The translations under genes were made by a program, and so were the position numbers. Of a stretch of DNA of 64,000 bases, positions 1 through 64,000 are shown piece by piece (the first letter of the stretch is position 1; every line of letters begins with the position of its first letter). The stretch comes from Ciceribacter sp. L1K22 (lineage in GTDB: Bacteria; Pseudomonadota; Alphaproteobacteria; Rhizobiales; Rhizobiaceae), in contig NZ_JAGFPK010000001.1 in NCBI RefSeq assembly GCF_017599385.1, forward strand, positions 3,084,483 through 3,148,482, written 5' to 3'. Under the pieces are notes generated by a model that worked only from the letters and a program-made list of their open reading frames with translations, was not told the origin of the DNA and made no database searches.

Positions 1-2
1 GC

Positions 3-1154
3 TCAGACCTCGCTCACGACATTGCTGCCGGAAATCACATGGACCTTGTAGCCGGCGAAGATCGAGGATGCCTCGCCCGAGGCATAAAGCGCCTGGTAGG
101 CATCATGCGGCACCAGGGCGTGCTTCTGGTAGGCCGAGACACCCATGCGCGCCGCTTCGAGATCGCCGGTCTCGATGTGGAACTCCTGGATCGCCGGTGT
201 GGAGGAGAAGAAGCCCTTCTGCGCCGGCCGCTCTGTCTTGGAGAAGATTTCCTGCATGGTCCAGGTGAGTACCCAGGCGTTTTCCGGCTTCCTGACTCGT
301 GTGAGGATGTCGGTGACGCGACCGTTGTTCTCGGTGATACCGGCTGCGTAGAAGGGACCGAGCACCATGCGGTTCATCTGCTTGGGGTGCAGCGTCTCGA
401 AATCCTTGTCCATATTGCCGATGACCGTCGCCGGCGTCAGCGAATAGGCGCCGTTCTTCGCGGCGAAATCGTCGAAGCGGGCGGCCAGCTCCGGATTGAG
501 CAACCCGCCGACAGGCAGCGGTATATCAACGTCAGGATTGAGTTTGCCGTCCGGCGTCACGAGCAGCTTCGCGACATTGTCGGACGAGTCCTCAATGCCC
601 GCCGCGTAGATCATCGGCAACGTGTTGGTCCCGTCGAACACGGCCCACGTGACGACATAGTAGGGTCGCCGGGTCTTCTCGTTGACGGTGACGCGCACCG
701 TCTCCGGCATCACGAACGGCGAGAAGATTTCACCGCGACCGATCTGTTCGAGATAAAGCCGTTCAGCCATCTGCGTCTGCAGCGCGGTCGGAAATTCCTT
801 CTGCCGCAGGATGAAATCGACGATTTCGGCCCTGAGCGCATTGGCGTCGGGGATCGCCGCCAGCCGTTTCGGCGCGCTGCCGCGATCGTTTTCCAGCTCC
901 AGCACGTTCTGGAAGATCGGAAACCCGCTCTCCGCCTTCGATATCCGGAACTGGTCGGTGAAGCCGATGCGGTTCTCCCAGCAGGCGAAGGAATTCTTCA
1001 GCCGCTCGACATAAGGCAGCACCAGTCCGCCCGCCGATCCCATCGCCGGAAGCGTGACATCCGGATTGGAGAGATAGATCTCAAGCCCGCCGAGGGCCGA
1101 GTGGATGGCGTTGAAATAGTGGGTGACGGTGGGATTGGCGTTAGGGGCGTTCAT
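3..1154 (-). CDS. Hypothetical protein, 383 aa, no recognised family
   Basis: I do not recognise this family. The protein has no signal peptide or membrane segment and looks like a soluble cytoplasmic protein with mixed alpha/beta composition. A GGGAG Shine-Dalgarno sequence lies about 8 nt before the ATG, which supports this start. The gene is complete; its TGA occupies positions 3-5. It lies downstream of, and on the same strand as, the coiled-coil gene at 1336-2424, separated by a mosaic palindromic repeat, so the two may be functionally linked. Because the window ends here, any further operon members are unseen. No function is assigned. Confidence 0.75.
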   Translation of the reverse strand: MNAPNANPTVTHYFNAIHSALGGLEIYLSNPDVTLPAMGSAGGLVLPYVERLKNSFACWENRIGFTDQFRISKAESGFPIFQNVLELENDRGSAPKRLAAIPDANALRAEIVDFILRQKEFPTALQTQMAERLYLEQIGRGEIFSPFVMPETVRVTVNEKTRRPYYVVTWAVFDGTNTLPMIYAAGIEDSSDNVAKLLVTPDGKLNPDVDIPLPVGGLLNPELAARFDDFAAKNGAYSLTPATVIGNMDKDFETLHPKQMNRMVLGPFYAAGITENNGRVTDILTRVRKPENAWVLTWTMQEIFSKTERPAQKGFFSSTPAIQEFHIETGDLEAARMGVSAYQKHALVPHDAYQALYASGEASSIFAGYKVHVISGSNVVSEV

Positions 1155-1174
1155 TGAGCGCTCCCCGCGCGTTG

Positions 1175-1298
1175 CCCCTCATCCCCCTGCCGGGACCTTC
1201 TCCCCGTCTCGACGGGGAGAAGGGGGATGGAGCACCGCCTTGCCACACATCCCTTCTCCCCGCCTGCGGGGAGAAGGTGGCGGCAGCCGGATGAGGGG
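1175..1298. repeat. Rhizobial intergenic mosaic palindromic element (RIME-like)
   Basis: Two strong hairpins sit inside an outer inverted repeat. The outer arms are CCCCTCATCC (1175-1184) and GGATGAGGGG (1289-1298). Hairpin 1 has 13-nt arms at 1196-1208 and 1211-1223 with a 2-nt loop. Hairpin 2 has 12-nt arms at 1252-1263 and 1266-1277 with a 2-nt loop. Both arms share the core CCTTCTCCCC/GGGGAGAAGG. This layout matches the dispersed intergenic mosaic elements known in Rhizobiaceae. It lies between two co-directional genes, where it could act as a terminator or mRNA-stabilising structure. Confidence 0.8.
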
Positions 1299-1335
1299 CT
1301 GGCTTCCACCTCAGCGATTGACAACCGCGAGCCCA

Positions 1336-2424
1336 TCACGTCTTCACGTAGTTCGCCGAATTGTGCTTGTCGATGACCGTCTGGAAGCGGCGGGCAAACG
1401 CGTCGTCGGCGAGCTTCTTGCGGCGCTGGATGTCCTGCGTCGAGAGCATGTTCTTCTCGTGCAGTTCCAAGAGGTCGCCGATATGGCGCTGCGCGGCGGC
1501 ACCGATGCCCGCCATGGTTTCTTCCGCCGCCGTATCCACCTGGCTGCCGAGCGTGTTGATCCGGTGCGCGACCTCCTGCTGGGCGGCGGTCTTCAACGAA
1601 TCCTCAAGCGCCTTGTAGAGCACGATGCGCTGTTCGGTATCGATCGTCAGCTTGTTGATCAGCGTGTTCTGCGCGGCGATCTGGTTGTTGAGCGAATCGA
1701 CAAAGGTCTGGAACATCGAGGTGTAGCGTTCCAGCGTCTGGCTCTCGGCGAGAAGCTCCTGCTCCTTGGCCTGCGCCTCGTTGTAGTCGGTCGCGAGTTT
1801 CGAGCGCTGGGCTTCGAGCTCGGTGCGCTCCGACTGGTCGGTGGACGCAGCGATCTTGTTTTCGATGTCGAGCAGTTGCGGATTGAGCGTCTCGATCTTC
1901 TTCTGCGTCGCCTCGAGGCTCGCGATCGTACCCTTGCGACGCTCGATCACCTGGATCAGGCTCGCTTCGGAGGTCTTGTAGCGCTGGTCGAGAACGGCAC
2001 GCTGATCCTTGAGAATACCGACGATCGTGTCGGACTTGGCGAGCAGTTCCTGCAGGTTGCCGGCGAGCGACATGTTGCGGACGCGCTCGGTGCGCATGCG
2101 CTGCGCTCGCTGCTTGGAGAAGATGCCGATGAACTTCTCATAGCCTGAATAGGTCTTCATACTCTCGAACTCGGAGCCGAACACGTTGGTGGCGTCCTCC
2201 AGGCCGATGATGAGGTCGGCGATATTCGCCTCCATCACCTTCTGCTGGTTCAGCACATCCTGGATACGGGCGTTCTCGATGTCGAAATTCGTGTCGCCGA
2301 GCTTGGTGTCGGCCTTGGCGAACTGGTCGAGCACCTGGCCGGACTGGGCCAGCTTCGTCTTCATATCGTCGACGATGCCGCGGGTTTTCTCGATTTCGCT
2401 GTCGAAGGACTGTAGTGAAGCCAT
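1336..2424 (-). CDS. Coiled-coil protein, 362 aa, possibly TelA-like in architecture
   Basis: The protein is almost entirely alpha-helical. Heptad-rich stretches run from roughly residue 110 to 270, with many Gln, Glu, Lys and Leu and no membrane segment, signal peptide or enzymatic motif. The long helical region followed by a QN-rich helix resembles the toxic-anion-resistance (TelA) group in general layout. I see no diagnostic motif, so this is only a possibility. A GGGAGA Shine-Dalgarno site lies 7 nt before the ATG. It precedes the unknown gene at 3-1154 on the same strand. Confidence 0.7.
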   Translation of the reverse strand: MASLQSFDSEIEKTRGIVDDMKTKLAQSGQVLDQFAKADTKLGDTNFDIENARIQDVLNQQKVMEANIADLIIGLEDATNVFGSEFESMKTYSGYEKFIGIFSKQRAQRMRTERVRNMSLAGNLQELLAKSDTIVGILKDQRAVLDQRYKTSEASLIQVIERRKGTIASLEATQKKIETLNPQLLDIENKIAASTDQSERTELEAQRSKLATDYNEAQAKEQELLAESQTLERYTSMFQTFVDSLNNQIAAQNTLINKLTIDTEQRIVLYKALEDSLKTAAQQEVAHRINTLGSQVDTAAEETMAGIGAAAQRHIGDLLELHEKNMLSTQDIQRRKKLADDAFARRFQTVIDKHNSANYVKT

Positions 2425-2635
2425 GCGCTCGTCTCCCTGAACCCTGTCCGCAACCGCAGGATTTGCAAATCCACGGCGACCTTATCCCAATTCGGCACTT
2501 TGAACAGCGCCGCGCCTCGCCAAAGCGGAGGATCGCATTGCAGATATGGAGGGCAGCGCCATCGCGCAAGGTGGTACACACGAAAACACGGCACCGGGAT
2601 ACCACCGTTGCCGTGTCGGGAAGCGAAAGGAACCC

Positions 2636-3028
2636 TTACTGGCCAGCGGCAGCAGGATCCTTGAGATAGGCGATGATGTTCGCGATATCTTCGGGCTTCT
2701 TCAGCCCGGCAAAGGACATCGTGGTTCCCTTGACCAGATCCCGCGGCTTTGGCAGGTAGAGCGCCAGCTCCTCCGCACTCCAGACCTTGCCGTCCGCGCC
2801 GAACTCCGTCATTGCCTTGGAATATTTGAAGCCGTCGACACTGGCGACCGGACGGTCGACGACGCCCATGAGGCTCGGGCCGACCTTGTTCTTGGCCTCG
2901 GTGGCGGTATGGCAGGCCATGCAGTTCTTCTTGAAGACGGCCGCTCCGGCGACCGCGTCGCCATCGGCAAGAGCCACGCCCGCCGGCAGGATCAGCGACG
3001 CGGCGAGAATGAGACAGTGCAGTTTCAT
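2636..3028 (-). CDS. Small class I c-type cytochrome, periplasmic
   Basis: A 130-aa precursor starts with a signal peptide (about residues 1-21, cleavage after VALA). The heme-binding motif CMACH is at residues 36-40, and a probable axial Met lies near residue 104 (GTTMSFAG). Size and layout fit the cytochrome c2/c552 group that carries electrons in the periplasm between the bc1 complex and oxidases or reductases. A GAGGAA ribosome site precedes the ATG. A perfect FNR/FixK-type palindrome lies 126-139 nt upstream, which suggests oxygen-regulated expression. The exact redox partner cannot be told from sequence. Confidence 0.88.
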   Translation of the reverse strand: MKLHCLILAASLILPAGVALADGDAVAGAAVFKKNCMACHTATEAKNKVGPSLMGVVDRPVASVDGFKYSKAMTEFGADGKVWSAEELALYLPKPRDLVKGTTMSFAGLKKPEDIANIIAYLKDPAAAGQ

Positions 3029-3153
3029 GCGTTTTCCTCACACGATTGCATCCCTCCCGATTGGAGGGCGTTACGACGCCACTCTGGAGGAATTCAGGAT
3101 CGGGCTCCATTGGACGACTTGACGCGGTCTAGCAGACAGCCTCGGCCCCGACC

Positions 3154-3167
3154 TTGATCATGATCAA
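3154..3167. promoter_or_regulatory. FNR/FixK-type box (anaerobox)
   Basis: The perfect 14-bp palindrome TTGATCATGATCAA matches the consensus TTGAT-N4-ATCAA of FNR, Anr, FnrN and FixK proteins. It lies between the divergent cytochrome c gene (start 3028) and choX (start 3318). A class II activator site would place the cytochrome transcript start about 41 nt away, near 3120, giving a leader of roughly 90 nt. The site could also act on choX, but an electron-transfer gene is the more usual target. Confidence 0.6.
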
Positions 3168-3317
3168 CTCTGGTGATTTCCGCCCGGAAAGCGGCGGGGA
3201 ATGCCGCTGAAGCGTCGCAAACCGCACCGCAATTTCGCCGCATTTGCGCCTGTCGCGCTTGCAAATCTTGTCTATAGGTGTTGACTTGGGAACAGCAAAA
3301 ACAAGGGAGCCCTCTCA

Positions 3318-4274
3318 ATGACCAATGCCTCTTTCCGTCGACTATCGCTTGCAGCCCTGGCCTCGACACTGATGCTGTCCGCCGCGCCCGTCTGGGCTGC
3401 GGAGGCTGAAAGCTGCTCGACCGTCCGCTTCTCCGACGTCGGCTGGACCGACATCACCGCGACCACCGCGACGGCCTCCGTGATTCTGAAGGCTCTCGGT
3501 TACGAGCCGACCACCACCGTGCTCTCCGTTCCGGTGACCTACTCGTCGCTGAAGAACAAGGACATCGATGTCTTCCTCGGCAACTGGATGCCGACCATGG
3601 AAGCCGATATCGCGCCCTATCGCGAGGAAAAGTCGGTCGAGACCTTCGGTCCGAACCTCGAGGGCGCCAAGTACACGCTCGCCACCAACGCCAAGGGCGC
3701 CGAACTCGGCATCAAGGACTTCGCCGATATCGCCAAGCATGCCGACGCGCTGGAAGGCAAGATCTACGGCATCGAGCCGGGCAATGACGGCAACCGCCTG
3801 ATCATCGACATGATCGACGGCAACAAGTTCGAGCTCGGCAGCTTCGAAGTGGTCGAATCCTCCGAACAGGGCATGCTGGCGCAGGTCGCCCGCGCCGAAC
3901 AGGATGGCACGCCGATCGTTTTCCTCGGCTGGGAACCGCATCCGATGAACGCCAACTTCAAGCTGACCTACCTGTCTGGCGGCGATGACGTCTTCGGCCC
4001 CGACTTCGGTGGCGCGACGATCTACACCAACACCCGTGCCGGCTACACCACCGAATGCCCGAATGTCGGCAAGTTCGTGACCAACCTGAAGTTCTCGCTG
4101 GCCATGGAAAACGAGATCATGGGCAAGATCCTGAACGACGGTGAGGATGCCGAAGCTGCTGCCACGGAGTGGCTGAAGGCCAACCCGTCGGCCGTTGAAC
4201 CCTGGCTTGCAGGCGTGACGACCAAGGACGGCGCCGAAGGCCTCGCAGCTGTCAAGTCGGAGCTCGGCCTCTGA
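3318..4274 (+). CDS. choX: Choline-binding periplasmic protein ChoX
   Basis: The 318-aa precursor has a signal peptide (about residues 1-28). It is the substrate-binding protein of the choline ABC importer. The residues known to line the ligand pocket of S. meliloti ChoX are present at identical numbering: Trp43, Trp90, Tyr119 and Trp205 of the aromatic box, plus Asp45 and Asn156. That makes choline (or acetylcholine) a better prediction than glycine betaine. A GGGAG ribosome site precedes the ATG. choW and choV follow on the same strand. A strong hairpin right after the gene may keep choX mRNA more abundant than the transporter mRNA. Confidence 0.95.
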   Translation: MTNASFRRLSLAALASTLMLSAAPVWAAEAESCSTVRFSDVGWTDITATTATASVILKALGYEPTTTVLSVPVTYSSLKNKDIDVFLGNWMPTMEADIAPYREEKSVETFGPNLEGAKYTLATNAKGAELGIKDFADIAKHADALEGKIYGIEPGNDGNRLIIDMIDGNKFELGSFEVVESSEQGMLAQVARAEQDGTPIVFLGWEPHPMNANFKLTYLSGGDDVFGPDFGGATIYTNTRAGYTTECPNVGKFVTNLKFSLAMENEIMGKILNDGEDAEAAATEWLKANPSAVEPWLAGVTTKDGAEGLAAVKSELGL

Positions 4275-4292
4275 TCGAGCGGACGAAATGGC

Positions 4293-4323
4293 CCCGCGCG
4301 GAAGGATCGTCCTCCCGCGCGGG
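4293..4323 (+). other. Intercistronic hairpin between choX and choW
   Basis: Arms CCCGCGCGG (4293-4301) and CCGCGCGGG (4315-4323) enclose a second stem AGGA/TCCT with a TCG loop, so the whole 31-nt segment can fold as one stem with a single mismatch. No T-tract follows, so it is not a classical terminator. In many ABC operons such a structure after the binding-protein gene protects upstream mRNA from 3' decay; that role is inferred here. Confidence 0.6.
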
Positions 4324-4362
4324 TGCTGAGCCATTTGCTCTGCGCCAATTTCGGGGACACGC

Positions 4363-5232
4363 ATGAATTTTCTCACCGACTACAAGATCCCGATCGGGGC
4401 GACGTCGAAACTTTTGGTCGACTGGCTGACCACAAATCTCAAGATTTTCTTCGATTTCATCGCGACCATTCTGGACGCGTCGATCGACGCGATGCTTTTC
4501 GTTCTGCAGGCGCCGTATCTCAAGGGCAGCCCGCTCGAGGCGCTCTATCCGCTTCTGATGATCGCCATCTTCACGGCCATCGCCTGGCTGGTACGCCGTT
4601 CGCTCGGCGTGACGCTGTTCACGCTGATCGGCCTGCTCCTGATCTATAACCAGGGCTACTGGAAGGAGACGATGGAAACGCTGGCGCTGGTACTGGCTGC
4701 CACAGGTGTGTCGATGGTCGTCGGTGTGCCGATCGGCATTGCCTGTGCCCGCCGACCCTGGCTCTATGCCGGCGTTCGGCCCGTGCTCGACCTGATGCAG
4801 ACCATCCCGACCTTCGTCTACCTGATCCCGGCGCTGATCCTCTTCGGCCTCGGCATGGTGCCTGGCCTGATCGCCACGGTGATCTTTGCGATCCCCGCGC
4901 CGATCCGCCTGACGCGCCTCGGCATCATCTCCACCCCGCCGTCGCTGGTCGAAGCCGCCGTGGCTTTCGGTGCCACGCCGACGCAGGTGCTGCGGAAGGT
5001 GGAACTGCCCTTTGCGACGCCGCAGATCATGGCCGGCCTCACCCAGACCATCATGCTGTCGCTGTCGATGGTCGTGATCGCCGCCCTCGTCGGCGCAAGC
5101 GGTCTCGGCGTGCCGGTCGTCCGCGCGCTGAACACCGTCAACATCGCCCGGGGATTCGAGGCAGGTCTCTGCATCGTCATTCTCGCCATCATCCTCGACC
5201 GGATCTTCCGCATTCCCGGAGAAGACACATGA
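4363..5232 (+). CDS. choW: Choline ABC transporter permease ChoW
   Basis: This 289-aa inner-membrane protein has about six to seven hydrophobic helices and the binding-protein-dependent transport signature region (residues ~190-230, with a VEAAVAFGATPTQVLRKVELP stretch that contacts the ATPase). It resembles ProW/OpuAB permeases. It lies 88 nt after choX, and its stop overlaps the choV start by 4 nt (ATGA), indicating translational coupling to the ATPase. Together with choX and choV it forms the complete choline importer. Confidence 0.93.
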   Translation: MNFLTDYKIPIGATSKLLVDWLTTNLKIFFDFIATILDASIDAMLFVLQAPYLKGSPLEALYPLLMIAIFTAIAWLVRRSLGVTLFTLIGLLLIYNQGYWKETMETLALVLAATGVSMVVGVPIGIACARRPWLYAGVRPVLDLMQTIPTFVYLIPALILFGLGMVPGLIATVIFAIPAPIRLTRLGIISTPPSLVEAAVAFGATPTQVLRKVELPFATPQIMAGLTQTIMLSLSMVVIAALVGASGLGVPVVRALNTVNIARGFEAGLCIVILAIILDRIFRIPGEDT

Positions 5233-6275
5233 CCGAAGCCGTCATTTTCTCCAATGTCGACATCGTGTTCGGCGACAATCCGCAAAAGGCGATCGAACTG
5301 ATCGACCAGGGGCGCACGCGCGACGAGATCGGTGCCGAGACGGGACTGGTGCTCGGCGTTGCCGGCGCCTCCCTGACGGTGCACGAAGGGGAAATCCTCG
5401 TGCTGATGGGCCTCTCGGGTTCCGGCAAGTCGACGCTGCTGCGCGCTGTGAACGGTCTTGCGCCCGTCGTTCGCGGCAATGTCACCGTCAGGACGACGGG
5501 CGGACATGTTGATCCCTACACGTGCTCCGCTGCCAAGCTGCGCGACCTGCGCATGCACACCGTCTCGATGGTCTTCCAGCAGTTCGGTCTCCTGCCCTGG
5601 CGGACGGTTGCCGAAAACGTCGGTTTTGGCTTGGAACTGGCGGGTGTTCGCGAGGCGGAGCGCCGGAAGACGGTCGACGAGCAGCTTCATCTGGTGAACC
5701 TCTCGCAATGGGCCGACCGAAAGGTCAACGAACTGTCGGGCGGCATGCAGCAGCGCGTCGGGCTCGCCCGCGCCTTCGCCACCGGCGCGCCGATCCTTTT
5801 GATGGACGAACCGTTCTCCGCCCTCGACCCGCTGATCCGCACGCGCCTCCAGGACGAGCTTCTGGAATTCCAGTCGCGCCTGAAGAAGACCATCCTCTTC
5901 GTCAGCCACGATCTGGACGAGGCCTTCCGGATCGGCAACCGCATCGCCATCATGGAAGGCGGCCGCATCATCCAGTGCGGCACGCCGCAGGAGATCGTCA
6001 GCAACCCGATCAACCAGTATGTCGCCGACTTCGTGCAGAACATGAACCCGATCAACATGCTGACCGCGAGCGACGTGATGACACCGGGCGCCGCCACCCA
6101 GGGCGCCGTCAGCGGCACGGCGAAACCGCAAACACCGCTGGTCGACATCCTCGACGTGCTGGCGCGGCAACCCGGCACGATCGGCGTTGTTGACAACGGA
6201 TCGATCATCGGCACGATCAGCGCCAATGAAGTGATAGCAGGGCTGACGCGGCACAGGCGCAAGGAACCGGTCTGA
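5229..6275 (+). CDS. choV: Choline ABC transporter ATP-binding protein ChoV
   Basis: The 348-aa ATPase has a Walker A motif GLSGSGKST (residues 61-69), a Q-loop (VFQQFG), the signature LSGGMQQRVGLARA, Walker B (ILLMDEP) and an H-loop (FVSHD). The N-terminal ~45 residues before the ATPase core and a C-terminal extension of about 70 residues resemble ProV/OpuAA, where the tail carries regulatory CBS-like elements. The start overlaps choW by 4 nt. The stop codon lies at the centre of a perfect inverted repeat. It energises choline uptake with ChoX and ChoW at the inner membrane. Confidence 0.95.
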   Translation: MTEAVIFSNVDIVFGDNPQKAIELIDQGRTRDEIGAETGLVLGVAGASLTVHEGEILVLMGLSGSGKSTLLRAVNGLAPVVRGNVTVRTTGGHVDPYTCSAAKLRDLRMHTVSMVFQQFGLLPWRTVAENVGFGLELAGVREAERRKTVDEQLHLVNLSQWADRKVNELSGGMQQRVGLARAFATGAPILLMDEPFSALDPLIRTRLQDELLEFQSRLKKTILFVSHDLDEAFRIGNRIAIMEGGRIIQCGTPQEIVSNPINQYVADFVQNMNPINMLTASDVMTPGAATQGAVSGTAKPQTPLVDILDVLARQPGTIGVVDNGSIIGTISANEVIAGLTRHRRKEPV

Positions 6276-6285
6276 GACCGGTTCC
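6263..6285 (+). other. Perfect inverted repeat centred on the choV stop codon
   Basis: Arms GGAACCGGTC (6263-6272) and GACCGGTTCC (6276-6285) are perfect complements. The three-base loop between them is exactly the choV TGA. No T-tract follows. It may stabilise the 3' end of the cho mRNA or affect termination at the stop codon; the function is inferred. Confidence 0.55.
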
Positions 6286-6317
6286 GCGCACGTCGGCGCG
6301 GGGCGGCCGGGAACGGG

Positions 6318-7070
6318 ATGATGACTGACAAACCTTCCGTGATTCGCGAAACGGACGAGGACGCGAGACGCCTGGCGCGAACATTGGTGCGGGCGGCGCG
6401 TTACGTGGCGCTCGCGGTCGTCGATCCGGAGACGCTATTTCCCTCCGTCAGCCGCGTGCTGGTCGCAACAGACAGCGACGGCGTGCCGGTCATTCTCGTA
6501 TCGAACCTGTCGGCCCACACACGCGCGCTCTCAGCCGACAGCCGCTGCTCGCTGCTGGCCGGAGAACCCGGCAAGGGTGATCCCCTCGCCTATCCGAGAC
6601 TGACCGTCCAGTGCCTCGCCGAACCGGTGGACCGTGACAGCGACGTCCACGCACGTCTTCGCGCCCGCTTTCTTGCCCGCCACCCCAAGTCGAAGCTCTA
6701 CATCGACTTCCCCGACTTTCGCTTCTTCCGGTTGGTCCCGCAGGGCGCAAGTCTGAACGGCGGCTTTGGCCGTGCATACATTTTGCCCGCCGACGACTTG
6801 ATCATTGCAAACTTTGGACAGGCGGAATTTGCCGGTCGGGAGGCCGAGACACTGCAAGAATTAATGGGGGACCTACCCGATCTCCCGGCAGTACTGGCAG
6901 GGCACCTTGGTGGCGACAACGCGCTGAAATGGCAGGTCTGCGGCCTTGATATGGCCGGAATCGACCTGATTTCCGGGGATTTTGCCCTCCGGTGGGAGTT
7001 TAGCGCCCCCTGCCACAACCTTAGGGACATTAAATTAGACTTATCTAAATCAGCATACCCGATACCTTAA
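6318..7070 (+). CDS. HugZ-like pyridoxamine 5'-phosphate oxidase-fold protein with DUF2470 tail
   Basis: The 250-aa protein has an N-terminal split-barrel flavin/heme-binding domain (residues ~15-165) and a C-terminal segment resembling DUF2470 (~170-245). This layout is that of the HugZ family, some of which degrade or bind heme, while others have unknown roles. ATGATG offers two adjacent starts behind a weak GGGA site. It follows choV by 43 nt, but its function is unrelated. The last codons overlap the first of two NolR-type boxes that precede nolR. Confidence 0.78.
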   Translation: MMTDKPSVIRETDEDARRLARTLVRAARYVALAVVDPETLFPSVSRVLVATDSDGVPVILVSNLSAHTRALSADSRCSLLAGEPGKGDPLAYPRLTVQCLAEPVDRDSDVHARLRARFLARHPKSKLYIDFPDFRFFRLVPQGASLNGGFGRAYILPADDLIIANFGQAEFAGREAETLQELMGDLPDLPAVLAGHLGGDNALKWQVCGLDMAGIDLISGDFALRWEFSAPCHNLRDIKLDLSKSAYPIP

Positions 7071-7087
7071 ATTTAGGCATATACAAT
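7034..7087. promoter_or_regulatory. Two NolR-consensus boxes upstream of nolR
   Basis: The NolR recognition sequence described in Sinorhizobium is (A/T)TTAG-N9-A(T/A). Box 1 is ATTAG at 7034-7038 with AA at 7048-7049; it also contains the inverted repeat TTAGA-CTTA-TCTAA. Box 2 is TTTAG at 7072-7076 with AT at 7086-7087. A third partial match starts at 7089 but ends in AC. The boxes lie 96 to 149 nt before the nolR start, in an AT-rich patch unlike the surrounding DNA. This suggests autoregulation. Confidence 0.65.
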
Positions 7088-7182
7088 TTTTAGCCGCTTG
7101 GTACACTTTCGGGCATTCGTACTACGCTGATTGCAAGCGGTTCGCCCGCGTGGGCAACCGGTTTTTAGGGAAGAATGAGCTT

Positions 7183-7500
7183 ATGAACACCAAGACTTTG
7201 ACCGAACAGTCGGCAGCCGCTGCCGGCCTTCTTTCGGCGATGGCAAACCCCAAGCGGCTTATGATCCTGTGCAGCCTGGTCAAGGGCGAGGTGCCGGTTG
7301 GCGTTCTCGCACAGCAGGTCGGCCTCAGCCAGTCGGCGCTCTCCCAGCACCTGTCGAAGCTCAGGGCCCAGAAACTCGTCAAGACGCGTCGCGACGCGCA
7401 GACAATTTATTATTCCAGCAATTCGGAGTCCGTCATCAAGGTTCTTGAGACGCTGGAAGACATTTATTGCCAGACAGAGGCCAGCCGTTCCGCCGCCTGA
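7183..7500 (+). CDS. nolR: NolR-type ArsR-family transcriptional regulator
   Basis: This 105-aa winged-helix protein carries the stretch AAGLLSAMANPKRLMILCSL and the recognition helix QSALSQHLSKLRAQKL, followed by RRDAQTIYYSS. These segments are nearly those of rhizobial NolR, which represses nod genes and many core genes. I chose the ATG at 7183 because AGGGAAG lies about 9 nt upstream; the in-frame GTG at 7150 has no ribosome site. No metal-binding CXC motif is present, so it is not an arsenic sensor. Two NolR boxes lie upstream and an intrinsic terminator follows. Confidence 0.88.
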   Translation: MNTKTLTEQSAAAAGLLSAMANPKRLMILCSLVKGEVPVGVLAQQVGLSQSALSQHLSKLRAQKLVKTRRDAQTIYYSSNSESVIKVLETLEDIYCQTEASRSAA

Positions 7501-7605
7501 TGATAGCGCTGCCATAACGGCAGACAGCAGGCGGAAGAGCGGTCCAAGACTACCAGGCCAATGGTGTCGCGGCTTTTTGGATGACGTTATATGCAAGAGA
7601 GACTG

Positions 7606-7635
7606 GCCGGCGGATCCTCGATCCGCCGGCTTTTT
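7606..7635 (+). terminator. Rho-independent terminator after nolR
   Basis: Perfect 10-bp arms GCCGGCGGAT (7606-7615) and ATCCGCCGGC (7621-7630) flank a 5-nt loop and are followed by TTTTTC. It ends the nolR transcript before the convergent phosphatase gene. Confidence 0.9.
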
Positions 7636-7647
7636 CGTCGCCGAAGC

Positions 7648-9621
7648 TCAACTGCCGACGACGGCCTGGTCGTTGCGGCTGAGAACGATAAGCGAGGGCC
7701 GGGCCGGCATGCCGTCGGCAAAGTCCGGCCAGAGCGTGCCGATGTCGGCGATCGACGTGGCATCCTCGTTGTCATCCATCCGCAGCTCACCGGGATGCTG
7801 GATCGAGATGAACACCGACGTGCCGTCGGGCGTAAAGGTCGGCGAGCAGCATTCGGACCCGACCGGCGGGATGTAGAAGAGCTTCGGCAGTGCCCGCCCC
7901 TCGCCCTCCGTCTCCATCACGTAGAGCGCATCGGCAATGCCTTCCGGCGGCGGACCGTCGGTCGCGACCCAAAGGCGCCCGGCCGGGTCGACCGCCAGGT
8001 TGTCGGGGTCGGTGAACCAGCCGTTCGCGGTCGTCGAGGCGTGGAACATCGCGCCGTCCTCCGCCACAGCGGGATCGCCACAGAGCACGAAGACGTCCCA
8101 GCGGAAAGTCTCGGCGGCATAGTCCGGCTTGTCACCGGCACCCGGCGGCACCAGTTCGAGGAGGTGGCCGTGCGGGTTCGGCCCGCGCGGATTGGCGGCA
8201 TTAACCTGCTCGGCTTCATCGCCCTCTCCGGCCGCCAGCCGGTCCTCGTTTTCGGTCATCGCCACATAGAGCTTGCCGGTCTGCGGATGCACGACGAACC
8301 CCTCCGGCGCATCCATCGGCGTCGCACCCAAGAGGTCGGCAGCCGCGCGCGTGTTGAGCACCACGTCGGCCTGGCTTGCAAAGCCCGCCTCGGCCGTCAG
8401 CGGCCCTTCGCCGGCGATGAGCGGCAGCCAGCGCATCGTGCCATCGCTCTCGAATTTCGCCACCGACAGCGTGCCCTCGTCCAGCAGGTCGCGGTTGGCT
8501 GCGCGGTCGTTCGGGTTCCACGGATCGCGGGTGACGAAGCGGTAGAGATATTCGAAGTCGTCGTCGTCGCCCATGAACACGACGACGCGTCCATCCGGGG
8601 CTACGGCGCATTGCGCGCCCTCATGGGTGAAGCGTCCGAGCGCCGTGCGTTTGACCGGCTTTGCCGATCGATCGAGCGGATCGATCTCGACCACCCAGTC
8701 GAACCGCATCCACTCGTTCGGCTCGTCCTCGAAGCGCAGCCGCGATTCCAGGCGGCCGGCGGCATAAATGTCGTTGTCCTCCTCGTCCCAGCCCTGTCGC
8801 TCAACCAGTTCCTGATTCGGCAGGACGGTGTAGTCGCCGGCGAAGACGTCCATCGCGCCCTCCTCGCCCGACAGCATCGTGCCCCAGGGGGTGATGCCGC
8901 CATTGCAGTTGGAGATGGTGCCGAACACGGCCCGGCCGGTCGGATCGGCCTTGGTCTTCAGCCGGTCATCGCCGGCCGCCGGTCCCGAGATCGCCATGTC
9001 GGTGCCCATGTGGATGCGGCGGTTGTAGGAACTGTCGAGCACCACGGACCATTTGCCGTCGGCGCGGCGGACCTCGAATATGCTGAGGCCGACGCTCGCC
9101 ATGATGGCGCGGATCTGGTCGTCCGTCAGCGTGTCGCGGTAGTCCTCGTCGGTGAGGCCGGGAAACATCAGGAAGGGCGAGGCATATTCGTGGCTGACGA
9201 TCATCAGGCCATTGTCGGCGGTCGCCGCACCATGCGGCAGCGGCATGAAATAGGTGAAGTCGTTGTTATAGCCGAACTGGCGCTCGGCCGCCTTGCCGTC
9301 GAGGGTGGCGAGATCGAAGGCCGGGCTGTCGGGGAAGAGCGCGTCGCCCCAGCGGATCAGCACCTGCCGGTCGTAGCCCTCCGGCCAGTGATCGCGATCG
9401 TCACGCACGCGCTCCAATTCGTTGAAGGATAGCGAGCCGCCGCCGGCCGCGGCGGCCGGCTGCGAGGAGAGCAGCGGCGCAAGCGCGACACCGCCGAGGC
9501 CGGCGACGAGGCCCTTGAGCACGGAACGGCGGCGGATGCCCTCGTTGAGGATGGAACAGTAGCTTTCTGCAATCTGGCGGCGCGGATTGGGACGCGCGCG
9601 CGTCTTCTGGCGGTCTGACAT
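7648..9621 (-). CDS. PhoX-family (DUF839) alkaline phosphatase-like protein, Tat-exported
   Basis: The 657-aa precursor has a twin-arginine signal (RRRSVLKG near residues 30-37, then a hydrophobic stretch ending in AAAA). Export in folded form fits the PhoX family, which binds Ca and Fe in the periplasm and cleaves phosphate esters. The body contains family-type segments such as NNDFTYFMPL, SNCNGGITPWGT and EGFVVHPQTGKLYVAMTEN. It stands alone and convergent to nolR. A weak Pho-box-like sequence lies upstream. Substrate cannot be deduced; some relatives have no measured activity. Confidence 0.88.
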   Translation of the reverse strand: MSDRQKTRARPNPRRQIAESYCSILNEGIRRRSVLKGLVAGLGGVALAPLLSSQPAAAAGGGSLSFNELERVRDDRDHWPEGYDRQVLIRWGDALFPDSPAFDLATLDGKAAERQFGYNNDFTYFMPLPHGAATADNGLMIVSHEYASPFLMFPGLTDEDYRDTLTDDQIRAIMASVGLSIFEVRRADGKWSVVLDSSYNRRIHMGTDMAISGPAAGDDRLKTKADPTGRAVFGTISNCNGGITPWGTMLSGEEGAMDVFAGDYTVLPNQELVERQGWDEEDNDIYAAGRLESRLRFEDEPNEWMRFDWVVEIDPLDRSAKPVKRTALGRFTHEGAQCAVAPDGRVVVFMGDDDDFEYLYRFVTRDPWNPNDRAANRDLLDEGTLSVAKFESDGTMRWLPLIAGEGPLTAEAGFASQADVVLNTRAAADLLGATPMDAPEGFVVHPQTGKLYVAMTENEDRLAAGEGDEAEQVNAANPRGPNPHGHLLELVPPGAGDKPDYAAETFRWDVFVLCGDPAVAEDGAMFHASTTANGWFTDPDNLAVDPAGRLWVATDGPPPEGIADALYVMETEGEGRALPKLFYIPPVGSECCSPTFTPDGTSVFISIQHPGELRMDDNEDATSIADIGTLWPDFADGMPARPSLIVLSRNDQAVVGS

Positions 9622-9697
9622 GATGCCTCCGAAAATTGACTGATATCAAGGAATGAATGAGGGAATGCACGTGCGCCTCAAGGCGTACGCCTCCTCC

Positions 9698-9715
9698 AAG
9701 AAGGACCGATGACAG
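9698..9715 (-). promoter_or_regulatory. Possible degenerate Pho box before the PhoX-family gene
   Basis: Reading the minus strand, CTGTCAT (9715-9709) is a perfect half of the PhoB consensus. After a 4-nt spacer, CCTTCTT matches the second half at 4 of 7 positions. The location, about 80-95 nt before the start codon, and the phosphatase target make it plausible, but the second half is weak. Confidence 0.3.
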
Positions 9716-9830
9716 GGCACCACGGTTACCCTTTTTGGACTCGACCGGTACGAGTTGCCGGCGCATGATCATCACCGCCAGACAGGCAATCCATGACGTT
9801 TGCTGATGCCGCCTTGACGGCCCCAAGCGC

Positions 9831-9864
9831 CCTGATAATTTGAGCAAGCGCTCAAAATATCAGG
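9831..9864. promoter_or_regulatory. 34-bp near-perfect palindrome, putative operator
   Basis: The 15-nt arms CCTGATAATTTGAGC (9831-9845) and GCTCAAAATATCAGG (9850-9864) are complementary at 14 of 15 positions around a 4-nt AAGC centre. The 307-bp region between the phosphatase and aminotransferase starts otherwise holds nothing I recognise except the Pho-like site. The palindrome lies 65 nt before the aminotransferase ATG and has no T-tract, so a repressor or activator binding site is likelier than a terminator. Confidence 0.6.
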
Positions 9865-9928
9865 CATGATTTGCCGCCAACAACCGGGGTTCGGCCGCCC
9901 GTCACGCAAATGGCCTGGAGAGATTTCG

Positions 9929-11257
9929 ATGTCCAACCGTCTTACGTCCACGCCCAACGACCTGCGCGCCTTCTGGATGCCGTTCACCGCGAACCGGCAG
10001 TTCAAGAAGGAGCCGCGCCTTTTCGTCGGCGCCAAGGATATGCATTACACCACCCATGACGGCCGCCAGGTGCTCGATGGCACCGCCGGCCTCTGGTGCG
10101 TAAACGCCGGCCACTGCCGCCCCATGATCACCGAGGCGATCCGCGAGCAGGCTGGCGAACTCGACTACGCGCCGGCCTTCCAGCTCGGCCACCCGAAGGC
10201 CTTCGAGCTGGCGAACCGCCTGATCGACCTCGCACCCGACAACATGGCGCATGTGCTCTACACCAATTCCGGTTCGGAATCGGTCGAGACGGCGCTCAAG
10301 GTGGCGCTCGCCTACCAGCGCGTGAAGGGACAGGGCTCGCGCACCCGCCTGATCGGCCGCGAGCGCGGCTATCACGGCGTCAACTTCGGCGGCATCTCGG
10401 TCGGCGGCATCGTCTCCAACCGCAAGATGTTCGGCACGCTTTTGACCGGCGTCGACCACATGCCGCACACCCACCAGCCGGGCAAGAACGCATTCTCCAA
10501 GGGCATGCCCGAGCATGGCGGCGATCTCGCCGACGAGCTGGAGCGCATCGTCACTTTGCATGACGCCTCGACCATCGCCGCCGTCATCGTCGAGCCGGTC
10601 GCTGGATCGACCGGCGTCCTGATCCCGCCGAAGGGTTATCTGCAGCGCCTGCGCGAACTGTGCACCAAGCACGGCATCCTGTTGATCTTCGACGAGGTCA
10701 TCACCGGCTTCGGCCGTCTCGGCGCACCCTTCGCGGCCCAGTATTTCGACGTGAAGCCTGACATCATCACGACCGCCAAGGGCCTGACCAATGGTGTCAT
10801 CCCGATGGGCGCGGTCTTCGTGACGGCGGAAATCCATGACGCCTTCATGACCGGCCCGGAACACATGATCGAGTTCTTCCACGGCTATACTTATTCCGGC
10901 AACCCGATCGCCTCGGCCGCCGCCCTCGGCACGCTCGACACCTACAAGGAAGAAGGCCTGCTGACCCGTGCGGCGGAGATCGCCCCCTACTGGGAAGAGA
11001 AGCTGCATTCCCTGCGCGACTGCCCGAATGTCATCGACATCAGGAACCTCGGCCTAATCGGCGCGATCGAACTGAAGCCGATCGACGGCGAACCGACCAA
11101 GCGCGCCTTCAACGCCTTCCTGAAGGCCTATGAATCCGGCCTCTTGATCCGCACAACCGGCGACATCATCGCGCTCTCGCCGCCGCTGATCATTACCACC
11201 GAGCAGATCGACGAACTCTTCGACAAGCTCCGCAAGGTGCTGATGGCGAATATCTGA
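9929..11257 (+). CDS. Class III omega-amino acid:pyruvate aminotransferase (beta-alanine type)
   Basis: The 442-aa PLP enzyme has the motif DEVITGFGR and the Schiff-base lysine near residue 284 (TTAKGLTNG), plus DGTAGLWCVNAGHCRP near the N-terminus as in beta-alanine:pyruvate transaminases. It transfers an omega-amino group to pyruvate, giving a semialdehyde and alanine. The start at 9929 has GGAGAG 7 nt upstream; an in-frame ATG at 9866 would add an unsupported 21 residues and sit against the palindrome. Terminator at 11281 makes it monocistronic. Exact substrate (beta-alanine, taurine, putrescine) is open. Confidence 0.85.
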   Translation: MSNRLTSTPNDLRAFWMPFTANRQFKKEPRLFVGAKDMHYTTHDGRQVLDGTAGLWCVNAGHCRPMITEAIREQAGELDYAPAFQLGHPKAFELANRLIDLAPDNMAHVLYTNSGSESVETALKVALAYQRVKGQGSRTRLIGRERGYHGVNFGGISVGGIVSNRKMFGTLLTGVDHMPHTHQPGKNAFSKGMPEHGGDLADELERIVTLHDASTIAAVIVEPVAGSTGVLIPPKGYLQRLRELCTKHGILLIFDEVITGFGRLGAPFAAQYFDVKPDIITTAKGLTNGVIPMGAVFVTAEIHDAFMTGPEHMIEFFHGYTYSGNPIASAAALGTLDTYKEEGLLTRAAEIAPYWEEKLHSLRDCPNVIDIRNLGLIGAIELKPIDGEPTKRAFNAFLKAYESGLLIRTTGDIIALSPPLIITTEQIDELFDKLRKVLMANI

Positions 11258-11280
11258 GGACTTCGCCGTACCGAGACAGA

Positions 11281-11306
11281 AGGCCGCTCTCTAGCGGCCT
11301 TTTTTC
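11281..11306 (+). terminator. Rho-independent terminator after the aminotransferase
   Basis: Arms AGGCCGCT (11281-11288) and AGCGGCCT (11293-11300) with a 4-nt loop are followed by a run of six T. Confidence 0.9.
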
Positions 11307-11406
11307 ATGCTTCGTTTTTGTCTAAAGCAATGATGGGGAGCAACAAAATAACCCAAATGGCGCCAGAACCGGCAGAGATCGGTCGTGCCGACCCAAGGAG
11401 ACGGAC

Positions 11407-12513
11407 ATGAAATTTCACCTTCTCGCCGGCGCGGCTGCTGTCGCGCTTTTCGCCGCCACACCCGCCGCTTATGCCGACATCACCATCGGCATGGTCGCGC
11501 CGCTCACCGGACCGCTCGCCGCCATCGGCGCGCAGATTAAGAACGGCACCGAGACGGCCATCGAGGAAATCAACAAGAAGGGCGGCGTCAACGGCGAGCA
11601 GCTCGTGCTGAAGGTCGCCGACGATGCCGGCGAGCCGAAGCAGGGCGTATCGGCCGCCAACCAGCTGGTTGGCGAAGGCATCCGCTTCGTCGTCGGCCCG
11701 GTGACCTCGGGCGTATCGGTCCCGGCGTCCGCCGTCTTCGCCGAAAACGGCGTGCTGATGGTCACCCCGACAGCCACCTCGCCGGAACTGACCGCCCAGG
11801 GCTTCTCGACCGTATTCCGTACCTGCGGTCGCGACGACCAGCAGGGTGAGGTTGCCGCGAAATACGTGCTCGACACCTACAAGGACAAGAAGGTCGCGAT
11901 TCTCAACGACAAGGGTCAGTACGGCAAGGGCCTCGCCGATGCCTTCAAGGTATCGCTGAACGCAGGTGGCGTCACGGAAGTGTTCAACGACGCGCTCAAC
12001 GCCGGAGACAAGGACTTCGGAGCGCTCGTCACCCGCCTGAAGTCGGAAGGCGTAGAAGTTCTCTATTTCGGCGGCTATCATCCCGAAGCCGGCCTGCTGG
12101 CCCGCCAGATGAAGGATGCCGGAATGAGCGTGCAGCTGATCGCCGGCGACGGCCTGTCGAACAGCGAATACGTCACCACCGGCGGCGATGCCGCAAATGG
12201 CACGATCTACACGAACGCCGCCGACGCGCTGAAGAACGCCGACAGCAAAGCGGCCGCCGATGCGCTGACCGCCAAGGGCATTCCGGCCGAGGCCTTCACG
12301 CTGAACGCCTATGCCGCCGTCGAAGTGATCGCCGCCGGCATAGCGAAGGCTGGCTCCGCCGAGGATGCCGAAGCCGTTGCCGCCGCGTTGAAGTCGGGCG
12401 AAGCCATCCCGACCGCGATCGGCGCCGTGACCTACGGCGAAACCGGCGACCTTACCTCGCAGAGCTTCGCCGTCTACAAGTGGGAAGACGGCAAGACCGT
12501 TTCGGTCGACTGA
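11407..12513 (+). CDS. Branched-chain amino acid ABC transporter substrate-binding protein (LivK/BraC type)
   Basis: The 368-aa precursor has a signal peptide (residues 1-23, ending AAYA) followed by [20 protein letters not shown], the typical opening of type I periplasmic binding proteins for Leu/Ile/Val and related ligands. Length fits the family. AAGGAG precedes the ATG. No permease or ATPase genes adjoin it, so it probably works with a transporter encoded elsewhere. It has its own downstream hairpin at 12540. The true ligand could be another amino acid or amide. Confidence 0.88.
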
Positions 12514-12539
12514 GACCGACGAACATCAAGCCAACTACG

Positions 12540-12570
12540 GAAGCGGCTGGAAACGGCCGCTTCTTCGTTT
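12540..12570 (+). terminator. Probable terminator after the LivK-type gene
   Basis: Arms GAAGCGGC (12540-12547) and GCCGCTTC (12556-12563) with an 8-nt loop are followed by TTCGTTT. The T-tract is imperfect. Confidence 0.65.
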
Positions 12571-12593
12571 GTATCGGATGCCAGGCCGTATCC

Positions 12594-13439
12594 CTAGAGG
12601 CGCGCCAGTTCGTCTGGCGTGTAGTCAGACGCAAGCGCGATGTCCTTCTGTGCCTCCAGCGCCGCAAGCCGCGCCGTCAGCGCCTCCCGTACATGATGAT
12701 AGGCGTCGACGCCGAGCGTAAGCCGAAGCGGCGCCTCCTCGCGTTCCGTCGAGGCGATGATCGCATCGACCATGCGGACCGGGTCGCCGGCGATCACCCA
12801 GTCACCGCTCTGGGCGGCCGCGATGAGCGCGCGGGGCGGCGTGCCGTCATAGGCGTCCATTGGTTCGGACATCACAATACCAGCGCCGAAGTTGGTGCGC
12901 GTTGCGCCGGGCTCGACGATCGTGAACTGAATGCCGAATCCCCTCACCTCCTGCGCCACGCTTTCGACGAACCCCTCGATGCCCCATTTGGTGGCGTGGT
13001 AGAGGCTGAAGCCCGGATAGGCGATCTGGCCGCCCTCGGAAGCGACCTGCAGAATGCGCCCGCCGCCCTGCGCCCTGAGCCGCGGCAGCAGCGCCTTGAT
13101 CAACCGGATAGAGCCGATCAGATTTGTGTCGATGATCTCTTTCATCTCGACATCCGATGCCTCCTCGGCCGCGCCGAAAACACCGTAACCCGCATTGCTG
13201 ACCGCAAAATCGACACGGCCGAAAGCGTCGAAGCCCTTCGCCACGGCGGCCTCGATCGCCGCGCCATCGCGCAGGTCGAGCGTGACGATGAGAAGCCGGT
13301 CGCCATGGGCGGCGGAAAGATCGGCAAGCGTTTCGGGTCGGCGCACAGTAGCCGCCACGCGATCGCCGCGCTCAAGCAGTTTCTCGGTGAGGATACGTCC
13401 AAATCCGGAATTGGCGCCGGTGATCATCCAGGTCTTCAT
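12594..13439 (-). CDS. Short-chain dehydrogenase/reductase, classical type
   Basis: The 281-aa enzyme has the nucleotide motif TGANSGFG (residues 7-14), SNAGYG, and the catalytic YHATK with a preceding Ser in VASEGGQ. It oxidises or reduces an unknown alcohol or ketone with NAD(P)H. I place the start at the ATG at 13439, 9 nt after AAGGAG; upstream in-frame extension would run into the LysR promoter. It is divergent from the LysR gene at 13544, so that regulator probably controls it. Confidence 0.88.
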   Translation of the reverse strand: MKTWMITGANSGFGRILTEKLLERGDRVAATVRRPETLADLSAAHGDRLLIVTLDLRDGAAIEAAVAKGFDAFGRVDFAVSNAGYGVFGAAEEASDVEMKEIIDTNLIGSIRLIKALLPRLRAQGGGRILQVASEGGQIAYPGFSLYHATKWGIEGFVESVAQEVRGFGIQFTIVEPGATRTNFGAGIVMSEPMDAYDGTPPRALIAAAQSGDWVIAGDPVRMVDAIIASTEREEAPLRLTLGVDAYHHVREALTARLAALEAQKDIALASDYTPDELARL

Positions 13440-13543
13440 GACGTTCATCTCCTTGTGTCGACGTCCTGACCCGATAGATAGCAGCTGAGCTTTATTGAAA
13501 TTATCCCTTGAATATTGCATGACTTGCTGAATAATTGCCAGCA

Positions 13544-14470
13544 ATGACAGAGCCATCCCTCAGCGACCTCAAGGTCTTCGTGGCCGTCGCCACGCATCGC
13601 AGCTTCCGCAAGGCCGCCGACGAGATGGGCGTTTCGCCCTCCACGCTGAGCCACACGATGCGGTCACTTGAAACAGACTTGGGTGTACGACTCCTGAACC
13701 GCACCACGCGCAGCGTCGCCGTCACCGAAGCCGGCGAACGCCTCTTGGCACGCCTCTCGCCGGTGCTGATCGACCTCGCCTCGGCGCTGGACGAGGTCGA
13801 CCCTTATCGCTCGACAGCGGCCGGCACCGTCCGTATCAACGCCGCCGCCGGCGTGGTGGGCCTGCTCGTGCGCCATGTCGTGCCGGAAGTCCTGAAACGC
13901 CACCCGCAGGTCTCCGTCGATATCGTCAGCGAAGGGCGGCTGGTGGATATTGTCGAAGGCGGCTTCGATGCCGGCGTCAGGCTCGGCGAAACCGTACCGC
14001 GCGACATGGTCGCCATTCGGTTCGGACCCGAGGCGCGGTTCATCTGCGTTGCCTCGCCGGACTATCTCGCCCGCGCCGGCACGCCCGCGACACCTGAAGA
14101 CCTCGCCGCCCACGACTGCATCCGCCACCGCATGCCGAGCGGCAAGCTCTATCGCTGGGAGTTCGAGCGGCACGGCCAGGAATTGGCGGTCGACGTGCCG
14201 GGCCGGCTGACGCTCGACGACCAGGCGTTGATGACCGACGCCGCGATCGCCGGCCTCGGTATCGCCTATGTCTCCGAGCAGTCCGCCCGCGAGGCGCTCT
14301 CGGACGGCCGGTTGACACCGGTCCTGCTCGATTGGTGCCCGCCCTTCCCCGGTCTCTATCTCTATTATCCCGGCCACCGCAGAGTGCCGCCGGCACTGCG
14401 CGCCTTTATCGATGTCCTCAAGGAGATCGAGCTCCCCGCATCCGTTCTGGCGCCGGTACGGTCAGGCTGA
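13544..14470 (+). CDS. LysR-family transcriptional regulator
   Basis: The 308-aa protein has an N-terminal winged helix-turn-helix (residues ~5-62, with [23 protein letters not shown]) and a C-terminal effector domain with RIRINAAAG-type opening and the GLGIAYV segment. It belongs to the LTTR subgroup often found opposite SDR oxidoreductases. The ATG at 13544 is preferred to the TTG at 13535. The 104-bp intergenic region to the divergent SDR gene is AT-rich and should hold the shared operator. Its 3' end overlaps the next minus-strand gene by 9 nt. Confidence 0.9.
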
Positions 14471-14671
14471 CCGGTTTCGACCTCCGACATAGGGCAGCAG
14501 GAACAGATAGATCCCCGTGACGAGCAGCGGAATGAGCGGCACGAGCGCCAGAAAACCGATCCACATTGCGTCCACCTGCATGATCATGGCGCCGATATTG
14601 GTGATGACGGCGAGTGTGAAGGCCATCGACAGAAAACGGTGCCATTGGCGGATTGTCCTGTTCCAGTTCAA
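14462..14671 (-). CDS. Small two-helix membrane protein, 69 aa
   Basis: The predicted product has two hydrophobic helices (about residues 13-32 and 35-61) separated by MQVDAMW and ends in a short basic tail. I chose the TTG start at 14671 because GGGAG lies 8 nt upstream; a longer ATG start at 14767 would add a Cys/Pro/Arg-rich leader without a ribosome site. It lies 133 nt downstream of the ArsR/SRPBCC operon on the same strand. I do not recognise a named family; it looks like a small integral-membrane protein of unknown role. Confidence 0.65.
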   Translation of the reverse strand: MNWNRTIRQWHRFLSMAFTLAVITNIGAMIMQVDAMWIGFLALVPLIPLLVTGIYLFLLPYVGGRNRSA

Positions 14672-14804
14672 GGTGAAATCTCCCGGTTTGCAGGGCGGTG
14701 GGCCCATGGTTGATCGGCCGCGAAACGGCACGAGGACGCAGCGCGACCCACACGGGTCACGTCGCAAGATTGACGATGAAAGCTGTGAGTTGCGGAGTGG
14801 CGCG

Positions 14805-15215
14805 TCAGCTTATGCGGGCCAGCACGCCCTCCAACCGGTCGAGGAAGCGCGGCCAGCCCTGTTTCGCGCCGCCGTAGAACATCGGTTGGTCGTGGCGGAA
14901 GCCGGTCTGCTCCATGCGCAGCAGGGTGCCGCTTTCCGTCGGCGTCAGCGTCCAGGTTACGAGGCTTTCGAGGGGCGCGGCGTCCCAAGTATAGCAAAGC
15001 CGGCGATGCTCTTCGACGGCCTTGACCTCGCAGGTCACCGTCCCCCAGTCGGCGCTGAGCGTGAAACCGTGGCCGATGGTCGGTGAAAACGCGTTCTTCA
15101 TCAGCCATTCCTCGATCAGGTGCGGCTGCGTCAGCGCCCGCCAAATCTTCTCCGGCGGATGCGGAAACTCCCTCTCGACGACGACAGAGAGCGTCTTTTC
15201 AGCGGCTGCAGTCAT
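14805..15215 (-). CDS. SRPBCC / AHSA1-family protein
   Basis: The 136-aa protein has the hallmarks of the START-like AHSA1 fold: REFPHPPEKIWRALTQPHLIEEWL at the N-terminus, a central beta-rich stretch and a C-terminal helix ending in GWPRFLDRLEGVL. Such proteins bind hydrophobic ligands and are commonly paired with small ArsR regulators. Its start overlaps the ArsR stop by 4 nt (ATGA), so the two are translationally coupled. The ligand is unknown. Confidence 0.88.
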   Translation of the reverse strand: MTAAAEKTLSVVVEREFPHPPEKIWRALTQPHLIEEWLMKNAFSPTIGHGFTLSADWGTVTCEVKAVEEHRRLCYTWDAAPLESLVTWTLTPTESGTLLRMEQTGFRHDQPMFYGGAKQGWPRFLDRLEGVLARIS

Positions 15216-15535
15216 TGGTCCATCCTCTTCAGCAGATCATCGAGATCGTCGAACCGGTTTTCCCAGAAGCCGGTCATCTGTTTCGTCCAGTCGGCAAGCG
15301 GCGCCAGTGCCTCCAACCGCGCGGTATAATGCGTCTGCCGCCCCTCGTGCCGATCCTCTACCAGCCCCGCCCGCTTCAGGACCCCGAGGTGTTTCGAGAC
15401 CGCCGGCTGCGATACGCCGGCCTCCGCCGTCAGAGCGCCGACGGTCTGCGCGCCCTTTCGGCACAGGCGTTCGAAGATCGCGCGGCGCGTGGGATCCGCA
15501 AGCGCGCTGAAGATCGCGTCCGTGGTTTCATTCAT
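15212..15535 (-). CDS. ArsR-family regulator paired with the SRPBCC protein
   Basis: The 107-aa winged-helix protein contains ALADPTRRAIFERL and the recognition helix AGVSQPAVSKHLGVLKRAGLV. No Cys metal motif is present. Pairs of this ArsR subtype with SRPBCC proteins are common in soil bacteria. No Shine-Dalgarno sequence precedes the ATG, and a -10-like TATGAA ends 4 nt before it, so the mRNA may be leaderless. Two palindromes in the promoter suggest autorepression. Confidence 0.88.
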   Translation of the reverse strand: MNETTDAIFSALADPTRRAIFERLCRKGAQTVGALTAEAGVSQPAVSKHLGVLKRAGLVEDRHEGRQTHYTARLEALAPLADWTKQMTGFWENRFDDLDDLLKRMDQ

Positions 15536-15539
15536 CTAA

Positions 15540-15584
15540 TTCATAACCCATTGGCTATTGATTAGCCAAATAACCGTCCGGTTA
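15540..15584 (-). promoter_or_regulatory. ArsR promoter with two inverted repeats
   Basis: On the minus strand a -35-like TTGGCT (15569-15564) and a -10-like TATGAA (15545-15540) are separated by 18 nt. The inverted repeat TTGGCTA-N5-TAGCCAA (15551-15569) fills the spacer and overlaps the -35. A second repeat TAACCG-TC-CGGTTA lies at 15571-15584. A repressor bound there would block polymerase. Confidence 0.55.
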
Positions 15585-15691
15585 TCGATCTGTCAAGCGA
15601 CAGGCACCGAAAACATTCCCGTCGCGGGAGGCGAAAATCCCCTCTCGAACGTTTATGGTGCGACGCAAGACAAGGGCCGAAGGAGACGACC

Positions 15692-16561
15692 ATGACCGAC
15701 ACGATCCGCATCGCGAACGATAGCCTTACCGTCGAGGTCGCCTCGCTGGGGGCGGAGATGCAGTCGCTGAAGTCCGCCGATGGCCGCGACTGGCTGTGGG
15801 ACGGCGAAGCGACATGGTGGTCCGGGCGCTCGCCGATCCTGTTTCCGATCGTCGGGAAGGCGCCCGATGATACGCTGCTGATTGCGGGCAAGCCCTATCC
15901 GATGAAGCAGCACGGCTTTGCCCGCCGCAGCGAATTCGTCGTGGTCAACAGCGGCGAAGACTTCTGCCGCCACCAGTTGACCGCGACCGACGAGACGCGC
16001 GCGGTCTATCCGTTCGATTTCCTGCTGGAACTCGAACATCGCGTCGCTGCGAAGACCCTCACCGTAACCGCAACGGTCCGGAACACTGGCGCCTCCTCCA
16101 TGCCCTTCGGAATCGGCTTCCACCCCGCCTTCCTCTGGCCGCTTCCGGGAGCGGCGGGCAAAACGCACACGGTCGCGCTCGACAACAGCGCCGAACCCGA
16201 CCTCGTCCGGCTTGAGAATGGCCTCGTTTCACCCGACCGCCACCCCTCGCCGTTCAGGCAGGGCAAGCTGGTGCTCGACCCTTCGCAATTCGACGCGGAT
16301 GCGATGATCTTCCCGGAAGGCGCGGGCACCGGACTGACCTACAGCGCGAGCGGCGGACCTTCGCTGCGCTTCCGCTTCGACAACCTGCCCAACCTCGCCC
16401 TCTGGCAGAAACCCGGCGCCCCTTTCATCTGCATCGAGCCTTGGCATGGCATGGCGGCCCACGCCGACGGCACCGCCGAACTGGTGGAGCGGCCCTACAC
16501 TGTGGCGCTGGCGGCAGGTGAGGAGATGCGGTTCGGCTTCAGCGTCGAAATCGTGGGCTGA
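15692..16561 (+). CDS. Aldose 1-epimerase family protein (LacX-like)
   Basis: The 289-aa protein has the galactose-mutarotase fold signature: GAEMQSLK near residue 20, ILFPIVGK and MKQHGFARRSEF (His likely substrate-contacting), GIGFHPAF (second conserved His), and CIEPWHGMAAHADG near the C-terminus. It probably interconverts anomers of a free or phosphorylated hexose in the cytoplasm. AAGGAG precedes the ATG. It is followed by unrelated genes, so the sugar is not indicated by context. Confidence 0.85.
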   Translation: MTDTIRIANDSLTVEVASLGAEMQSLKSADGRDWLWDGEATWWSGRSPILFPIVGKAPDDTLLIAGKPYPMKQHGFARRSEFVVVNSGEDFCRHQLTATDETRAVYPFDFLLELEHRVAAKTLTVTATVRNTGASSMPFGIGFHPAFLWPLPGAAGKTHTVALDNSAEPDLVRLENGLVSPDRHPSPFRQGKLVLDPSQFDADAMIFPEGAGTGLTYSASGGPSLRFRFDNLPNLALWQKPGAPFICIEPWHGMAAHADGTAELVERPYTVALAAGEEMRFGFSVEIVG

Positions 16562-16654
16562 GGCGGGGCGCACGCCGACACCGCGCACCCCTTGCCGACG
16601 CAGCCACTTTCGGTACTCTCATCGCGTAAAAACCAAAACGAAGAGGGTGAACCG

Positions 16655-17467
16655 ATGTGCAATCACTGCGTAATTGAAAACGTGAAACGGAACATGCTGT
16701 CGCGCCGCTCCCTGTTCAAGGGCATGGCGATCGCCAGTGCTGCGGTCGTCGCCAGCGGCTCCAGGGCGCCGGTGCTGGCGCAGGAGACCACGGGCAAGGT
16801 CGTCGACCTGACCCATGCCTATGACGGCTCGTTCCCGACCTTCGACGGCAAGCCGGGCATTGAATACGAATGGGCGGTGGAGTTCGCCGGAAATGGCTAC
16901 CAGCTGCACAAGCTGACGATCTTCGAGCATACCGGGACACACATCGACGCGCCGTTCCATTTCAGCGCCGACGGCACCAGCGTCGATCAGATCGAGCCGG
17001 AAAAGCTCGTTGCGCCGCTCGCCATCATCGACATCACCGACCGGGCCAAGGACGAGGCCAACGCCACCGTGGAGGCCGCCGATGTCGAAGCCTGGATCAG
17101 CGCCAATGGCGAGATTCCCGCAGGCGCCGTCGTCGCCCTGCGCTCGGGCTGGGCCAAGAAGGTTACGGACCCCTCGTTCCGCAACGACGGCGAAGGAAAG
17201 TTTGCCTTCCCCGGTTTCGGCAAATCGGCGACCGATCTGCTTGCGACGCTGGATGTTGCCGCCATCGGCGTCGATACGCTGTCGCTCGACCCCGGCAATT
17301 CGGCCGACTTCGCCGTGCACAACAGCTGGCTTCCGGCCGGCCGTTACGGCATCGAATGCCTCAACAACCTGGAGGAACTGCCGGTCAAGGGCGCGACCAT
17401 CGTCGTCGGCGCGCCGAAGCACAAGGGTGGCACCGGAGGCCCGGCCCGCGTTCTGGCCCTGGTCTGA
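16655..17467 (+). CDS. Cyclase-family metal hydrolase (KynB/isatin-hydrolase-like) with Tat signal
   Basis: The 270-aa precursor begins with a cytosolic-looking Cys-containing stretch, then a twin-arginine motif SRRSLFKG and a hydrophobic segment ending near VLAQ. The mature part carries the family metal motif HTGTHIDAPFHF and later DTLSLDPGNS. Relatives include bacterial formamidase and isatin hydrolase, but the exported ones act on unknown substrates. The ATG at 16655 follows GAAGAGGG; the in-frame start at 16592 is rejected. The gene 12 nt downstream is likely co-transcribed. Confidence 0.83.
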   Translation: MCNHCVIENVKRNMLSRRSLFKGMAIASAAVVASGSRAPVLAQETTGKVVDLTHAYDGSFPTFDGKPGIEYEWAVEFAGNGYQLHKLTIFEHTGTHIDAPFHFSADGTSVDQIEPEKLVAPLAIIDITDRAKDEANATVEAADVEAWISANGEIPAGAVVALRSGWAKKVTDPSFRNDGEGKFAFPGFGKSATDLLATLDVAAIGVDTLSLDPGNSADFAVHNSWLPAGRYGIECLNNLEELPVKGATIVVGAPKHKGGTGGPARVLALV

Positions 17468-17478
17468 GGTCCGAACGA

Positions 17479-17886
17479 ATGGCCGTCCTTCCCCTGCTTG
17501 GTGATGAGGAGGCGAACGCGGAAGCGCTCGCCGTCTTCAACGACATTCGCGAAAAACGCGGCACCGACTACGTCAACAACTTCTGGCGCGCTCTGGCGCA
17601 CGATCCGGCGCAGCTTCGTTCGGTCTGGGAGAGCATCCAGACGGTCATGGCCCCCGGCGCGCTCGATCCGCTGGTCAAGGAACTGATCTACGTCGCGGTG
17701 TCCACGGCCAATGGCTGCGGCTATTGCGTACATTCTCACACGGCCTCCGCCAAGGCGAAGGGCATGACGCCACAGATGCATGCGGAACTGCTGGCGGTGA
17801 TCGCCATGGCGAGCCGGACCAATGCGCTGGCTACGGCTCTGGGCGTTCCGGTGGATGACAGATTCGATAGCACCAGGGGCGAGTGA
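17479..17886 (+). CDS. Carboxymuconolactone decarboxylase-family (AhpD-like) protein
   Basis: The 135-aa protein has the CMD/AhpD core: KELIYVAVSTANGCGYCVHSHTASAKAKG-type segment with the CxxC-H arrangement (Cys-Gly-Tyr-Cys-Val-His) used for disulfide-based peroxidatic chemistry, and a C-terminal helical extension. It probably protects against peroxide or acts as a small thiol oxidoreductase. It starts 12 nt after the cyclase-family gene on the same strand, so the two likely form an operon. Confidence 0.85.
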   Translation: MAVLPLLGDEEANAEALAVFNDIREKRGTDYVNNFWRALAHDPAQLRSVWESIQTVMAPGALDPLVKELIYVAVSTANGCGYCVHSHTASAKAKGMTPQMHAELLAVIAMASRTNALATALGVPVDDRFDSTRGE

Positions 17887-18102
17887 CGGCGCTTCAAACC
17901 CTCAACTCCTGCGCCGGACTCCACTCTCCTTGCGCAAAACCCCCGTTCGCCCTATCTTGTAGCGGTATGAGCACGGCCAGCGCCAGAGGCGGATGACAGC
18001 ATCTGGACCGGTCGATCGCGAAAGCAGCCAGCAGCCCAGATGCCGCTGACATCAGGTCAACCGGCGCCGGACAGGCTGGCAGGTCCCCATGAGGAGAAGT
18101 CC

Positions 18103-18468
18103 ATGGTCGACCCGGTGACACGCATATCCCCCAGCGAAGCCTCGATCCCGACCAATGTCGGCAGCACGCTCGCGATCGGTTCAGAGGCCTACAACGCATG
18201 GATCGCCGCGCGGCAGGCACAGATCAACGCCGATCTTCTGGACCTTGAGAACGCCGCCCGCGAGGAGCTGGAACGCCGCCAGGCGGAGGGCGAGACAGCG
18301 ACGGACGAGGATCAGGCCCATGCCCGGCAATGGGGAGAGCCGCTCCCCGATTGGGAAGAGGCCGAGAGCGAACCGGACCAGCAGACGCTGTCTGGCGAGA
18401 GCCGGCGTATCGGCACCCAGAACTTCGACGACGAGACCCCCTTCGGCTCGCGGGTGGCGATCCTCTAA
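18103..18468 (+). CDS. Hypothetical acidic protein, 121 aa
   Basis: I do not recognise this family. The product is acidic and hydrophilic, with Glu/Ala-rich helical stretches in the middle (residues ~25-65) and no signal peptide or membrane segment. GAGGAG lies 5 nt before the ATG at 18103. The stop overlaps the stop of the convergent Lrp gene by 3 nt. The 216-bp region upstream holds no other gene that I can support. Confidence 0.65.
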   Translation: MVDPVTRISPSEASIPTNVGSTLAIGSEAYNAWIAARQAQINADLLDLENAAREELERRQAEGETATDEDQAHARQWGEPLPDWEEAESEPDQQTLSGESRRIGTQNFDDETPFGSRVAIL

Positions 18469-18944
18469 CGCTCGCCCGCCGGTGGGTCCAGGTGGACGGC
18501 GAGCGTCTGCTTCAGCGTCTTCAGGACGACACTGGTCGTGAATTTGCGGATGTTCGGATTGCGTTCCATCATGCGGTCGGCGAAGGCATCGAAATGCTCG
18601 ACAGACCCCGCCACGACCACCAGCGTATAATCACCCCTGCCTGTAACACACCAGGCCTGCTGGACTTCCGGTGTCTCTGAAATCCAGCGGAGAAGCGGTG
18701 GCAGGAGTTCCGGCCGGTCGCGTTCCAGCTCCAGCTCCACCAGCATCGCGACGCCGGAGCCGACCTTCTTGCCATCGATGACAGAAACGTCCCGAAGGAT
18801 CACCTTATCGTCCCGCAGTTTCTGCAGGCGACGTTGCGTGGCCGACGGAGAGAGTCCGACACGATCGGCAAGCTCCGCGATCGTCAGCGTCGCATCGCGT
18901 TGCATCTCGCGCAGGATGGCGCGGTCGGGTTTATCGACTGACAT
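18465..18944 (-). CDS. Lrp/AsnC-family transcriptional regulator
   Basis: The 159-aa protein has an N-terminal helix-turn-helix (residues 5-50, with TIAELADRVGLSPSATQRRL) and a C-terminal RAM ligand-binding domain (~65-145, with GRGDYTLVV). I chose the ATG at 18944; longer frames run through the promoter. It is divergent from a PLP-dependent ammonia-lyase-like gene. That arrangement, and the palindrome in the 87-bp gap, indicate that it controls the lyase gene in response to an amino acid. Confidence 0.92.
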   Translation of the reverse strand: MSVDKPDRAILREMQRDATLTIAELADRVGLSPSATQRRLQKLRDDKVILRDVSVIDGKKVGSGVAMLVELELERDRPELLPPLLRWISETPEVQQAWCVTGRGDYTLVVVAGSVEHFDAFADRMMERNPNIRKFTTSVVLKTLKQTLAVHLDPPAGER

Positions 18945-18975
18945 GGGAATTTTCTCGATTGATGGGCTATGGTCG

Positions 18976-18987
18976 GGATAATTATCC
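18976..18987. promoter_or_regulatory. Lrp-type operator candidate
   Basis: The perfect 12-bp palindrome GGATAATTATCC lies between the divergent Lrp gene and the PLP-lyase gene. Its AT-rich centre with outer GG/CC resembles Lrp-family boxes. It argues against a lyase start at 18969, which would put the site in coding sequence. Confidence 0.5.
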
Positions 18988-19031
18988 ATACTGGCGCAAA
19001 AATCGGGAACTTCAATCGCAAAGACGCCGCC

Positions 19032-19997
19032 ATGATGTCGGCCATGACACAGCAATCCTTTCCTACCGCAGCCGCCATCGCCACTGCCTCCGGCAGCATC
19101 GACAGGCTTTTCGCCAACAGTCCGCTGATCGAGCAGCAGCGCGCCAACGAGACATTGGGGCTCCGGCTTTTCGCCAAGGTCGAGACGCTGAACCCGATCC
19201 GCTCCTTCAAGGGCCGCGGCACCGACTGGTGGATACAAAGCCAGCCGCCGGGCAACGATCCCATCGTCTCGGCCTCGGCGGGCAATTTCGGCCAGGGGCT
19301 CGCTTATGCCGGTCGCAAGCATGGACGTCCCGTCATCATCTACGCAGCAACCACTGCAAATCCGGGAAAGATCGAGGCGATGCGAAGGCTTGGCGCCGAG
19401 GTGCGGCTGGAAGGAGAAGATTTCGACGCAGCCAAGGCGGCCGCCCGCAGCTTCGCCGGGGCCAAGGGCTATGCCTTCGTCGAGGACGGCGCGCTCAAGG
19501 AAATCGCCGAGGGCGCCGGAACCATCGCCTACGAAATCACCGGGCAATTGGAGGAGAGAAATATCCGGCTGGATGCGATCGTCGTGCCGCTCGGCAATGG
19601 CGCGCTGCTGACCGGCGTCGGAACCTGGATCAGGGCGCACGCGCCGGAATGCCGGGTGATCGGCGTCGTCGCTTCAGCCGCGCCCGCGATGAAGCGCTCC
19701 TTCGAGAGCGGCACTCTGGTGTCTACCGAAACGGCTGCCACCGCTGCCGATGGCATCGCGGTTCGCGAATGCGTGCCCTACGCGCTGGAGAACATGAAGA
19801 CGACGGTTGACGAGGTCTGGGAGGTAGACGAGGAAACGATCGCCGCAGCGAGACGTTTCTGCGTGCAGCATTACGGACTGGTGGTGGAGGAAGCCGGCGC
19901 CGCCGGTCTTGCGGGGATCATGCTTCGGAACGCGGATATGGTCGGCCTGAAGGTCGCGACCATCCTCTGCGGCGGCAATGTTCGCGATCCGACCTGA
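19032..19997 (+). CDS. PLP-dependent ammonia-lyase (threonine/serine dehydratase family)
   Basis: This fold-type II PLP enzyme has the Schiff-base lysine in SFKGRG, the asparagine loop SASAGNFGQG, the phosphate-binding glycine loop PLGNGALLTGVG and LCGGNV near the C-terminus. It probably deaminates a hydroxy- or amino-substituted amino acid. Length is 321 aa from the ATG at 19032; ATGs at 19035 and 19044 are equally possible since no clear ribosome site exists. Divergence from an Lrp regulator supports a role in amino acid breakdown. No ACT domain is present, so it is a catabolic rather than biosynthetic type. Confidence 0.82.
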   Translation: MMSAMTQQSFPTAAAIATASGSIDRLFANSPLIEQQRANETLGLRLFAKVETLNPIRSFKGRGTDWWIQSQPPGNDPIVSASAGNFGQGLAYAGRKHGRPVIIYAATTANPGKIEAMRRLGAEVRLEGEDFDAAKAAARSFAGAKGYAFVEDGALKEIAEGAGTIAYEITGQLEERNIRLDAIVVPLGNGALLTGVGTWIRAHAPECRVIGVVASAAPAMKRSFESGTLVSTETAATAADGIAVRECVPYALENMKTTVDEVWEVDEETIAAARRFCVQHYGLVVEEAGAAGLAGIMLRNADMVGLKVATILCGGNVRDPT

Positions 19998-20009
19998 AGC
20001 GTCGTCGCC

Positions 20010-20219
20010 TCAGGCAGCGATGCGCCGGAACTGGCGGCGGATATGCTCGATATAATACTGACCGGGCGACTCCGCCGAGCACATCTCGGCGACCTTGGCT
20101 TGCGCCACGCCCTCAAACCGCCGCTCCTCGCCATTCTTGAAGCAGATGCGCAGCTGCCCGTCCTCCTGGCTGAAATAGACCGACTTGATGATGCGCGACG
20201 TGACTGGAACTTCGATCAT
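20010..20219 (-). CDS. KTSC-domain protein, 69 aa
   Basis: The short protein matches the KTSC layout: SRIIKSVYFSQEDGQLRICFKNG, then a V-A stretch and SPGQYYIEHIRRQF. KTSC domains are small beta-rich modules of unknown function, often next to nucleic-acid enzymes; here the gene stands alone, convergent to the lyase gene with 12 nt between stops. The start is supported by GGGGAT-type purines before the ATG. Confidence 0.8.
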   Translation of the reverse strand: MIEVPVTSRIIKSVYFSQEDGQLRICFKNGEERRFEGVAQAKVAEMCSAESPGQYYIEHIRRQFRRIAA

Positions 20220-20386
20220 GGCGATCCCCTTGGATATTTGGAGAGACCCTATCCCAATCCTCCGAAATTCCGGTGAATGGAGAGGGTTAATCGGCGGTTA
20301 GACGCCGGTCGCCTCGCCTGTCACTTCTTCCCCTGCCCGGTCGTGACCGTTACACTCAACGGAGCAGACGGAATCGGAGTACCCCC

Positions 20387-22081
20387 ATGACAGACCTCGC
20401 ACGCCGCATCGACCAGGGCACCGGCCGCGAGCCGGCGGACATCGTGTTGAAGGGCGGGCGGTTCTTCGATCTGGTCACCGGCGAATTGGTCGCGTCGGAC
20501 ATCGCCCTCTGCGGCGACACCATCATCGGCACGGTCGAGAACTACGAGGGCAGCGAGGTCATCGACATCACCGGCAAGATCGTGGTGCCGGGCTTCATCG
20601 ACACGCACCTGCATATCGAGAGCTCGTTGGTCACGCCGCATGAATTCGACCGCTGCGTCCTGCCCTATGGGGTGACGACCGTGATCTGCGATCCGCATGA
20701 GATCGCCAACGTGCTCGGCACCGAGGGCATCCAGTTCTTCCTCGACTCCGCCGAGCAGACGATCATGGACATTCGTGTCCAGCTCTCCTCCTGCGTGCCG
20801 GCGACGCATCTCGAGACCTCAGGCGCCGACCTGCCGATCGAAAGGCTCCTGCCCTTCCGCAACCACCCGAAGGTCATCGGCCTTGCCGAGTTCATGAATT
20901 TCCCGGGCGTGATCCACAAGGATCCGATCTGCATGGCCAAGCTCGAAGCCTTCCAGGACGGCCATATCGATGGCCATTCGCCGCTTCTCTCCGGCCGGGA
21001 CCTCAACGGCTATCTCTCCGCCCGCATCCGGACCGACCACGAATGCACAAGTGCGGTGGAAGCCATGGAGAAAATCCGCAAGGGCATGCATATCCTCGTG
21101 CGCGAAGGCTCGGTGTCGAAGGACCTCCACGCGCTGATGCCGATCCTGACCGAGCGGCTCTCGCCCTTCCTGGCGCTCTGCACCGACGACCGCAACCCGC
21201 TCGACATCGCCGAACAGGGCCATCTTGACTACATGATCCGCGAGGCGATCAGACACGGCGTCGAGCCGCTCGCCGTCTACCGCGCCGCCTCGATTTCCGC
21301 CGCCCGCGCCTTTGGTCTGCGTGATCGCGGCCTGGTGGCGCCGGGCTGGCGCGCCGATCTCGTCGTGATCGACAGCCTGGAAAACTGCAAGGCCGAGATG
21401 GTGTTTTCCGCCGGTCGCCGCGTGACCAACGAACTCTTCGCCAGCCGCAAAGCTGTCGCCCCCGTCGGCCTCGACAGCGTCAAGGCGAGCGAGGTGAAGG
21501 CCGCAGATTTCGGCGTGCCGGTGGCAGAAGGCGAAACGCCCGTGATCGGCGTGATGCCCGGCAAGATCATCACCGAACACCGCCGCTACCGCCTGCCGAC
21601 CTCCGGCAACCAGACCTCCGTCGATCTCGCAAACGACGTGATCAAGGTCGCCGTCATCGAGCGACACGGCAAGAACGGCAACCATGCCAACGGCTTCGTC
21701 CAGGGTTTCGGCCTGAAGAAGGGTGCGATCGCCTCGACCGTCGGCCATGACAGCCACAACATCTGTGTCGTCGGCGTCTCCGAGGAAGACATGGCACTCG
21801 CGGCCAACCGGCTGGGCGAGATCAAGGGTGGCTTCGTTGTGGTCGAGGACGGCAAGGTCACCGGCGAAATCCCGCTCCCCGTCGCCGGCCTGATGAGCCT
21901 CGAGCCCTACGAGAGCGTGCGCGACACGCTGCACAGCTTGAGAAAAGCCGCCTATGCCCTTGGAACGACTCTCGAAGAACCTTTCCTCCAGGTCGCCTTC
22001 CTTCCGCTGCCGGTGATCCCGCATCTGAAGATTTCCGACAAGGGCATGGTCGATGTCGACCAGTTCAAGCTGATCGGGTGA
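20387..22081 (+). CDS. ade: Adenine deaminase (AdeC family)
   Basis: The 564-aa enzyme converts adenine to hypoxanthine and ammonia. It has the amidohydrolase metal motif [12 protein letters not shown], the family stretch [16 protein letters not shown], and a C-terminal domain containing [12 protein letters not shown]. Length is normal for AdeC. It supplies hypoxanthine to the xanthine dehydrogenase encoded 18 kb downstream. It is not clustered with other purine genes here. A toxin-antitoxin promoter begins within 7 nt of its stop codon. Confidence 0.95.
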
Positions 22082-22087
22082 TCTACG

Positions 22088-22135
22088 TTGCATCACCTCG
22101 GAAGTTGTACCATATTACGGACAACTCGGAGGTTG
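22088..22135 (+). promoter_or_regulatory. yefM-yoeB promoter and operator candidate
   Basis: A -35-like TTGCAT (22088-22093) and a -10-like CATATT (22111-22116) are 17 nt apart. The inverted repeat AGTTGT (22103-22108)/ACAACT (22121-22126) surrounds the -10, and the direct repeat CTCGGAAGTTG/CTCGGAGGTTG lies at 22097-22107 and 22125-22135, the second copy over the ribosome site. This fits autorepression by the antitoxin-toxin complex. Confidence 0.55.
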
Positions 22136-22140
22136 CCATC

Positions 22141-22404
22141 ATGGATACGATCTTCTTTTCGAAGGCACGGGCCGAGCTTGCCGGCTTGCTCGATAAGGTC
22201 AATGACGATGCGGCGCCGGTCGAGATCGTCAGGCGTGACAAACCCTCAGCAGTGCTCATGGGCAAGGATGAATACGAAAGCCTCGTGGAGACCATTCACC
22301 TTTTGTCATCTCCCGCGAACGCGGCGCGGTTGTTGAACGCCAAGAAAGATCTGGAATCTGGAAACTTAGCCGAGCGTCCGGCACCGGTTGAAATAGGGCG
22401 ATAA
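22141..22404 (+). CDS. yefM: YefM/Phd-family antitoxin
   Basis: The 87-aa protein has the Phd/YefM DNA-binding fold: FFSKARAELAGLLDKVN near the N-terminus and VEIVRRDKPSAVLMGKDEYESLVET in the middle, followed by a flexible C-terminal tail that would wrap the toxin. The ATG at 22141 follows GGAGG; an in-frame ATG at 22078 overlaps ade and the promoter. It binds and neutralises YoeB, encoded 4 nt downstream. Confidence 0.9.
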   Translation: MDTIFFSKARAELAGLLDKVNDDAAPVEIVRRDKPSAVLMGKDEYESLVETIHLLSSPANAARLLNAKKDLESGNLAERPAPVEIGR

Positions 22405-22408
22405 AACA

Positions 22409-22675
22409 ATGCGGATCGCCTTCACGCCGGATGGCTGGGAGGACTACCTTTATTGGCAGGATCACGATCGGAAGATACTCCAGCGGATAAACGAACTGGT
22501 CCGCGACATGCATCGTCATCCGTTTGAGGGCATCGGCAAGCCTGAGCCTTTGAAGGGGACACTGACGGGCATGTGGTCCCGCCGCATGACGCAGGAACAC
22601 CGCATTGTTTATACCGTTGTCAGGGCGGGCAATGACCAGATGCTGGCCATCCTCCAATGCCGCTATCATTACTGA
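22409..22675 (+). CDS. yoeB: YoeB-type mRNA interferase toxin
   Basis: The 88-aa protein fits YoeB closely: FTPDGWEDYLYWQDHDRKILQRINELV, HPFEGIGKPEPLKG, WSRRMTQEHRIVYTV and the C-terminal CRYHY with the catalytic His-Tyr end. YoeB is a ribosome-dependent endonuclease. The Glu, Arg and His expected at the active site are present, so the toxin appears functional. It is 4 nt after yefM. An ion-channel gene starts only 9 nt after its stop. Confidence 0.93.
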   Translation: MRIAFTPDGWEDYLYWQDHDRKILQRINELVRDMHRHPFEGIGKPEPLKGTLTGMWSRRMTQEHRIVYTVVRAGNDQMLAILQCRYHY

Positions 22676-22684
22676 AGAGGCCCT

Positions 22685-23473
22685 ATGGCATCCGAGACTG
22701 CAAAATCCGCTTCGATGACTCTCCGCCAGCGCCTCGCCCGCCTCTATTACGGCCGTGACACGGCCGCCATCCGGTTCCAGTTCGCGCTGATGGTGATCGA
22801 TGTCGCCATTATCGGATTTTTCCTCGCAGGCCCCTATCTGCGCGACCGGCCGAGCTATCTGATCCTGGATTACACGATCGCCGCGTGGATTGCGCTTGAA
22901 CTGGTGGCCCAGTGGTCGGCGACCTATCCGGCCCGCCGCTACCTGATGCGGCCGATGACCTGGGTGGATATCTTCGTTCTCTGCACGCTGCTCTTCCCGC
23001 AATGGCTCTTCAACTTCGCCTTCCTGCGGGTCGCCCGCATCTGGGCCGTGGCACAGCGTCCGATTTTCGACGTCATGCTGCGACGGCTCGGACTGAAGGA
23101 GCATTCCGACGTCGTTACCGCCTTCATCAACCTCTTCGTCTTCCTCTTCCTGGTGACGGGCTTCGTCTACACCTTCTTTTTCTACCGGGAAGATGCCGGC
23201 ACCGGTTTCATCGATGCCTTCTATTTTACCGTCGCGACGGTCACCACGACCGGCTTCGGAGACATCACGCTCCCGGGCACATTCGGCAAGCTGACGTCGA
23301 TCATCACAATGATCATCGGCATATCGCTGTTCGTGCGGCTCGCGCAGGCAATCGTCAGGCCCTACAAGGTGACCTTCCCCTGCCCGGAATGCGGCCTCCA
23401 GAGGCATGATGCCGATGCCGTCCACTGCAAGGCCTGCGGCCATATCCTCAACATTCCCGACGAGGGGCTCTGA
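22685..23473 (+). CDS. Voltage-gated-type potassium channel with C-terminal zinc ribbon
   Basis: The 262-aa membrane protein has about five hydrophobic helices (residues ~28-48, 58-78, 92-122, 138-162, 195-218) and the selectivity filter TTTGFGD between the last two. The C-terminus carries CPECG...HCKACG, a short zinc ribbon, which is unusual for bacterial channels. It conducts K+ across the inner membrane. It lies 9 nt after yoeB behind GAAGAGG, so it may be co-transcribed with the toxin-antitoxin pair. Confidence 0.85.
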   Translation: MASETAKSASMTLRQRLARLYYGRDTAAIRFQFALMVIDVAIIGFFLAGPYLRDRPSYLILDYTIAAWIALELVAQWSATYPARRYLMRPMTWVDIFVLCTLLFPQWLFNFAFLRVARIWAVAQRPIFDVMLRRLGLKEHSDVVTAFINLFVFLFLVTGFVYTFFFYREDAGTGFIDAFYFTVATVTTTGFGDITLPGTFGKLTSIITMIIGISLFVRLAQAIVRPYKVTFPCPECGLQRHDADAVHCKACGHILNIPDEGL

Positions 23474-23500
23474 TCCCCTCGCCGGAGGTCATGTCCCGCA

Positions 23501-23752
23501 TCAGTCGGGATAAAGCACCGAACCGGCATGATGTATGGCTCCGCCGCGAAGATCGCCGGAGACCGTAACGCCGCTGTCGTCGATATAGTCGATATGGTCA
23601 CCCGCAATCCGGTAGCGGCCGCGATAGACGCCTTCGCGTGCGCCCCGCGCCTCCACATAGCGTCCGTTGGGAAAAAGCTGTTGACGGATATACCCGTCCT
23701 CGCTGGCCCAGAGGCCGACGTGCGACATCGTTGTGGCAATGGCTGAGGTCAT
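23501..23752 (-). CDS. Atu4866-domain protein, 83 aa
   Basis: The protein matches the small domain named after Agrobacterium Atu4866: GLWASEDGYIRQQLFPNGRYVEARG, a YRGRYRIAGDHIDYIDDSG stretch and a C-terminal HAGSVLYPD. The fold is a small beta-barrel of unknown ligand. The ATG at 23752 follows AGGAGG, an excellent ribosome site. Two tiny genes lie upstream on the same strand, and the AraC regulator at 24207 is divergent; all may form one regulated unit. Confidence 0.85.
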   Translation of the reverse strand: MTSAIATTMSHVGLWASEDGYIRQQLFPNGRYVEARGAREGVYRGRYRIAGDHIDYIDDSGVTVSGDLRGGAIHHAGSVLYPD

Positions 23753-23802
23753 AAATCCCTCCTTCGCTTGCAAAGCAGTATCTGGAACATCAAGCCGGCA
23801 GA

Positions 23803-23892
23803 TCAACCGCTGGCCAGAATTATCGCGAACACGAACATAAACGCCGCAATCGTGGCAACGAGTGCGGCGAGGTTGGCCGCACGCCTAGCCAT
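23803..23892 (-). CDS. 29-aa single-helix membrane microprotein (candidate)
   Basis: The frame encodes MARRAANLAALVATI then a hydrophobic run AAFMFVFAIILASG, so it begins with two arginines and continues as one membrane helix. Its start overlaps the end of the 45-aa frame upstream by 8 nt (AATGGCTAG context), which would allow translational coupling. The Atu4866-family gene follows 50 nt downstream. I recognise no family. A short frame like this can occur by chance; the hydrophobicity pattern and coupling are the only support. Confidence 0.4.
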   Translation of the reverse strand: MARRAANLAALVATIAAFMFVFAIILASG

Positions 23893-24022
23893 TCGGCTCG
23901 TACCTGCGCACGGATGCCTCGCGGCGGCGGCTGACCGTGTCCTCAACCCGATGTACGAGTTCGGACCCGAGATTGAACGCCCAGCGAAACGGACTTTCCA
24001 ACATGCATTGAAATGCTGCCAT
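23885..24022 (-). CDS. 45-aa small protein (candidate)
   Basis: The product has an N-terminal amphipathic half (FRWAFNLGSELVHRVED) and a basic C-terminal half rich in arginine. A purine-rich GGAGA lies about 6-8 nt before the ATG at 24022. It ends by overlapping the 29-aa frame. Position first in a small run of minus-strand genes opposite the AraC regulator favours it being real, but no family is recognised. Confidence 0.4.
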   Translation of the reverse strand: MAAFQCMLESPFRWAFNLGSELVHRVEDTVSRRREASVRRYEPNG

Positions 24023-24206
24023 GACTATTCTCCATCTCTCCGCCCGCCCCTGATCGGCGGGTGAGACCCATATGGGTGCTTCGTCTCGGCAAGTGATAGA
24101 ACAGTCGCCCGGAATGATTGCACGATTGTCCAAAACTCCGGGGTATCGTATTTTTGGCAGGGCTGCCTATCTATAGGTCATTCAGGCAGTTAATAATGGA
24201 AAGACG

Positions 24207-25109
24207 ATGAGCGGATATCGCGAAATTGCCGAAAAGATTGCACAACACGCCGCGGAAGACGGCGTTCATGCAACGCAAATTCCGCGCCTCTCCCTGGTCC
24301 GGATGTCAAAACCGACCGAGCCCACGCACGGCGTGCATTCCGCCTCCATCTGCATTATCGCCCAGGGACGCAAAAAGCTCGTGCTCTGCGAGGAGAAGGT
24401 AATCGACTATGGCCCGGGTCGGCACCTGGTCGTCTCGGTCGACGTGCCGCTGGTCGGCCAGGTGATCGAGGCGACGGAGGACGAGCCGTATCTCTGCATG
24501 AAGCTCGACCTTGATCTCTCCCTGCTTGGCGAACTCGTGCTGGCGATGAACTGGTTCGACGACCAGGCGAACGCCTGCCGTGCGGTGGGACTCGGTGAGA
24601 CACCCGATGCCCTGCTCGACGCCGCGGCGAGACTGGTCCGGCTTCTCGACACGCCTGACGACATCGCAATCCTGGCACCCGTCATCGAACGTGAAATCCT
24701 CTATCGTCTGCTGCGCGGCGAGCAGGCCGGCGTACTGCGCCAATTGCTGACGCCGAACAACCGGCTGCAGAACGTCAACCGTGCGATCAACTGGATCAAG
24801 GACAATTACACCCGCTCTTTCAGCATCGAACAGTTGGCGACCGAGGCCCGCATGAGCACCTCGTCGCTGCACGAGCACTTCCGTCAGGTAACCAACATGA
24901 GCCCGCTGCAATACCAGAAGCAACTCAGGCTCCAGGAGGCGCGCCGCCTGATCCTGTTGCAGGCGATGGATGCGGCGACCGCCGGCCGTCGGGTCGGCTA
25001 TGACAGCCCCTCGCAGTTCAGCCGCGAATACCGTCGCCAGTTCGGCGCACCGCCGCTCAAGGACATCGACCGCCTTCGCGCCCAGCCGGAACGCTACGCC
25101 GAGACATAA
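24207..25109 (+). CDS. AraC-family transcriptional regulator
   Basis: The 300-aa protein has an N-terminal cupin-like AraC_N domain (residues ~25-170, with SICIIAQGRKKLVL and YLCMKLDLD) and a C-terminal double helix-turn-helix (residues ~190-285, with FSIEQLATEARMSTSSLHEHFRQV and GYDSPSQFSREYRRQFG). This subgroup usually controls a divergent oxidoreductase; here the divergent neighbours are the small-protein genes at 24022-23501. Its stop lies 3 nt from the stop of the alpha-glucosidase gene. Confidence 0.9.
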   Translation: MSGYREIAEKIAQHAAEDGVHATQIPRLSLVRMSKPTEPTHGVHSASICIIAQGRKKLVLCEEKVIDYGPGRHLVVSVDVPLVGQVIEATEDEPYLCMKLDLDLSLLGELVLAMNWFDDQANACRAVGLGETPDALLDAAARLVRLLDTPDDIAILAPVIEREILYRLLRGEQAGVLRQLLTPNNRLQNVNRAINWIKDNYTRSFSIEQLATEARMSTSSLHEHFRQVTNMSPLQYQKQLRLQEARRLILLQAMDAATAGRRVGYDSPSQFSREYRRQFGAPPLKDIDRLRAQPERYAET

Positions 25110-25112
25110 GGC

Positions 25113-26771
25113 TCAGAACCGACCGCAGAATCCGTCGAGCGCCGGCACGGTCACCGTCCGACCGGAATGCGTGCCGGTGAGGCCGGGCATCTCGATGGCG
25201 CTCGCAACCACGCAATCGTCCGGAAGCGTCAGTTCCTGCTCCTCGCGACTAAGATTGAACACGAAAAGCAATTTCTCCTCCTCCACCTCACGGGTAAAGG
25301 CGAGAATGTTTCCGTTGGTCTGAAGGAAGGTCATGGCACCGGCGCGCAAGGCCGGATGCGCCTTGCGGAAGGCAAGCGTGTGGCGATAGTGAGTGAGCAC
25401 CGAACGGGCGTGCCCATCCTGCCCGTCGACGGCGAGCGCCCGGTGCTCGGCAGGCACCGGCAACCACGGTTTGGCCGTTGAAAAGCCCGCATGATCGCGG
25501 CCGAACTCCCAAGGCATCGGCGTGCGGCACCCGTCACGGCCCTTGAAGGCGGGCCAGAAGCGGATGCCGTAGGGATCGCGCAAGTCGGCGAAGGAAAGCT
25601 CCGCCTCCGGCAATCCCAGTTCCTCACCCTGGTAAAGGCAGATCGAACCTCTGAGTGTCGCGAGCACGCTGATGGCAAGCTTCGCGACGGTCTCGCGCTC
25701 GTGCTCGCCATGGATGAAGCGGCTGACATGGCGGTTGACGTCGTGGTTGGAAAACGCCCAACACACCCAGCCATCGGCGACGGCCATCTCGAAGGCGGTG
25801 ACGCAGCCCCTGATATGCTGCGGCGTAAACTGCGGGCCGAGCAGATCGAAGGTGTAGCACATGTGCAGCTTGTCGCCGCCGCTCGTATAATCAGCCACCG
25901 TCTTCAACGACCGCGCGCCATCGCCGACCTCGCCGACCGTGGTCCTGTCGGGATATTCGTCGAGCACGGCGCGCAGCCGCTTCAGGAAGGCGACGTTTTC
26001 AGGCTGCGTCTTGTCGTGCAGGTGGTTCTGCATGCCGTAGGGATTGACATCAGGCGCATCGAGGCCGGCATCCTCGCTGTCGGGCATGTGCGGTGGGTTG
26101 TCCCTGAGCAACTTGTCGTGGAAATAGTAGTTCACGGTGTCGAGCCGGAAGCCGTCGACGCCCCGGTCGAGCCAGAAGCGTAGCGTATCGAGCAGCGCGT
26201 CCTGGACTTCCCTGTTGTGAAAGTTGAGATCGGGCTGCGAACTCAGGAAGTTGTGCATGTAATACTGCTTGCGCACCCCGTCCCACTCCCAGGCCGGACC
26301 GCCGAACACCGAAAGCCAGTTGGTCGGCGCCGTCCCGTCGGGTTTGGCATTCGCCCAGACATACCAGTCGGCCTTGGGATTGTCGCGGCTCGACCGGCTT
26401 TCAACGAACCAGGGGTGTTGGTCGGAACTGTGCGAGATCACCTGATCGATGACGACCTTCAGGCCAAGACGATGGGCCTCCGTCATCATCTCGTCGAAAT
26501 CGGCCAGCGTGCCGAACATAGGGTCCACGTCGCAATAGTCCGACACGTCATAACCCATGTCGGCCATCGGAGAGGTGAAGAACGGCGACAGCCAGATCGC
26601 GTCGACGCCGAGCGAAGCGATGTAGGGCAGATGCCGCGTCACGCCCTTGAGGTCGCCGATGCCGTCGCCGTCCGTGTCCTGAAAAGAGCGCGGATAGACC
26701 TGGTAGATCACCGCCCCCCGCCACCAGTCCGGATTGACAGAGGAAGGCGCGGCTTTCGGAGCTTTGGTCAT
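25113..26771 (-). CDS. Alpha-glucosidase, glycoside hydrolase family 13
   Basis: The 552-aa cytoplasmic enzyme begins WWRGAVIYQVYPRSFQD and has the four GH13 regions: DQVISHSS, GFRLDTVNYY (catalytic Asp nucleophile), TVGEVGD (acid/base Glu) and FSNHDVNRH (third Asp). It hydrolyses alpha-1,4 or alpha-1,6 glucosidic links in short oligosaccharides or sucrose-like sugars. No sugar transporter genes adjoin it in the window, unlike the agl operon of some rhizobia. Size and motifs are complete. Confidence 0.92.
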   Translation of the reverse strand: MTKAPKAAPSSVNPDWWRGAVIYQVYPRSFQDTDGDGIGDLKGVTRHLPYIASLGVDAIWLSPFFTSPMADMGYDVSDYCDVDPMFGTLADFDEMMTEAHRLGLKVVIDQVISHSSDQHPWFVESRSSRDNPKADWYVWANAKPDGTAPTNWLSVFGGPAWEWDGVRKQYYMHNFLSSQPDLNFHNREVQDALLDTLRFWLDRGVDGFRLDTVNYYFHDKLLRDNPPHMPDSEDAGLDAPDVNPYGMQNHLHDKTQPENVAFLKRLRAVLDEYPDRTTVGEVGDGARSLKTVADYTSGGDKLHMCYTFDLLGPQFTPQHIRGCVTAFEMAVADGWVCWAFSNHDVNRHVSRFIHGEHERETVAKLAISVLATLRGSICLYQGEELGLPEAELSFADLRDPYGIRFWPAFKGRDGCRTPMPWEFGRDHAGFSTAKPWLPVPAEHRALAVDGQDGHARSVLTHYRHTLAFRKAHPALRAGAMTFLQTNGNILAFTREVEEEKLLFVFNLSREEQELTLPDDCVVASAIEMPGLTGTHSGRTVTVPALDGFCGRF

Positions 26772-26899
26772 CGGCGGGTCCTGAAGGGCGGAATCGGGGT
26801 GGCGGCTGCAGCCTCCGGACTATAGGCGAAGCGTTCCGGAGTCGGAATTGCAAATCCGGAAGCACCAAGATTGTTCCGCATGCTCGCGATCAACCGCCA

Positions 26900-26917
26900 C
26901 TGACATCAACTTGTAAT
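26900..26917 (+). promoter_or_regulatory. Pho box upstream of the glycosyltransferase
   Basis: CTGACAT (26900-26906), a 4-nt spacer and TTGTAAT (26911-26917) match the PhoB consensus CTGTCAT-N4-CTGTCAT at 6/7 and 5/7 positions. A weaker third repeat, CCATCAC, follows at the same 11-bp period. A -10-like CATAAA starts 11 nt after the box at 26928, the usual spacing, placing the transcript start near 26940 and the start codon about 20 nt later. Confidence 0.55.
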
Positions 26918-26959
26918 ATTTCCATCACATAAAGCCGCCAATGACGCTGGTGGCCCCGA

Positions 26960-28069
26960 GTGACGGAAAGCAGACGAAAGATCGCCGAGGAATTTGCAAC
27001 GGGGGATGAAAGTTCCGCGGCAGAAGCCTCCTACCAAGGCACCCGCCTGACCATCGTCACCGACGCCTGGCATCCGCAGGTCAATGGCGTGGTCCGCTCG
27101 ATCGAGACCACCAACCGCGAACTGGCTGCCATGGGCGTCACCGTCTCGATGATCACGCCGGAGCATTATCGCAGCGTACCGATGCCGACCTACCGCGAGA
27201 TCCGGCTCTCGCTTGCCCGCTACCGTCAGGTGGCCCGCGCGATCGAAGAACAGCGGCCGGACTACATCCACATCGCCACGGAAGGACCGCTCGGTCTTTG
27301 GGCGCGACGTTGGTGCATCCGCCACAACATGCCGTTCTCGACCAGCTATCACACGCGCTTTCCGGAATATGTCGCCGCCCGCGTCCCGATCCCGATCCGC
27401 TGGCTCTACGCCTATGTTCGCTGGTTCCACAATCGCGGCGGCGCCTGCATGGTGGCGACCGAAAGCCTCAGACGCGAGCTCGCCGAGCGCGGGATGCACA
27501 ATCTGCGTCTCTGGAGCCGCGGCATCGACACCGCCCTCTTCCGCCAGCGCCCGGCGGAACCGGAACCCTTCGGCCTCAAGCGTCCGATCTTCATGACAGT
27601 CGGCCGGGTCGCCCTGGAGAAGAACCTGCCCGCCTTCCTCGACCTCGATTTGGAGGGGTCGAAGGTGGTGGTCGGTGACGGGCCTGCGCTGGCCGAGCTC
27701 ACTGCAAAGTATCCCGACGTGCTGTTCACCGGCGTGAAGTTCGGCGAGGACCTCGCCGCAGCCTATGCCCAGGCCGACGTCTTCGTCTTCCCGTCCAAGA
27801 CGGACACCTTCGGCAACACCATCCTGGAAGCGCTCGCCTCCGGCGTCCCGGTCGCAGCCTACCCGGTGACCGGACCGGTCGACATCATCCCGGCGGAGAG
27901 CAGGGCCGGCGTGTTGCGGAACGATCTCAGAGAAGCCTGCATCGCGGCGCTGGACTGCTCGCGCTCCGCTGCCAGATCGCTGGCCCAGACCTTTTCCTGG
28001 CGCGCGGCGACCAGGCAGTTTCTTGACAACGTGATGTCGGCCCGCGCGGTGGCACGGCGCCGAAAGTGA
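26960..28069 (+). CDS. Family 4 glycosyltransferase, probably making a membrane glycolipid
   Basis: The 369-aa GT-B enzyme has the N-terminal acceptor half (TDAWHPQVNGVVRSIETT) and the C-terminal donor half with GRVALEKN, FVFPSKTDTFGNTILEALASGVPVAAY, including the EX7E-type glutamates. Relatives in Agrobacterium make glucosyl- and glucuronosyl-diacylglycerol during phosphate starvation. The Pho box 43 nt upstream points to the same use here, replacing phospholipids when phosphate is low. The GTG at 26960 is the only start that fits; its ribosome site is weak. Confidence 0.83.
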   Translation: MTESRRKIAEEFATGDESSAAEASYQGTRLTIVTDAWHPQVNGVVRSIETTNRELAAMGVTVSMITPEHYRSVPMPTYREIRLSLARYRQVARAIEEQRPDYIHIATEGPLGLWARRWCIRHNMPFSTSYHTRFPEYVAARVPIPIRWLYAYVRWFHNRGGACMVATESLRRELAERGMHNLRLWSRGIDTALFRQRPAEPEPFGLKRPIFMTVGRVALEKNLPAFLDLDLEGSKVVVGDGPALAELTAKYPDVLFTGVKFGEDLAAAYAQADVFVFPSKTDTFGNTILEALASGVPVAAYPVTGPVDIIPAESRAGVLRNDLREACIAALDCSRSAARSLAQTFSWRAATRQFLDNVMSARAVARRRK

Positions 28070-28087
28070 TTCACCAACAGAAGGTTA

Positions 28088-29515
28088 TCAGCGCCTCTTC
28101 GCCCGATTTGCGAAGGGGTTGTCACCGGACTTGAAGTGGATGCGGATCGGCACGCCCGGCATCTCGAAATCGCCGCGAAGGCCGTTCGTGAGGTAACGAA
28201 CATAGCTCTCCGGCAGGGCCTCGGGACGGGTGCAGGAAATCATGAAGGCCGGCGGACGAGCCTTTACCTGCGTCATGTATTTCAGTTTCAGACGACGCCC
28301 GGAAACCGCCGGTGGCGGATGCTGGACCTGCGTTTGCTCCAGCCAGCGATTGAGCCGCGCGGTGGAGATACGCTTGTTCCAGACCCGGTCTGTGTCGACG
28401 ATCGACTGCATGAGCTTGTCCAGACCGTAGCCGGTCTGGCCGGAGATCGGGACCGCGCGGATGCCGCGCGCCTGCGGCAGAAGCCGCTCGGTCTTTTCGC
28501 GCAGATCGGCGAGCACCGCCTGCGGATCCTCGACCAGGTCCCACTTGTTGAACGCGAGCACGGCTGCCCTACCCTCGCGCAGCACCAGATCGACGATCTG
28601 CAGGTCCTGCTTCTCGAAGGGGATCGTCGCATCGAACACGATCACCACGGTCTCGGCGAAACGGATGGCGCGCAGCGCATCGGCGACCGAGAGTTTTTCG
28701 AGCTTCTCCGTGACCTTGGCCTTGCGGCGCATGCCGGCGGTATCGAACATCTTGATGGTGCGGCCGCGCCAGTCCCATTCGACCGAGATCGAGTCGCGGG
28801 TGATGCCGGCTTCCGGGCCGGTCAACAGCCGGTCCTCGCCGAGAAAGCGGTTGATGAGCGTCGACTTGCCGGCGTTCGGACGGCCGACGATCGCCACACG
28901 CAGCGGCTTGGTTTCGTCGTAGACAGACTCCTCGTTCTCGTCGTCCTCGCCGGTCTGTGGCAGGACGACGTCGGTGACGGCCTCGTCTTCATCCCGGTCT
29001 TTCGGCGGAAAGGCCCTGTCCTCGCCGATCGCCTCGACGATCGCGTCGCGCAGATCGAGCATGCCTTCGCCATGTTCGGCCGAGATCGGACACGGATCGC
29101 CGAGCCCAAGCGTGAAGGCGTCATAGAAACCGCTGTCGGACCCGCGCGCCTCCGACTTGTTGGCGACGAGAACGACCGGCTTTCCCTTGCGGCGGATCAT
29201 TTCGCCCATTTCCCGGTCGACGGGCGTCAGCCCCGCCTTCGCATCGATGACGAACAGCGTCAGGTCGGCCTCATCGATGGCGAGTTCGGTCTGGGCGCGC
29301 ATGCGGCCCTGCAGCGTGTCGGGCGCCGCCTTCTCGAGGCCGGGCGTGTCGACGATGCGGAAGCGCAGGTCGATGAGCTTGGCCTCGCCGGGACGACGGT
29401 CGCGAGTCACGCCCGGCGTGTCGTCGACGAGCGCCAGCTTCTTTCCGACCAGCCGGTTGAAGAGCGTGGACTTGCCCACATTGGGGCGGCCGACGATGGC
29501 GATGGTGAAGCTCAT
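28088..29515 (-). CDS. der: GTPase Der (EngA)
   Basis: The 475-aa protein has two tandem GTPase domains, each with a P-loop (GRPNVGKST near residue 9 and GRPNAGKST near residue 211), DTPG/DTAG switch II motifs and NKxD (VANKSE and AFNKWD), then a C-terminal KH-like domain. Der is an essential factor for 50S ribosome assembly. The acidic linker between the domains (EDEAVTDVV...DDENEE) is typical of alphaproteobacteria. It follows the YfgM-like gene by 30 nt, a conserved neighbour relationship. Confidence 0.97.
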
Positions 29516-29545
29516 GAACCCGTCTTCCTGAAGGCTCCGGCGCGG

Positions 29546-30217
29546 TTACGAGTTGCCGCCGGCCGCCGTGATGTTGTCGAGCATGATCTGTGCCCGGTTG
29601 GCGACATTGCGCGGCGCATCGGTATCCTCGACGATCTGCTCGAACCACTCGCGGGCACGGCCCATGTCGCCGGCCTTGTAAGCAGAAAGACCCAGCGCTT
29701 CGCGTGCCGAATGGCGCAATGCGTTGCCGGGCGTGGCCAGAACCTCGACCTCGGCGGAGACTGCATTGTAGTCCGCCGTATCGATCAGCAGCCAGGCGGC
29801 CCGCACGCGCGCCGCGTCGCGGATCACCTCGGGTACGGACGTGTCCTTGCCGAGCGCGGAGAAGGTCGCGGCGGCAGCAGCCGTATCGCCATTGGCGGCC
29901 TGAACGGTCGCAGCCCGCATGCGCGCCAGCACGGGATAAGAACCATAGCCATCCTTCTCAAGCTCGGAAAGCGCAGCAAGCGCCTCCTCGTTCTTGCCTT
30001 CGCGGGCAAGCGTCAGGGCGGCAAGAAACTTGTCACCCGACGCAGACGCCCGGTTGTCGTGCCAATATTCGTAGGCGCGATAGCCGGCCGTGCCGAGAAC
30101 GATAAGAACCGCGAGCGCGATGATATAGGGGCCGAAGCTCCGCCATATGCCCTTGAACTGGTCGGAGCGCAGTTCCTCGTTGACCTCGCGGATAAAGCTG
30201 TCGTTTTCGTTCGCCAT
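29546..30217 (-). CDS. YfgM-like tetratricopeptide inner-membrane protein
   Basis: The 223-aa protein has a short cytoplasmic N-terminus (SFIREVNEELRSDQFKGIWRSFG), one membrane helix (residues ~30-52) and a periplasmic part with TPR-like helices. This is the TPR_21/YfgM layout; YfgM is an ancillary partner of the SecYEG translocon and periplasmic chaperones. It sits directly before der on the same strand, the usual context (E. coli has yfgM-bamB-der). The bamB gene is absent between them here. Confidence 0.85.
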   Translation of the reverse strand: MANENDSFIREVNEELRSDQFKGIWRSFGPYIIALAVLIVLGTAGYRAYEYWHDNRASASGDKFLAALTLAREGKNEEALAALSELEKDGYGSYPVLARMRAATVQAANGDTAAAAATFSALGKDTSVPEVIRDAARVRAAWLLIDTADYNAVSAEVEVLATPGNALRHSAREALGLSAYKAGDMGRAREWFEQIVEDTDAPRNVANRAQIMLDNITAAGGNS

Positions 30218-30314
30218 GTCGTTCCCCGGCCCCTGGGGCCATCAGAAAATGCTGTTCGACGGCCTTCTAGCCGCATTTGCCCGCCGTTGTAAGGGGTCTG
30301 GCCTCAAATCCCTG

Positions 30315-30902
30315 TCAAAGGCTCATGGCCGGGATGGGGGCCACGCCGATCAGCCACTCGTGCAGCTTCAAGAGGAAGGCGAGCCAGACCGCAACACCGA
30401 TGACAACGGCAAGCAGGTCGTTGCGGGCGGCGACGAAAGACCGCAGCACCGGCTCACCGGCACGTTCCCGGCGCTTAAGCGAGATGCGGACAACCACGCC
30501 CCACGCCAGAAAGGCAACGAACAGCAGGATCGAGGCCAGATCGCCGTTGGCGAGCAGGTGAGCAAGTGCCCAAATCTTCACCGACAGAACCATCGGGTGC
30601 TTGGTCTTCGTCGCGATGTGTCCGGCCGGCAGCGAACTGGCGGCAAGACAGATCATGGCCAGCAGCATCAGCGTCACGGCTAGATGCGCCGTCCAGGTCG
30701 GCGGAAACCAGACATTGATCACCGGTGCGGTTGCATAACCCCACACCAGAACCACGATCGAGAGGATCGACAACAGCGAATAGACCCCGCGCCAGCCCTG
30801 CGGGCCGAGCTTCTCGATCATGCTCGTGCGCAGACCGGGCGCGACGACGCGGATCGAATGCGTACCGATGAACAGAATGATGCCGAGAATGAGAATGGCC
30901 AT
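30315..30902 (-). CDS. NnrU-family membrane protein
   Basis: The 195-aa integral-membrane protein has about five helices and the NnrU signature FIGTHSIRVV near the N-terminus and KTKHPMVLSVKIWALAHLLANGD in the middle, with conserved His residues. NnrU was found beside nitrite and nitric-oxide reductase genes and is related to 15-cis-zeta-carotene isomerase, which uses heme. No denitrification genes are near it here, so its role is unknown. Confidence 0.9.
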   Translation of the reverse strand: MAILILGIILFIGTHSIRVVAPGLRTSMIEKLGPQGWRGVYSLLSILSIVVLVWGYATAPVINVWFPPTWTAHLAVTLMLLAMICLAASSLPAGHIATKTKHPMVLSVKIWALAHLLANGDLASILLFVAFLAWGVVVRISLKRRERAGEPVLRSFVAARNDLLAVVIGVAVWLAFLLKLHEWLIGVAPIPAMSL

Positions 30903-31046
30903 GGATGTCCCCGCCGGATGCTGAAATGTCCCGTCTGGAATAGAGCCATCGCGCCAAAATTACCAGTGCGTTCAAAGCTTCGCCGTATTTGGGTGTCACC
31001 CCGGCCAGCCCGTTGAATTGTCCCCGTATCGGTGGGAGGTCCCGTC

Positions 31047-32048
31047 TTGCGTCAAAGCCTAACCGCCGCCTGTCTGCTGGCGATGATTGCCACCCTGCCG
31101 GCCCATGCCGGACCGAAGGCGCCGCAAATGCTGGTCGTCTCCTTCGATGGCGCGGGCGAGAACCGGATGTGGGTCAAAAGCCGCGAGATGGCAAAGCGCA
31201 CCGGCGCCCGCTTCACCTATTTCCTCTCCTGCACCAATCTCATCGATCGACCCCGGGCAGATAGCTACAAGGCGCCCGGCAGGAAGGCCGGCCGCTCCAA
31301 TGTCGGCTTTGCCCCGACGACGGCGGATGTCCGCGTCCGGCTCGACCACATCTGGAACGCCCGCGCCGAAGGCCACGAAATCGCCAGCCACGGCTGTGGC
31401 CATTTCGATGGCGCTGACTGGACGAGAGAGGACTGGCTGACGGAAATGGCGAGCTTCGACCGCGTGTTGAAGAACGCCTGGAAAGACGCCGGGATCGGCG
31501 ACCGCGAGCCTGCGGATTGGCAGGATTTCGTGCAGCACGAGATCACCGGCTTTCGCGCGCCCTACCTCTCCACCGGTCCGGCGCTGATCGAGGCCGAACG
31601 CAAGCACGGCTACCGCTATGATGCGAGCCCGGTTGCACGCGGACCGGAATGGCCGGACGAGGATGGCGGCGTTTATCTCTTCGGCCTGCCGCTCATCCCG
31701 GAAGGACCGAGCGCCCGCAAGATCGTCGCCATGGATTACAACCTCTTCGTTCGCCATTCGATGGCGGTCGACAATCCGTCCCGCTCGGCCGAATTCGAGG
31801 ATCGCGCCTACAAGGCCTTCCGCGCCGCCTTCGATCGCGAATACGAAGGCGATCGCAATCCGCTGCAGATCGGACTGCATTTCCCGCAGATGAACGACGG
31901 CGCCTACTGGCACGCGATTGACCGCCTGCTCGGAGAGGTTTGTCAGCGGGAAGACGTCGCCTGTGTGACTTATGCGGAGGTGGTGAAGGCCTCGGAGGCG
32001 AGGCAGGCGAAACGGGACGACGAGACAACGTTCGGCCCGAGCCAATAA
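31047..32048 (+). CDS. Exported polysaccharide deacetylase-family protein
   Basis: The 333-aa precursor has a signal peptide (about residues 1-25, ending PAHA) and a carbohydrate esterase 4-type barrel: SFDGAGENRMW, then GHEIASHGCGHFDG (metal-binding His pair) and GFRAPYLSTG. The likely start is TTG at 31047, 7 nt after GGGAGG; the GTG at 31032 overlaps that ribosome site. It may remove acetyl groups from a periplasmic or surface glycan. A bidirectional terminator separates it from convergent bacA. Confidence 0.82.
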   Translation: MRQSLTAACLLAMIATLPAHAGPKAPQMLVVSFDGAGENRMWVKSREMAKRTGARFTYFLSCTNLIDRPRADSYKAPGRKAGRSNVGFAPTTADVRVRLDHIWNARAEGHEIASHGCGHFDGADWTREDWLTEMASFDRVLKNAWKDAGIGDREPADWQDFVQHEITGFRAPYLSTGPALIEAERKHGYRYDASPVARGPEWPDEDGGVYLFGLPLIPEGPSARKIVAMDYNLFVRHSMAVDNPSRSAEFEDRAYKAFRAAFDREYEGDRNPLQIGLHFPQMNDGAYWHAIDRLLGEVCQREDVACVTYAEVVKASEARQAKRDDETTFGPSQ

Positions 32049-32063
32049 CAGCGCTAAAACAAA

Positions 32064-32095
32064 GCCGCGCCTCGAAAGGCGCGGCCGGGTTTCGT
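32064..32095. terminator. Bidirectional terminator between the deacetylase gene and bacA
   Basis: Arms GCCGCGCCT (32064-32072) and AGGCGCGGC (32077-32085) enclose a CGAA tetraloop. GGGTTTCGTTT follows on the plus strand, and TTTGTTTTAG follows on the minus strand, so it can end both convergent transcripts. Confidence 0.8.
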
Positions 32096-32109
32096 TTCTT
32101 CCTGTCCGT

Positions 32110-33390
32110 TCAGTACGGCTTGTCGGCCGCGATTTCCCCGAACTGCGCCTCACGCTGCAGATAGCGCTGGTCGATCTCCGGCAGCGGCTCGTCATCGATC
32201 GCCGCCTCGAAAGCCTTCAGACGCTTGTGGATCGAGAGAAGCTCGATGATCGTCGACCAGGAACTGACGAGATACTGGAGGCTGTCGCTCACCTGACCGA
32301 AGGCGGTCGCAATCTGCTGCCAGATACCCATCGTGATCCGACCCGCCACGATCGTCGGGATCAACATGAAGGTCAGGATGAGGGCATCGAGCTGGCCATA
32401 AGTGTAGCGGGCGACGTTGAAGTAGGTGTAGTGCCAGTACATGCGGAAATAGTTTTTCCGGACATTGGCGAACAGCTCCACCATGGTCGGCGGCCGCGCA
32501 CGGTCGGGATTATCCTCGCCATAGACGAGTTCCTTACGGAAAGCCGCCTCGACGCGCTGGTTGCGGAATTGCAGGCCCGGCAACTTGATGCCGACGACGG
32601 CGAGCAGCACCGTTCCGAACAGCGACCACAGCAGGGCCAGCCAGAACAGCGAATGCGGGATCGCTCCGAGGATCGGCAATTCGCTGACATTGGACGACAT
32701 CTGGAACAGCAGCGGCAGGAAGACCACCAGCGTCATCACCGAGTTGATCAGGACGACGCCCAGTCCTTCGACGATCGATGCGAACCGCATCGTATCTTCC
32801 TGAACACGCTGCGAGGCGCCTTCGATGTGGCGGAGCTTGTCCCACTTCGACAGGTAGAAGTCGTTCATCGCCGTACGCCAACGAAATACGTAGTGGCTGG
32901 TGAAGAAGGCAATCACGACATTCATCGCCACGCTGACCATGCCGATTTCAAGAAACCGCAGCTGCAACTCGTAGAACTGCCCGGCGGTGATGCCTGGCTG
33001 CTTTTCAAGCGCAGCCTGGAAAAGGTCGAAGAAGGGACCGCGCCAGTTGTTGATCGCCACCGAAATCTGCACGACGAAATAGGCGATGAAGATGATGAAG
33101 GCCGAGCCCCAGATCGACCAGTTCGACCAGGGATGGTCGCGATCGATGAGTTTCCAGGCCCCGCCGAAGATCAGCACGAAGATCGTGAAGTAGAGATAGA
33201 ACCAGATATTGTCGGGGCTGACGAAAAAGGCCAGTCCGAGCGGCGCCTGCTCCCCTTCGGCCAGAGGCGGCATGCCGAGTGCGGCTCCCATCTGCGGGCC
33301 GATGGTATACCACACGAAGATACAGACGGCGGTCCATATTACTGCGGATGTGAAGAACAGTTTGGGGCGCGGAAAGAAGGAATGGAACAC
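32110..33390 (-). CDS. bacA: Peptide uptake transporter BacA (SbmA/BacA family)
   Basis: The 426-aa inner-membrane protein has about seven to eight helices and begins FHSFFPRPKLFF, as rhizobial BacA does. The stretch YVFRWRTAMNDFYLSKWDKLRHIEGASQRVQEDTMRF is typical of the family. BacA imports antimicrobial and nodule-specific peptides and affects very-long-chain fatty acid modification of lipid A; it is essential for bacteroid survival in S. meliloti. I chose the GTG at 33390, which matches the known N-terminus, instead of the ATG at 33474. Confidence 0.95.
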   Translation of the reverse strand: MFHSFFPRPKLFFTSAVIWTAVCIFVWYTIGPQMGAALGMPPLAEGEQAPLGLAFFVSPDNIWFYLYFTIFVLIFGGAWKLIDRDHPWSNWSIWGSAFIIFIAYFVVQISVAINNWRGPFFDLFQAALEKQPGITAGQFYELQLRFLEIGMVSVAMNVVIAFFTSHYVFRWRTAMNDFYLSKWDKLRHIEGASQRVQEDTMRFASIVEGLGVVLINSVMTLVVFLPLLFQMSSNVSELPILGAIPHSLFWLALLWSLFGTVLLAVVGIKLPGLQFRNQRVEAAFRKELVYGEDNPDRARPPTMVELFANVRKNYFRMYWHYTYFNVARYTYGQLDALILTFMLIPTIVAGRITMGIWQQIATAFGQVSDSLQYLVSSWSTIIELLSIHKRLKAFEAAIDDEPLPEIDQRYLQREAQFGEIAADKPY

Positions 33391-33522
33391 GGTATGGCTT
33401 GCTTTCCTGTCGGAGGCTGTGACGTGAGGAACAGTCGATTGCCCGAAACTAGGGCAGAACCGTGTCGCCAGCAATGGACTAAGCAGAACGTGACGATATT
33501 GTAATGCTCAACTCGCGCGACA

Positions 33523-34701
33523 TCAGCGCACTGCACGGCAGACCGGCAAGGCGATGAGAGCCGACAATGCAAGAACGGTCGCTGCGACGGCGCTCGCGAC
33601 GGTAAAACCTCCCGTTGCCTCGGCCAGCCAGCCGGCAACGATGGGTCCGACGATCTGACCGATGCCGAAGGCGGCGGTCATGAACGCCAGCGCTCGCCGT
33701 GGACTTTCCGGCGCCAGCACCCGGCCGAGCCTCAGGCCATAAGCCGTGACGATCACGAAGGTGGCCCCAAGTCCGATGCCACCCGCAAGTGGCGCCCCGA
33801 CCCCGTCGAGACTGACGGAGGCGAACACGGCAACCGCTTCGATGAGGAGCGCGGCGACGTAAAGCCGGGCGAGCCCGTACCTCGCCAGCACCGGCCGCCA
33901 TGCTGCAATCGAGGCCGCCGCCGTCAGTCCGGTGAGCAACCACGTCAGGAATTCGATCAGCGGCCCCGCCTCGTTAAGCCGGGCCATGGTGACGATAAAG
34001 GTCGCGGTGATGACGTAGCCGAAGCCGAAAAGTCCATAGGAGAGCGTCAGCAATATCAGGGGATGGCCCCAGACAAGCTCCGGCTCCGGCTTGGCCTCGC
34101 CGGCGATCTTCGGCGGATACGGGAGGAACGCCCATACGACAACCAGCATCGCGAGACTGACCACGGCGGCCACGACCCAGTCGATACGCCACATCGAAGG
34201 ATCGCCATGACCCGCGCCGGAAATCAGGAAGACCATCAGCGAAGACGCAGCGATTCCCACACCGACACCGCCGAAATAAATGGACTGCACATGCTCGTTG
34301 GCACGTGCCGCCGCGTATGTCAGCACGATCGACGACGTGAAGATCATGGCGAAGGCGCTGGCCAGACCCGCGACGAAACGGATCACGACAAAAGCCGCGA
34401 CGCTGTCGACGACAGCCATGGCTGCAAGCGCCAGCGTGCTGAGAAGCAGCGACAAGAGAGCGACCGATCGTTCACGCCCGGTGGCCCAGCCATAGGCGGC
34501 GAGCACCGCGCCCACGAGATAGCCGAGAAAATTGCCGGCCGCGATAAGCCCGGCCTGCGCCGACGACAGAGCCAGATCGGCGATCATGCCGGGCAGAATG
34601 GGCGTGAAGGCGAACCGGCCAAAACCCATGGCCGCGGCGAGCGCCAGGCCGCCGGCGATGGCGACCGGCAGCAATTTGATATCGGAGAAGCGCGGGATCA
34701 T
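33523..34701 (-). CDS. YbfB/YjiJ-family MFS transporter
   Basis: The 392-aa protein has twelve predicted helices and the family-specific opening AMGFGRFAFTPILPGM, with RFVAGLASAF and YGFGYVITATF later. YbfB/YjiJ proteins are major facilitator exporters or importers of unknown substrate. The ATG at 34701 has GGAGAA-type purines upstream (ATATCGGAGAAGC lies just inside), while the 34743 start adds an unsupported Cys/His-rich leader. It stands alone between bacA and a small unknown gene. Confidence 0.85.
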   Translation of the reverse strand: MIPRFSDIKLLPVAIAGGLALAAAMGFGRFAFTPILPGMIADLALSSAQAGLIAAGNFLGYLVGAVLAAYGWATGRERSVALLSLLLSTLALAAMAVVDSVAAFVVIRFVAGLASAFAMIFTSSIVLTYAAARANEHVQSIYFGGVGVGIAASSLMVFLISGAGHGDPSMWRIDWVVAAVVSLAMLVVVWAFLPYPPKIAGEAKPEPELVWGHPLILLTLSYGLFGFGYVITATFIVTMARLNEAGPLIEFLTWLLTGLTAAASIAAWRPVLARYGLARLYVAALLIEAVAVFASVSLDGVGAPLAGGIGLGATFVIVTAYGLRLGRVLAPESPRRALAFMTAAFGIGQIVGPIVAGWLAEATGGFTVASAVAATVLALSALIALPVCRAVR

Positions 34702-34856
34702 GTGCCGCTTATGGCATCGCGGACGGGTGGCAACAAACCACAAATTCTCATTCCCCGGTTTACAAAATCGAATGGAAGCATACCGCCGCTGTCCTCACCC
34801 GCTTGCCCCCGGCGCAAAAATCGCTAGTTCAGGACGACCAATCACGGAGTGCCCCC

Positions 34857-35123
34857 ATGAGCGACCTCAGCCTGCAGCAGGCCATCGACAACATCTACGC
34901 CTCGATCAACAACGACAACGAGGACATCGACAGCCATATCGCCGCGCTGAAAGCCGCCATGGCGAAGGAGGGTGTGAAGGAAGCGATGTTCGAGCCCGGC
35001 AAACTTGCGCAGAACAACCGCCAGGGACGCAAGCTGATGCAGTCCTATTTCCGCAAGAAGGGCGTAACCGTCAGCTTCACGAAACAAAGCAGCGACGAGC
35101 CGACGCTCAGTCGACCAGCGTGA
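34857..35123 (+). CDS. Hypothetical protein, 88 aa
   Basis: I do not recognise this family. The N-terminal half is acidic and helical (SLQQAIDNIYASINNDNEDIDSHIAALKAAM), and the C-terminal half is basic (NNRQGRKLMQSYFRKKGVTVSF), which could bind nucleic acid; that is only a guess. The ATG at 34857 follows GGAG. The 3' end overlaps the convergent map gene by 17 nt. Confidence 0.65.
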   Translation: MSDLSLQQAIDNIYASINNDNEDIDSHIAALKAAMAKEGVKEAMFEPGKLAQNNRQGRKLMQSYFRKKGVTVSFTKQSSDEPTLSRPA

Positions 35124-35856
35124 CGATCACAGGTCCGTTCTTCGTCACGACTACCGTATGCTCGAACTGCACCGTCGGCGCCTTCGGCTCGGCATAAAGC
35201 GTCCACGGGTCGTCGCCGTCTTCGGCCCAGACACCGCCAAGCGACAGGAAGGGTTCGATGGTGAACACCAGCCCCTCCTCCATGATCCGGGTCTCGTCCG
35301 GATCCGGCCAGGTCGAAAGTTCCTTCGGCTCCTCGTGCAGCGAATGGCCGACGCCATGGCTCGCGAGGTTCTGGATCAGCGTGTAGCGGTTCTTCTTCGC
35401 AAACGTGCCGATCGCATTGCCGATACTCGCCATCTTCGCGCCGGTCTTGACCTGGTTGAGGCCGACCCACAGCGCACGCTTGCCGTCGCGAACAAGACGG
35501 TCGAGCTTGGCAGTACCGGGCGGGACGATGAAGCTCGCGCCCGCATCGGCGAAATAGCCGCTCTTCTCGGCCGACACGTCTATATTGACGAGATCACCCG
35601 CCTTGATGATCCGGTCGCCAGGAATGCCGTGCGCGACCTCCTCGTTGACGCTGATGCAGGTGGCGCCCGGAAACTGGTAGCAGAGCTCCGGCGCCGAACG
35701 CGCGTCGTTGTCCTCGAGCACCTTGCGCCCGATCAGGTCCAGTTCCCGCGTCGTGATACCCGGCTCCAGCGCTTCGCTCATCGTCTTGATGGCGATCCCG
35801 CAGAGCCGGCCGATCTCCTTCAGCCGGAGCAGTTCCTCGTCAGTGCTTACGATCAT
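35107..35856 (-). CDS. map: Type I methionine aminopeptidase
   Basis: The 249-aa enzyme removes the N-terminal Met from new proteins. It has the pita-bread fold metal ligands in series: NIDVSAEKSGYFADAG (Asp pair), HGVGHSLHEEP (His), FTIEPFLS (Glu) and the final Glu in VQFEHTVVVT. Length fits the short bacterial type without an N-terminal extension. It is not next to rpsB or secY as in some genomes; rhizobia commonly have more than one map copy. Its 3' end overlaps the small gene at 34857. Confidence 0.93.
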   Translation of the reverse strand: MIVSTDEELLRLKEIGRLCGIAIKTMSEALEPGITTRELDLIGRKVLEDNDARSAPELCYQFPGATCISVNEEVAHGIPGDRIIKAGDLVNIDVSAEKSGYFADAGASFIVPPGTAKLDRLVRDGKRALWVGLNQVKTGAKMASIGNAIGTFAKKNRYTLIQNLASHGVGHSLHEEPKELSTWPDPDETRIMEEGLVFTIEPFLSLGGVWAEDGDDPWTLYAEPKAPTVQFEHTVVVTKNGPVIVTLVD

Positions 35857-35881
35857 CCGGCATCCAATGCACGTTTCAGGC

Positions 35882-36961
35882 CTAAACGGCCTTCTTTTCG
35901 TCGGTTGCGCCCGCTTTGACCCCGTCGCCCGCCGGCGTCAACGCCTTTCTGACCAGCGGCGCCACTTTCGTACCGAACAGTTCGATGGCGCGCATCAATT
36001 CCCTGTGCGGCATCAGGCCGATCGCCATCTGGATCAGGAAGCGGTCATTCTTGAAGATGGCGTGATGCGCGACGATCTTTTCGGCGAGCGTTTCCGGATC
36101 GCCGACGAACAGCGCCCCGCTTGGTCCGCGCATGGCATCGTACTGGGCGCGTGTTCCCGGACCCCAGCCGCGTTCGCGGCCGATACGGTCCATAACCGCC
36201 TTCTGAGGACCGTAGAAGATATCGGCCGCCTGGTCGGTCGTATCGGCGACGAAGCCGTGCACGTTGATCGAGGTCTTGAGCTGCGCCGGATCGCGGCCGA
36301 CCTTCTTGGCGGTCTCGCGATAGAGCTGGAAGAGTGGCGCGAACCGGCGCGGCTCGCCGCCGATGATGGCAAGCGCCAGTGGCAGACCGAAATAAGCGGC
36401 GCGCGCCACGGAGTTCGGCGTACCGCCAACGGCGACCCAGAGCGGCAACGGGTCCTGCATCGGCCGCGGATAGACCGGCCTGCCGTCGATCGGCGCCCGC
36501 GTCTCGCCTTTCCAGGTGACGACCTCGTTGTCGCGAATAGTCATCAGGAGCTGCAGCTTCTCGTCGAACAGCTTGTCGTAGTCATCGAGATCGTAGCCGA
36601 ACAGCGGGAAGCTCTCGATGAAGGAGCCACGGCCGGCCATGATCTCGGCCCTTCCGCAGGAAAGCAGGTCGATGGTGGCGTATTGCTGGAAAACACGGAC
36701 CGGATCTTCGGAGGAGAGAACCGTGACAGCGCTCGTGAGGCGGATGTTCTTCGTCTTGACGGCAGCGGCGGCCAGGATCGTCGAGGGAGAGGAAGCCATG
36801 TAGTCCGGCCGATGATGTTCGCCGAGGCCGAAGACGTCGAGGCCCACCTGGTCGGCAAGCTCGATCTCGGCCATCAACTCGTCCATGCGGCGCTTGGCCT
36901 CCGCGCCCTTGCGCGCTGCGGCTGGGTCGACGTCGGCGAATGTGTAGAGACCGAGTTCCAT
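35882..36961 (-). CDS. Luciferase-like FMN-dependent monooxygenase (LLM class)
   Basis: The 359-aa protein has the bacterial luciferase TIM-barrel fold: MELGLYTFADVDP, then GLGEHHRPDYMASSPSTILAAAA, and LPLWVAVGGTPNSVARAA, all typical of LLM-class flavoproteins that use FMNH2 or F420. The natural substrate is unknown. I chose the ATG at 36961, since the upstream in-frame ATG at 37027 adds a Cys-rich leader. It lies 25 nt downstream of map's start on the same strand (i.e. it precedes map), so it may be co-transcribed with map. Confidence 0.88.
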   Translation of the reverse strand: MELGLYTFADVDPAAARKGAEAKRRMDELMAEIELADQVGLDVFGLGEHHRPDYMASSPSTILAAAAVKTKNIRLTSAVTVLSSEDPVRVFQQYATIDLLSCGRAEIMAGRGSFIESFPLFGYDLDDYDKLFDEKLQLLMTIRDNEVVTWKGETRAPIDGRPVYPRPMQDPLPLWVAVGGTPNSVARAAYFGLPLALAIIGGEPRRFAPLFQLYRETAKKVGRDPAQLKTSINVHGFVADTTDQAADIFYGPQKAVMDRIGRERGWGPGTRAQYDAMRGPSGALFVGDPETLAEKIVAHHAIFKNDRFLIQMAIGLMPHRELMRAIELFGTKVAPLVRKALTPAGDGVKAGATDEKKAV

Positions 36962-37209
36962 CGTGACTGTTTCCTTGTCCGCTGTTTGCGTCGACAGACA
37001 CATAGGCCGATTGGCGCAGGCCTCCAAGTCACCGGACGGAAACAGTCCGTCTCGTCAGGCGTACCAATAAACGTCGATACCCGATGTCGGCCATTGCCCA
37101 AAAGGCAACGCTCCGCTCTCCAATTAGCCGATTGCCAGCCGGCGCGCTTTGCGACTAACCTCGCTTTTGCGGCGCAGCAGAACGCCGGCATTCGTTCGGG
37201 AGAGAGAGC

Positions 37210-37983
37210 ATGAAGAGAACCGTCGTCGTCACAGGCTCCACCAGCGGGATAGGGCTCGGGATCGCCCGCGCCTTCGCCCGGGATGGCGCCAACCTCGTCA
37301 TCAACGGTTTCGGCGACGCAAACGAGATCGAGGCGATCCGCCAGGAATTGGAACAGGCCGGCGGCAAGGCTCTTTATCACGGCGCCGACATGACGGAGCC
37401 CGACGAGATCGCCGAGATGATGGCGCTGGCGGCGAGCCAGTTCGGCATGGTCGACGTGCTCGTCAACAATGCCGGCATCCAGCACGTCTCGCCCGTCGAG
37501 GATTTCCCGACCGACAAGTGGGACCGGATCATCGCCATAAACCTGACGAGTTCCTTCCATACGATGAAGGCTGCGATTCCGGCGATGAAGGCGAAGAAGG
37601 CCGGCCGCATCATCAACGTCGCTTCCGCCCACGCCCTCGTCGCCTCGCCCTTCAAGGCGGCCTATGTCGCCGCTAAGCACGGCATTCTCGGCCTCACCAA
37701 GAGCGCGGCACTGGAACTCGCCGAATTCGGCGTGACGGTGAACGCGATCTGCCCCGGCTACGTGCTGACGCCGCTGGTGGAAAAGCAGATCCCGGACACG
37801 GCCAAGGCACGCGGCATCTCCGAGGCGGAGGTGAAGACGGATGTGATGCTGCGCCTGCAGGCCACCAAGGAATTTGTCGCGATCGAGGAAGTGGCGGCCA
37901 CCGCCCTCTTCCTCGCCAGCGACGCCGCGCGCCAGATTACCGGCACACATATCTCGATTGATGGCGGCTGGACCGCGCAGTAA
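37210..37983 (+). CDS. bdhA: D-3-hydroxybutyrate dehydrogenase (SDR)
   Basis: The 257-aa SDR enzyme has TGSTSGIGLGIA (NAD-binding), NNAGIQHVSPVEDFP, the catalytic Ser in ASAHALVASPFK and YVAAK. The IQHVSPVE stretch and the QTKEFV-like region near residue 215 are typical of 3-hydroxybutyrate dehydrogenase, which oxidises D-3-hydroxybutyrate to acetoacetate. It is followed by xdhA and xdhB on the same strand, the same order as the bdhA-xdhA2-xdhB2 operon known from S. meliloti. AGAGAGAG precedes the ATG. Confidence 0.9.
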   Translation: MKRTVVVTGSTSGIGLGIARAFARDGANLVINGFGDANEIEAIRQELEQAGGKALYHGADMTEPDEIAEMMALAASQFGMVDVLVNNAGIQHVSPVEDFPTDKWDRIIAINLTSSFHTMKAAIPAMKAKKAGRIINVASAHALVASPFKAAYVAAKHGILGLTKSAALELAEFGVTVNAICPGYVLTPLVEKQIPDTAKARGISEAEVKTDVMLRLQATKEFVAIEEVAATALFLASDAARQITGTHISIDGGWTAQ

Positions 37984-38034
37984 CCTGTTTTGCTCGAACC
38001 GCCCCAAGATGGGGAAGACTGAAGAAGGCTTTTG

Positions 38035-39504
38035 ATGACAGACAGCATCCGTTTCATCCTGAACGGCGAGGACGTGGCTCTGCGCGACGTTCACCCGACG
38101 GAAACGCTTCTCGATTTCCTGAGGCTGAAACGACGTCTGACCGGCACCAAGGAAGGCTGCGCCGAGGGTGACTGCGGCGCCTGCACCGTTCTCGTCGGAC
38201 GGCTGGTCGGCGGCGAGCTGGTCTACGAAACGGTCAACGCCTGCATTCGCTTCGTCGGTTCGCTGCACGGGACGCATGTCGTCACCGTCGAGCACCTCGC
38301 CGCCGCCGATGGCACGCTGCATCCGGTGCAGCAGGCCATGGTCGACTGTCACGGCTCTCAATGCGGCTTCTGCACGCCGGGTATCGTGATGTCGCTCTAC
38401 GGCCTCTGGATGACCAACGACAACCCGAGCCGGCCCGCCATCGAACGCGCGCTCCAGGGCAATCTCTGTCGCTGCACAGGCTACGAGCCGATCGTCAAGG
38501 CAGCGGAACTTGCAAGCCGCATCCGGCCCTCCGCCCTGTTCGACCCGCTGGAGCGCGAGCGGCAGGACATCTGCGCCCGCCTCTTCGCGCTGCAGACCGG
38601 CGATACGATCGTCCTTTCGAAGGATGGTCGTCGCCTGATCGTACCGCCGTCGGTCGCGACACTCGCCGACCTTCTGGCCGAGGAACCTAAGGCCACCATC
38701 GTCGCCGGCGCCACCGATGTCGGTCTCTGGGTGACCAAGCAGATGCGCGACCTCGACCCGGTGATCTTCATCAATCACCTCAGCGAACTTCAGTCGATCG
38801 ATGTTTCTGACGCCGGCATCACCATCGGCGCGGGCGTCACTTATGCCCGCGCCTTCGACACGCTCGCTGGCGAGATCCCGGCCTTCGGAGCTCTGATCGA
38901 TCGCATCGGCGGCCAGCAGGTGCGCAATATGGGCACGATCGGCGGCAACATCGCCAACGGCTCCCCGATCGGCGACACGCCGCCCGCCTTGATCGCGCTC
39001 GGCGCCAAACTCACGCTCCGCTCGGCCAGCGGCACCCGAGAGCTGCCGCTGGAGGACTATTTCATCGCCTACGGCAAGCAGGACAGAAAGCCCGGCGAGT
39101 TCGTCGAGAGCATCTTCGTGCCCCGCCCCGCGGCAAACCTTCGTTACGCCGTCTACAAGATCTCGAAGCGGCGCGAGGAAGACATCTCGGCGCTCTGCGG
39201 CGCCTTCCTGCTCGGCCTTAATGCCGACGGCAAGGTCGAGACCATCCGCATCGCGTTCGGCGGCATGGCCGCGACACCGAAACGGGCCCGCGCGGTTGAG
39301 GCCGCCTTGTTCGGCAAGCCCTGGACCGAGGCGACTGTGGCCGACGCCCGTACCGCCTTCGACGAGGATTACAAGCCGCTGACCGACTGGCGCGCCACCG
39401 CCGAGTATCGCCAGTTGACGGCAAAGAACCTGCTGACCCGCTTCTTCCTGGAAACCTCGGGCACGCCGCAGGAACTGAAGCGTTTCGCGGTGGAGGAGGT
39501 TTGA
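38035..39504 (+). CDS. xdhA: Xanthine dehydrogenase small subunit (FeS/FAD)
   Basis: The 489-aa subunit has the plant-type [2Fe-2S] motif GCAEGDCGACTVL, the second cluster motifs CGFCTPG and CRCTGY (residues ~105-150), and a C-terminal FAD domain (~190-480, with VAGATDVGLWV and GNIANGSPIGDTPP). It passes electrons from the molybdenum subunit to NAD. It begins 51 nt after bdhA and ends 4 nt before xdhB. ATG at 38035 is preferred to the TTG immediately before. Confidence 0.96.
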   Translation: MTDSIRFILNGEDVALRDVHPTETLLDFLRLKRRLTGTKEGCAEGDCGACTVLVGRLVGGELVYETVNACIRFVGSLHGTHVVTVEHLAAADGTLHPVQQAMVDCHGSQCGFCTPGIVMSLYGLWMTNDNPSRPAIERALQGNLCRCTGYEPIVKAAELASRIRPSALFDPLERERQDICARLFALQTGDTIVLSKDGRRLIVPPSVATLADLLAEEPKATIVAGATDVGLWVTKQMRDLDPVIFINHLSELQSIDVSDAGITIGAGVTYARAFDTLAGEIPAFGALIDRIGGQQVRNMGTIGGNIANGSPIGDTPPALIALGAKLTLRSASGTRELPLEDYFIAYGKQDRKPGEFVESIFVPRPAANLRYAVYKISKRREEDISALCGAFLLGLNADGKVETIRIAFGGMAATPKRARAVEAALFGKPWTEATVADARTAFDEDYKPLTDWRATAEYRQLTAKNLLTRFFLETSGTPQELKRFAVEEV

Positions 39505-39508
39505 TTCC

Positions 39509-41848
39509 ATGCTGAAGAAAGCCGATCACGAGCTCTACAAATACATCAACGGCCCGATGCATGCGCCGCTGAAACATGATTCAGCGCACAAGCATGTCAG
39601 CGGAAGTGCCGAATATATCGACGATATTCCCGAACCCGCTGGCCTCCTGCACGGCGCGCTCGGCATGGCCGATAGGGCGCATGCGGAGATCGTTTCCGTA
39701 GACCTCTCGCAGGTGAAGGCCTATCCGGGCGTCGTCTGCGTGCTGACGGCCAAGGACGTGCCCGGCGACAACGACATCGCTTCCGGCTCACACCACGACG
39801 AGCCGTTGTTCGCCGATACGAAGATCGAATTCCACGGCCAGGTGATCTTCGCCGTCATTGCCGAAACCCGCGATGCCGCCCGGCGCGCCGCACGACTGGC
39901 GAAGATCGAATACCGTGACCTCCCCCACTGGCTGACGGTCGACACCGCCCGGGACAATGCCGCGCCGCTGGTGACGCCCGGCATGGTGCTGAAGCGAGGC
40001 GAGCCGGAAAACGAACTGGACAAGGCGCCGCGACGGCTGAAAGGTCGCATGGAGATCGGCGGGCAAGAACACTTCTACCTCGAGAGCCATATCGCCATGG
40101 CGATCCCCGGCGAGGACGACGAGGTGACCGTCTGGTCGTCGACCCAGCATCCTTCCGAGGTGCAGCACATTGTCGGCCACGTGCTGGCCATCCCCTCGAA
40201 CGCGGTTACCGTCAACGTGCGACGCATGGGCGGCGGCTTTGGCGGCAAGGAAACGCAGGGCAACCTGTTTGCGGCACTGGCCGCCATCAGCGCCAAGAAG
40301 CTGAACCGCGCGGTAAAATTCCGCCCCGACCGCGACGAGGACATGGTGGTCACCGGCAAGCGTCACGACTTCATCGTCGACTATGACGTCGCCTTCGATG
40401 ACGAGGGCCGGTTGCATGCCGTCGACGCAATATTCGCCGCCCGTTGCGGCTACTCCGCCGACCTTTCAGGACCGGTCACCGACCGCGCCCTCTTCCATGC
40501 CGATTCAAGCTATTTCTATCCGCATGTCCGGCTGGCATCGGAGCCGCTGAAGACCCACACCGTCTCAAACACCGCCTATCGCGGTTTTGGTGGTCCGCAA
40601 GGCATGCTGGGCGGCGAGCGCATCATCGAGGAAATCGCCTATGCAGTCGGCAAGGACCCGCTCGAGGTCCGCAAGCTGAACTTCTACGGCGATGTCGGCT
40701 CGGGCCGCAACGTGACACCCTACCATCAGGAGATCGAGGACAACATCGTCGCCCGCGTCGTCGAGGAGTTGGAGACGTCCTGCGACTATCAGGCCCGACG
40801 CAAGGCTATCATCGAGTTCAACAAGACGAACCCGATTATCAAGAAGGGCATAGCCCTTACTCCGGTCAAGTTCGGCATCTCCTTCACCATGACCGCCTTC
40901 AACCAGGCCGGCGCGCTCGTCCACGTCTATCAGGACGGCTCGATCCACCTAAACCATGGCGGCACGGAAATGGGCCAGGGGCTCTACACCAAGGTGGCCC
41001 AGGTGCTGGCCGATGCATTCCAGGTGGATATCGAGCGCGTCAAGATCACGGCGACCACTACGGCCAAGGTGCCGAACACTTCGGCCACGGCTGCCTCGTC
41101 CGGTTCCGACCTCAACGGCATGGCCGCCTACGATGCCGCCCGTCAGATCAAGGATCGGCTCGTCGCCTTCGCGGTCGAAAAGTTCGGCGTGCCGGTCGAC
41201 GAGGTCGTGTTCCTGCCCAACAGAGTGCGGGTCGGCGACCAGGAAATCCCCTTCCCCGATTTCGTCAAGCAGGCCTATTTCGCCCGCGTGCAGCTCTCCG
41301 CCGCCGGCTTCTACAAGACGCCAAAAATCCACTGGGACCGTGCCGCCGGACGCGGCACTCCGTTCTACTACTTCGCGTATGGCGCGGCTTGCTCGGAAGT
41401 ATCGATCGACACGCTGACCGGCGAGTACCTGATGGACCGCACCGACATCCTCCATGACGTCGGCAAGTCGCTCAATCCGGCGATCGACATCGGCCAGATC
41501 GAGGGCGCCTTCGTGCAGGGCATGGGCTGGCTGACGACCGAGGAACTCTGGTGGGACGACAAGGGCCGGCTGCGCACGCACGCGCCGTCGACCTACAAGA
41601 TCCCGCTCGCCTCCGACCGTCCGAAGATCTTCAACACAAGGCTCGCCGAATGGTCGGTCAATGCCGAACCGACGATCGGCCGCTCCAAGGCCGTCGGCGA
41701 ACCGCCCTTCATGCTGGCGATCTCCGTGCTGGAGGCGCTGTCGATGGCCGTCGCGTCGGTCGCCGATTACAAGGTGTGCCCGAAGCTGGACGCCCCGGCG
41801 ACGCCCGAGCGTGTGCTGATGGCAGTGGAGCGGTTGAAGACACTGTAA
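39509..41848 (+). CDS. xdhB: Xanthine dehydrogenase molybdopterin subunit
   Basis: The 779-aa subunit oxidises hypoxanthine to xanthine and urate at a molybdenum cofactor. It has GGGFGGKETQG and AYRGFGGPQG (cofactor loops), HGGTEMGQGLYTKVAQ, and the C-terminal KAVGEPPFML containing the catalytic Glu. Length is that of bacterial XdhB. It starts 4 nt after xdhA. The maturation factor gene xdhC is not directly adjacent; an unrelated membrane protein on the opposite strand lies between. Confidence 0.96.
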   Translation: MLKKADHELYKYINGPMHAPLKHDSAHKHVSGSAEYIDDIPEPAGLLHGALGMADRAHAEIVSVDLSQVKAYPGVVCVLTAKDVPGDNDIASGSHHDEPLFADTKIEFHGQVIFAVIAETRDAARRAARLAKIEYRDLPHWLTVDTARDNAAPLVTPGMVLKRGEPENELDKAPRRLKGRMEIGGQEHFYLESHIAMAIPGEDDEVTVWSSTQHPSEVQHIVGHVLAIPSNAVTVNVRRMGGGFGGKETQGNLFAALAAISAKKLNRAVKFRPDRDEDMVVTGKRHDFIVDYDVAFDDEGRLHAVDAIFAARCGYSADLSGPVTDRALFHADSSYFYPHVRLASEPLKTHTVSNTAYRGFGGPQGMLGGERIIEEIAYAVGKDPLEVRKLNFYGDVGSGRNVTPYHQEIEDNIVARVVEELETSCDYQARRKAIIEFNKTNPIIKKGIALTPVKFGISFTMTAFNQAGALVHVYQDGSIHLNHGGTEMGQGLYTKVAQVLADAFQVDIERVKITATTTAKVPNTSATAASSGSDLNGMAAYDAARQIKDRLVAFAVEKFGVPVDEVVFLPNRVRVGDQEIPFPDFVKQAYFARVQLSAAGFYKTPKIHWDRAAGRGTPFYYFAYGAACSEVSIDTLTGEYLMDRTDILHDVGKSLNPAIDIGQIEGAFVQGMGWLTTEELWWDDKGRLRTHAPSTYKIPLASDRPKIFNTRLAEWSVNAEPTIGRSKAVGEPPFMLAISVLEALSMAVASVADYKVCPKLDAPATPERVLMAVERLKTL

Positions 41849-41866
41849 AGCCTCGACAGACACGCC

Positions 41867-42748
41867 TTATCGAAGAGCTGTCCGCAGCAGATAGAGGAAG
41901 GCGGACAGGATCAGGATCGGCAGGATCAACAGCTTGACCAGATAGGCAACGGCGATGCCGATCGATGCGTTGAAAAGGTCGGACGCCAATGCCACCCCGT
42001 CATTGATAACCTGCGCATTGGTCGCCACCGACTCCGACATGTCGGACGCGGCCTGCAACGTGCCGGAAAAGGCGGAACCGAGCCTGTCGAACACACCGCG
42101 TTCCGCCAGGGGATCAGCGTCCGCCGGCGGATCCTTGGCCAGTTCGTCCACCTGTTGCTCGATGGCGGCCACCTCGCCATCCATGTTCATACGGTGAAAA
42201 ACCTGCGTCGCGCTCGTCCAGGCATCGTCCGTGATGGCGTCGCCGGCATAAAAGGCGATTGTATAGGATGCGGGAAGCAGCACCGCCCCCAGAAGCCCGA
42301 GAATAGCGAACGATCTGGCAAGACGGTCGAGCAATGGTGGGACCCGACGTACCGAGTAAGTCAAAACAGCACAGATCAACGCGAAAACCGCCAGACCCGC
42401 CGCGGCCACCTTCGCCACGGGGACGAGGACCAGCGACAGGATGCCTGAGACGATGGCGAGGTAAAAGAGAAGATCGACCATCCTCTCAATCGTATTGATC
42501 ACGGGCTGCAACAACTGCCCCGGACTGGCCGTGACCGACGCCACGCCGACGCCACCGGTGATATCGGCATCGCGGGCAACGCTCATCAGCGAGTTCGCGA
42601 TCCGCAGCGTGCCGTAAAGCGCGCCACTGCCGATCATAACTTCACGGCTGAATCGGGCAGCAACATCCGCAAGCGGGTTGATAAAGAAAATGGCCACCGC
42701 GAACGTCGCGACGCTGAGCCAGATGATCGTGCCGTTGGTCCTGGTCAT
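41867..42748 (-). CDS. Hypothetical membrane protein, 293 aa
   Basis: I do not recognise this family. It has an N-terminal membrane helix (residues ~7-28), a group of three to four helices (~90-165), a soluble acidic segment (~170-255, rich in Asp and Ala) and a final helix (~265-288). It is convergent to xdhB and divergent from xdhC, so it interrupts the xdh genes. No motif suggests an enzyme or transporter type. Confidence 0.7.
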   Translation of the reverse strand: MTRTNGTIIWLSVATFAVAIFFINPLADVAARFSREVMIGSGALYGTLRIANSLMSVARDADITGGVGVASVTASPGQLLQPVINTIERMVDLLFYLAIVSGILSLVLVPVAKVAAAGLAVFALICAVLTYSVRRVPPLLDRLARSFAILGLLGAVLLPASYTIAFYAGDAITDDAWTSATQVFHRMNMDGEVAAIEQQVDELAKDPPADADPLAERGVFDRLGSAFSGTLQAASDMSESVATNAQVINDGVALASDLFNASIGIAVAYLVKLLILPILILSAFLYLLRTALR

Positions 42749-42869
42749 ATGCGCTCCTCAGCAGTGGGACGATGAAACCACATGTCGAACGTTGACGCCT
42801 GGATGCCCTCAAAAACTATCGCAGGAAACTGCTAGCGACGCTGTCCAGTTCCGCTGTCTCGATGTTAGT

Positions 42870-43685
42870 ATGCCTGTCATGCCGTTCTCAGACTATTCCG
42901 AATTCCTAGCCGCTCATCCGCGCCTGATTCTCGTCGAGGTTCTTGAAGCCAAGGGTTCGACCCCGCGCGAGGCAGGTGCCTTCATGCTTGTGGCAACGGA
43001 AGCGACATCCGGAACGATCGGCGGCGGCTATCTCGAATTCATGACGATAGACCATGCCCGCCGGCTGCTGGCGGGGGACAATGTCGACGCCGAGCTGGAC
43101 GTGCCCCTTGGCCCCGAAATCGGCCAGTGCTGTGGCGGGCGCACGCGGATCGGCTTCACCGTCGTGGATGAAGCAGTGCGCGAAAACCTGCTACGCCGAG
43201 AGGATGAGCGGCGAGCCGCCGACCCGGACGTGATGATCTTTGGCGCCGGCCACGTCGGCCTGGCGCTGGTATCGGCACTGTCTTCCCTGCCCTTCAACGT
43301 TTCGGTGATCGAGACACGGTCAATCGATGAAACCGCCCTGCCCCGAAACGTCATAGCGAAACGTGTCGCCATGCCGGAAGCGGAGATAGCAGCGATCCGA
43401 CCGGGCGGAGCGGTGCTGATCCTCACCCACGATCACGCGCTTGATTTCCTGATCGCTCGCCAGGCGCTCGCCCGGACAGACCTCGCCTATGTCGGCATGA
43501 TCGGCTCGGCCACCAAGCGCGCCACCTTCCGCCACTGGCTGGAGCGCGAGGGCGGCGAAACGGATGACTTCGCCAGGCTGACGCTGCCGATCGGCGGCGA
43601 TACCGTTCGCGACAAGCGACCGCCCGTCATAGCCGCCATGGTGGCGGCGGAACTGTGCTGCGTCCTGCTTGGCGGCAGGACGTGA
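42870..43685 (+). CDS. xdhC: Xanthine dehydrogenase maturation protein XdhC
   Basis: The 271-aa protein has the XdhC N-terminal region (EVLEAKGSTPREAGAFMLV, GTIGGGYLEF, CCGGRTRIGF) and a C-terminal Rossmann segment (MIFGAGHVGLAL). XdhC binds the molybdenum cofactor and inserts its sulfurated form into XdhB. The start is ATG at 42870 or the in-frame ATG at 42879; earlier frames overlap the divergent membrane-protein gene. The stop lies 2 nt from the stop of the small minus-strand gene. Confidence 0.93.
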   Translation: MPVMPFSDYSEFLAAHPRLILVEVLEAKGSTPREAGAFMLVATEATSGTIGGGYLEFMTIDHARRLLAGDNVDAELDVPLGPEIGQCCGGRTRIGFTVVDEAVRENLLRREDERRAADPDVMIFGAGHVGLALVSALSSLPFNVSVIETRSIDETALPRNVIAKRVAMPEAEIAAIRPGGAVLILTHDHALDFLIARQALARTDLAYVGMIGSATKRATFRHWLEREGGETDDFARLTLPIGGDTVRDKRPPVIAAMVAAELCCVLLGGRT

Positions 43686-43687
43686 CA

Positions 43688-43945
43688 TCAGAACGGCAGG
43701 TCGCGCATATGCCCGCGCCGACGCTGCTCCCAGAACTGCTCGACGCGCCCGAGCGGCTCGGGGTTTGGAAGACCGATATCATCATGAGGCGCGTCGAGAG
43801 CCTCGTCAGCCGTAACCTTCGACGGGGCGGCGGATCGTACGAATAGCGCCTTCAACAGACCGAAGAGCCGCCGGGTCAAAGGCATGGAAAGGGCGTTTGC
43901 GGACAGCACGGCTGCTCCACCTCGATGAATAAAACTGATTGTCAT
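43688..43945 (-). CDS. Small DUF1127-like protein opposite LysR paralogue 1
   Basis: The 85-aa product has a basic N-terminal helix (MPLTRRLFGLLKALFVRS) and a DDIGLP segment resembling the RDIG(L) motif of DUF1127 proteins, then FWEQRRR. The match is partial. It is divergent from the LysR gene at 44019. The second LysR paralogue also has a small DUF1127-like gene opposite it, which supports this call. Confidence 0.5.
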   Translation of the reverse strand: MTISFIHRGGAAVLSANALSMPLTRRLFGLLKALFVRSAAPSKVTADEALDAPHDDIGLPNPEPLGRVEQFWEQRRRGHMRDLPF

Positions 43946-44018
43946 TCTTCCTTGATCGCGCCGATTGCAGCGTAAATCCAATTCAATTACGGTGACCAAC
44001 GATCAAGAGAGCTTATCG

Positions 44019-44954
44019 ATGAAATTGTCCCGCCAGTTTCCCCTGAATGCGCTGCGTGTCTTCGAAGCGGTCGCCCGTCTCGAAAACTTCACCCGCGCCG
44101 GCGAAGAGCTCGGCATGACCCAGACGGCCGTCAGTTACCAGATCAAGCTTCTGGAGGAACATCTCGGCGAAGCCGTCTTCATCCGCAAACCCCGGGCGCT
44201 GCAACTGACACCTGCTGGCGAGCGTCTGCTTCCCAAGGTGTCCGACGCCTTCAACCTTTTGGCCGAGGCAGTGTCCAGCGCCCAGAAAGCGGGTGGCGAA
44301 ACGCTCGAAATTCACACGATCCCGACCTTCGCCTCGCAGTGGCTGGCCCGCAATCTGGGCAATTTCCAGCTGGCTCACCCGGAGGTGGCCGTGCGGTTGC
44401 TGCGCATTGCCAAATTCACGGACTTCCGTAACACGACGGCGGATGTGTCGATCTTTTGGGGCGGGGAGCAGCGGGACGACCTTGTCTACGTCGACCTTCT
44501 TCGTCCACTCTACTCCCCACTACTGTCGCCAAAGCTGGCTGCAACTATCGGTGGGATCGAAACGCCTGCCGACCTTCTCAAACTGCCGCTGATCAGCCCG
44601 AACGATTCCTGGTGGCTGCAATGGTTTCAGGCCGCCGGGCTGAGCGATCCTAAGCTTCCGGCCACCCGCCAGAACATTTTCGAATCCCAGGACCTCGAGG
44701 CCAGTGCAGCCCTGGCCGGCCAGGGCGTTGCGATCGTCAGTCCCTTCTTCTTTCCCGACGAGCTGGCATCAGGACGACTGATCCAACCCTTCGACCTTGC
44801 GCTGCAGGCCCGAGACCCAATCCGCCTCGTCTACCCCAAGGCCAAGCGCAACCAGCACAAGATCCGCGCCTTCCATCACTGGATCGAAACCGCGATACAG
44901 GCCTCAGAGGAAGCGCGGCGGACCGTCAACCAGTCTCCAGACGTCACGGCTTGA
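44019..44954 (+). CDS. LysR-family regulator (GcvA type), paralogue 1
   Basis: The 311-aa protein has an N-terminal winged helix (residues 5-62, with FTRAGEELGMTQTAVSYQIKLLE) and an effector domain with PTFASQWLARNLGNFQ, as in the GcvA subgroup. It is about as long as, and clearly related to, the LysR gene at 45220; they share PLNAL, MTQTAVSYQIKLLE and the ASGRLIQPF/ASGQLVQPF end. The ATG at 44019 follows AAGAGAG. Between xdhC and puuD, it is a candidate regulator of purine catabolism. Confidence 0.88.
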   Translation: MKLSRQFPLNALRVFEAVARLENFTRAGEELGMTQTAVSYQIKLLEEHLGEAVFIRKPRALQLTPAGERLLPKVSDAFNLLAEAVSSAQKAGGETLEIHTIPTFASQWLARNLGNFQLAHPEVAVRLLRIAKFTDFRNTTADVSIFWGGEQRDDLVYVDLLRPLYSPLLSPKLAATIGGIETPADLLKLPLISPNDSWWLQWFQAAGLSDPKLPATRQNIFESQDLEASAALAGQGVAIVSPFFFPDELASGRLIQPFDLALQARDPIRLVYPKAKRNQHKIRAFHHWIETAIQASEEARRTVNQSPDVTA

Positions 44955-45104
44955 GAGCGCCTCCCGGCGGTCCGCACGTGCCTCGCGTTCTCCGATGTCG
45001 CGCCGCATCTCTGCGGACAGAAGCCCGCTCCTGCGCCGGGTCAGCGAAGGAGCAAGAAGCCGTTTGAGAAGACGCAGAATTCGCCTCGGCGCAATGAAGC
45101 TCAT
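44904..45104 (-). CDS. Small DUF1127-like protein opposite LysR paralogue 2
   Basis: The 66-aa product is strongly basic (RRILRLLKRLLAPSLTRRRSG) with MRRDIGERE, close to the RDIG motif of DUF1127, then a Arg/Glu-rich tail. GAGGAA lies 7 nt before the ATG at 45104. Its 3' end overlaps the end of LysR paralogue 1 by 51 nt on the opposite strand. Divergence from LysR paralogue 2 mirrors the arrangement at 43945/44019. Confidence 0.55.
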   Translation of the reverse strand: MSFIAPRRILRLLKRLLAPSLTRRRSGLLSAEMRRDIGEREARADRREALSSRDVWRLVDGPPRFL

Positions 45105-45219
45105 GGCCGTTCCTCGTTGACAAAGATGCTGTTCAGTTGATCTATGAGAGAGGAAATAGTGCGGATAATGATTGTAGACCAACCGAATATCCGTCTTGAT
45201 GGATCAAGAGAACTCATCC

Positions 45220-46107
45220 ATGAAACTCTCCCGCAACCTGCCGCTGAACGCGCTGAAGGTCTTTGAGGCAGCCGCCCGGCACCTGAGCTTCACCAGGGCC
45301 GGCAAAGAACTCGGAATGACCCAGACGGCGGTCAGCTATCAAATCAAGCTGCTGGAAGATCTGCTCGGCGAGCCGCTGTTCCTCCGCCGCCCGCGACAGG
45401 TGAGGCTGACGGAGGCGGGCGAGCGGCTGGCGCCAAAGCTGGGCGAAGCCTTTTCCATCATGCAGGAAGCGTTGGCGAACCTGGGTGAAAAGACACAGAC
45501 AACGCTGACGATCCACTCCACCGCGACATTCGCGCATCAGTGGCTGGCGCACCATATCGGTGACTTTCAGCTGAGGCACCCGAAGATCGCGGTCAGGCTG
45601 GAGACCTCGCAGGACATGATCGATTTCCAGAAAACGGAAGCCGACGTGGCAATCCGGGCGGGAAAGGCTCCTTGGCCCGGCCTCGAACGGCAGCGCCTGA
45701 TGAAGATAGACTTCACGCCCATGCTGAGCCCGCAATTGGTGCAAAGCATAGGCGGCCTCTCCTCGCCGGCCGACCTTTTGAAGCTGAGGCTGATCGATCC
45801 GGGCGATCCCTGGTGGAGGATATGGCTGACCGCCGCCGGAGTGACAGACCCGGACCTCGACAGCAGGCCACGCAGCAAACTCGGAGCGCAATCCATCGAA
45901 GCGCAGGTCGCGATCGCCGGAAAGGGCGTGGCCATTCTGACGCCTGCCTTCTACGGCCCAGAACTCGCGTCAGGCCAGCTCGTCCAACCGTTCCCGCTGG
46001 TGTGCAGCGAGGACTGCGACTACTGGCTTGCCTACCCCGAGAACCGGCGGAACATCCCCAAAATCCGCGATTTCAAAGCGTGGATCATGGAGGCATGGCA
46101 GCGTTGA
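45220..46107 (+). CDS. LysR-family regulator (GcvA type), paralogue 2
   Basis: The 295-aa protein has a winged helix (FTRAGKELGMTQTAVSYQIKLLE) and the GcvA-type effector domain (TATFAHQWLAHHIGDFQ, ADVAIRAGK). It is a tandem paralogue of the gene at 44019. I chose the ATG at 45220 because it aligns with paralogue 1 and follows CAAGAGA, the same leader as in the sister gene. A palindrome CTTGAT-GG-ATCAAG at 45195-45208 overlaps the ribosome-binding region. It is upstream of puuD and guaD. Confidence 0.9.
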   Translation: MKLSRNLPLNALKVFEAAARHLSFTRAGKELGMTQTAVSYQIKLLEDLLGEPLFLRRPRQVRLTEAGERLAPKLGEAFSIMQEALANLGEKTQTTLTIHSTATFAHQWLAHHIGDFQLRHPKIAVRLETSQDMIDFQKTEADVAIRAGKAPWPGLERQRLMKIDFTPMLSPQLVQSIGGLSSPADLLKLRLIDPGDPWWRIWLTAAGVTDPDLDSRPRSKLGAQSIEAQVAIAGKGVAILTPAFYGPELASGQLVQPFPLVCSEDCDYWLAYPENRRNIPKIRDFKAWIMEAWQR

Positions 46108-46137
46108 CAAATATCGACACAGCCGCCGATCTCCAAC

Positions 46138-46470
46138 TCAGAACGACATATCGGGCGCATAGAGGCAGCGTGGCGTATTTTCGTCGGGGAACAGACAGAG
46201 ATGATACTCGCTGTCCTTCGACCGCCGCGTGCTGTCTTGCGCAAACTTGAACGTGTGGCTCCTGGTAACCAGCCTGTGGTCACCGGGCGCCAGCGTCAGC
46301 TGGTATCCGCCTTGGATGATGCGGACGCTGCTCGCCGGAATCTGCTGGCAATCACCGGAATGTTCATTGCCGTTGCAGCAGAAGGCATCGTAGCGCCATC
46401 CGGAATGGGCGTCATGAGCCGAAACATCGAACGCAAACAATACACCGAAGGTCATCGCTATTGTGCGCAT
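46138..46470 (-). CDS. Secreted cysteine-containing protein, 110 aa
   Basis: The precursor has a short signal peptide (MRTIAMTFGVLFAFDVSA). The mature part starts HDAHSGWRYDAFCCNGNEHSGDC and ends with CLFPDENTPRCLYAP, so it has five Cys likely paired in the periplasm. This layout is shared by small unnamed rhizobial periplasmic proteins. The ATG at 46470 gives a proper signal peptide; the 46542 start does not. It lies convergent to LysR paralogue 2 and divergent from puuD. Function unknown. Confidence 0.68.
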   Translation of the reverse strand: MRTIAMTFGVLFAFDVSAHDAHSGWRYDAFCCNGNEHSGDCQQIPASSVRIIQGGYQLTLAPGDHRLVTRSHTFKFAQDSTRRSKDSEYHLCLFPDENTPRCLYAPDMSF

Positions 46471-46704
46471 TGGCGGTTTCTCCGTTGAAGACCTTCCGCC
46501 GGTACCAACGCAAACCACCTCCCCAGCGGAATTGCGACACAAATATAACAGTTCTCAAATATGAGGACCAATGCACGTTCTCAGGGGTGCGTTTTCGCAG
46601 CGCACCATAGCCTGAGGAAAGCTTGGCCTTCGTCCGTGATTTCACTTTCCAACCCCGGCCTTTTTCGACAAGGTAACCGGTCGGGAGGAAGAAAGGGATG
46701 CTGC

Positions 46705-47940
46705 ATGTATGAGTTCGCCATAGCCTGGGAATGGCTGTCCTTCGCCGTCCGCTGGCTGCATGTAATCACCGCGGTCGCATGGATCGGATCGTCGTTCTAC
46801 TTCATCGCGCTGGACCTCGGACTTGTGAAGCGACCGGGCATGCCAGCAGGCGTTTACGGCGAGGAATGGCAGGTCCATGGAGGCGGCTTCTACCATGTGC
46901 AGAAATATCTGGTAGCACCGGCGTCGATGCCGGAGCATCTGACCTGGTTCAAGTGGGAAAGCTATTTCACCTGGCTCTCCGGCTTCGCCATGCTCTGCGT
47001 GGTCTACTACGGCGGCGCCGATCTCTTCCTGATCGACAGGCATGTGCTCGACATCGAGCCATGGCAGGCGATCTGTCTGTCGCTCGCCTCGCTCGCCGTC
47101 GGCTGGCTGATCTACGACCTGCTCTGCAAGTCGCCGCTCGGCCGCAACACCTGGGGCCTGATGATCCTGCTCTACATCGTGCTGGTTGCCATGGCCTGGG
47201 GCTATACCCAGGTCTTCACCGGCCGCGCCGCCTTCCTGCATCTTGGTGCGTTCACCGCCACCATCATGTCGGCGAATGTCTTCTTCATCATCATCCCGAA
47301 CCAGAAGATCGTCGTCGCCGACCTGATCGCGGGGCGCACCCCCGATCCGAAGTACGGCATCATCGCCAAGCAGCGCTCGCTCCACAACAATTACCTGACG
47401 CTGCCCGTCATCTTCTTCATGCTGTCGAACCATTATCCGCTGGCCTTTGCCACGGCATACAACTGGATCATCGCGGCGCTGGTCTTCCTGATGGGCGTGA
47501 CGATAAGGCACTGGTTCAACACCACGCACGCCCGCAAAGGCCGCCCGACATGGACCTGGGCGGCGACGGTGATCATCTTCATCGTCATTGCCTGGCTGTC
47601 GACGGTGCAGAAGCCGGCGCCGGAGACGGAACTCTCCGTCGCACCGTCGAACCTGCGCTTCGTGGAGAACCCACACTACGAGGCGGCGCGCGACATCGTG
47701 CAGGGCCGCTGCTCCATGTGCCACGCCGCCGAACCGGTCTGGGAAGGCATCGCTCGTGCACCAAAGGGCGTGAAGCTGGAAACCGACGCGGAAATCGCCA
47801 GCCATGCGCGCGAGATCTACATCCAGGCTGCCCGCAGCCACGCCATGCCGCCCGGCAACATCACGGAGATTGAAGAACAGGACCGCGCCTTGCTGGCTGC
47901 CTGGTACGAAAGCGCCGTCAGCGGGACCGCCACGCCATGA
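46705..47940 (+). CDS. puuD: Urate hydroxylase PuuD (membrane-bound, cytochrome c fused)
   Basis: The 411-aa protein has about eight membrane helices (DUF989 domain, residues 1-310, with RWLHVITAVAWIGSSFYF and conserved His) and a C-terminal c-type heme domain with CSMCH near residue 340. PuuD oxidises urate to 5-hydroxyisourate and passes electrons to the respiratory chain instead of O2 as soluble uricase would. The ATG at 46705 follows GGAGGAAGAAAGGG; the longer frame adds a non-homologous leader. guaD overlaps its stop by 4 nt. No other uricase gene is in the window. Confidence 0.93.
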   Translation: MYEFAIAWEWLSFAVRWLHVITAVAWIGSSFYFIALDLGLVKRPGMPAGVYGEEWQVHGGGFYHVQKYLVAPASMPEHLTWFKWESYFTWLSGFAMLCVVYYGGADLFLIDRHVLDIEPWQAICLSLASLAVGWLIYDLLCKSPLGRNTWGLMILLYIVLVAMAWGYTQVFTGRAAFLHLGAFTATIMSANVFFIIIPNQKIVVADLIAGRTPDPKYGIIAKQRSLHNNYLTLPVIFFMLSNHYPLAFATAYNWIIAALVFLMGVTIRHWFNTTHARKGRPTWTWAATVIIFIVIAWLSTVQKPAPETELSVAPSNLRFVENPHYEAARDIVQGRCSMCHAAEPVWEGIARAPKGVKLETDAEIASHAREIYIQAARSHAMPPGNITEIEEQDRALLAAWYESAVSGTATP

Positions 47941-49250
47941 GCGCGGTGCTCTACCGTGGACGGCTGCTCTCCTTCTATCGCGCACCGCTCTCGGTCGACG
48001 ACAACGATAGCTATCTTTATGAAGCGGACGGCGCCCTGCTGGTGGAACATGGCCGGATCGTCGCATGCGGTGACTTCACTGCCGTTAGGAGCGCGAGCCC
48101 GGATGACATCGAGGTCGTGGATCACCGCCCTCACCTGATCCTGCCGGGGCTGATCGATACGCACGTGCATTTCCCGCAGATGCAGGTGATCGGCTCCTAT
48201 GCCGCCAACCTGCTGGAATGGCTGGATACCTACACCTTTCCCGAGGAATGTCGCTTCGTCGAGACGGCCCATGCCGAACGCATCGCGACGCATTTCTTTG
48301 ATGAGTTCTTTCGCCAGGGGACGACGACCGCCGTCGCCTACCTCTCGGTCCACAAGGCTTCTGCCGACGCCTTCTTCGCCGAAAACCTGCGCCGCGGCAG
48401 CCTGATGATCGCCGGCAAGGTGATGATGGACCGCAACGCCCCGCAGGGCCTGCTGGACTCACCGCAGCTCGGCTATGAGGAGACCCGCGCCGTCATCGCG
48501 CAATGGCACTGCAAGGGCCGCAACCATGTCGCCATCACGCCCCGTTTCGCCATCACCTCGACGCCGGCTCAAATGGAGGCAACGCAGGCTTTGGCGCGGG
48601 AATTCCCGGACCTTCACATCCAGACGCATCTGTCGGAAAACCTCGCCGAGATCGACTATACCTGCTCGCTCTATCCTGAAGCGATCGACTACACCGACAT
48701 CTACTCGCGTTATGGACTGCTGGGCCGCAAGACCCTGCTGGGCCACGCCATCCATCTTTCCGACCGCGAGGCCGACGCGATCAGCGAGGCGGGCGCGATC
48801 GCCGTCCATTGCCCGACGTCAAACCTCTTCCTCGGCTCGGGCCTGTTCCCGATGAAGAAGTACCAGAAGCGCGACAAGCCGGTCCGGATCGCGGTCGCCA
48901 CCGATATCGGCGGAGGATCCAGCTACTCCATGCTGAGAACCATGGATGAGGCCTACAAGATCCAGCAACTGCTGGGGGAGCGGCTGAATCCGCTGGAAAG
49001 CTTCTATCTGATGACACGCGGCAACGCCGAGGCATTGTCGCTTGAAGACCGTATCGGCACGCTTGAGCCGGGGACCGATGCCGACTTCATTGTCATGGAT
49101 GCCAGTGCGACACCCGCGATGGCGCTCAAGATGGAGGTCGTGAAAACGCTGGCGGAGGAACTCTTCCTGCTGCAGACCCTGGGCGACGACAGGTCGGTGG
49201 TGGAGACCTATGTCGCCGGTAGGCCAATGAAACCGGTCGCGACGATGTGA
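47937..49250 (+). CDS. guaD: Guanine deaminase
   Basis: The 437-aa amidohydrolase has the zinc motif LIDTHVHFPQMQ, the stretch FFAENLRRGSLMIAGKVMMDRNAP, HLSENLAEI and CPTSNLFLGSGLFP, which are those of bacterial GuaD. It converts guanine to xanthine and ammonia. It overlaps puuD by 4 nt, so guanine deamination and urate oxidation are made together. DUF3052 and ion-channel genes follow within 20 nt, apparently in the same operon. Confidence 0.95.
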   Translation: MSAVLYRGRLLSFYRAPLSVDDNDSYLYEADGALLVEHGRIVACGDFTAVRSASPDDIEVVDHRPHLILPGLIDTHVHFPQMQVIGSYAANLLEWLDTYTFPEECRFVETAHAERIATHFFDEFFRQGTTTAVAYLSVHKASADAFFAENLRRGSLMIAGKVMMDRNAPQGLLDSPQLGYEETRAVIAQWHCKGRNHVAITPRFAITSTPAQMEATQALAREFPDLHIQTHLSENLAEIDYTCSLYPEAIDYTDIYSRYGLLGRKTLLGHAIHLSDREADAISEAGAIAVHCPTSNLFLGSGLFPMKKYQKRDKPVRIAVATDIGGGSSYSMLRTMDEAYKIQQLLGERLNPLESFYLMTRGNAEALSLEDRIGTLEPGTDADFIVMDASATPAMALKMEVVKTLAEELFLLQTLGDDRSVVETYVAGRPMKPVATM

Positions 49251-49256
49251 GGGACA

Positions 49257-49688
49257 ATGAGCGACAGCGGCTATTCCGGCACGCCCCTTCCCCGGAAGCT
49301 CGGATTGAAGCCGGGCCTGTCCGCGCTGTTCGTCGCGCTGCCGGACGATCTTCGCCACCTGACCGACGAACTGCCTGAAGCGAGGATTGAGCCTTCAATG
49401 CCAGGAAGCGCGAGCGTCCGTCTTGATTATCTGCACGTCTTCGAAACAGAGCGCACAGCACTGGAGGATAATGCGGAACGGCTGAAAGGCAGGCTGAAGC
49501 CCACCGGCATGCTTTGGATTTCCTGGCCGAAAAAGGCCTCCAAGGTCCACACCACGATAACCGAGGATGTCCTGCGGGCGATATTCCTGCCGATCGGTCT
49601 CGTCGACATAAAGGTGTGCGCGGTCACGGATATATGGTCGGGCCTGAAATTCGTTTTTCGCAAGGACCAGCGCGGAAGCCTGGGTTGA
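49257..49688 (+). CDS. DUF3052-family protein
   Basis: The 143-aa protein matches DUF3052: YSGTPLPRKLGLKPG at the N-terminus, and LKPTGMLWISWPKKASKVHTTITEDVLR with WSGLKFVFRK at the end. The family is cytoplasmic, of unknown function and often single-gene; it has a nucleotide-binding-like feel in its LGLKPG loop, which is only an impression. It starts 6 nt after guaD, in the same transcription unit. Confidence 0.85.
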   Translation: MSDSGYSGTPLPRKLGLKPGLSALFVALPDDLRHLTDELPEARIEPSMPGSASVRLDYLHVFETERTALEDNAERLKGRLKPTGMLWISWPKKASKVHTTITEDVLRAIFLPIGLVDIKVCAVTDIWSGLKFVFRKDQRGSLG

Positions 49689-49704
49689 CGTCACGGACAC
49701 CGCA

Positions 49705-50142
49705 ATGAACATGCTCCTCAATCTGGCCCTTGGCACGCTCATGATCTCCCTGACGGTCGTGATTCATACATTCGGCCTGATGGGTGTGACCCAGGCGATG
49801 AGTTGGATCAGCGATCGCATCCGCCTTCACCGTCATCGCAGTCGCCTGATCGCGATGAACACCGTTGTGCTGGGGGTTTTTGCAGTCCTGACCACAGAAG
49901 TTTGGCTGTGGGCGATCTGTTATTGGCTGATCGGTTTCTTCGACAGTTTCGAGGTCGCCCTCTACTTCTCGACGGTCACCTTCTCGACCATTGGATACGG
50001 CGACGTCATCCCGCACCCCGAATGGCGCCTCTTGGCCGGCATGGAAGGCGTCGACGGCTTTTTGTTGATCGGTTGGTCTACGGCCTACCTCGTCGCGGCC
50101 GGCATCCGCGTCGGCCCGTTCCGGTCCGGCGAGCATTTTTGA
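49705..50142 (+). CDS. Two-helix potassium channel-like protein
   Basis: The 145-aa membrane protein has helices at residues ~5-30, ~50-75 and a pore region with the K+ selectivity filter STIGYGD (residues ~95-102) followed by a final helix (~118-135). It resembles the ion-trans_2 group of small K+ channels. It begins 16 nt after the DUF3052 gene, so it probably belongs to the puuD-guaD operon; why is unclear. Confidence 0.82.
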   Translation: MNMLLNLALGTLMISLTVVIHTFGLMGVTQAMSWISDRIRLHRHRSRLIAMNTVVLGVFAVLTTEVWLWAICYWLIGFFDSFEVALYFSTVTFSTIGYGDVIPHPEWRLLAGMEGVDGFLLIGWSTAYLVAAGIRVGPFRSGEHF

Positions 50143-50260
50143 GCATCTCTCGGCCGAAAAGAACGGAGGTAAAATATTTTTACCTCTTAAGTCCCTTCCT
50201 GTTTCCAGCGCGCCGCCTGTCGTGATATGGGCGATGGGGAACCTGGCCGAGGAGTGGATA

Positions 50261-51412
50261 ATGGGCGCGAACCTGGAGATTGCCGACCTGAAGAAGCTGG
50301 CGCGCCGGCGCGTGCCGAAGATGTTCTTCGACTATGCCGACAGCGGCGCCTGGACCGAAGGCACCTACCGGGCCAACGAGACTGACTTTTCCAGGATCAA
50401 GCTGCGTCAGCGCATTCTGGTCGACATGACGAACCGCACGCTTGCCTCCGAAATGATCGGCCAGCCTGTCTCGATGCCGGTCGCCCTGTCGCCGACCGGC
50501 CTCACGGGCATGCAGCATGCCGATGGCGAGATGCTGGCGGCACAGGCGGCGGAGGAAGCCGGCGTTCCCTTCACGCTCTCGACCATGAGCATCTGCTCGA
50601 TCGAGGACGTCGCCTCGGTGACGACCAAGCCCTTCTGGTTCCAGCTCTATGTGATGAAGGACCGGGATTTCGTCATCAACCTGATCGACCGCGCCAAGGC
50701 GGCTAAATGCTCGGCACTGGTACTGACGCTTGATTTGCAGATCCTTGGCCAGCGGCACAAGGACATCCGCAACGGCCTCTCCGCGCCGCCGAAGTTCACG
50801 CCGAAGCACATCTGGCAGATGGCGACCCGACCCGGCTGGTGCCTGAAGATGCTGGGCACGCAACGCCGCACCTTCCGCAACATCGTCGGCCACGCCAAGA
50901 GCGTCACCGACCTCTCCTCGCTCTCGGCCTGGACGGCGGAGCAGTTCGATCCGAAACTGTCGTGGAACGATGTCGCCTGGATCAAGGAGCGCTGGGGCGG
51001 TCCGCTGATCCTGAAGGGCATTCTCGATCCGGAGGATGCCAGGATGGCGCTCTCCACAGGCGCGGACGCGATCATCGTCTCCAACCATGGCGGCCGCCAA
51101 CTGGACGGAGCCCATTCGTCGATCGCCATGCTACCGCGCATCGTCGACGCGGTCGGCGACAAGATCGAAGTCCACATGGATGGCGGCATCCGCTCCGGTC
51201 AGGATGTGCTGAAGGCCGTCGCCCTTGGCGCAAAGGGCACTTACATCGGGCGTCCCTTCCTCTATGGCCTCGGTGCCGGCGGCAGGCAGGGCGTCACGAC
51301 GGCGCTTGAGATCATCCGGAAGGAGATGGACATCACGATGGCCCTTTGCGGTAAGCGCGATATCAAGACCATCGACGGATCGATCATCGCCGAAAACCCG
51401 TTCGCCGTCTGA
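50261..51412 (+). CDS. FMN-dependent alpha-hydroxy-acid oxidase/dehydrogenase (LldD family)
   Basis: The 383-aa TIM-barrel enzyme has the family motif SNHGGRQLDG (with catalytic His and Arg), DGGIRSGQDVLKAVALGAKGTYIGRPFLYG (FMN binding) and FFDYADSGAW near the N-terminus. It oxidises an L-2-hydroxy acid such as L-lactate or glycolate. Glycolate relatives would suit a purine cluster that yields glyoxylate, but lactate is equally likely. The ATG at 50261 follows GAGGAG. It is convergent with the metallophosphoesterase pair. Confidence 0.9.
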   Translation: MGANLEIADLKKLARRRVPKMFFDYADSGAWTEGTYRANETDFSRIKLRQRILVDMTNRTLASEMIGQPVSMPVALSPTGLTGMQHADGEMLAAQAAEEAGVPFTLSTMSICSIEDVASVTTKPFWFQLYVMKDRDFVINLIDRAKAAKCSALVLTLDLQILGQRHKDIRNGLSAPPKFTPKHIWQMATRPGWCLKMLGTQRRTFRNIVGHAKSVTDLSSLSAWTAEQFDPKLSWNDVAWIKERWGGPLILKGILDPEDARMALSTGADAIIVSNHGGRQLDGAHSSIAMLPRIVDAVGDKIEVHMDGGIRSGQDVLKAVALGAKGTYIGRPFLYGLGAGGRQGVTTALEIIRKEMDITMALCGKRDIKTIDGSIIAENPFAV

Positions 51413-52153
51413 TTATCCGGCCCAGCCGGTCGAAAGCACACGCGCCCATGTATCGAAGCCTTGCTGCCGCGCGAGTTCAGCGGCTGCGAGATGATCGTAG
51501 GCAACCTGCTGGAAGGTCGGCTGCCAGCCGTGCGTTGTTTTCTCAAGGATCGCATAGCAGGCAAAGGGCGCGCCCTGCTCCAGCCGGTGCTCCCAAGGCT
51601 TGTGATAGGCAAACCCGGGGCAACCGACGCTCCCGGGATTGACGACCAGCCGGCCATCCGAAAGCGTTACCGCGCGTTGCACATGCGTATGGCCGCACAG
51701 GATCAGCGGATAATCGACACCTGCCGCCTGACGCTCGATATAGTCTCGGTCGCTGAGGCGAAAATAGCCCTCGGGCGTCAGCGTTTCGAGCCAGGCAACC
51801 GAGTCGCTTTCCGGCGTCGCATGGCAGAGCAGAACCTCGTCGGCGAAGACGAGCGTCAATGGCAATTGCCCGATCCAGTCGAAGTCCTCCCGGCGCAGCA
51901 GCGGATAGGCCGGCCGCTCCCAGTCGCCGAAAGCGTCTGGCTGCTCCTCGATCAGGGCCCGGTCGTGATTGCCCCTCACCGTCGGGAGATTCAGCGGCGC
52001 GAGGATCGCCGCAGTCTTTCCCGCATCGATCGGACCTGAGAAGATATCGCCGAGGTTGACGATATCGGTGACGCCGAGTGTTGCAATATCCTCGAGCACC
52101 GCCTCAAGGGCCAGATGATTGCCGTGGATGTCGGCGATAGCTGCAAAGCGCAC
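51413..52153 (-). CDS. Metallophosphoesterase (YfcE-like), copy 2
   Basis: The 246-aa protein has the calcineurin-type metal motifs in order: IADIHGNHLAL, NLGDIFSGP, RGNHDRAL, CHATPESD, CGHTHVQR, then NPGSVGCPGF. These proteins hydrolyse phosphodiesters or phosphomonoesters, sometimes bis(p-nucleosides). The start is GTG, immediately after the TGA of copy 1 (TGAGTG), so the two are co-translated. The pair shares at least half of their residues by eye, showing a tandem duplication. It lies between lldD and the uraH-allA genes. Confidence 0.88.
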   Translation of the reverse strand: MRFAAIADIHGNHLALEAVLEDIATLGVTDIVNLGDIFSGPIDAGKTAAILAPLNLPTVRGNHDRALIEEQPDAFGDWERPAYPLLRREDFDWIGQLPLTLVFADEVLLCHATPESDSVAWLETLTPEGYFRLSDRDYIERQAAGVDYPLILCGHTHVQRAVTLSDGRLVVNPGSVGCPGFAYHKPWEHRLEQGAPFACYAILEKTTHGWQPTFQQVAYDHLAAAELARQQGFDTWARVLSTGWAG

Positions 52154-52909
52154 TCAGTCCTCCGCATCGATGAAGCCGGTGGCAAGACCGCTCGCCCACC
52201 CCGCCCGACCGTTGCGCGCGGCGAGGTCGGCCATGGCCATATGATCGTACGGCACCTGCCGGAAGGTCACGGACCAGGCTCCATTCAGCTTCTCGCAGAT
52301 CGCGTAGCTCGCGTGAACATGTCCGGCCTCCACCTTATGCGGATACGGCGTGTCGTCCTGGTATGCTGGCCCGCCGACACTGCCGGGATTGACGATGAGG
52401 CGCCCGTCGGAAAGCCTGACCATACGAGGCAGGTGTGTATGTCCACACAGGATCAACGACTGAGGTATGCCCTGGGCCCAGGCCTCAATCTCGCCAGCGC
52501 GACGCATGACCACGTGTCCGTCTGGTGTTACCGTCTCCAGCCAATACGTGTTGTCGTCTTTCGGGGTCGCATGGCAGAGATACACCTCCTCGCGCCAGAC
52601 CATGGAAAACGGCAGGCTTCGCAGCCATTCCAGATGCGCCGGCGCCAGCTGCGCGAAGGAATCCGCCTCCCAGCTGTGCATGGCATCGACCGCATGCTCG
52701 ACGAGATAACGATCGTGATTGCCGCGAACTGTCGGCAGATCCAAGGATACCAGAAGATCGGCGGTCCGGCCTGCCTCCAGTGGACCCGAGAGGCAGTCGC
52801 CGAGATTGACGACATCAGAAGGGGCGATGCCCTTATCTGCAATGTCCGAAAGGACGGCCTCCAGCGCCAGGCAGTTGCCGTGCACATCCGCGATCGCCGC
52901 AAATCGCAT
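52154..52909 (-). CDS. Metallophosphoesterase (YfcE-like), copy 1
   Basis: The 251-aa paralogue of the next gene has IADVHGNCLALEAVL, NLGDCLSGP, RGNHDRYL, CHATPKDD, CGHTHLPR and NPGSVGGPAY. The expected metal-binding Asp, His and Asn residues are present in both copies, so both should be active. It starts directly upstream of copy 2 and 2 nt after uraH's stop on the same strand, so the two are part of a uraH-containing operon. Its substrate is not indicated. Confidence 0.88.
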   Translation of the reverse strand: MRFAAIADVHGNCLALEAVLSDIADKGIAPSDVVNLGDCLSGPLEAGRTADLLVSLDLPTVRGNHDRYLVEHAVDAMHSWEADSFAQLAPAHLEWLRSLPFSMVWREEVYLCHATPKDDNTYWLETVTPDGHVVMRRAGEIEAWAQGIPQSLILCGHTHLPRMVRLSDGRLIVNPGSVGGPAYQDDTPYPHKVEAGHVHASYAICEKLNGAWSVTFRQVPYDHMAMADLAARNGRAGWASGLATGFIDAED

Positions 52910-52910
52910 G

Positions 52911-53267
52911 TCAGCTGCCCCTGTAGGTGGAATAGCCGTAGGGCGACAACAGCAGCGGCACGTGATAGTGCGCCGTCGTGTCGGAAATGCCGAAGCGGAT
53001 CGGGATAACGTCGAGGAACGGAGGTTCTGTGAGAGGAATACCGAGGTTCTTCAGGTATTCGCCGGCGTGGAAGATCAGTTCGTATTGCCCGACCGAAAAT
53101 TCGTCTCCCGACAGGATGGGACCGCCGTCGACGCGCCCGTCGTCGTTTGTAAAAACCGTCCGGATCAGCTCGGGCGCTTCGCCGGCCATGCGCACCAACT
53201 GAATCCGCAGCCCCTTCGCTGGCTTGCCGAGGGCGGTGTCTAGGACGTGGGTGGTGAGGCCGGTCAT
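52911..53267 (-). CDS. uraH: 5-hydroxyisourate hydrolase
   Basis: The 118-aa transthyretin-like protein has [21 protein letters not shown] (with His and Arg of the active site), FHAGEYLKN-type middle and the diagnostic C-terminal tetrapeptide YRGS. It hydrolyses 5-hydroxyisourate, the PuuD product, to OHCU. It overlaps the allA stop by 4 nt (ATGA). Its presence in the same window as puuD and uraD completes the three-step urate-to-allantoin route. Confidence 0.96.
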
Positions 53268-53773
53268 AAGCTGGGCTCCAGAATCGTGAACGGGGCATCG
53301 AAGAAGAACTCCTCGAGATTGTGACCCGGTCCGTCGCGATCGACAATGAGGAAATCGCTCACCTCGCCAACCGCGATCAGCGGATGATGCCAGGTATTGC
53401 GACGATAATTCACCCCCTGGTCGCCGCGCGCCAGAAACGCCTGTGGCTTACCTGGCTTGCCGCTCTCATCTGGCGAAACGGCAACGAGATATGGCCTGCC
53501 GTTGAGCGGCGAAAAGCTCTGGCTGCCGAGAGGATGGCGCTCCATCATGCCGATCTCGTAGGGGAAAGATCGCGGCTGCCCGCGGAAGATATTGATGATC
53601 ACCCGGGCGCCGTCACCCACGACGTCGGGAGTAGCAAGGGCATGGAAACGTTCCGTCGTGCCACCATTGATCAGCCGCATGGTGTCCGGCCGCGCTTCTA
53701 TCACGTCTCCGAACGGAGCGAAGGCCTCCGCCGTTAGCGGACGGATGATGAGGGTCTGGAGCAAAGGGGTCAT
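53264..53773 (-). CDS. allA: Ureidoglycolate lyase
   Basis: The 169-aa protein has the AllA cupin-like fold, beginning [20 protein letters not shown] with [12 protein letters not shown], then [15 protein letters not shown] and WHHPLIA. It splits ureidoglycolate into glyoxylate and urea, the last step of allantoate breakdown. I chose the ATG at 53773, which overlaps the end of the hepT frame by 4 nt; the 53863 start extends into that gene. It overlaps uraH downstream by 4 nt. Confidence 0.92.
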
Positions 53774-54135
53774 TCTCCCTGGATATTCGGATGTCGGAGC
53801 TGGTGGATCTGCCGGACCAGTCTTGGAAGGTCCGACTGCACCGTATCCCAAATGATACGCCAATCCAGTCGGTCGTATTGGTGAACCACGAGATTGCGCA
53901 GGCCCCTGATCTTGGCCCAGGCGATCTCCGGTTGCTCTGACGCGATATCCGGAAACAGCGTCTGGATACGAACTGCGGCGGCGGCAATCAGCACGAACGT
54001 CATGGCAACGGCGCGCTAACGCAAGAGATCCGACTCGAACGCCTCGAAGCTTACGCCATCAAGGAATCCGATGGCCTCAAGTGCCGCCTCCTCCATATCA
54101 ATGAGATTATCGATCAGGCGCTCTGCCGGGGTCAT
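53770..54135 (-). pseudogene. hepT: hepT-type HEPN toxin gene, interrupted by an in-frame amber codon
   Basis: The frame encodes a normal-length (~121-codon) HEPN protein: MTPAERLIDNLIDMEEAALE at the N-terminus and [16 protein letters not shown], with the catalytic R-X4-6-H motif, near the C-terminus. Codon 40 is TAG at 54016-54018 (in DLLR-stop-RAVAMTF). A single C-to-T change from CAG would produce it. No ribosome site precedes the ATG at 54003, so the downstream part is probably untranslated. The antitoxin start overlaps by 4 nt. The gene's end overlaps allA by 4 nt. Confidence 0.8.
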
Positions 54136-54422
54136 ATGGCTCTCGCCTCGGCAAGGATCCGGTCGCGCGTCCGCGCTTTCAGACCGCCGGCCGTGACAAT
54201 GTCCACCCTGCAAGGCAACAGGCCTTCCATCTCTGCCTGCAGTCCTCCGAGATCGAAGAGCGTCATGCCCGGCAGCGCGTCAACCAAAATATCGAGATCG
54301 CTGTCCGGACCGTCCTCACCCCGCGCGACAGAGCCGAACACACGCGGGTTCGCTGCCTTGTGACGCGCCGTCGCATCGCGGATAGCCTGCCTGTTTTTCT
54401 CCAGCACTTCGGACGGTCTCAT
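54132..54422 (-). CDS. mntA: MNT-domain nucleotidyltransferase antitoxin (MntA type)
   Basis: The 96-aa protein has the minimal nucleotidyltransferase motif FGSVARGEDGPDSDLDILVD (GS-X10-DxD). MntA neutralises HepT by adding AMP to a tyrosine of the toxin. AAGGAGG lies 6 nt before the ATG at 54422, so it should be well translated. The toxin partner gene immediately downstream is interrupted by an amber codon, leaving this antitoxin without an evident full-length partner. A 4-nt overlap joins the pair. Confidence 0.9.
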   Translation of the reverse strand: MRPSEVLEKNRQAIRDATARHKAANPRVFGSVARGEDGPDSDLDILVDALPGMTLFDLGGLQAEMEGLLPCRVDIVTAGGLKARTRDRILAEARAI

Positions 54423-54492
54423 GTCTCGCCTCCTTGACCGCAATTATAGGACAAACGCGAAGCGCGAGAAAGCGCCGGACTTCCGCACCCCT

Positions 54493-54528
54493 AAAACGAA
54501 AACAGCGCCGGCGTTTCCACCGGCGCTG
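54493..54528 (-). terminator. Rho-independent terminator after glnII
   Basis: Arms CAGCGCCGG (54503-54511) and CCGGCGCTG (54520-54528) form a stem; on the minus strand TTTTCGTTTTAG follows at 54502-54491. Confidence 0.85.
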
Positions 54529-54554
54529 CATTCTTACGGTCAACCCGTGACGGA

Positions 54555-55595
54555 TCAGGCAGCAGACTTTGCGTAGTCTGCGGTCGGAACTTCCGCGATG
54601 GTCTTGAGGACCTGGGAAGCGATCGCGTAGGGGTCGCCCTGGGAGTTCGGACGGCGGTCTTCGAGGTAGCCCTTGTAGCCGTTGTTGACGAACGAGTGCG
54701 GAACGCGGATCGAGGCGCCGCGGTCGGCAACGCCGTAGGAGAACTTGTTCCACGGAGCCGTCTCGTGCTTGCCGGTCAGGCGCATGTGATTGTCCGGACC
54801 GTAGACGTCGATGTGCTCTTTCCAGTTCTTGGCGAAAGCGGCCATGAGTGCTTCGAAGTACTCCTTGCCGCCGGTCTCGCGCATGAATGCGGTGGAGAAG
54901 TTGCAGTGCATGCCCGAGCCGTTCCAGTCGGTGTCGCCGAGCGGCTTGCAATGGAATTCGACGTCGATGCCGTACTTTTCGCAGAGGCGGAGCAGCAAGT
55001 AGCGTGCGATCCAGATCTGGTCCGCGGCCTTCTTGGAACCCTTGCCGAACACCTGGAATTCCCACTGGCCCTTGGCCACTTCTGCGTTGATGCCTTCGTG
55101 ATTGATGCCGGCTTCAAGGCAGAGGTCGAGGTGCTCTTCAACGATCTCGCGGGCGATCGAGCCGACGTTCTTGTAGCCGACGCCGGTGTAATACGGGCCC
55201 TGCGGAGCCGGGTAGCCCTGCTCGGGGAAGCCGAGCGGACGGCCGTTCTCGTAGAAGAAGTATTCCTGTTCGAAGCCGAACCATGCGCCTTCATCGTCAA
55301 GGATCGTCGCGCGGGTGTTCGATGCGTGCGGCGTGACACCGTCCGGCATCATGACTTCGCACATCACGAGCACGCCATTGGTGCGCGCCGGATCGGGATA
55401 GACGGCGACCGGCTTCAAGACGCAGTCCGACGAGTGGCCTTCGGCCTGCATCGTCGACGAACCGTCGAAGCCCCACAGCGGCAGCTGCTCCAGGGTCGGG
55501 AAGCTGTCGAATTCCTTGATCTGCGTCTTGCCACGCAGGTTCGCTACCGGCTTGTAGCCATCGAGCCAGATGTACTCGAGCTTGTACTTGGTCAT
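54555..55595 (-). CDS. glnII: Glutamine synthetase type II (GSII)
   Basis: The 346-aa enzyme is the eukaryote-like GSII found in rhizobia. It has WGFDGSSTMQAEG, GQWEFQV, NGSGMHCNFSTAFMRETGG and the C-terminal DRRPNSQGDPYAIA; GSII lacks the adenylylation Tyr loop of GSI. It joins ammonia to glutamate when nitrogen is scarce. It is transcribed away from gstI. A sigma-54 promoter and an NtrC-like site lie in the 399-bp region between them. Confidence 0.97.
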   Translation of the reverse strand: MTKYKLEYIWLDGYKPVANLRGKTQIKEFDSFPTLEQLPLWGFDGSSTMQAEGHSSDCVLKPVAVYPDPARTNGVLVMCEVMMPDGVTPHASNTRATILDDEGAWFGFEQEYFFYENGRPLGFPEQGYPAPQGPYYTGVGYKNVGSIAREIVEEHLDLCLEAGINHEGINAEVAKGQWEFQVFGKGSKKAADQIWIARYLLLRLCEKYGIDVEFHCKPLGDTDWNGSGMHCNFSTAFMRETGGKEYFEALMAAFAKNWKEHIDVYGPDNHMRLTGKHETAPWNKFSYGVADRGASIRVPHSFVNNGYKGYLEDRRPNSQGDPYAIASQVLKTIAEVPTADYAKSAA

Positions 55596-55677
55596 GGTTC
55601 TCTCTCTTCAGTCTCGCGTCCGTCATGGGCGCACACAGAGGGGTGATTCCCCGAATTCCGGGGCTCACTCAACGTGT

Positions 55678-55694
55678 AAGCACACAGCGTGCCA
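55678..55694 (-). promoter_or_regulatory. Sigma-54 (RpoN) promoter of glnII
   Basis: On the minus strand, TGGCACGCTGTGTGCTT has the -24 TGGCAC element and, at the exact 12-nt distance, GTGC against the -12 consensus TTGC (one mismatch). Transcription would start near 55669, giving a leader of about 74 nt before the glnII ATG. Confidence 0.7.
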
Positions 55695-55909
55695 GTTTGA
55701 GCCTGAGACCAGCGCTCTGCCTGAATTGGGGGTACGCCCCGGGCCCATCGTCCCGGATTGCGACAGTTTTATTAAGGCTTTCCGACTATTATGAAGGAAC
55801 TAGGACAGCCGTACCGTGTTTCCCGCACGAACATGCCGGCCAGAGGGCGGGTGATGAAAATCCACTCATCCATTTTCTTGTCGGAATACTGCACATAAAA
55901 TAGGCAATA

Positions 55910-55926
55910 TGCACTTTTCATGTGCA
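55910..55926. promoter_or_regulatory. NtrC-like binding site
   Basis: TGCACTTTTCATGTGCA has the inverted half-sites TGCAC/GTGCA with a 7-nt spacer, as in NtrC sites (TGCACY-N5-RGTGCA; one centre-proximal mismatch). It lies about 240 nt upstream of the glnII transcript start and 69 nt before gstI, so it could act on either. The remainder of the glnII-gstI gap shows only a short stem ACCGA-GAAA-TCGGT at 55961-55974. Confidence 0.55.
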
Positions 55927-55994
55927 TTCAGCTGAAATCTATGTTAGGGATGTGTCATCGACCGAGAAATCGGTGACGAACGAGAGGCAGTAGC

Positions 55995-56177
55995 ATGACA
56001 ACGAACATGGTTCGGGAATCGGCGAAGATCTACGAGTTCCCGGTAAGAAATGCCCAGAGACTGCGTGAAATGCAGGCGCGCCAAGCACTGGCCGGCCGCG
56101 TCATCATCGAAAGCGGCTGCGGCAGCTGGTACCACGAGGAAGCGATCCGCGAGGACCAGGAAACGCGCAAACAGTAG
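55995..56177 (+). CDS. gstI: GstI-like small protein (DUF2735), translational inhibitor of glnII
   Basis: The 60-aa product MTTNMVRESAKIYEFPV... ends in GSWYHEEAIREDQE, which is the DUF2735/GstI layout. In Rhizobium leguminosarum, gstI is encoded divergently next to glnII and represses glnII translation. The same arrangement is present here: divergent, with the promoter region between. GAGAGG lies 7 nt before the ATG. The role is inferred from family and position. Confidence 0.85.
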   Translation: MTTNMVRESAKIYEFPVRNAQRLREMQARQALAGRVIIESGCGSWYHEEAIREDQETRKQ

Positions 56178-56268
56178 GCGCGATAAACCGGAAATTCCCG
56201 GAACCACCAGTGGCGCCGGGGACTTTGCTGTGTGCGGAAGAGCGGGCCTTGCGGCCCGCTTTGTCGTT

Positions 56269-57291
56269 TCAGGCCTTCGTTCCGAAAAGCCGCAACCGCA
56301 TTACCCCGCCATCGGGATGCATCGCGATCCGCACATGGGTGACGGGGCCGATATCGGCGACCTTGTCGCCCTCGTAGAGATGTTCGGCATCCATCTGCAT
56401 CTTGGTGCGCGCAACGATCGGCTTCCAGGTTTCGGACGCGGCGATGTCGGCATCGCTGAACGTGTCGCCTGCCGACGGAAGATGAGCCCCGAGAAGTTCG
56501 CAGGTGTCGGGGTAATTGCCCTTGTAGAAATGCGTGTCGATGATCACCCGCTTGATCAGCCCCGGATGGCCAAGCCGGATGATCGCCCAGTCGTGCCCCG
56601 GTCCGCGACGGCGCTTGGTCTCCCAGCCGTCGCCCATATTGGTACCGCGTCCAGGAGACAGAATCTTGTCGGGATGGCCATAATGCGCATCCGACCACGC
56701 GAGCGCCTTGGCGCCGTGGAAGATGTAGCCGAGATCGATCTCCTCGTCCGCCCCTACCTTCGACCAGTCGAAGAAGGCCGAGCCATAGACACGCAGGCGG
56801 GCAACGCCGCCGTCAGGGTAGATATGCAGGCGCAGATGCGTCCAGACCTTTTCCCGGTCGGCATTCTCGAAGAAATGCTGCGCCGACGGCCCGAGCGGCG
56901 ACTTCGACACCAGTTCCACCCAGTCGGTCGCCTCCGTCGGATCGCCATCCGCCACGAACGCGGCTTCAATCGAGCAATGCGGTGGATAATTGCCGGTGAA
57001 ATAGCGGGTATCGACGTCGAAGCCGAAGATACGGCCCGGCATGGCGAGCCGTATCACCGACCAGTCATGGCCGGGCACACGTTTGCGCCGGCTTTCCCAC
57101 CCGTCCATGTACTTGCCGTTGTCGTCGTAAAGCGCCGGATCGAACCAGGCCGGCTCGTCGTTCAGCATGCGCTCGAGCGGAGCGAAGAACTCGTCCGTGG
57201 TGAACACACCCTTCGCGCCGAGACGGGCGGAGGCGAGATTGACCGCACCGGCCGCGAAGTCGGGCAGCGTGACGGTGGAGGTTTCGATCAT
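56269..57291 (-). CDS. alc: Allantoicase
   Basis: The 340-aa protein is an internally repeated two-domain fold; each half has a DGWE(S/T)(K/R)R segment (DGWESRRKRVPGHDW and DGWETKRRRGPGHDW) followed by a I(D/V)T(H/R)(Y/F)F(T/K)GNYP segment. Allantoicase cleaves allantoate to ureidoglycolate and urea. I chose the ATG at 57291, one base after the uraD stop; a longer frame overlaps uraD. It is the last gene of the puuE-uraD-alc unit, feeding AllA. Confidence 0.95.
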   Translation of the reverse strand: MIETSTVTLPDFAAGAVNLASARLGAKGVFTTDEFFAPLERMLNDEPAWFDPALYDDNGKYMDGWESRRKRVPGHDWSVIRLAMPGRIFGFDVDTRYFTGNYPPHCSIEAAFVADGDPTEATDWVELVSKSPLGPSAQHFFENADREKVWTHLRLHIYPDGGVARLRVYGSAFFDWSKVGADEEIDLGYIFHGAKALAWSDAHYGHPDKILSPGRGTNMGDGWETKRRRGPGHDWAIIRLGHPGLIKRVIIDTHFYKGNYPDTCELLGAHLPSAGDTFSDADIAASETWKPIVARTKMQMDAEHLYEGDKVADIGPVTHVRIAMHPDGGVMRLRLFGTKA

Positions 57292-57292
57292 G

Positions 57293-57793
57293 TCAGAGTG
57301 TCTCCGGTAACAGGCTTTCAAGACGAAGCCTTGCGATTTTCTCGACCTGTGCGCAAGCCGTCTCGAACTCCGTGTCACGGTCGTTGTCGATACGATGCTC
57401 GAAGGCCGCGAGAATGTCGTGACGGTTGAGCCCCTTCACCGCGATGATGAAGGGAAAGCCGAATTTCTGCGTATACTGGGCATTGAGCTCGGTGAAGCGG
57501 GCGAACTCCTCCGCCGTCAGCCGGTCCAGCCCTGCGCCCGCCTGCTCCTTGCGGCTGTCTTCGGTTAGTTCCCCCGCCACGGCGAGCCGCCCGGCGAGAT
57601 CGGGATGGGCGCGCAGCACGCCAAGCCGCTCGTCCGGCGAGGCTGCACGAAACATCCTGACCAGAGCCGCATGCACGCCGGCAGCGGTCAACGGCTCCTC
57701 GATCAACCCGGCATCGAAGGCGCGTTCGGCGATAAACGGCGAATGCTCGAACACGCCGCCATACGAGGAAACAAAAACATCACGTTCCATCAT
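57293..57793 (-). CDS. uraD: OHCU decarboxylase
   Basis: The 166-aa helical protein has VFEHSPFIAERAF (with conserved His), LLRAHPDLAGR, SRKEQAGAGLDRL and NAQYTQKFGFPFIIAVKG, all diagnostic of UraD. It decarboxylates 2-oxo-4-hydroxy-4-carboxy-5-ureidoimidazoline to S-allantoin. It ends 1 nt before alc's start and begins 7 nt after the puuE stop, so the three genes form an operon. Confidence 0.96.
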   Translation of the reverse strand: MMERDVFVSSYGGVFEHSPFIAERAFDAGLIEEPLTAAGVHAALVRMFRAASPDERLGVLRAHPDLAGRLAVAGELTEDSRKEQAGAGLDRLTAEEFARFTELNAQYTQKFGFPFIIAVKGLNRHDILAAFEHRIDNDRDTEFETACAQVEKIARLRLESLLPETL

Positions 57794-57800
57794 CGTCGCC

Positions 57801-58721
57801 TCACCAGGTCGGCTTGTGATGTTTGTGCCAGTGTTCGGCGATCTCGATGCGCTTCGGGATCCACACCTTCTCGTGGCCGGTCACATAGTCGATGAAGCGT
57901 GCCAGCGCCGCCGCGCGGCCAGGACGCCCGACCAGGCGGCAGTGCAGGCCGACGTTCAGCATTTTAGGCGCGCCATTTTTCCCTTCCTCGTAAAGCACAT
58001 CGAACGCGTCCTTCAGGTAGGTGAAGAACTGGTCGCCGGTGTTGAAGCCCTGCGGTGTCGCAAATCGCATATCGTTGGTTTCGAGCGTATAGGGGATGAT
58101 CAGGAACGGCTTGCCGGCAAGGTCCGGCACCCAGAACGGCAGATCGTCGGCGTAGGAATCGGACGAATAGACAAAGCCGCCCTCCTCCATGACCAGCTTC
58201 AACGTGTTCATCGACGGCTTGCCCTGATACATGCCGAGCGGATGGGAGCCGGTGAGCTCCTTGTGCAGGCGCACGGCCTCGCGGATATGCTCGCGCTCGA
58301 CCTCCTCCGGAAAGTCCTTGTACTCCAGCCATCGATAGCCGTGGCTGGCGATCTCCCATCCGGCCTCCTTCATCGCCGCAACGGCTTCCGGATTGCGGGC
58401 CATGGCAAGCGTCACGCCGTAGACCGTCGCCGCCACCTTGCGCTCGGTAAACATTCGCCAGAGCCGCCAGAAGCCGGCACGGGAGCCGTATTCGTAGATG
58501 GATTCCATGTTCAGGTTACGCTGCCCGGGCCACGGTTGGGCGCCGACGATTTCCGACAAAAGGCACTCCGACGCCGGATCGCCGTCGAGAATACAGCTCT
58601 CGCCGCCCTCCTCGTAGTTGATCACGAATTGCACGGCTATGCGCGCATCGTTCGGCCATTTCGGATCGGGAGCGGAGCGGCCATAGCCGATGAGATCGCG
58701 CGGATAGGAACTGGACTGCAT
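57801..58721 (-). CDS. puuE: Allantoinase PuuE (polysaccharide deacetylase fold)
   Basis: The 306-aa enzyme has the CE4-like fold: FVINYEEGGESCILDGD near the N-terminus, EIASHGYRW with the metal His, and LNVGLHCRLVGRPGRAAAL near the C-terminus, as in Pseudomonas PuuE. It hydrolyses allantoin to allantoate without the amidohydrolase metal site. I chose the ATG at 58721, since the longer frame runs into the DUF1045 gene's antisense. It starts the puuE-uraD-alc operon. Confidence 0.93.
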   Translation of the reverse strand: MQSSSYPRDLIGYGRSAPDPKWPNDARIAVQFVINYEEGGESCILDGDPASECLLSEIVGAQPWPGQRNLNMESIYEYGSRAGFWRLWRMFTERKVAATVYGVTLAMARNPEAVAAMKEAGWEIASHGYRWLEYKDFPEEVEREHIREAVRLHKELTGSHPLGMYQGKPSMNTLKLVMEEGGFVYSSDSYADDLPFWVPDLAGKPFLIIPYTLETNDMRFATPQGFNTGDQFFTYLKDAFDVLYEEGKNGAPKMLNVGLHCRLVGRPGRAAALARFIDYVTGHEKVWIPKRIEIAEHWHKHHKPTW

Positions 58722-58827
58722 CAAATCACCCTGTCTTTCGGCGAGACGGTATGCGCCGATGCCGGGGTTGTCGAGATGCAATTGCGCGACCGGACCGTTG
58801 CCTTGAGGGCATCGGTCCTGCGGTCGA

Positions 58828-59535
58828 TCAGGCGATCCTGCGCGCCGAGACCCGGCCCATCGGATGCAGCGAATGCACCTGGAAGGGCGCCCCCTGCTCG
58901 CGTTCCACGAACAGCGCCAGGTTCGAAAACGGCACGGGATCACCGATCACCGGAGCGAAATACCCCTCCAGGACACTGGCGAACCGGCGCATGGTGTCGC
59001 CATCCAGCGGCCCCGTCAGATCGATGTGGAAACGATACTCGTCCATGACATAGGGATTGCCCCAGCGATAGAGATTGGCAAACTGCGGTGCTGTCAGAGC
59101 GTAAGGGTCGCGACGCTCGATCTCCGCCTCGGTCAGCGGCGCCCGGAAACCGTCGAACTGCTGCACGACCGTGGCGGCCAGGAGATCAATCATCCTGCAA
59201 GGTGTTTCCGGAACAAGCCCGAGATGGTCGCCAAGTCGACCGACGTGAAGCGGCGGAATGGCAAGGGGCTCGATGGTACCGGCGAACCGCATGAGCTCTC
59301 GCAAGAGCGCCGCCTCCGTAACATCGGGATGCAGCTGGAACGGCGCCATCAGCACCGCGTGGAAGCCATAGCGGCGCGGCAGGGCCGTATGGAACGCAAT
59401 TTCGTGGAGGCCGAGGCCCCGGACGGAGGGATGGTCGACGGCCTCGCCTGAATAGACGCTGCGTCCGAGCCAGCTGGCGGCTGCCAGCGTCAGCGGATCG
59501 CCCGCGGGGGGCGTGAAGAAGATTGCGTAGCGCAT
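58828..59535 (-). CDS. DUF1045 protein, 2H phosphoesterase-like
   Basis: The 235-aa protein fits DUF1045, with RYAIFFTPPAGDPL at the start and two HxT/V-like motifs of the 2H phosphoesterase superfamily: RYGFHAVLMAPF and EYRFHIDLTGPL. DUF1045 relatives occur in phosphonate (phn) operons but their reaction is not settled. It lies 107 nt upstream of puuE on the same strand, so it may lead the allantoin operon. It has no signal peptide. Confidence 0.85.
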   Translation of the reverse strand: MRYAIFFTPPAGDPLTLAAASWLGRSVYSGEAVDHPSVRGLGLHEIAFHTALPRRYGFHAVLMAPFQLHPDVTEAALLRELMRFAGTIEPLAIPPLHVGRLGDHLGLVPETPCRMIDLLAATVVQQFDGFRAPLTEAEIERRDPYALTAPQFANLYRWGNPYVMDEYRFHIDLTGPLDGDTMRRFASVLEGYFAPVIGDPVPFSNLALFVEREQGAPFQVHSLHPMGRVSARRIA

Positions 59536-59640
59536 GTCTCACCTCGTTCTTTCCGCCGCCGCGAACTTTAGCGATCGATGGGATAGTCGAGGAGGTAGGT
59601 GATTTGCGTAACAGTTTGACGACGCGTAGGTTCGGCAAAT

Positions 59641-60819
59641 TCACGTTTTGCGTGAACAGAGGTCGAGATGGCTTTCGAAGCGGAAGCTTTCGGGAACGGC
59701 AAAGGCCCTTCCCTCCACCGCATCAAGCGCCGCATCCGCAAGCTTGTGGGCGAGGCCGAAGGACACCTTGAAGCCGCCCGTCAGGGCTACGATCCGGGGC
59801 TTTTCGGGATCCGGGCCGATCATGGGATCACGTCCGATCGCCTTTGGCCTCAGGCCCGCCCAACGCTTAACGACGAGCCCGTCCGCAAGGACAGGCGCCA
59901 GTTGCCGTGCCGAGGCGATCAGCGCGTCGAGCTGTTCGTCCGTCGACAGCGGATCGCCAAAACTGTTTTCGCTGGTGGAGCCGATCGCAACAGTGCCATC
60001 GTCATGCGGCACGATGTAGAGCCCGTCGAGATAGAGCAGCGGCCAGTCCGGATCGATATCAGCCTTGATCAGCGCCGCCTGCCCCTTCACCGGCTGGCCC
60101 AACGGTTTCTCAAGACCTCGCCCCGCGCCCAGAAGCGGGAACGATCTGTGGCCTGCCGCAACGATCACGTGACCGAAGGACAGGCGCTCCCCATCGGTCA
60201 GTTCGGCGAACCCGGCCACAGGGTCGAGTTTCTCAAGGCCGATATCCTCCCGAACCGAAACGGATGCCGCGCGTCCGATGGCCGAAACCAGCATTGCCGC
60301 CAGGCGTCGGGGCGAAACGCGGGCAGCGAAGGTGTCGTGGACGATCCCCGCCTTGGTAAAGCCGGCGTCGGGCCAGCCGGCAATGTCGCCCGCGTCCCCG
60401 ACAGCCCATTCAAAGCTTCGACTCGTCTGCCGCCACCTGTCCTTCGCATCGAGTTCATACCGCAGGGCGATCGGACGGAGGTGATCCTTTGGGAGAGGGA
60501 TCAGACGGCCACAGCGCCGATAGCCGGCTGCAAGCCCGGTCTCCGCCTCGAGACGCACAACCTCGTCTTCCAGCTGAAGAAGAGCATCGAACTGGAACTG
60601 CTTCTTTTCATTCCACTTATCCGGCGTGTGCGACATCAGCGCACCGAGCAGCCCGCCGCTGGCACCACCGGCCAGGCTACGCTCGTCGATCAGGAGCGTC
60701 TTCAATCCCCGTCGTCCCGCCTTCAGCGTCGCCCACAGCCCCATGATGCCGCCGCCGACAACGAGCAGGTCGACGGACGATTGACCGCCCGGCGGCTTCG
60801 CTCTATCGGCTGAGTCCAT
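59641..60819 (-). CDS. FAD-dependent oxidoreductase, probable split MnmC(o) partner
   Basis: The 392-aa DAO-family protein has the dinucleotide motif VVGGGIMGLWAT, ASGGLLGALMSH, a central LIKADIDPDWP and a C-terminal GRDPMIGPDPEKPRIVALTGGFKVSFGLA. In E. coli MnmC one polypeptide carries this type of oxidase after a methyltransferase. Here the methyltransferase gene mnmD is divergent and the two ATGs overlap by 2 nt, so a shared role in cmnm5s2U modification of tRNA is likely. A DAO outside this pathway (glycine oxidase-like) is the alternative. Confidence 0.78.
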   Translation of the reverse strand: MDSADRAKPPGGQSSVDLLVVGGGIMGLWATLKAGRRGLKTLLIDERSLAGGASGGLLGALMSHTPDKWNEKKQFQFDALLQLEDEVVRLEAETGLAAGYRRCGRLIPLPKDHLRPIALRYELDAKDRWRQTSRSFEWAVGDAGDIAGWPDAGFTKAGIVHDTFAARVSPRRLAAMLVSAIGRAASVSVREDIGLEKLDPVAGFAELTDGERLSFGHVIVAAGHRSFPLLGAGRGLEKPLGQPVKGQAALIKADIDPDWPLLYLDGLYIVPHDDGTVAIGSTSENSFGDPLSTDEQLDALIASARQLAPVLADGLVVKRWAGLRPKAIGRDPMIGPDPEKPRIVALTGGFKVSFGLAHKLADAALDAVEGRAFAVPESFRFESHLDLCSRKT

Positions 60820-61549
60820 GACAGTATCCAATCCCGATCCGGAAGACGGAAGCGACGCCGAGGCCCTCACCTGGCACGACGGCGATATGCCCTATTCGAC
60901 CGCCTTTGGCGATCATTTTTATTGCCGCAGCGACGGACGTCTCGAATGCGGCCACGTCTTTCTCGCCGGCAATGGGCTGCCGGATCGCTGGCGGAAAGAC
61001 GGCACGTTCCGCATTGGCGAACTCGGCTTCGGCACCGGCCTCAATGCATGCGAGACATGGCGGCAGTGGAAGGCAACGCGACGGACCGGCGGCCTTTTGC
61101 ACTTCATGTCCTTCGAACTTTATCCTATGCGGGCCGCCGACATCGACCGTGCACTCTCCCGCTGGAGCGAGATAGACGAGGAGCGGCTCAGGCTGGTGTC
61201 ACAGTGGCCGGACCGGCCCGAGGGCATCATCGACCTTCAACTCGACGACCAGACGACGCTGACCGTGACCTGCGGCGAAGCCCTGGATGGCGTGAGCGTC
61301 ACCGACCTCCCCTTCGACGCCTGGTATCTCGACGGCTTCGCACCGTCGCGCAATGGCGCGATGTGGAGCGAGGAGATCATGCGCGCGCTCTTCGACCGCA
61401 CCGTGCCAGGCGGAACCTTCGCGACCTATGCCGCCGCCGGCTTCGTCAGGCGCAACCTCGTTTCCGCGGGCTTTGCTGTCGAGCGCTGGCCTGGCTTCGC
61501 CGGCAAGCGGGAGATGCTGCGCGGCGAAAAGTCCGCCTCAGCCGCCTGA
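60818..61549 (+). CDS. mnmD: tRNA (5-methylaminomethyl-2-thiouridine) methyltransferase MnmD
   Basis: The 243-aa protein has LTWHDGDMPYSTAFGDHFYCRSDG and RIGELGFGTGLNACETW (SAM-binding), then WYLDGFAPSRNGAMW and GGTFATYAAAGFVRRNL, which are the MnmC methyltransferase-half motifs. It methylates nm5s2U to mnm5s2U at the wobble base of certain tRNAs. As a stand-alone MnmD it lacks the oxidase half, which seems to be the divergent neighbour. No strong ribosome site precedes the ATG. Its 3' end overlaps the kinase gene by 12 nt. Confidence 0.9.
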   Translation: MTVSNPDPEDGSDAEALTWHDGDMPYSTAFGDHFYCRSDGRLECGHVFLAGNGLPDRWRKDGTFRIGELGFGTGLNACETWRQWKATRRTGGLLHFMSFELYPMRAADIDRALSRWSEIDEERLRLVSQWPDRPEGIIDLQLDDQTTLTVTCGEALDGVSVTDLPFDAWYLDGFAPSRNGAMWSEEIMRALFDRTVPGGTFATYAAAGFVRRNLVSAGFAVERWPGFAGKREMLRGEKSASAA

Positions 61550-64000
61550 CCGCTGCGGAATAGTGTCAGCCGATCCGCTCATCCACTGCGCAATCTTCCC
61601 GCCAAGCAGTTCGGGACTGATCGGCTTCGACAGGTAGTCATCCATGCCGGCGGCAAGGCAGACATCCCTGTCCGACTCCATGGCATGCGCGGTCACGGCG
61701 ATGATGGGAACATGCGCCGCCCCGCCCGCTGCCCGTTCGCGCTCGCGGATCGCCCGCGTCGCCTCCAGACCGTTCATGACGGGCATCGACACGTCCATCA
61801 GGATGAGCCCGGGCTGCAATCGCGCCGACGCTTCGACGGCCTCGCGACCGTTTCCAACGATTTGAAACTGCATGCCGAGGCTTTCCAGCACCTGCGTGAA
61901 AACGATTTGGTTCACCTCATTGTCCTCCGCCACGAGAATGTCGATGCGGTTGGGGTAGACCGTGACTGCCTGTGCCGGGGCTGTGTCCACCAGCGGGCTT
62001 TCGGATGCCGCGAGGCCGGAGGTAGACGCTCTCTGTCCGCCGTCCGTAGCCCCGCGCCGCCGCGACCGGACCGCCTCGATGATGGCGCCTCGCAGAACAT
62101 TGGCACGAGCCGGTTTCATCAGATGAGCCTGCACGTCGAGCGACGCGAAAACCTGTTCATCACCGCCCATGTCCATCGACGTGAGAAACACCATGGCAAC
62201 CGGATCGAAGCGGCGGTCAGCCCGCACGCGTCTCGCGAAATCGATGCCGTTCACATCGGGCATGTGGTAGTCGACGATCAGCGCGTCGATGCTTATTCCC
62301 GCCTGGAAGGCGGCATCGAGTATCGCAAGCGCGGTCGCTGCGTCTTCCGCGACCGCACCGTCGAAACCCCATTGTTGCAGCTGTTCTGCCAGGATCTGGC
62401 GATTAACGGGGTTGTCGTCGATGACAAGGACGCGCGCGCCTTCGACGTTGACGGGCAACTGCGTCTGGCGTCGGCGCTCACCCGCGATCGAGAGCGGCAG
62501 GTGGACGGTGAACACCGAGCCCATCCCGGCTTCGCTCTCCACTTCGATCACGCCGCCGAACAACTGGACTAGGCCGGCGGTTATGGCGAGCCCCAGGCCT
62601 GTGCCTTCGTGACGGCGGGTAGACGAAGAGTCGACCTGCGAGAACTTGTCGAAAATCGCCTTCAGCTTTTCCTGCGGGATGCCGATGCCGGTATCCGAAA
62701 TCCGCAACGTCACCATCAACTCGCCGGACGGCATCGGCTCGCCCGAGAGCTCGATCAGCACATGGCCCCGCTCTGTGAACTTGATGGCATTGCCGAGCAG
62801 ATTGGTGACGATCTGCCGGAACCGTCCGGGATCGCCGACCACCAGATGCCGGAGGGTCGCCTCGGCCCGGATGATCAGTTCGAGATCCTTTTCGGCCGCG
62901 GCGGCCGACAACAAGGTCGCCACGTCCTCGATCGCCTCCACCGGATCGAACGGCGCCTTGCGCAGCGTTAACTGCCCCGCGTCGATCTTGGAGAAGTCGA
63001 GGATGTCATTGATGATCGTGAGCAGCGCATTGCCGGATTTGACGATGATGTCGACGAAGGTCTTCTGTCGGGCATCGAGAATGGACTTCTGCAGGAGTTC
63101 CGCCATGCCGAGCACACCGTTCATCGGCGTACGGATTTCATGGCTCATATTGGCCAGGAATTCCGACTTGGCGCGATCGGCCGCCTCCGCGCGTTCGAGC
63201 AGGCTTGTCAGTTCCTGTTCGCGCTGCTTGATCTCGGTGATGTCGCTGAGCACCACCATCCAGTGACCGCGGCGGCTGACCGTCGCCTCCATCTGAACCC
63301 ATGTGCGGCGGTCGATAAGGAAAGTGGCGGAAAAACCCTGACCGTCCTCCACCTTGTGTTGCCAATCCCGCAGCAGGGCCATCGGATCATCACCGAAATC
63401 CCCCCGCTTGGCGCAGTGGGCGAAACTGACGTGCCAGCTCTGGCCCGGCTCGAGGCTCACCGCAGGGACATCGAGAATGATGTGCGCGGCCTCGTTGCTC
63501 TGGACGATGACACCGTCTTCAATGACCAGAAGGCCCTGCGACATGACGCGGATCGCATCGCGCATCTGTTGGCCGATACGCTCCAGCTCGGCCCGTGCCT
63601 CGCTGATTTCCCGCTCGCGGCGGCGGGCTTCCGAGATGTCCGCATAGGTCACCAGAACCCGCTGATCGGTCAGACGCTTGGAGGTGATGACCACCTGACG
63701 GTCATCCATGACCATTTCGCGCTGGTGATCTCCGTCAAGCGCCTGCAACTGCTCCATGCGCCAACGAACATCAGAATCGAAATCCTCTTCCTCGGTCCAG
63801 CGCCAGCCGCGGTCGTAGTTGACCTTTGCGTAGGTGGGGAAATCGAGCCCGATCAGTTGCTGGTCGCCTGGCCAGTTCCAGATGTCGTAGACCCGCTGGT
63901 TGGCGTATTCGATCCTCAGTTCGCTATCGAGGATGAGGACGCCGATCGGCATCGAGCGCATGATGCCTTCGAGGTAGGCGTTGAGATTCTCCGCCTTGGC
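61538..64000 (-). CDS. Hybrid sensor histidine kinase with two receivers (5' end outside window)
   Basis: At least 820 residues are visible; the reading frame continues past 64000, so the N-terminus is missing. Visible order: PAS-like domain, PAS-like domain with a short coiled coil, HisKA (FLANMSHEIRTPMNGVLGMAELL with the phospho-His), HATPase (ISDTGIGIP, GTGLGLAI), receiver 1 (VLVIDDNPVN, VDYHMPDVNG) and receiver 2 (ILVAEDNEVNQ, MDVSMPVMNG). No Hpt domain follows, so phosphotransfer probably uses a separate protein. No signal or membrane segment is seen in the visible part. Confidence 0.92.
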   Translation of the reverse strand, partial: AKAENLNAYLEGIMRSMPIGVLILDSELRIEYANQRVYDIWNWPGDQQLIGLDFPTYAKVNYDRGWRWTEEEDFDSDVRWRMEQLQALDGDHQREMVMDDRQVVITSKRLTDQRVLVTYADISEARRREREISEARAELERIGQQMRDAIRVMSQGLLVIEDGVIVQSNEAAHIILDVPAVSLEPGQSWHVSFAHCAKRGDFGDDPMALLRDWQHKVEDGQGFSATFLIDRRTWVQMEATVSRRGHWMVVLSDITEIKQREQELTSLLERAEAADRAKSEFLANMSHEIRTPMNGVLGMAELLQKSILDARQKTFVDIIVKSGNALLTIINDILDFSKIDAGQLTLRKAPFDPVEAIEDVATLLSAAAAEKDLELIIRAEATLRHLVVGDPGRFRQIVTNLLGNAIKFTERGHVLIELSGEPMPSGELMVTLRISDTGIGIPQEKLKAIFDKFSQVDSSSTRRHEGTGLGLAITAGLVQLFGGVIEVESEAGMGSVFTVHLPLSIAGERRRQTQLPVNVEGARVLVIDDNPVNRQILAEQLQQWGFDGAVAEDAATALAILDAAFQAGISIDALIVDYHMPDVNGIDFARRVRADRRFDPVAMVFLTSMDMGGDEQVFASLDVQAHLMKPARANVLRGAIIEAVRSRRRGATDGGQRASTSGLAASESPLVDTAPAQAVTVYPNRIDILVAEDNEVNQIVFTQVLESLGMQFQIVGNGREAVEASARLQPGLILMDVSMPVMNGLEATRAIRERERAAGGAAHVPIIAVTAHAMESDRDVCLAAGMDDYLSKPISPELLGGKIAQWMSGSADTIPQRSGG

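Follow-up and report, generated by a model that had tools for sequence, protein, structure and literature searches.

An MNT–HEPN toxin–antitoxin pair upstream of allA in a Rhizobiaceae genome, with an amber codon in the toxin gene that probably marks a recent loss

The window, a stretch of 64,000 nt from the genome of a soil-type Rhizobiaceae bacterium (hereafter the window genome), contains a two-gene toxin–antitoxin pair at a chromosomal site upstream of allA. The genes follow one another on the minus strand in the order glutamine synthetase (presumably glnII), MNT, HEPN, allA and uraH (Table 1). The MNT antitoxin gene is open over its 96 codons, has a good ribosome site, and encodes the GSX10DXD motif as GSVARGEDGPDSDLD. 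MNT was also matched by a candidate group of PADLOC, PDC-S09, and a profile search with it reached PDB entry 1wot (E 8e-24). One further match to PF01909 (NTP_transf_2) was present in the genome, within a 965-aa frame. The ATG of the HEPN toxin frame (54135-54133) overlaps the MNT stop codon, and the frame extends to a terminal TGA (53772-53770), open apart from a single TAG at codon 40. Read with X at this stop, the frame scored 76.7 bits against a PF01934 cut-off of 23.5 bits. At E 0.001 the genome contained no other PF01934 match, and HEPN matched nothing in PADLOC at the same threshold. A preliminary description of the locus had listed an intact antitoxin frame behind a proper ribosome site, a TAG inside the toxin gene, and normal HEPN sequence on both sides of it, and these observations held. 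The RX4HXY motif is kept; since it lies after the stop, it is carried by the frame and not by the normal product. With TAG at codon 40, the locus is thus a pair with a broken toxin rather than a working system.

Table 1. Features of the MNT–HEPN locus and its flanks, in window coordinates
Feature	Coordinates	Strand	Evidence or remark
Glutamine synthetase	54555..55595	-	Pfam PF00120 and PF03951; upstream flank of the slot
Shine–Dalgarno sequence AAGGAGG	54429..54435	-	Read directly; 6 nt ahead of the MNT ATG
MNT antitoxin (MntA-like minimal nucleotidyltransferase), 96 aa, intact, GSX10DXD	54132..54422	-	Pfam PF01909, 41.5 bits; PADLOC PDC-S09, 109.1 bits
HEPN toxin frame (HepT-like), 121 codons and stop, broken at codon 40	53770..54135	-	Pfam PF01934, 76.7 bits, read with X
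In-frame TAG, codon 40 of HEPN	54016..54018	-	Sequence; Gln column in relatives; opens helix 37-60 in a relative's model
Residual ORF of 77 aa starting at an in-frame ATG (codon 45); would lack helix 1	53770..54003	-	No clear Shine–Dalgarno sequence
RX4HXY motif RNLVVHQY, codons 80-87 (R80, H85, Y87), downstream of TAG	53875..53898	-	Sequence
AGGGAG in the final toxin codons (QGE-stop), probable ribosome site of allA	53775..53780	-	Sequence
allA (ureidoglycolate lyase), intact	53264..53773	-	Pfam PF04115, 204.5 bits
uraH (HIUase/transthyretin family), intact, downstream of allA	52911..53267	-	Pfam PF00576, 116.2 bits

AlphaFold2 was run on the intact HEPN of a relative, L032, which shares 88% identity with the window HEPN frame (alignment of 26 rows). 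The resulting model (pLDDT 90.6) contains long helices at residues 3-24, 37-60, and 92-114. In this model, helix 37-60 has only just begun at codon 40, so the normal product would comprise helix 1 and little more. The best PDB matches of the model in Foldseek were HepT structures of Shewanella (6m6u, 7bxo and 5yep; E 0.005-0.03, TM-score 0.59-0.69 on the query), and none of its PDB matches passed E 0.001. A phmmer search of PDB with the interrupted HEPN yielded nothing at E 0.1; a profile of HEPN relatives reached 5yep at E 1e-6.

The pair is similar to the type VII system HepT/MntA of Shewanella oneidensis (SO_3166/SO_3165) in joining a PF01934 HEPN with RX4HXY to an adjacent PF01909 MNT with GSX10DXD, and the predicted fold is similar by Foldseek to the three structures named above. 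It differs in its broken toxin and in the scores of the NCBIfam equivalog models HepT_toxin and MntA_antitoxin, which were 39.4 and 33 bits, both under the cut-off of 60. In the Shewanella system, it is established that AMPylation of a HEPN tyrosine by MNT silences the RNase (PMC7641770), and by analogy MNT would AMPylate the HEPN tyrosine and silence the RNase in an intact pair of the kind described here. The HEPN–MNT pair of Legionella pneumophila, compared with the window pair through its published description, is likewise a two-gene module but has an intact toxin; helix 2 of its MNT and the loop that follows contact HEPN (PMC11586414). A 2009 catalogue of MNT–HEPN two-gene modules describes a well-conserved MNT, a more diverged HEPN and an uneven distribution, and also discusses solo and inactivated members of such systems; the portion of it available to us does not mention the allA slot (PMC2701414). 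No published account of an MNT–HEPN slot at allA was found in the open-licence literature searched.

We assessed the slot in relatives using 60 genomes drawn from the genus, including the window genome, of which 58 carried allA at E 1e-20. From each of the 58, a stretch of at most 2.4 kb ahead of allA was taken and scanned with MNT and HEPN profiles; three of these stretches stop early at a contig end. HEPN was present in the slot in 41 genomes and absent from 17. The preliminary description had suggested comparing relatives at the interrupted codon: the column is Gln in all 40 other carriers and TAG in none of them. This Gln is one of five invariant columns, conserved in 26 of 26 aligned relatives, including six from other genera at 41-49% identity. 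No other in-frame nonsense codon was found in the slot HEPN copies of the 41 carriers, and the only other broken frame has a frameshift at codons 27/28 (G027). Outside the slot, two distant HEPN matches (26-28% identity; G018 and G051) also contain a stop. Further strains of the window species were not found among the genomes searched, and the stop is known from one genome.

Apart from its stop, the window HEPN evolves like the copies of its relatives, which argues that the stop is young. Its mean pairwise dN/dS was 0.071, compared to 0.065-0.098 for 11 close relatives (12 close carriers compared), and it had three private residues besides the stop (unseen in 15 relatives), with 0 to 13 in other rows. 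A toxin that decayed long ago was ruled out on these two measures. The tip dS of the window HEPN, obtained as a three-point estimate over 274 nonsynonymous sites, had a median of 0.57 (0.30-1.14, 55 pairs), and by our arithmetic a neutral frame would collect about 150 changes over the whole tip. The stop would roughly fall in a small last part of the branch, about a tenth or less, as an order of magnitude; the dating is rough because dS is near saturation. The dN/dS values alone cannot separate a young loss from an error or functional readthrough, as all of these leave the gene otherwise well kept.

Taking these results together with the comparisons below, we consider that a nonsense mutation at an invariant Gln codon very recently inactivated the toxin gene of a long-standing type VII-like (HepT/MntA) pair, which occupies a conserved chromosomal slot, and left the antitoxin intact (probability roughly 0.84). 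Recent decay of the toxin, one of two options offered in the preliminary description, agrees with a stop that is private to the window genome and with the lack of excess amino-acid change elsewhere in the frame. Mechanistically, a nonsense mutation would have struck codon 40 of the toxin while MNT stayed intact, and the resulting 39-residue product would do nothing. Losing the toxin, unlike losing the antitoxin, would cost nothing, so such mutations could drift or spread, and the MNT gene and last toxin codons, with the likely ribosome site of allA, would persist for now. Strain polymorphism is a possible source of the stop. The flanks of the pair in the window genome look more diverged than MNT–HEPN itself, and horizontal arrival of the pair was considered for that reason; the nearest neighbours of the window genome in the HEPN tree had supports of 82-88 only, and per-segment identities fit vertical descent of the pair.

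Both motifs are kept in 32 of the 41 carriers, with lesions in the other nine. In addition to the TAG of the window genome and the frameshift of G027, the toxin lesions comprise replacement of the catalytic Arg by Ser (G452) or Gly (G030) and of the catalytic His by Arg (L199 in G029 and L208 in G033). MNT is intact in five of these six genomes with a disabled toxin and interrupted by an assembly gap in the sixth (G029). In G019, G020 and G458, the MNT match is limited to the first 29-34 residues, and the HEPN keeps R-X4-H with His in place of the tyrosine. As G029/G033 (98) and G019/G020/G458 (100) form supported groups on the HEPN tree, the lesions amount to at least six events, five of them disabling the toxin; each, including the frameshift, is known from one assembly or from sister assemblies. 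In Shewanella, AMPylation takes place at the corresponding tyrosine, and replacing this residue keeps toxicity and weakens neutralisation (PMC7641770). Among four MNT-truncated copies (L045 added), HEPN dN/dS was 0.19-0.62, based on small counts, and higher than among close intact carriers.

Some genomes without HEPN retain traces at the slot. G002, G463 and G031 (L185, L193 and L195) have some 25-30 bases like the HEPN tail before allA, as if the pair had been lost and left a scar. Glutamine synthetase and allA of G002 are separated by a MarR-family gene and a MatE-family transporter gene; ORFs resembling these occur in G463 and G449, of which G449 is without the HEPN-like tail. In other genera, the pair adjoins allA in 11 of 12 loci (10 of 11 genomes), and several carry two tandem pairs, although these loci are not a random sample, having been chosen as the best matches to the window HEPN (15 of 394 genomes at E 1e-20, window genome included). 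Two different MNT–HEPN pairs stand in tandem upstream of allA at L047:1890-3363 and also in L050, L051 and L054. At L039:2520-2612, a fragment like early allA precedes MNT and an intact allA lies downstream, as if the pair had been inserted together with part of allA.

The recurrence of toxin lesions bears on two other explanations. One is that the stop is real but adaptive, MNT or the pair transcript having another role, for example at allA. Five separate disabling events in six genomes, the intact MNT wherever it could be read in them, and the position of the pair beside allA in other genera would all fit such an explanation, but the second role is conjecture and we regard adaptive disarming as unlikely. 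The other is a sequencing or assembly error, in which case the living strain would have a whole toxin. Only one codon would need to be wrong, and elsewhere the frame has been preserved as well as those of relatives; on the other hand, marker genes put the completeness of the assembly, which has 26 contigs, at 99.97%, the TAG site is outside any homopolymer, and independent toxin lesions occur in five other genomes of the genus, so that a broken toxin is not unusual at this slot. An error is therefore quite improbable.

The second option of the preliminary description, real amber readthrough or a suppressor, fared poorly. Here a near-cognate or suppressor tRNA would yield a low amount of full-length toxin, keeping the dose low, which agrees with the absence of relaxation in the frame. 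Near-cognate tRNAs can insert Gln at UAG, and this would restore the residue of the relatives. However, the stop is not conserved at the slot, and ARAGORN found no CTA anticodon among the 46 readable anticodons of 47 tRNA matches in the genome, a list not quite complete since it lacks Ile-GAT and Ala-TGC, which usually sit in rRNA operons. In the remaining match, which is degenerate and tRNA-like (L110, 32.8 bits), ARAGORN reads no three-base anticodon. Release factor 1 is present (prfA, 507.5 bits, over its cut-off). TAG appears to serve as an uncommon but ordinary stop, as it ends four of the 58 likely genes of the window (chosen by length and third-position GC, not homology), one of which (53321-53737) runs antisense to allA and is probably not a gene. 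Amber suppression was rejected on the tRNA and release factor results, and no sign of a recoding system, such as reassignment of TAG with loss of release factor 1, was seen in the genome when tRNAs, release factor 1 and TAG usage were considered. We conclude that functional readthrough is very unlikely. Finally, a split toxin, in which translation would restart at the in-frame codon-45 ATG, 12 nt after the TAG, to give a working 77-residue fragment with RX4HXY, is most improbable, as no Shine–Dalgarno sequence is evident and the fragment would be missing both helix 1 (3-24) and the initial residues of helix 37-60 of the predicted model, and the HEPN dimer interface in Legionella is formed mainly by helices 1 and 2 and the Y-loop (PMC11586414).

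The relation of the toxin to allA was reassessed. The preliminary description had the toxin end overlapping allA by ATGA; this tetranucleotide is indeed present at 53773-53770, where a candidate allA ATG (53773-53771) overlaps the toxin TGA, but the start that it implies is doubtful. The ATG is only 1 nt past AGGGAG, whereas a TTG at 53764-53762 is 10 nt past it, making the TTG the likely start of allA. An in-frame ATG overlapping the toxin stop is present in just 12 of the 41 carriers, compared to 39 in which an in-frame TTG, GTG or ATG follows the stop at 5-9 nt (exceptions, G014 and G461), mostly preceded by an AGGGAG-like site in the last toxin codons. Thus, allA probably has its own start signal, and the case for a connection through ATGA is weak. 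The HEPN C-terminus, where this site is located, reads QGE or EGE in 40 of 41 copies, and the HEPN stop codon is TGA in 22 carriers, TAA in 11 and TAG in eight. The allA of the window genome is itself unusually divergent, with 11 private residues compared to 0-4 in 13 relatives and a mean dN/dS of 0.139 compared to 0.079-0.114 in the other 11 close relatives. Being recent, the toxin stop cannot account for this divergence.

The HEPN copies at the slot fall into types, defined from the HEPN tree, that are about 30% identical and occur intermixed on the flanking-gene trees, with eight type changes on glnII (18 of 25 rows typed) and six on allA (21 of 28 rows typed). Grouping all nine type-2 carriers was rejected on the flanking-gene trees (p 1e-93 and 0.0014). 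For example, G027 and G003 share 97% identity in glnII and 91-92% in allA, compared to 40-54% over most of HEPN. Between G467 (L181) and G419 (L175), identity is 95% in the intergenic region and 94-99% over MNT codons 1-48, falls to 52-54% from MNT codon 49, directly past DXD, and remains at 46-62% across the rest of the pair, HEPN included. Among the 14 differing-type pairs profiled, an equally sharp cut inside MNT was seen for G467 only (against both G419 and G014). These sequence comparisons indicate that alleles about 30% identical are exchanged repeatedly at the slot, once with a breakpoint inside MNT after the catalytic motif. Going by the Legionella contacts described above, the partner-binding elements of MNT would fall in the exchanged half.

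The single stop is ordinary, most likely a recent loss of the toxin; the slot, with its exchange and repeated disarming, is the more interesting lead. We tentatively suggest, at somewhat less than even odds, that in Rhizobiaceae the slot may be a site of MNT–HEPN allele exchange, where close relatives swap divergent toxins, sometimes with only the partner-binding half of MNT and its catalytic half kept in place, toxins are repeatedly disarmed by stop, frameshift or catalytic substitution, and the tyrosine that MNT would AMPylate is lost from the toxin where MNT is cut short. If this is true, the slot would be a natural experiment on toxin–antitoxin specificity and decay. Its fixed position lets one toxin–antitoxin family be followed in dozens of relatives as it is exchanged, duplicated in tandem, disarmed and lost, and the G467/G419 pair, whose natural break in MNT falls between the catalytic half and what is presumed to be the partner half, makes the location of cognate specificity directly testable.
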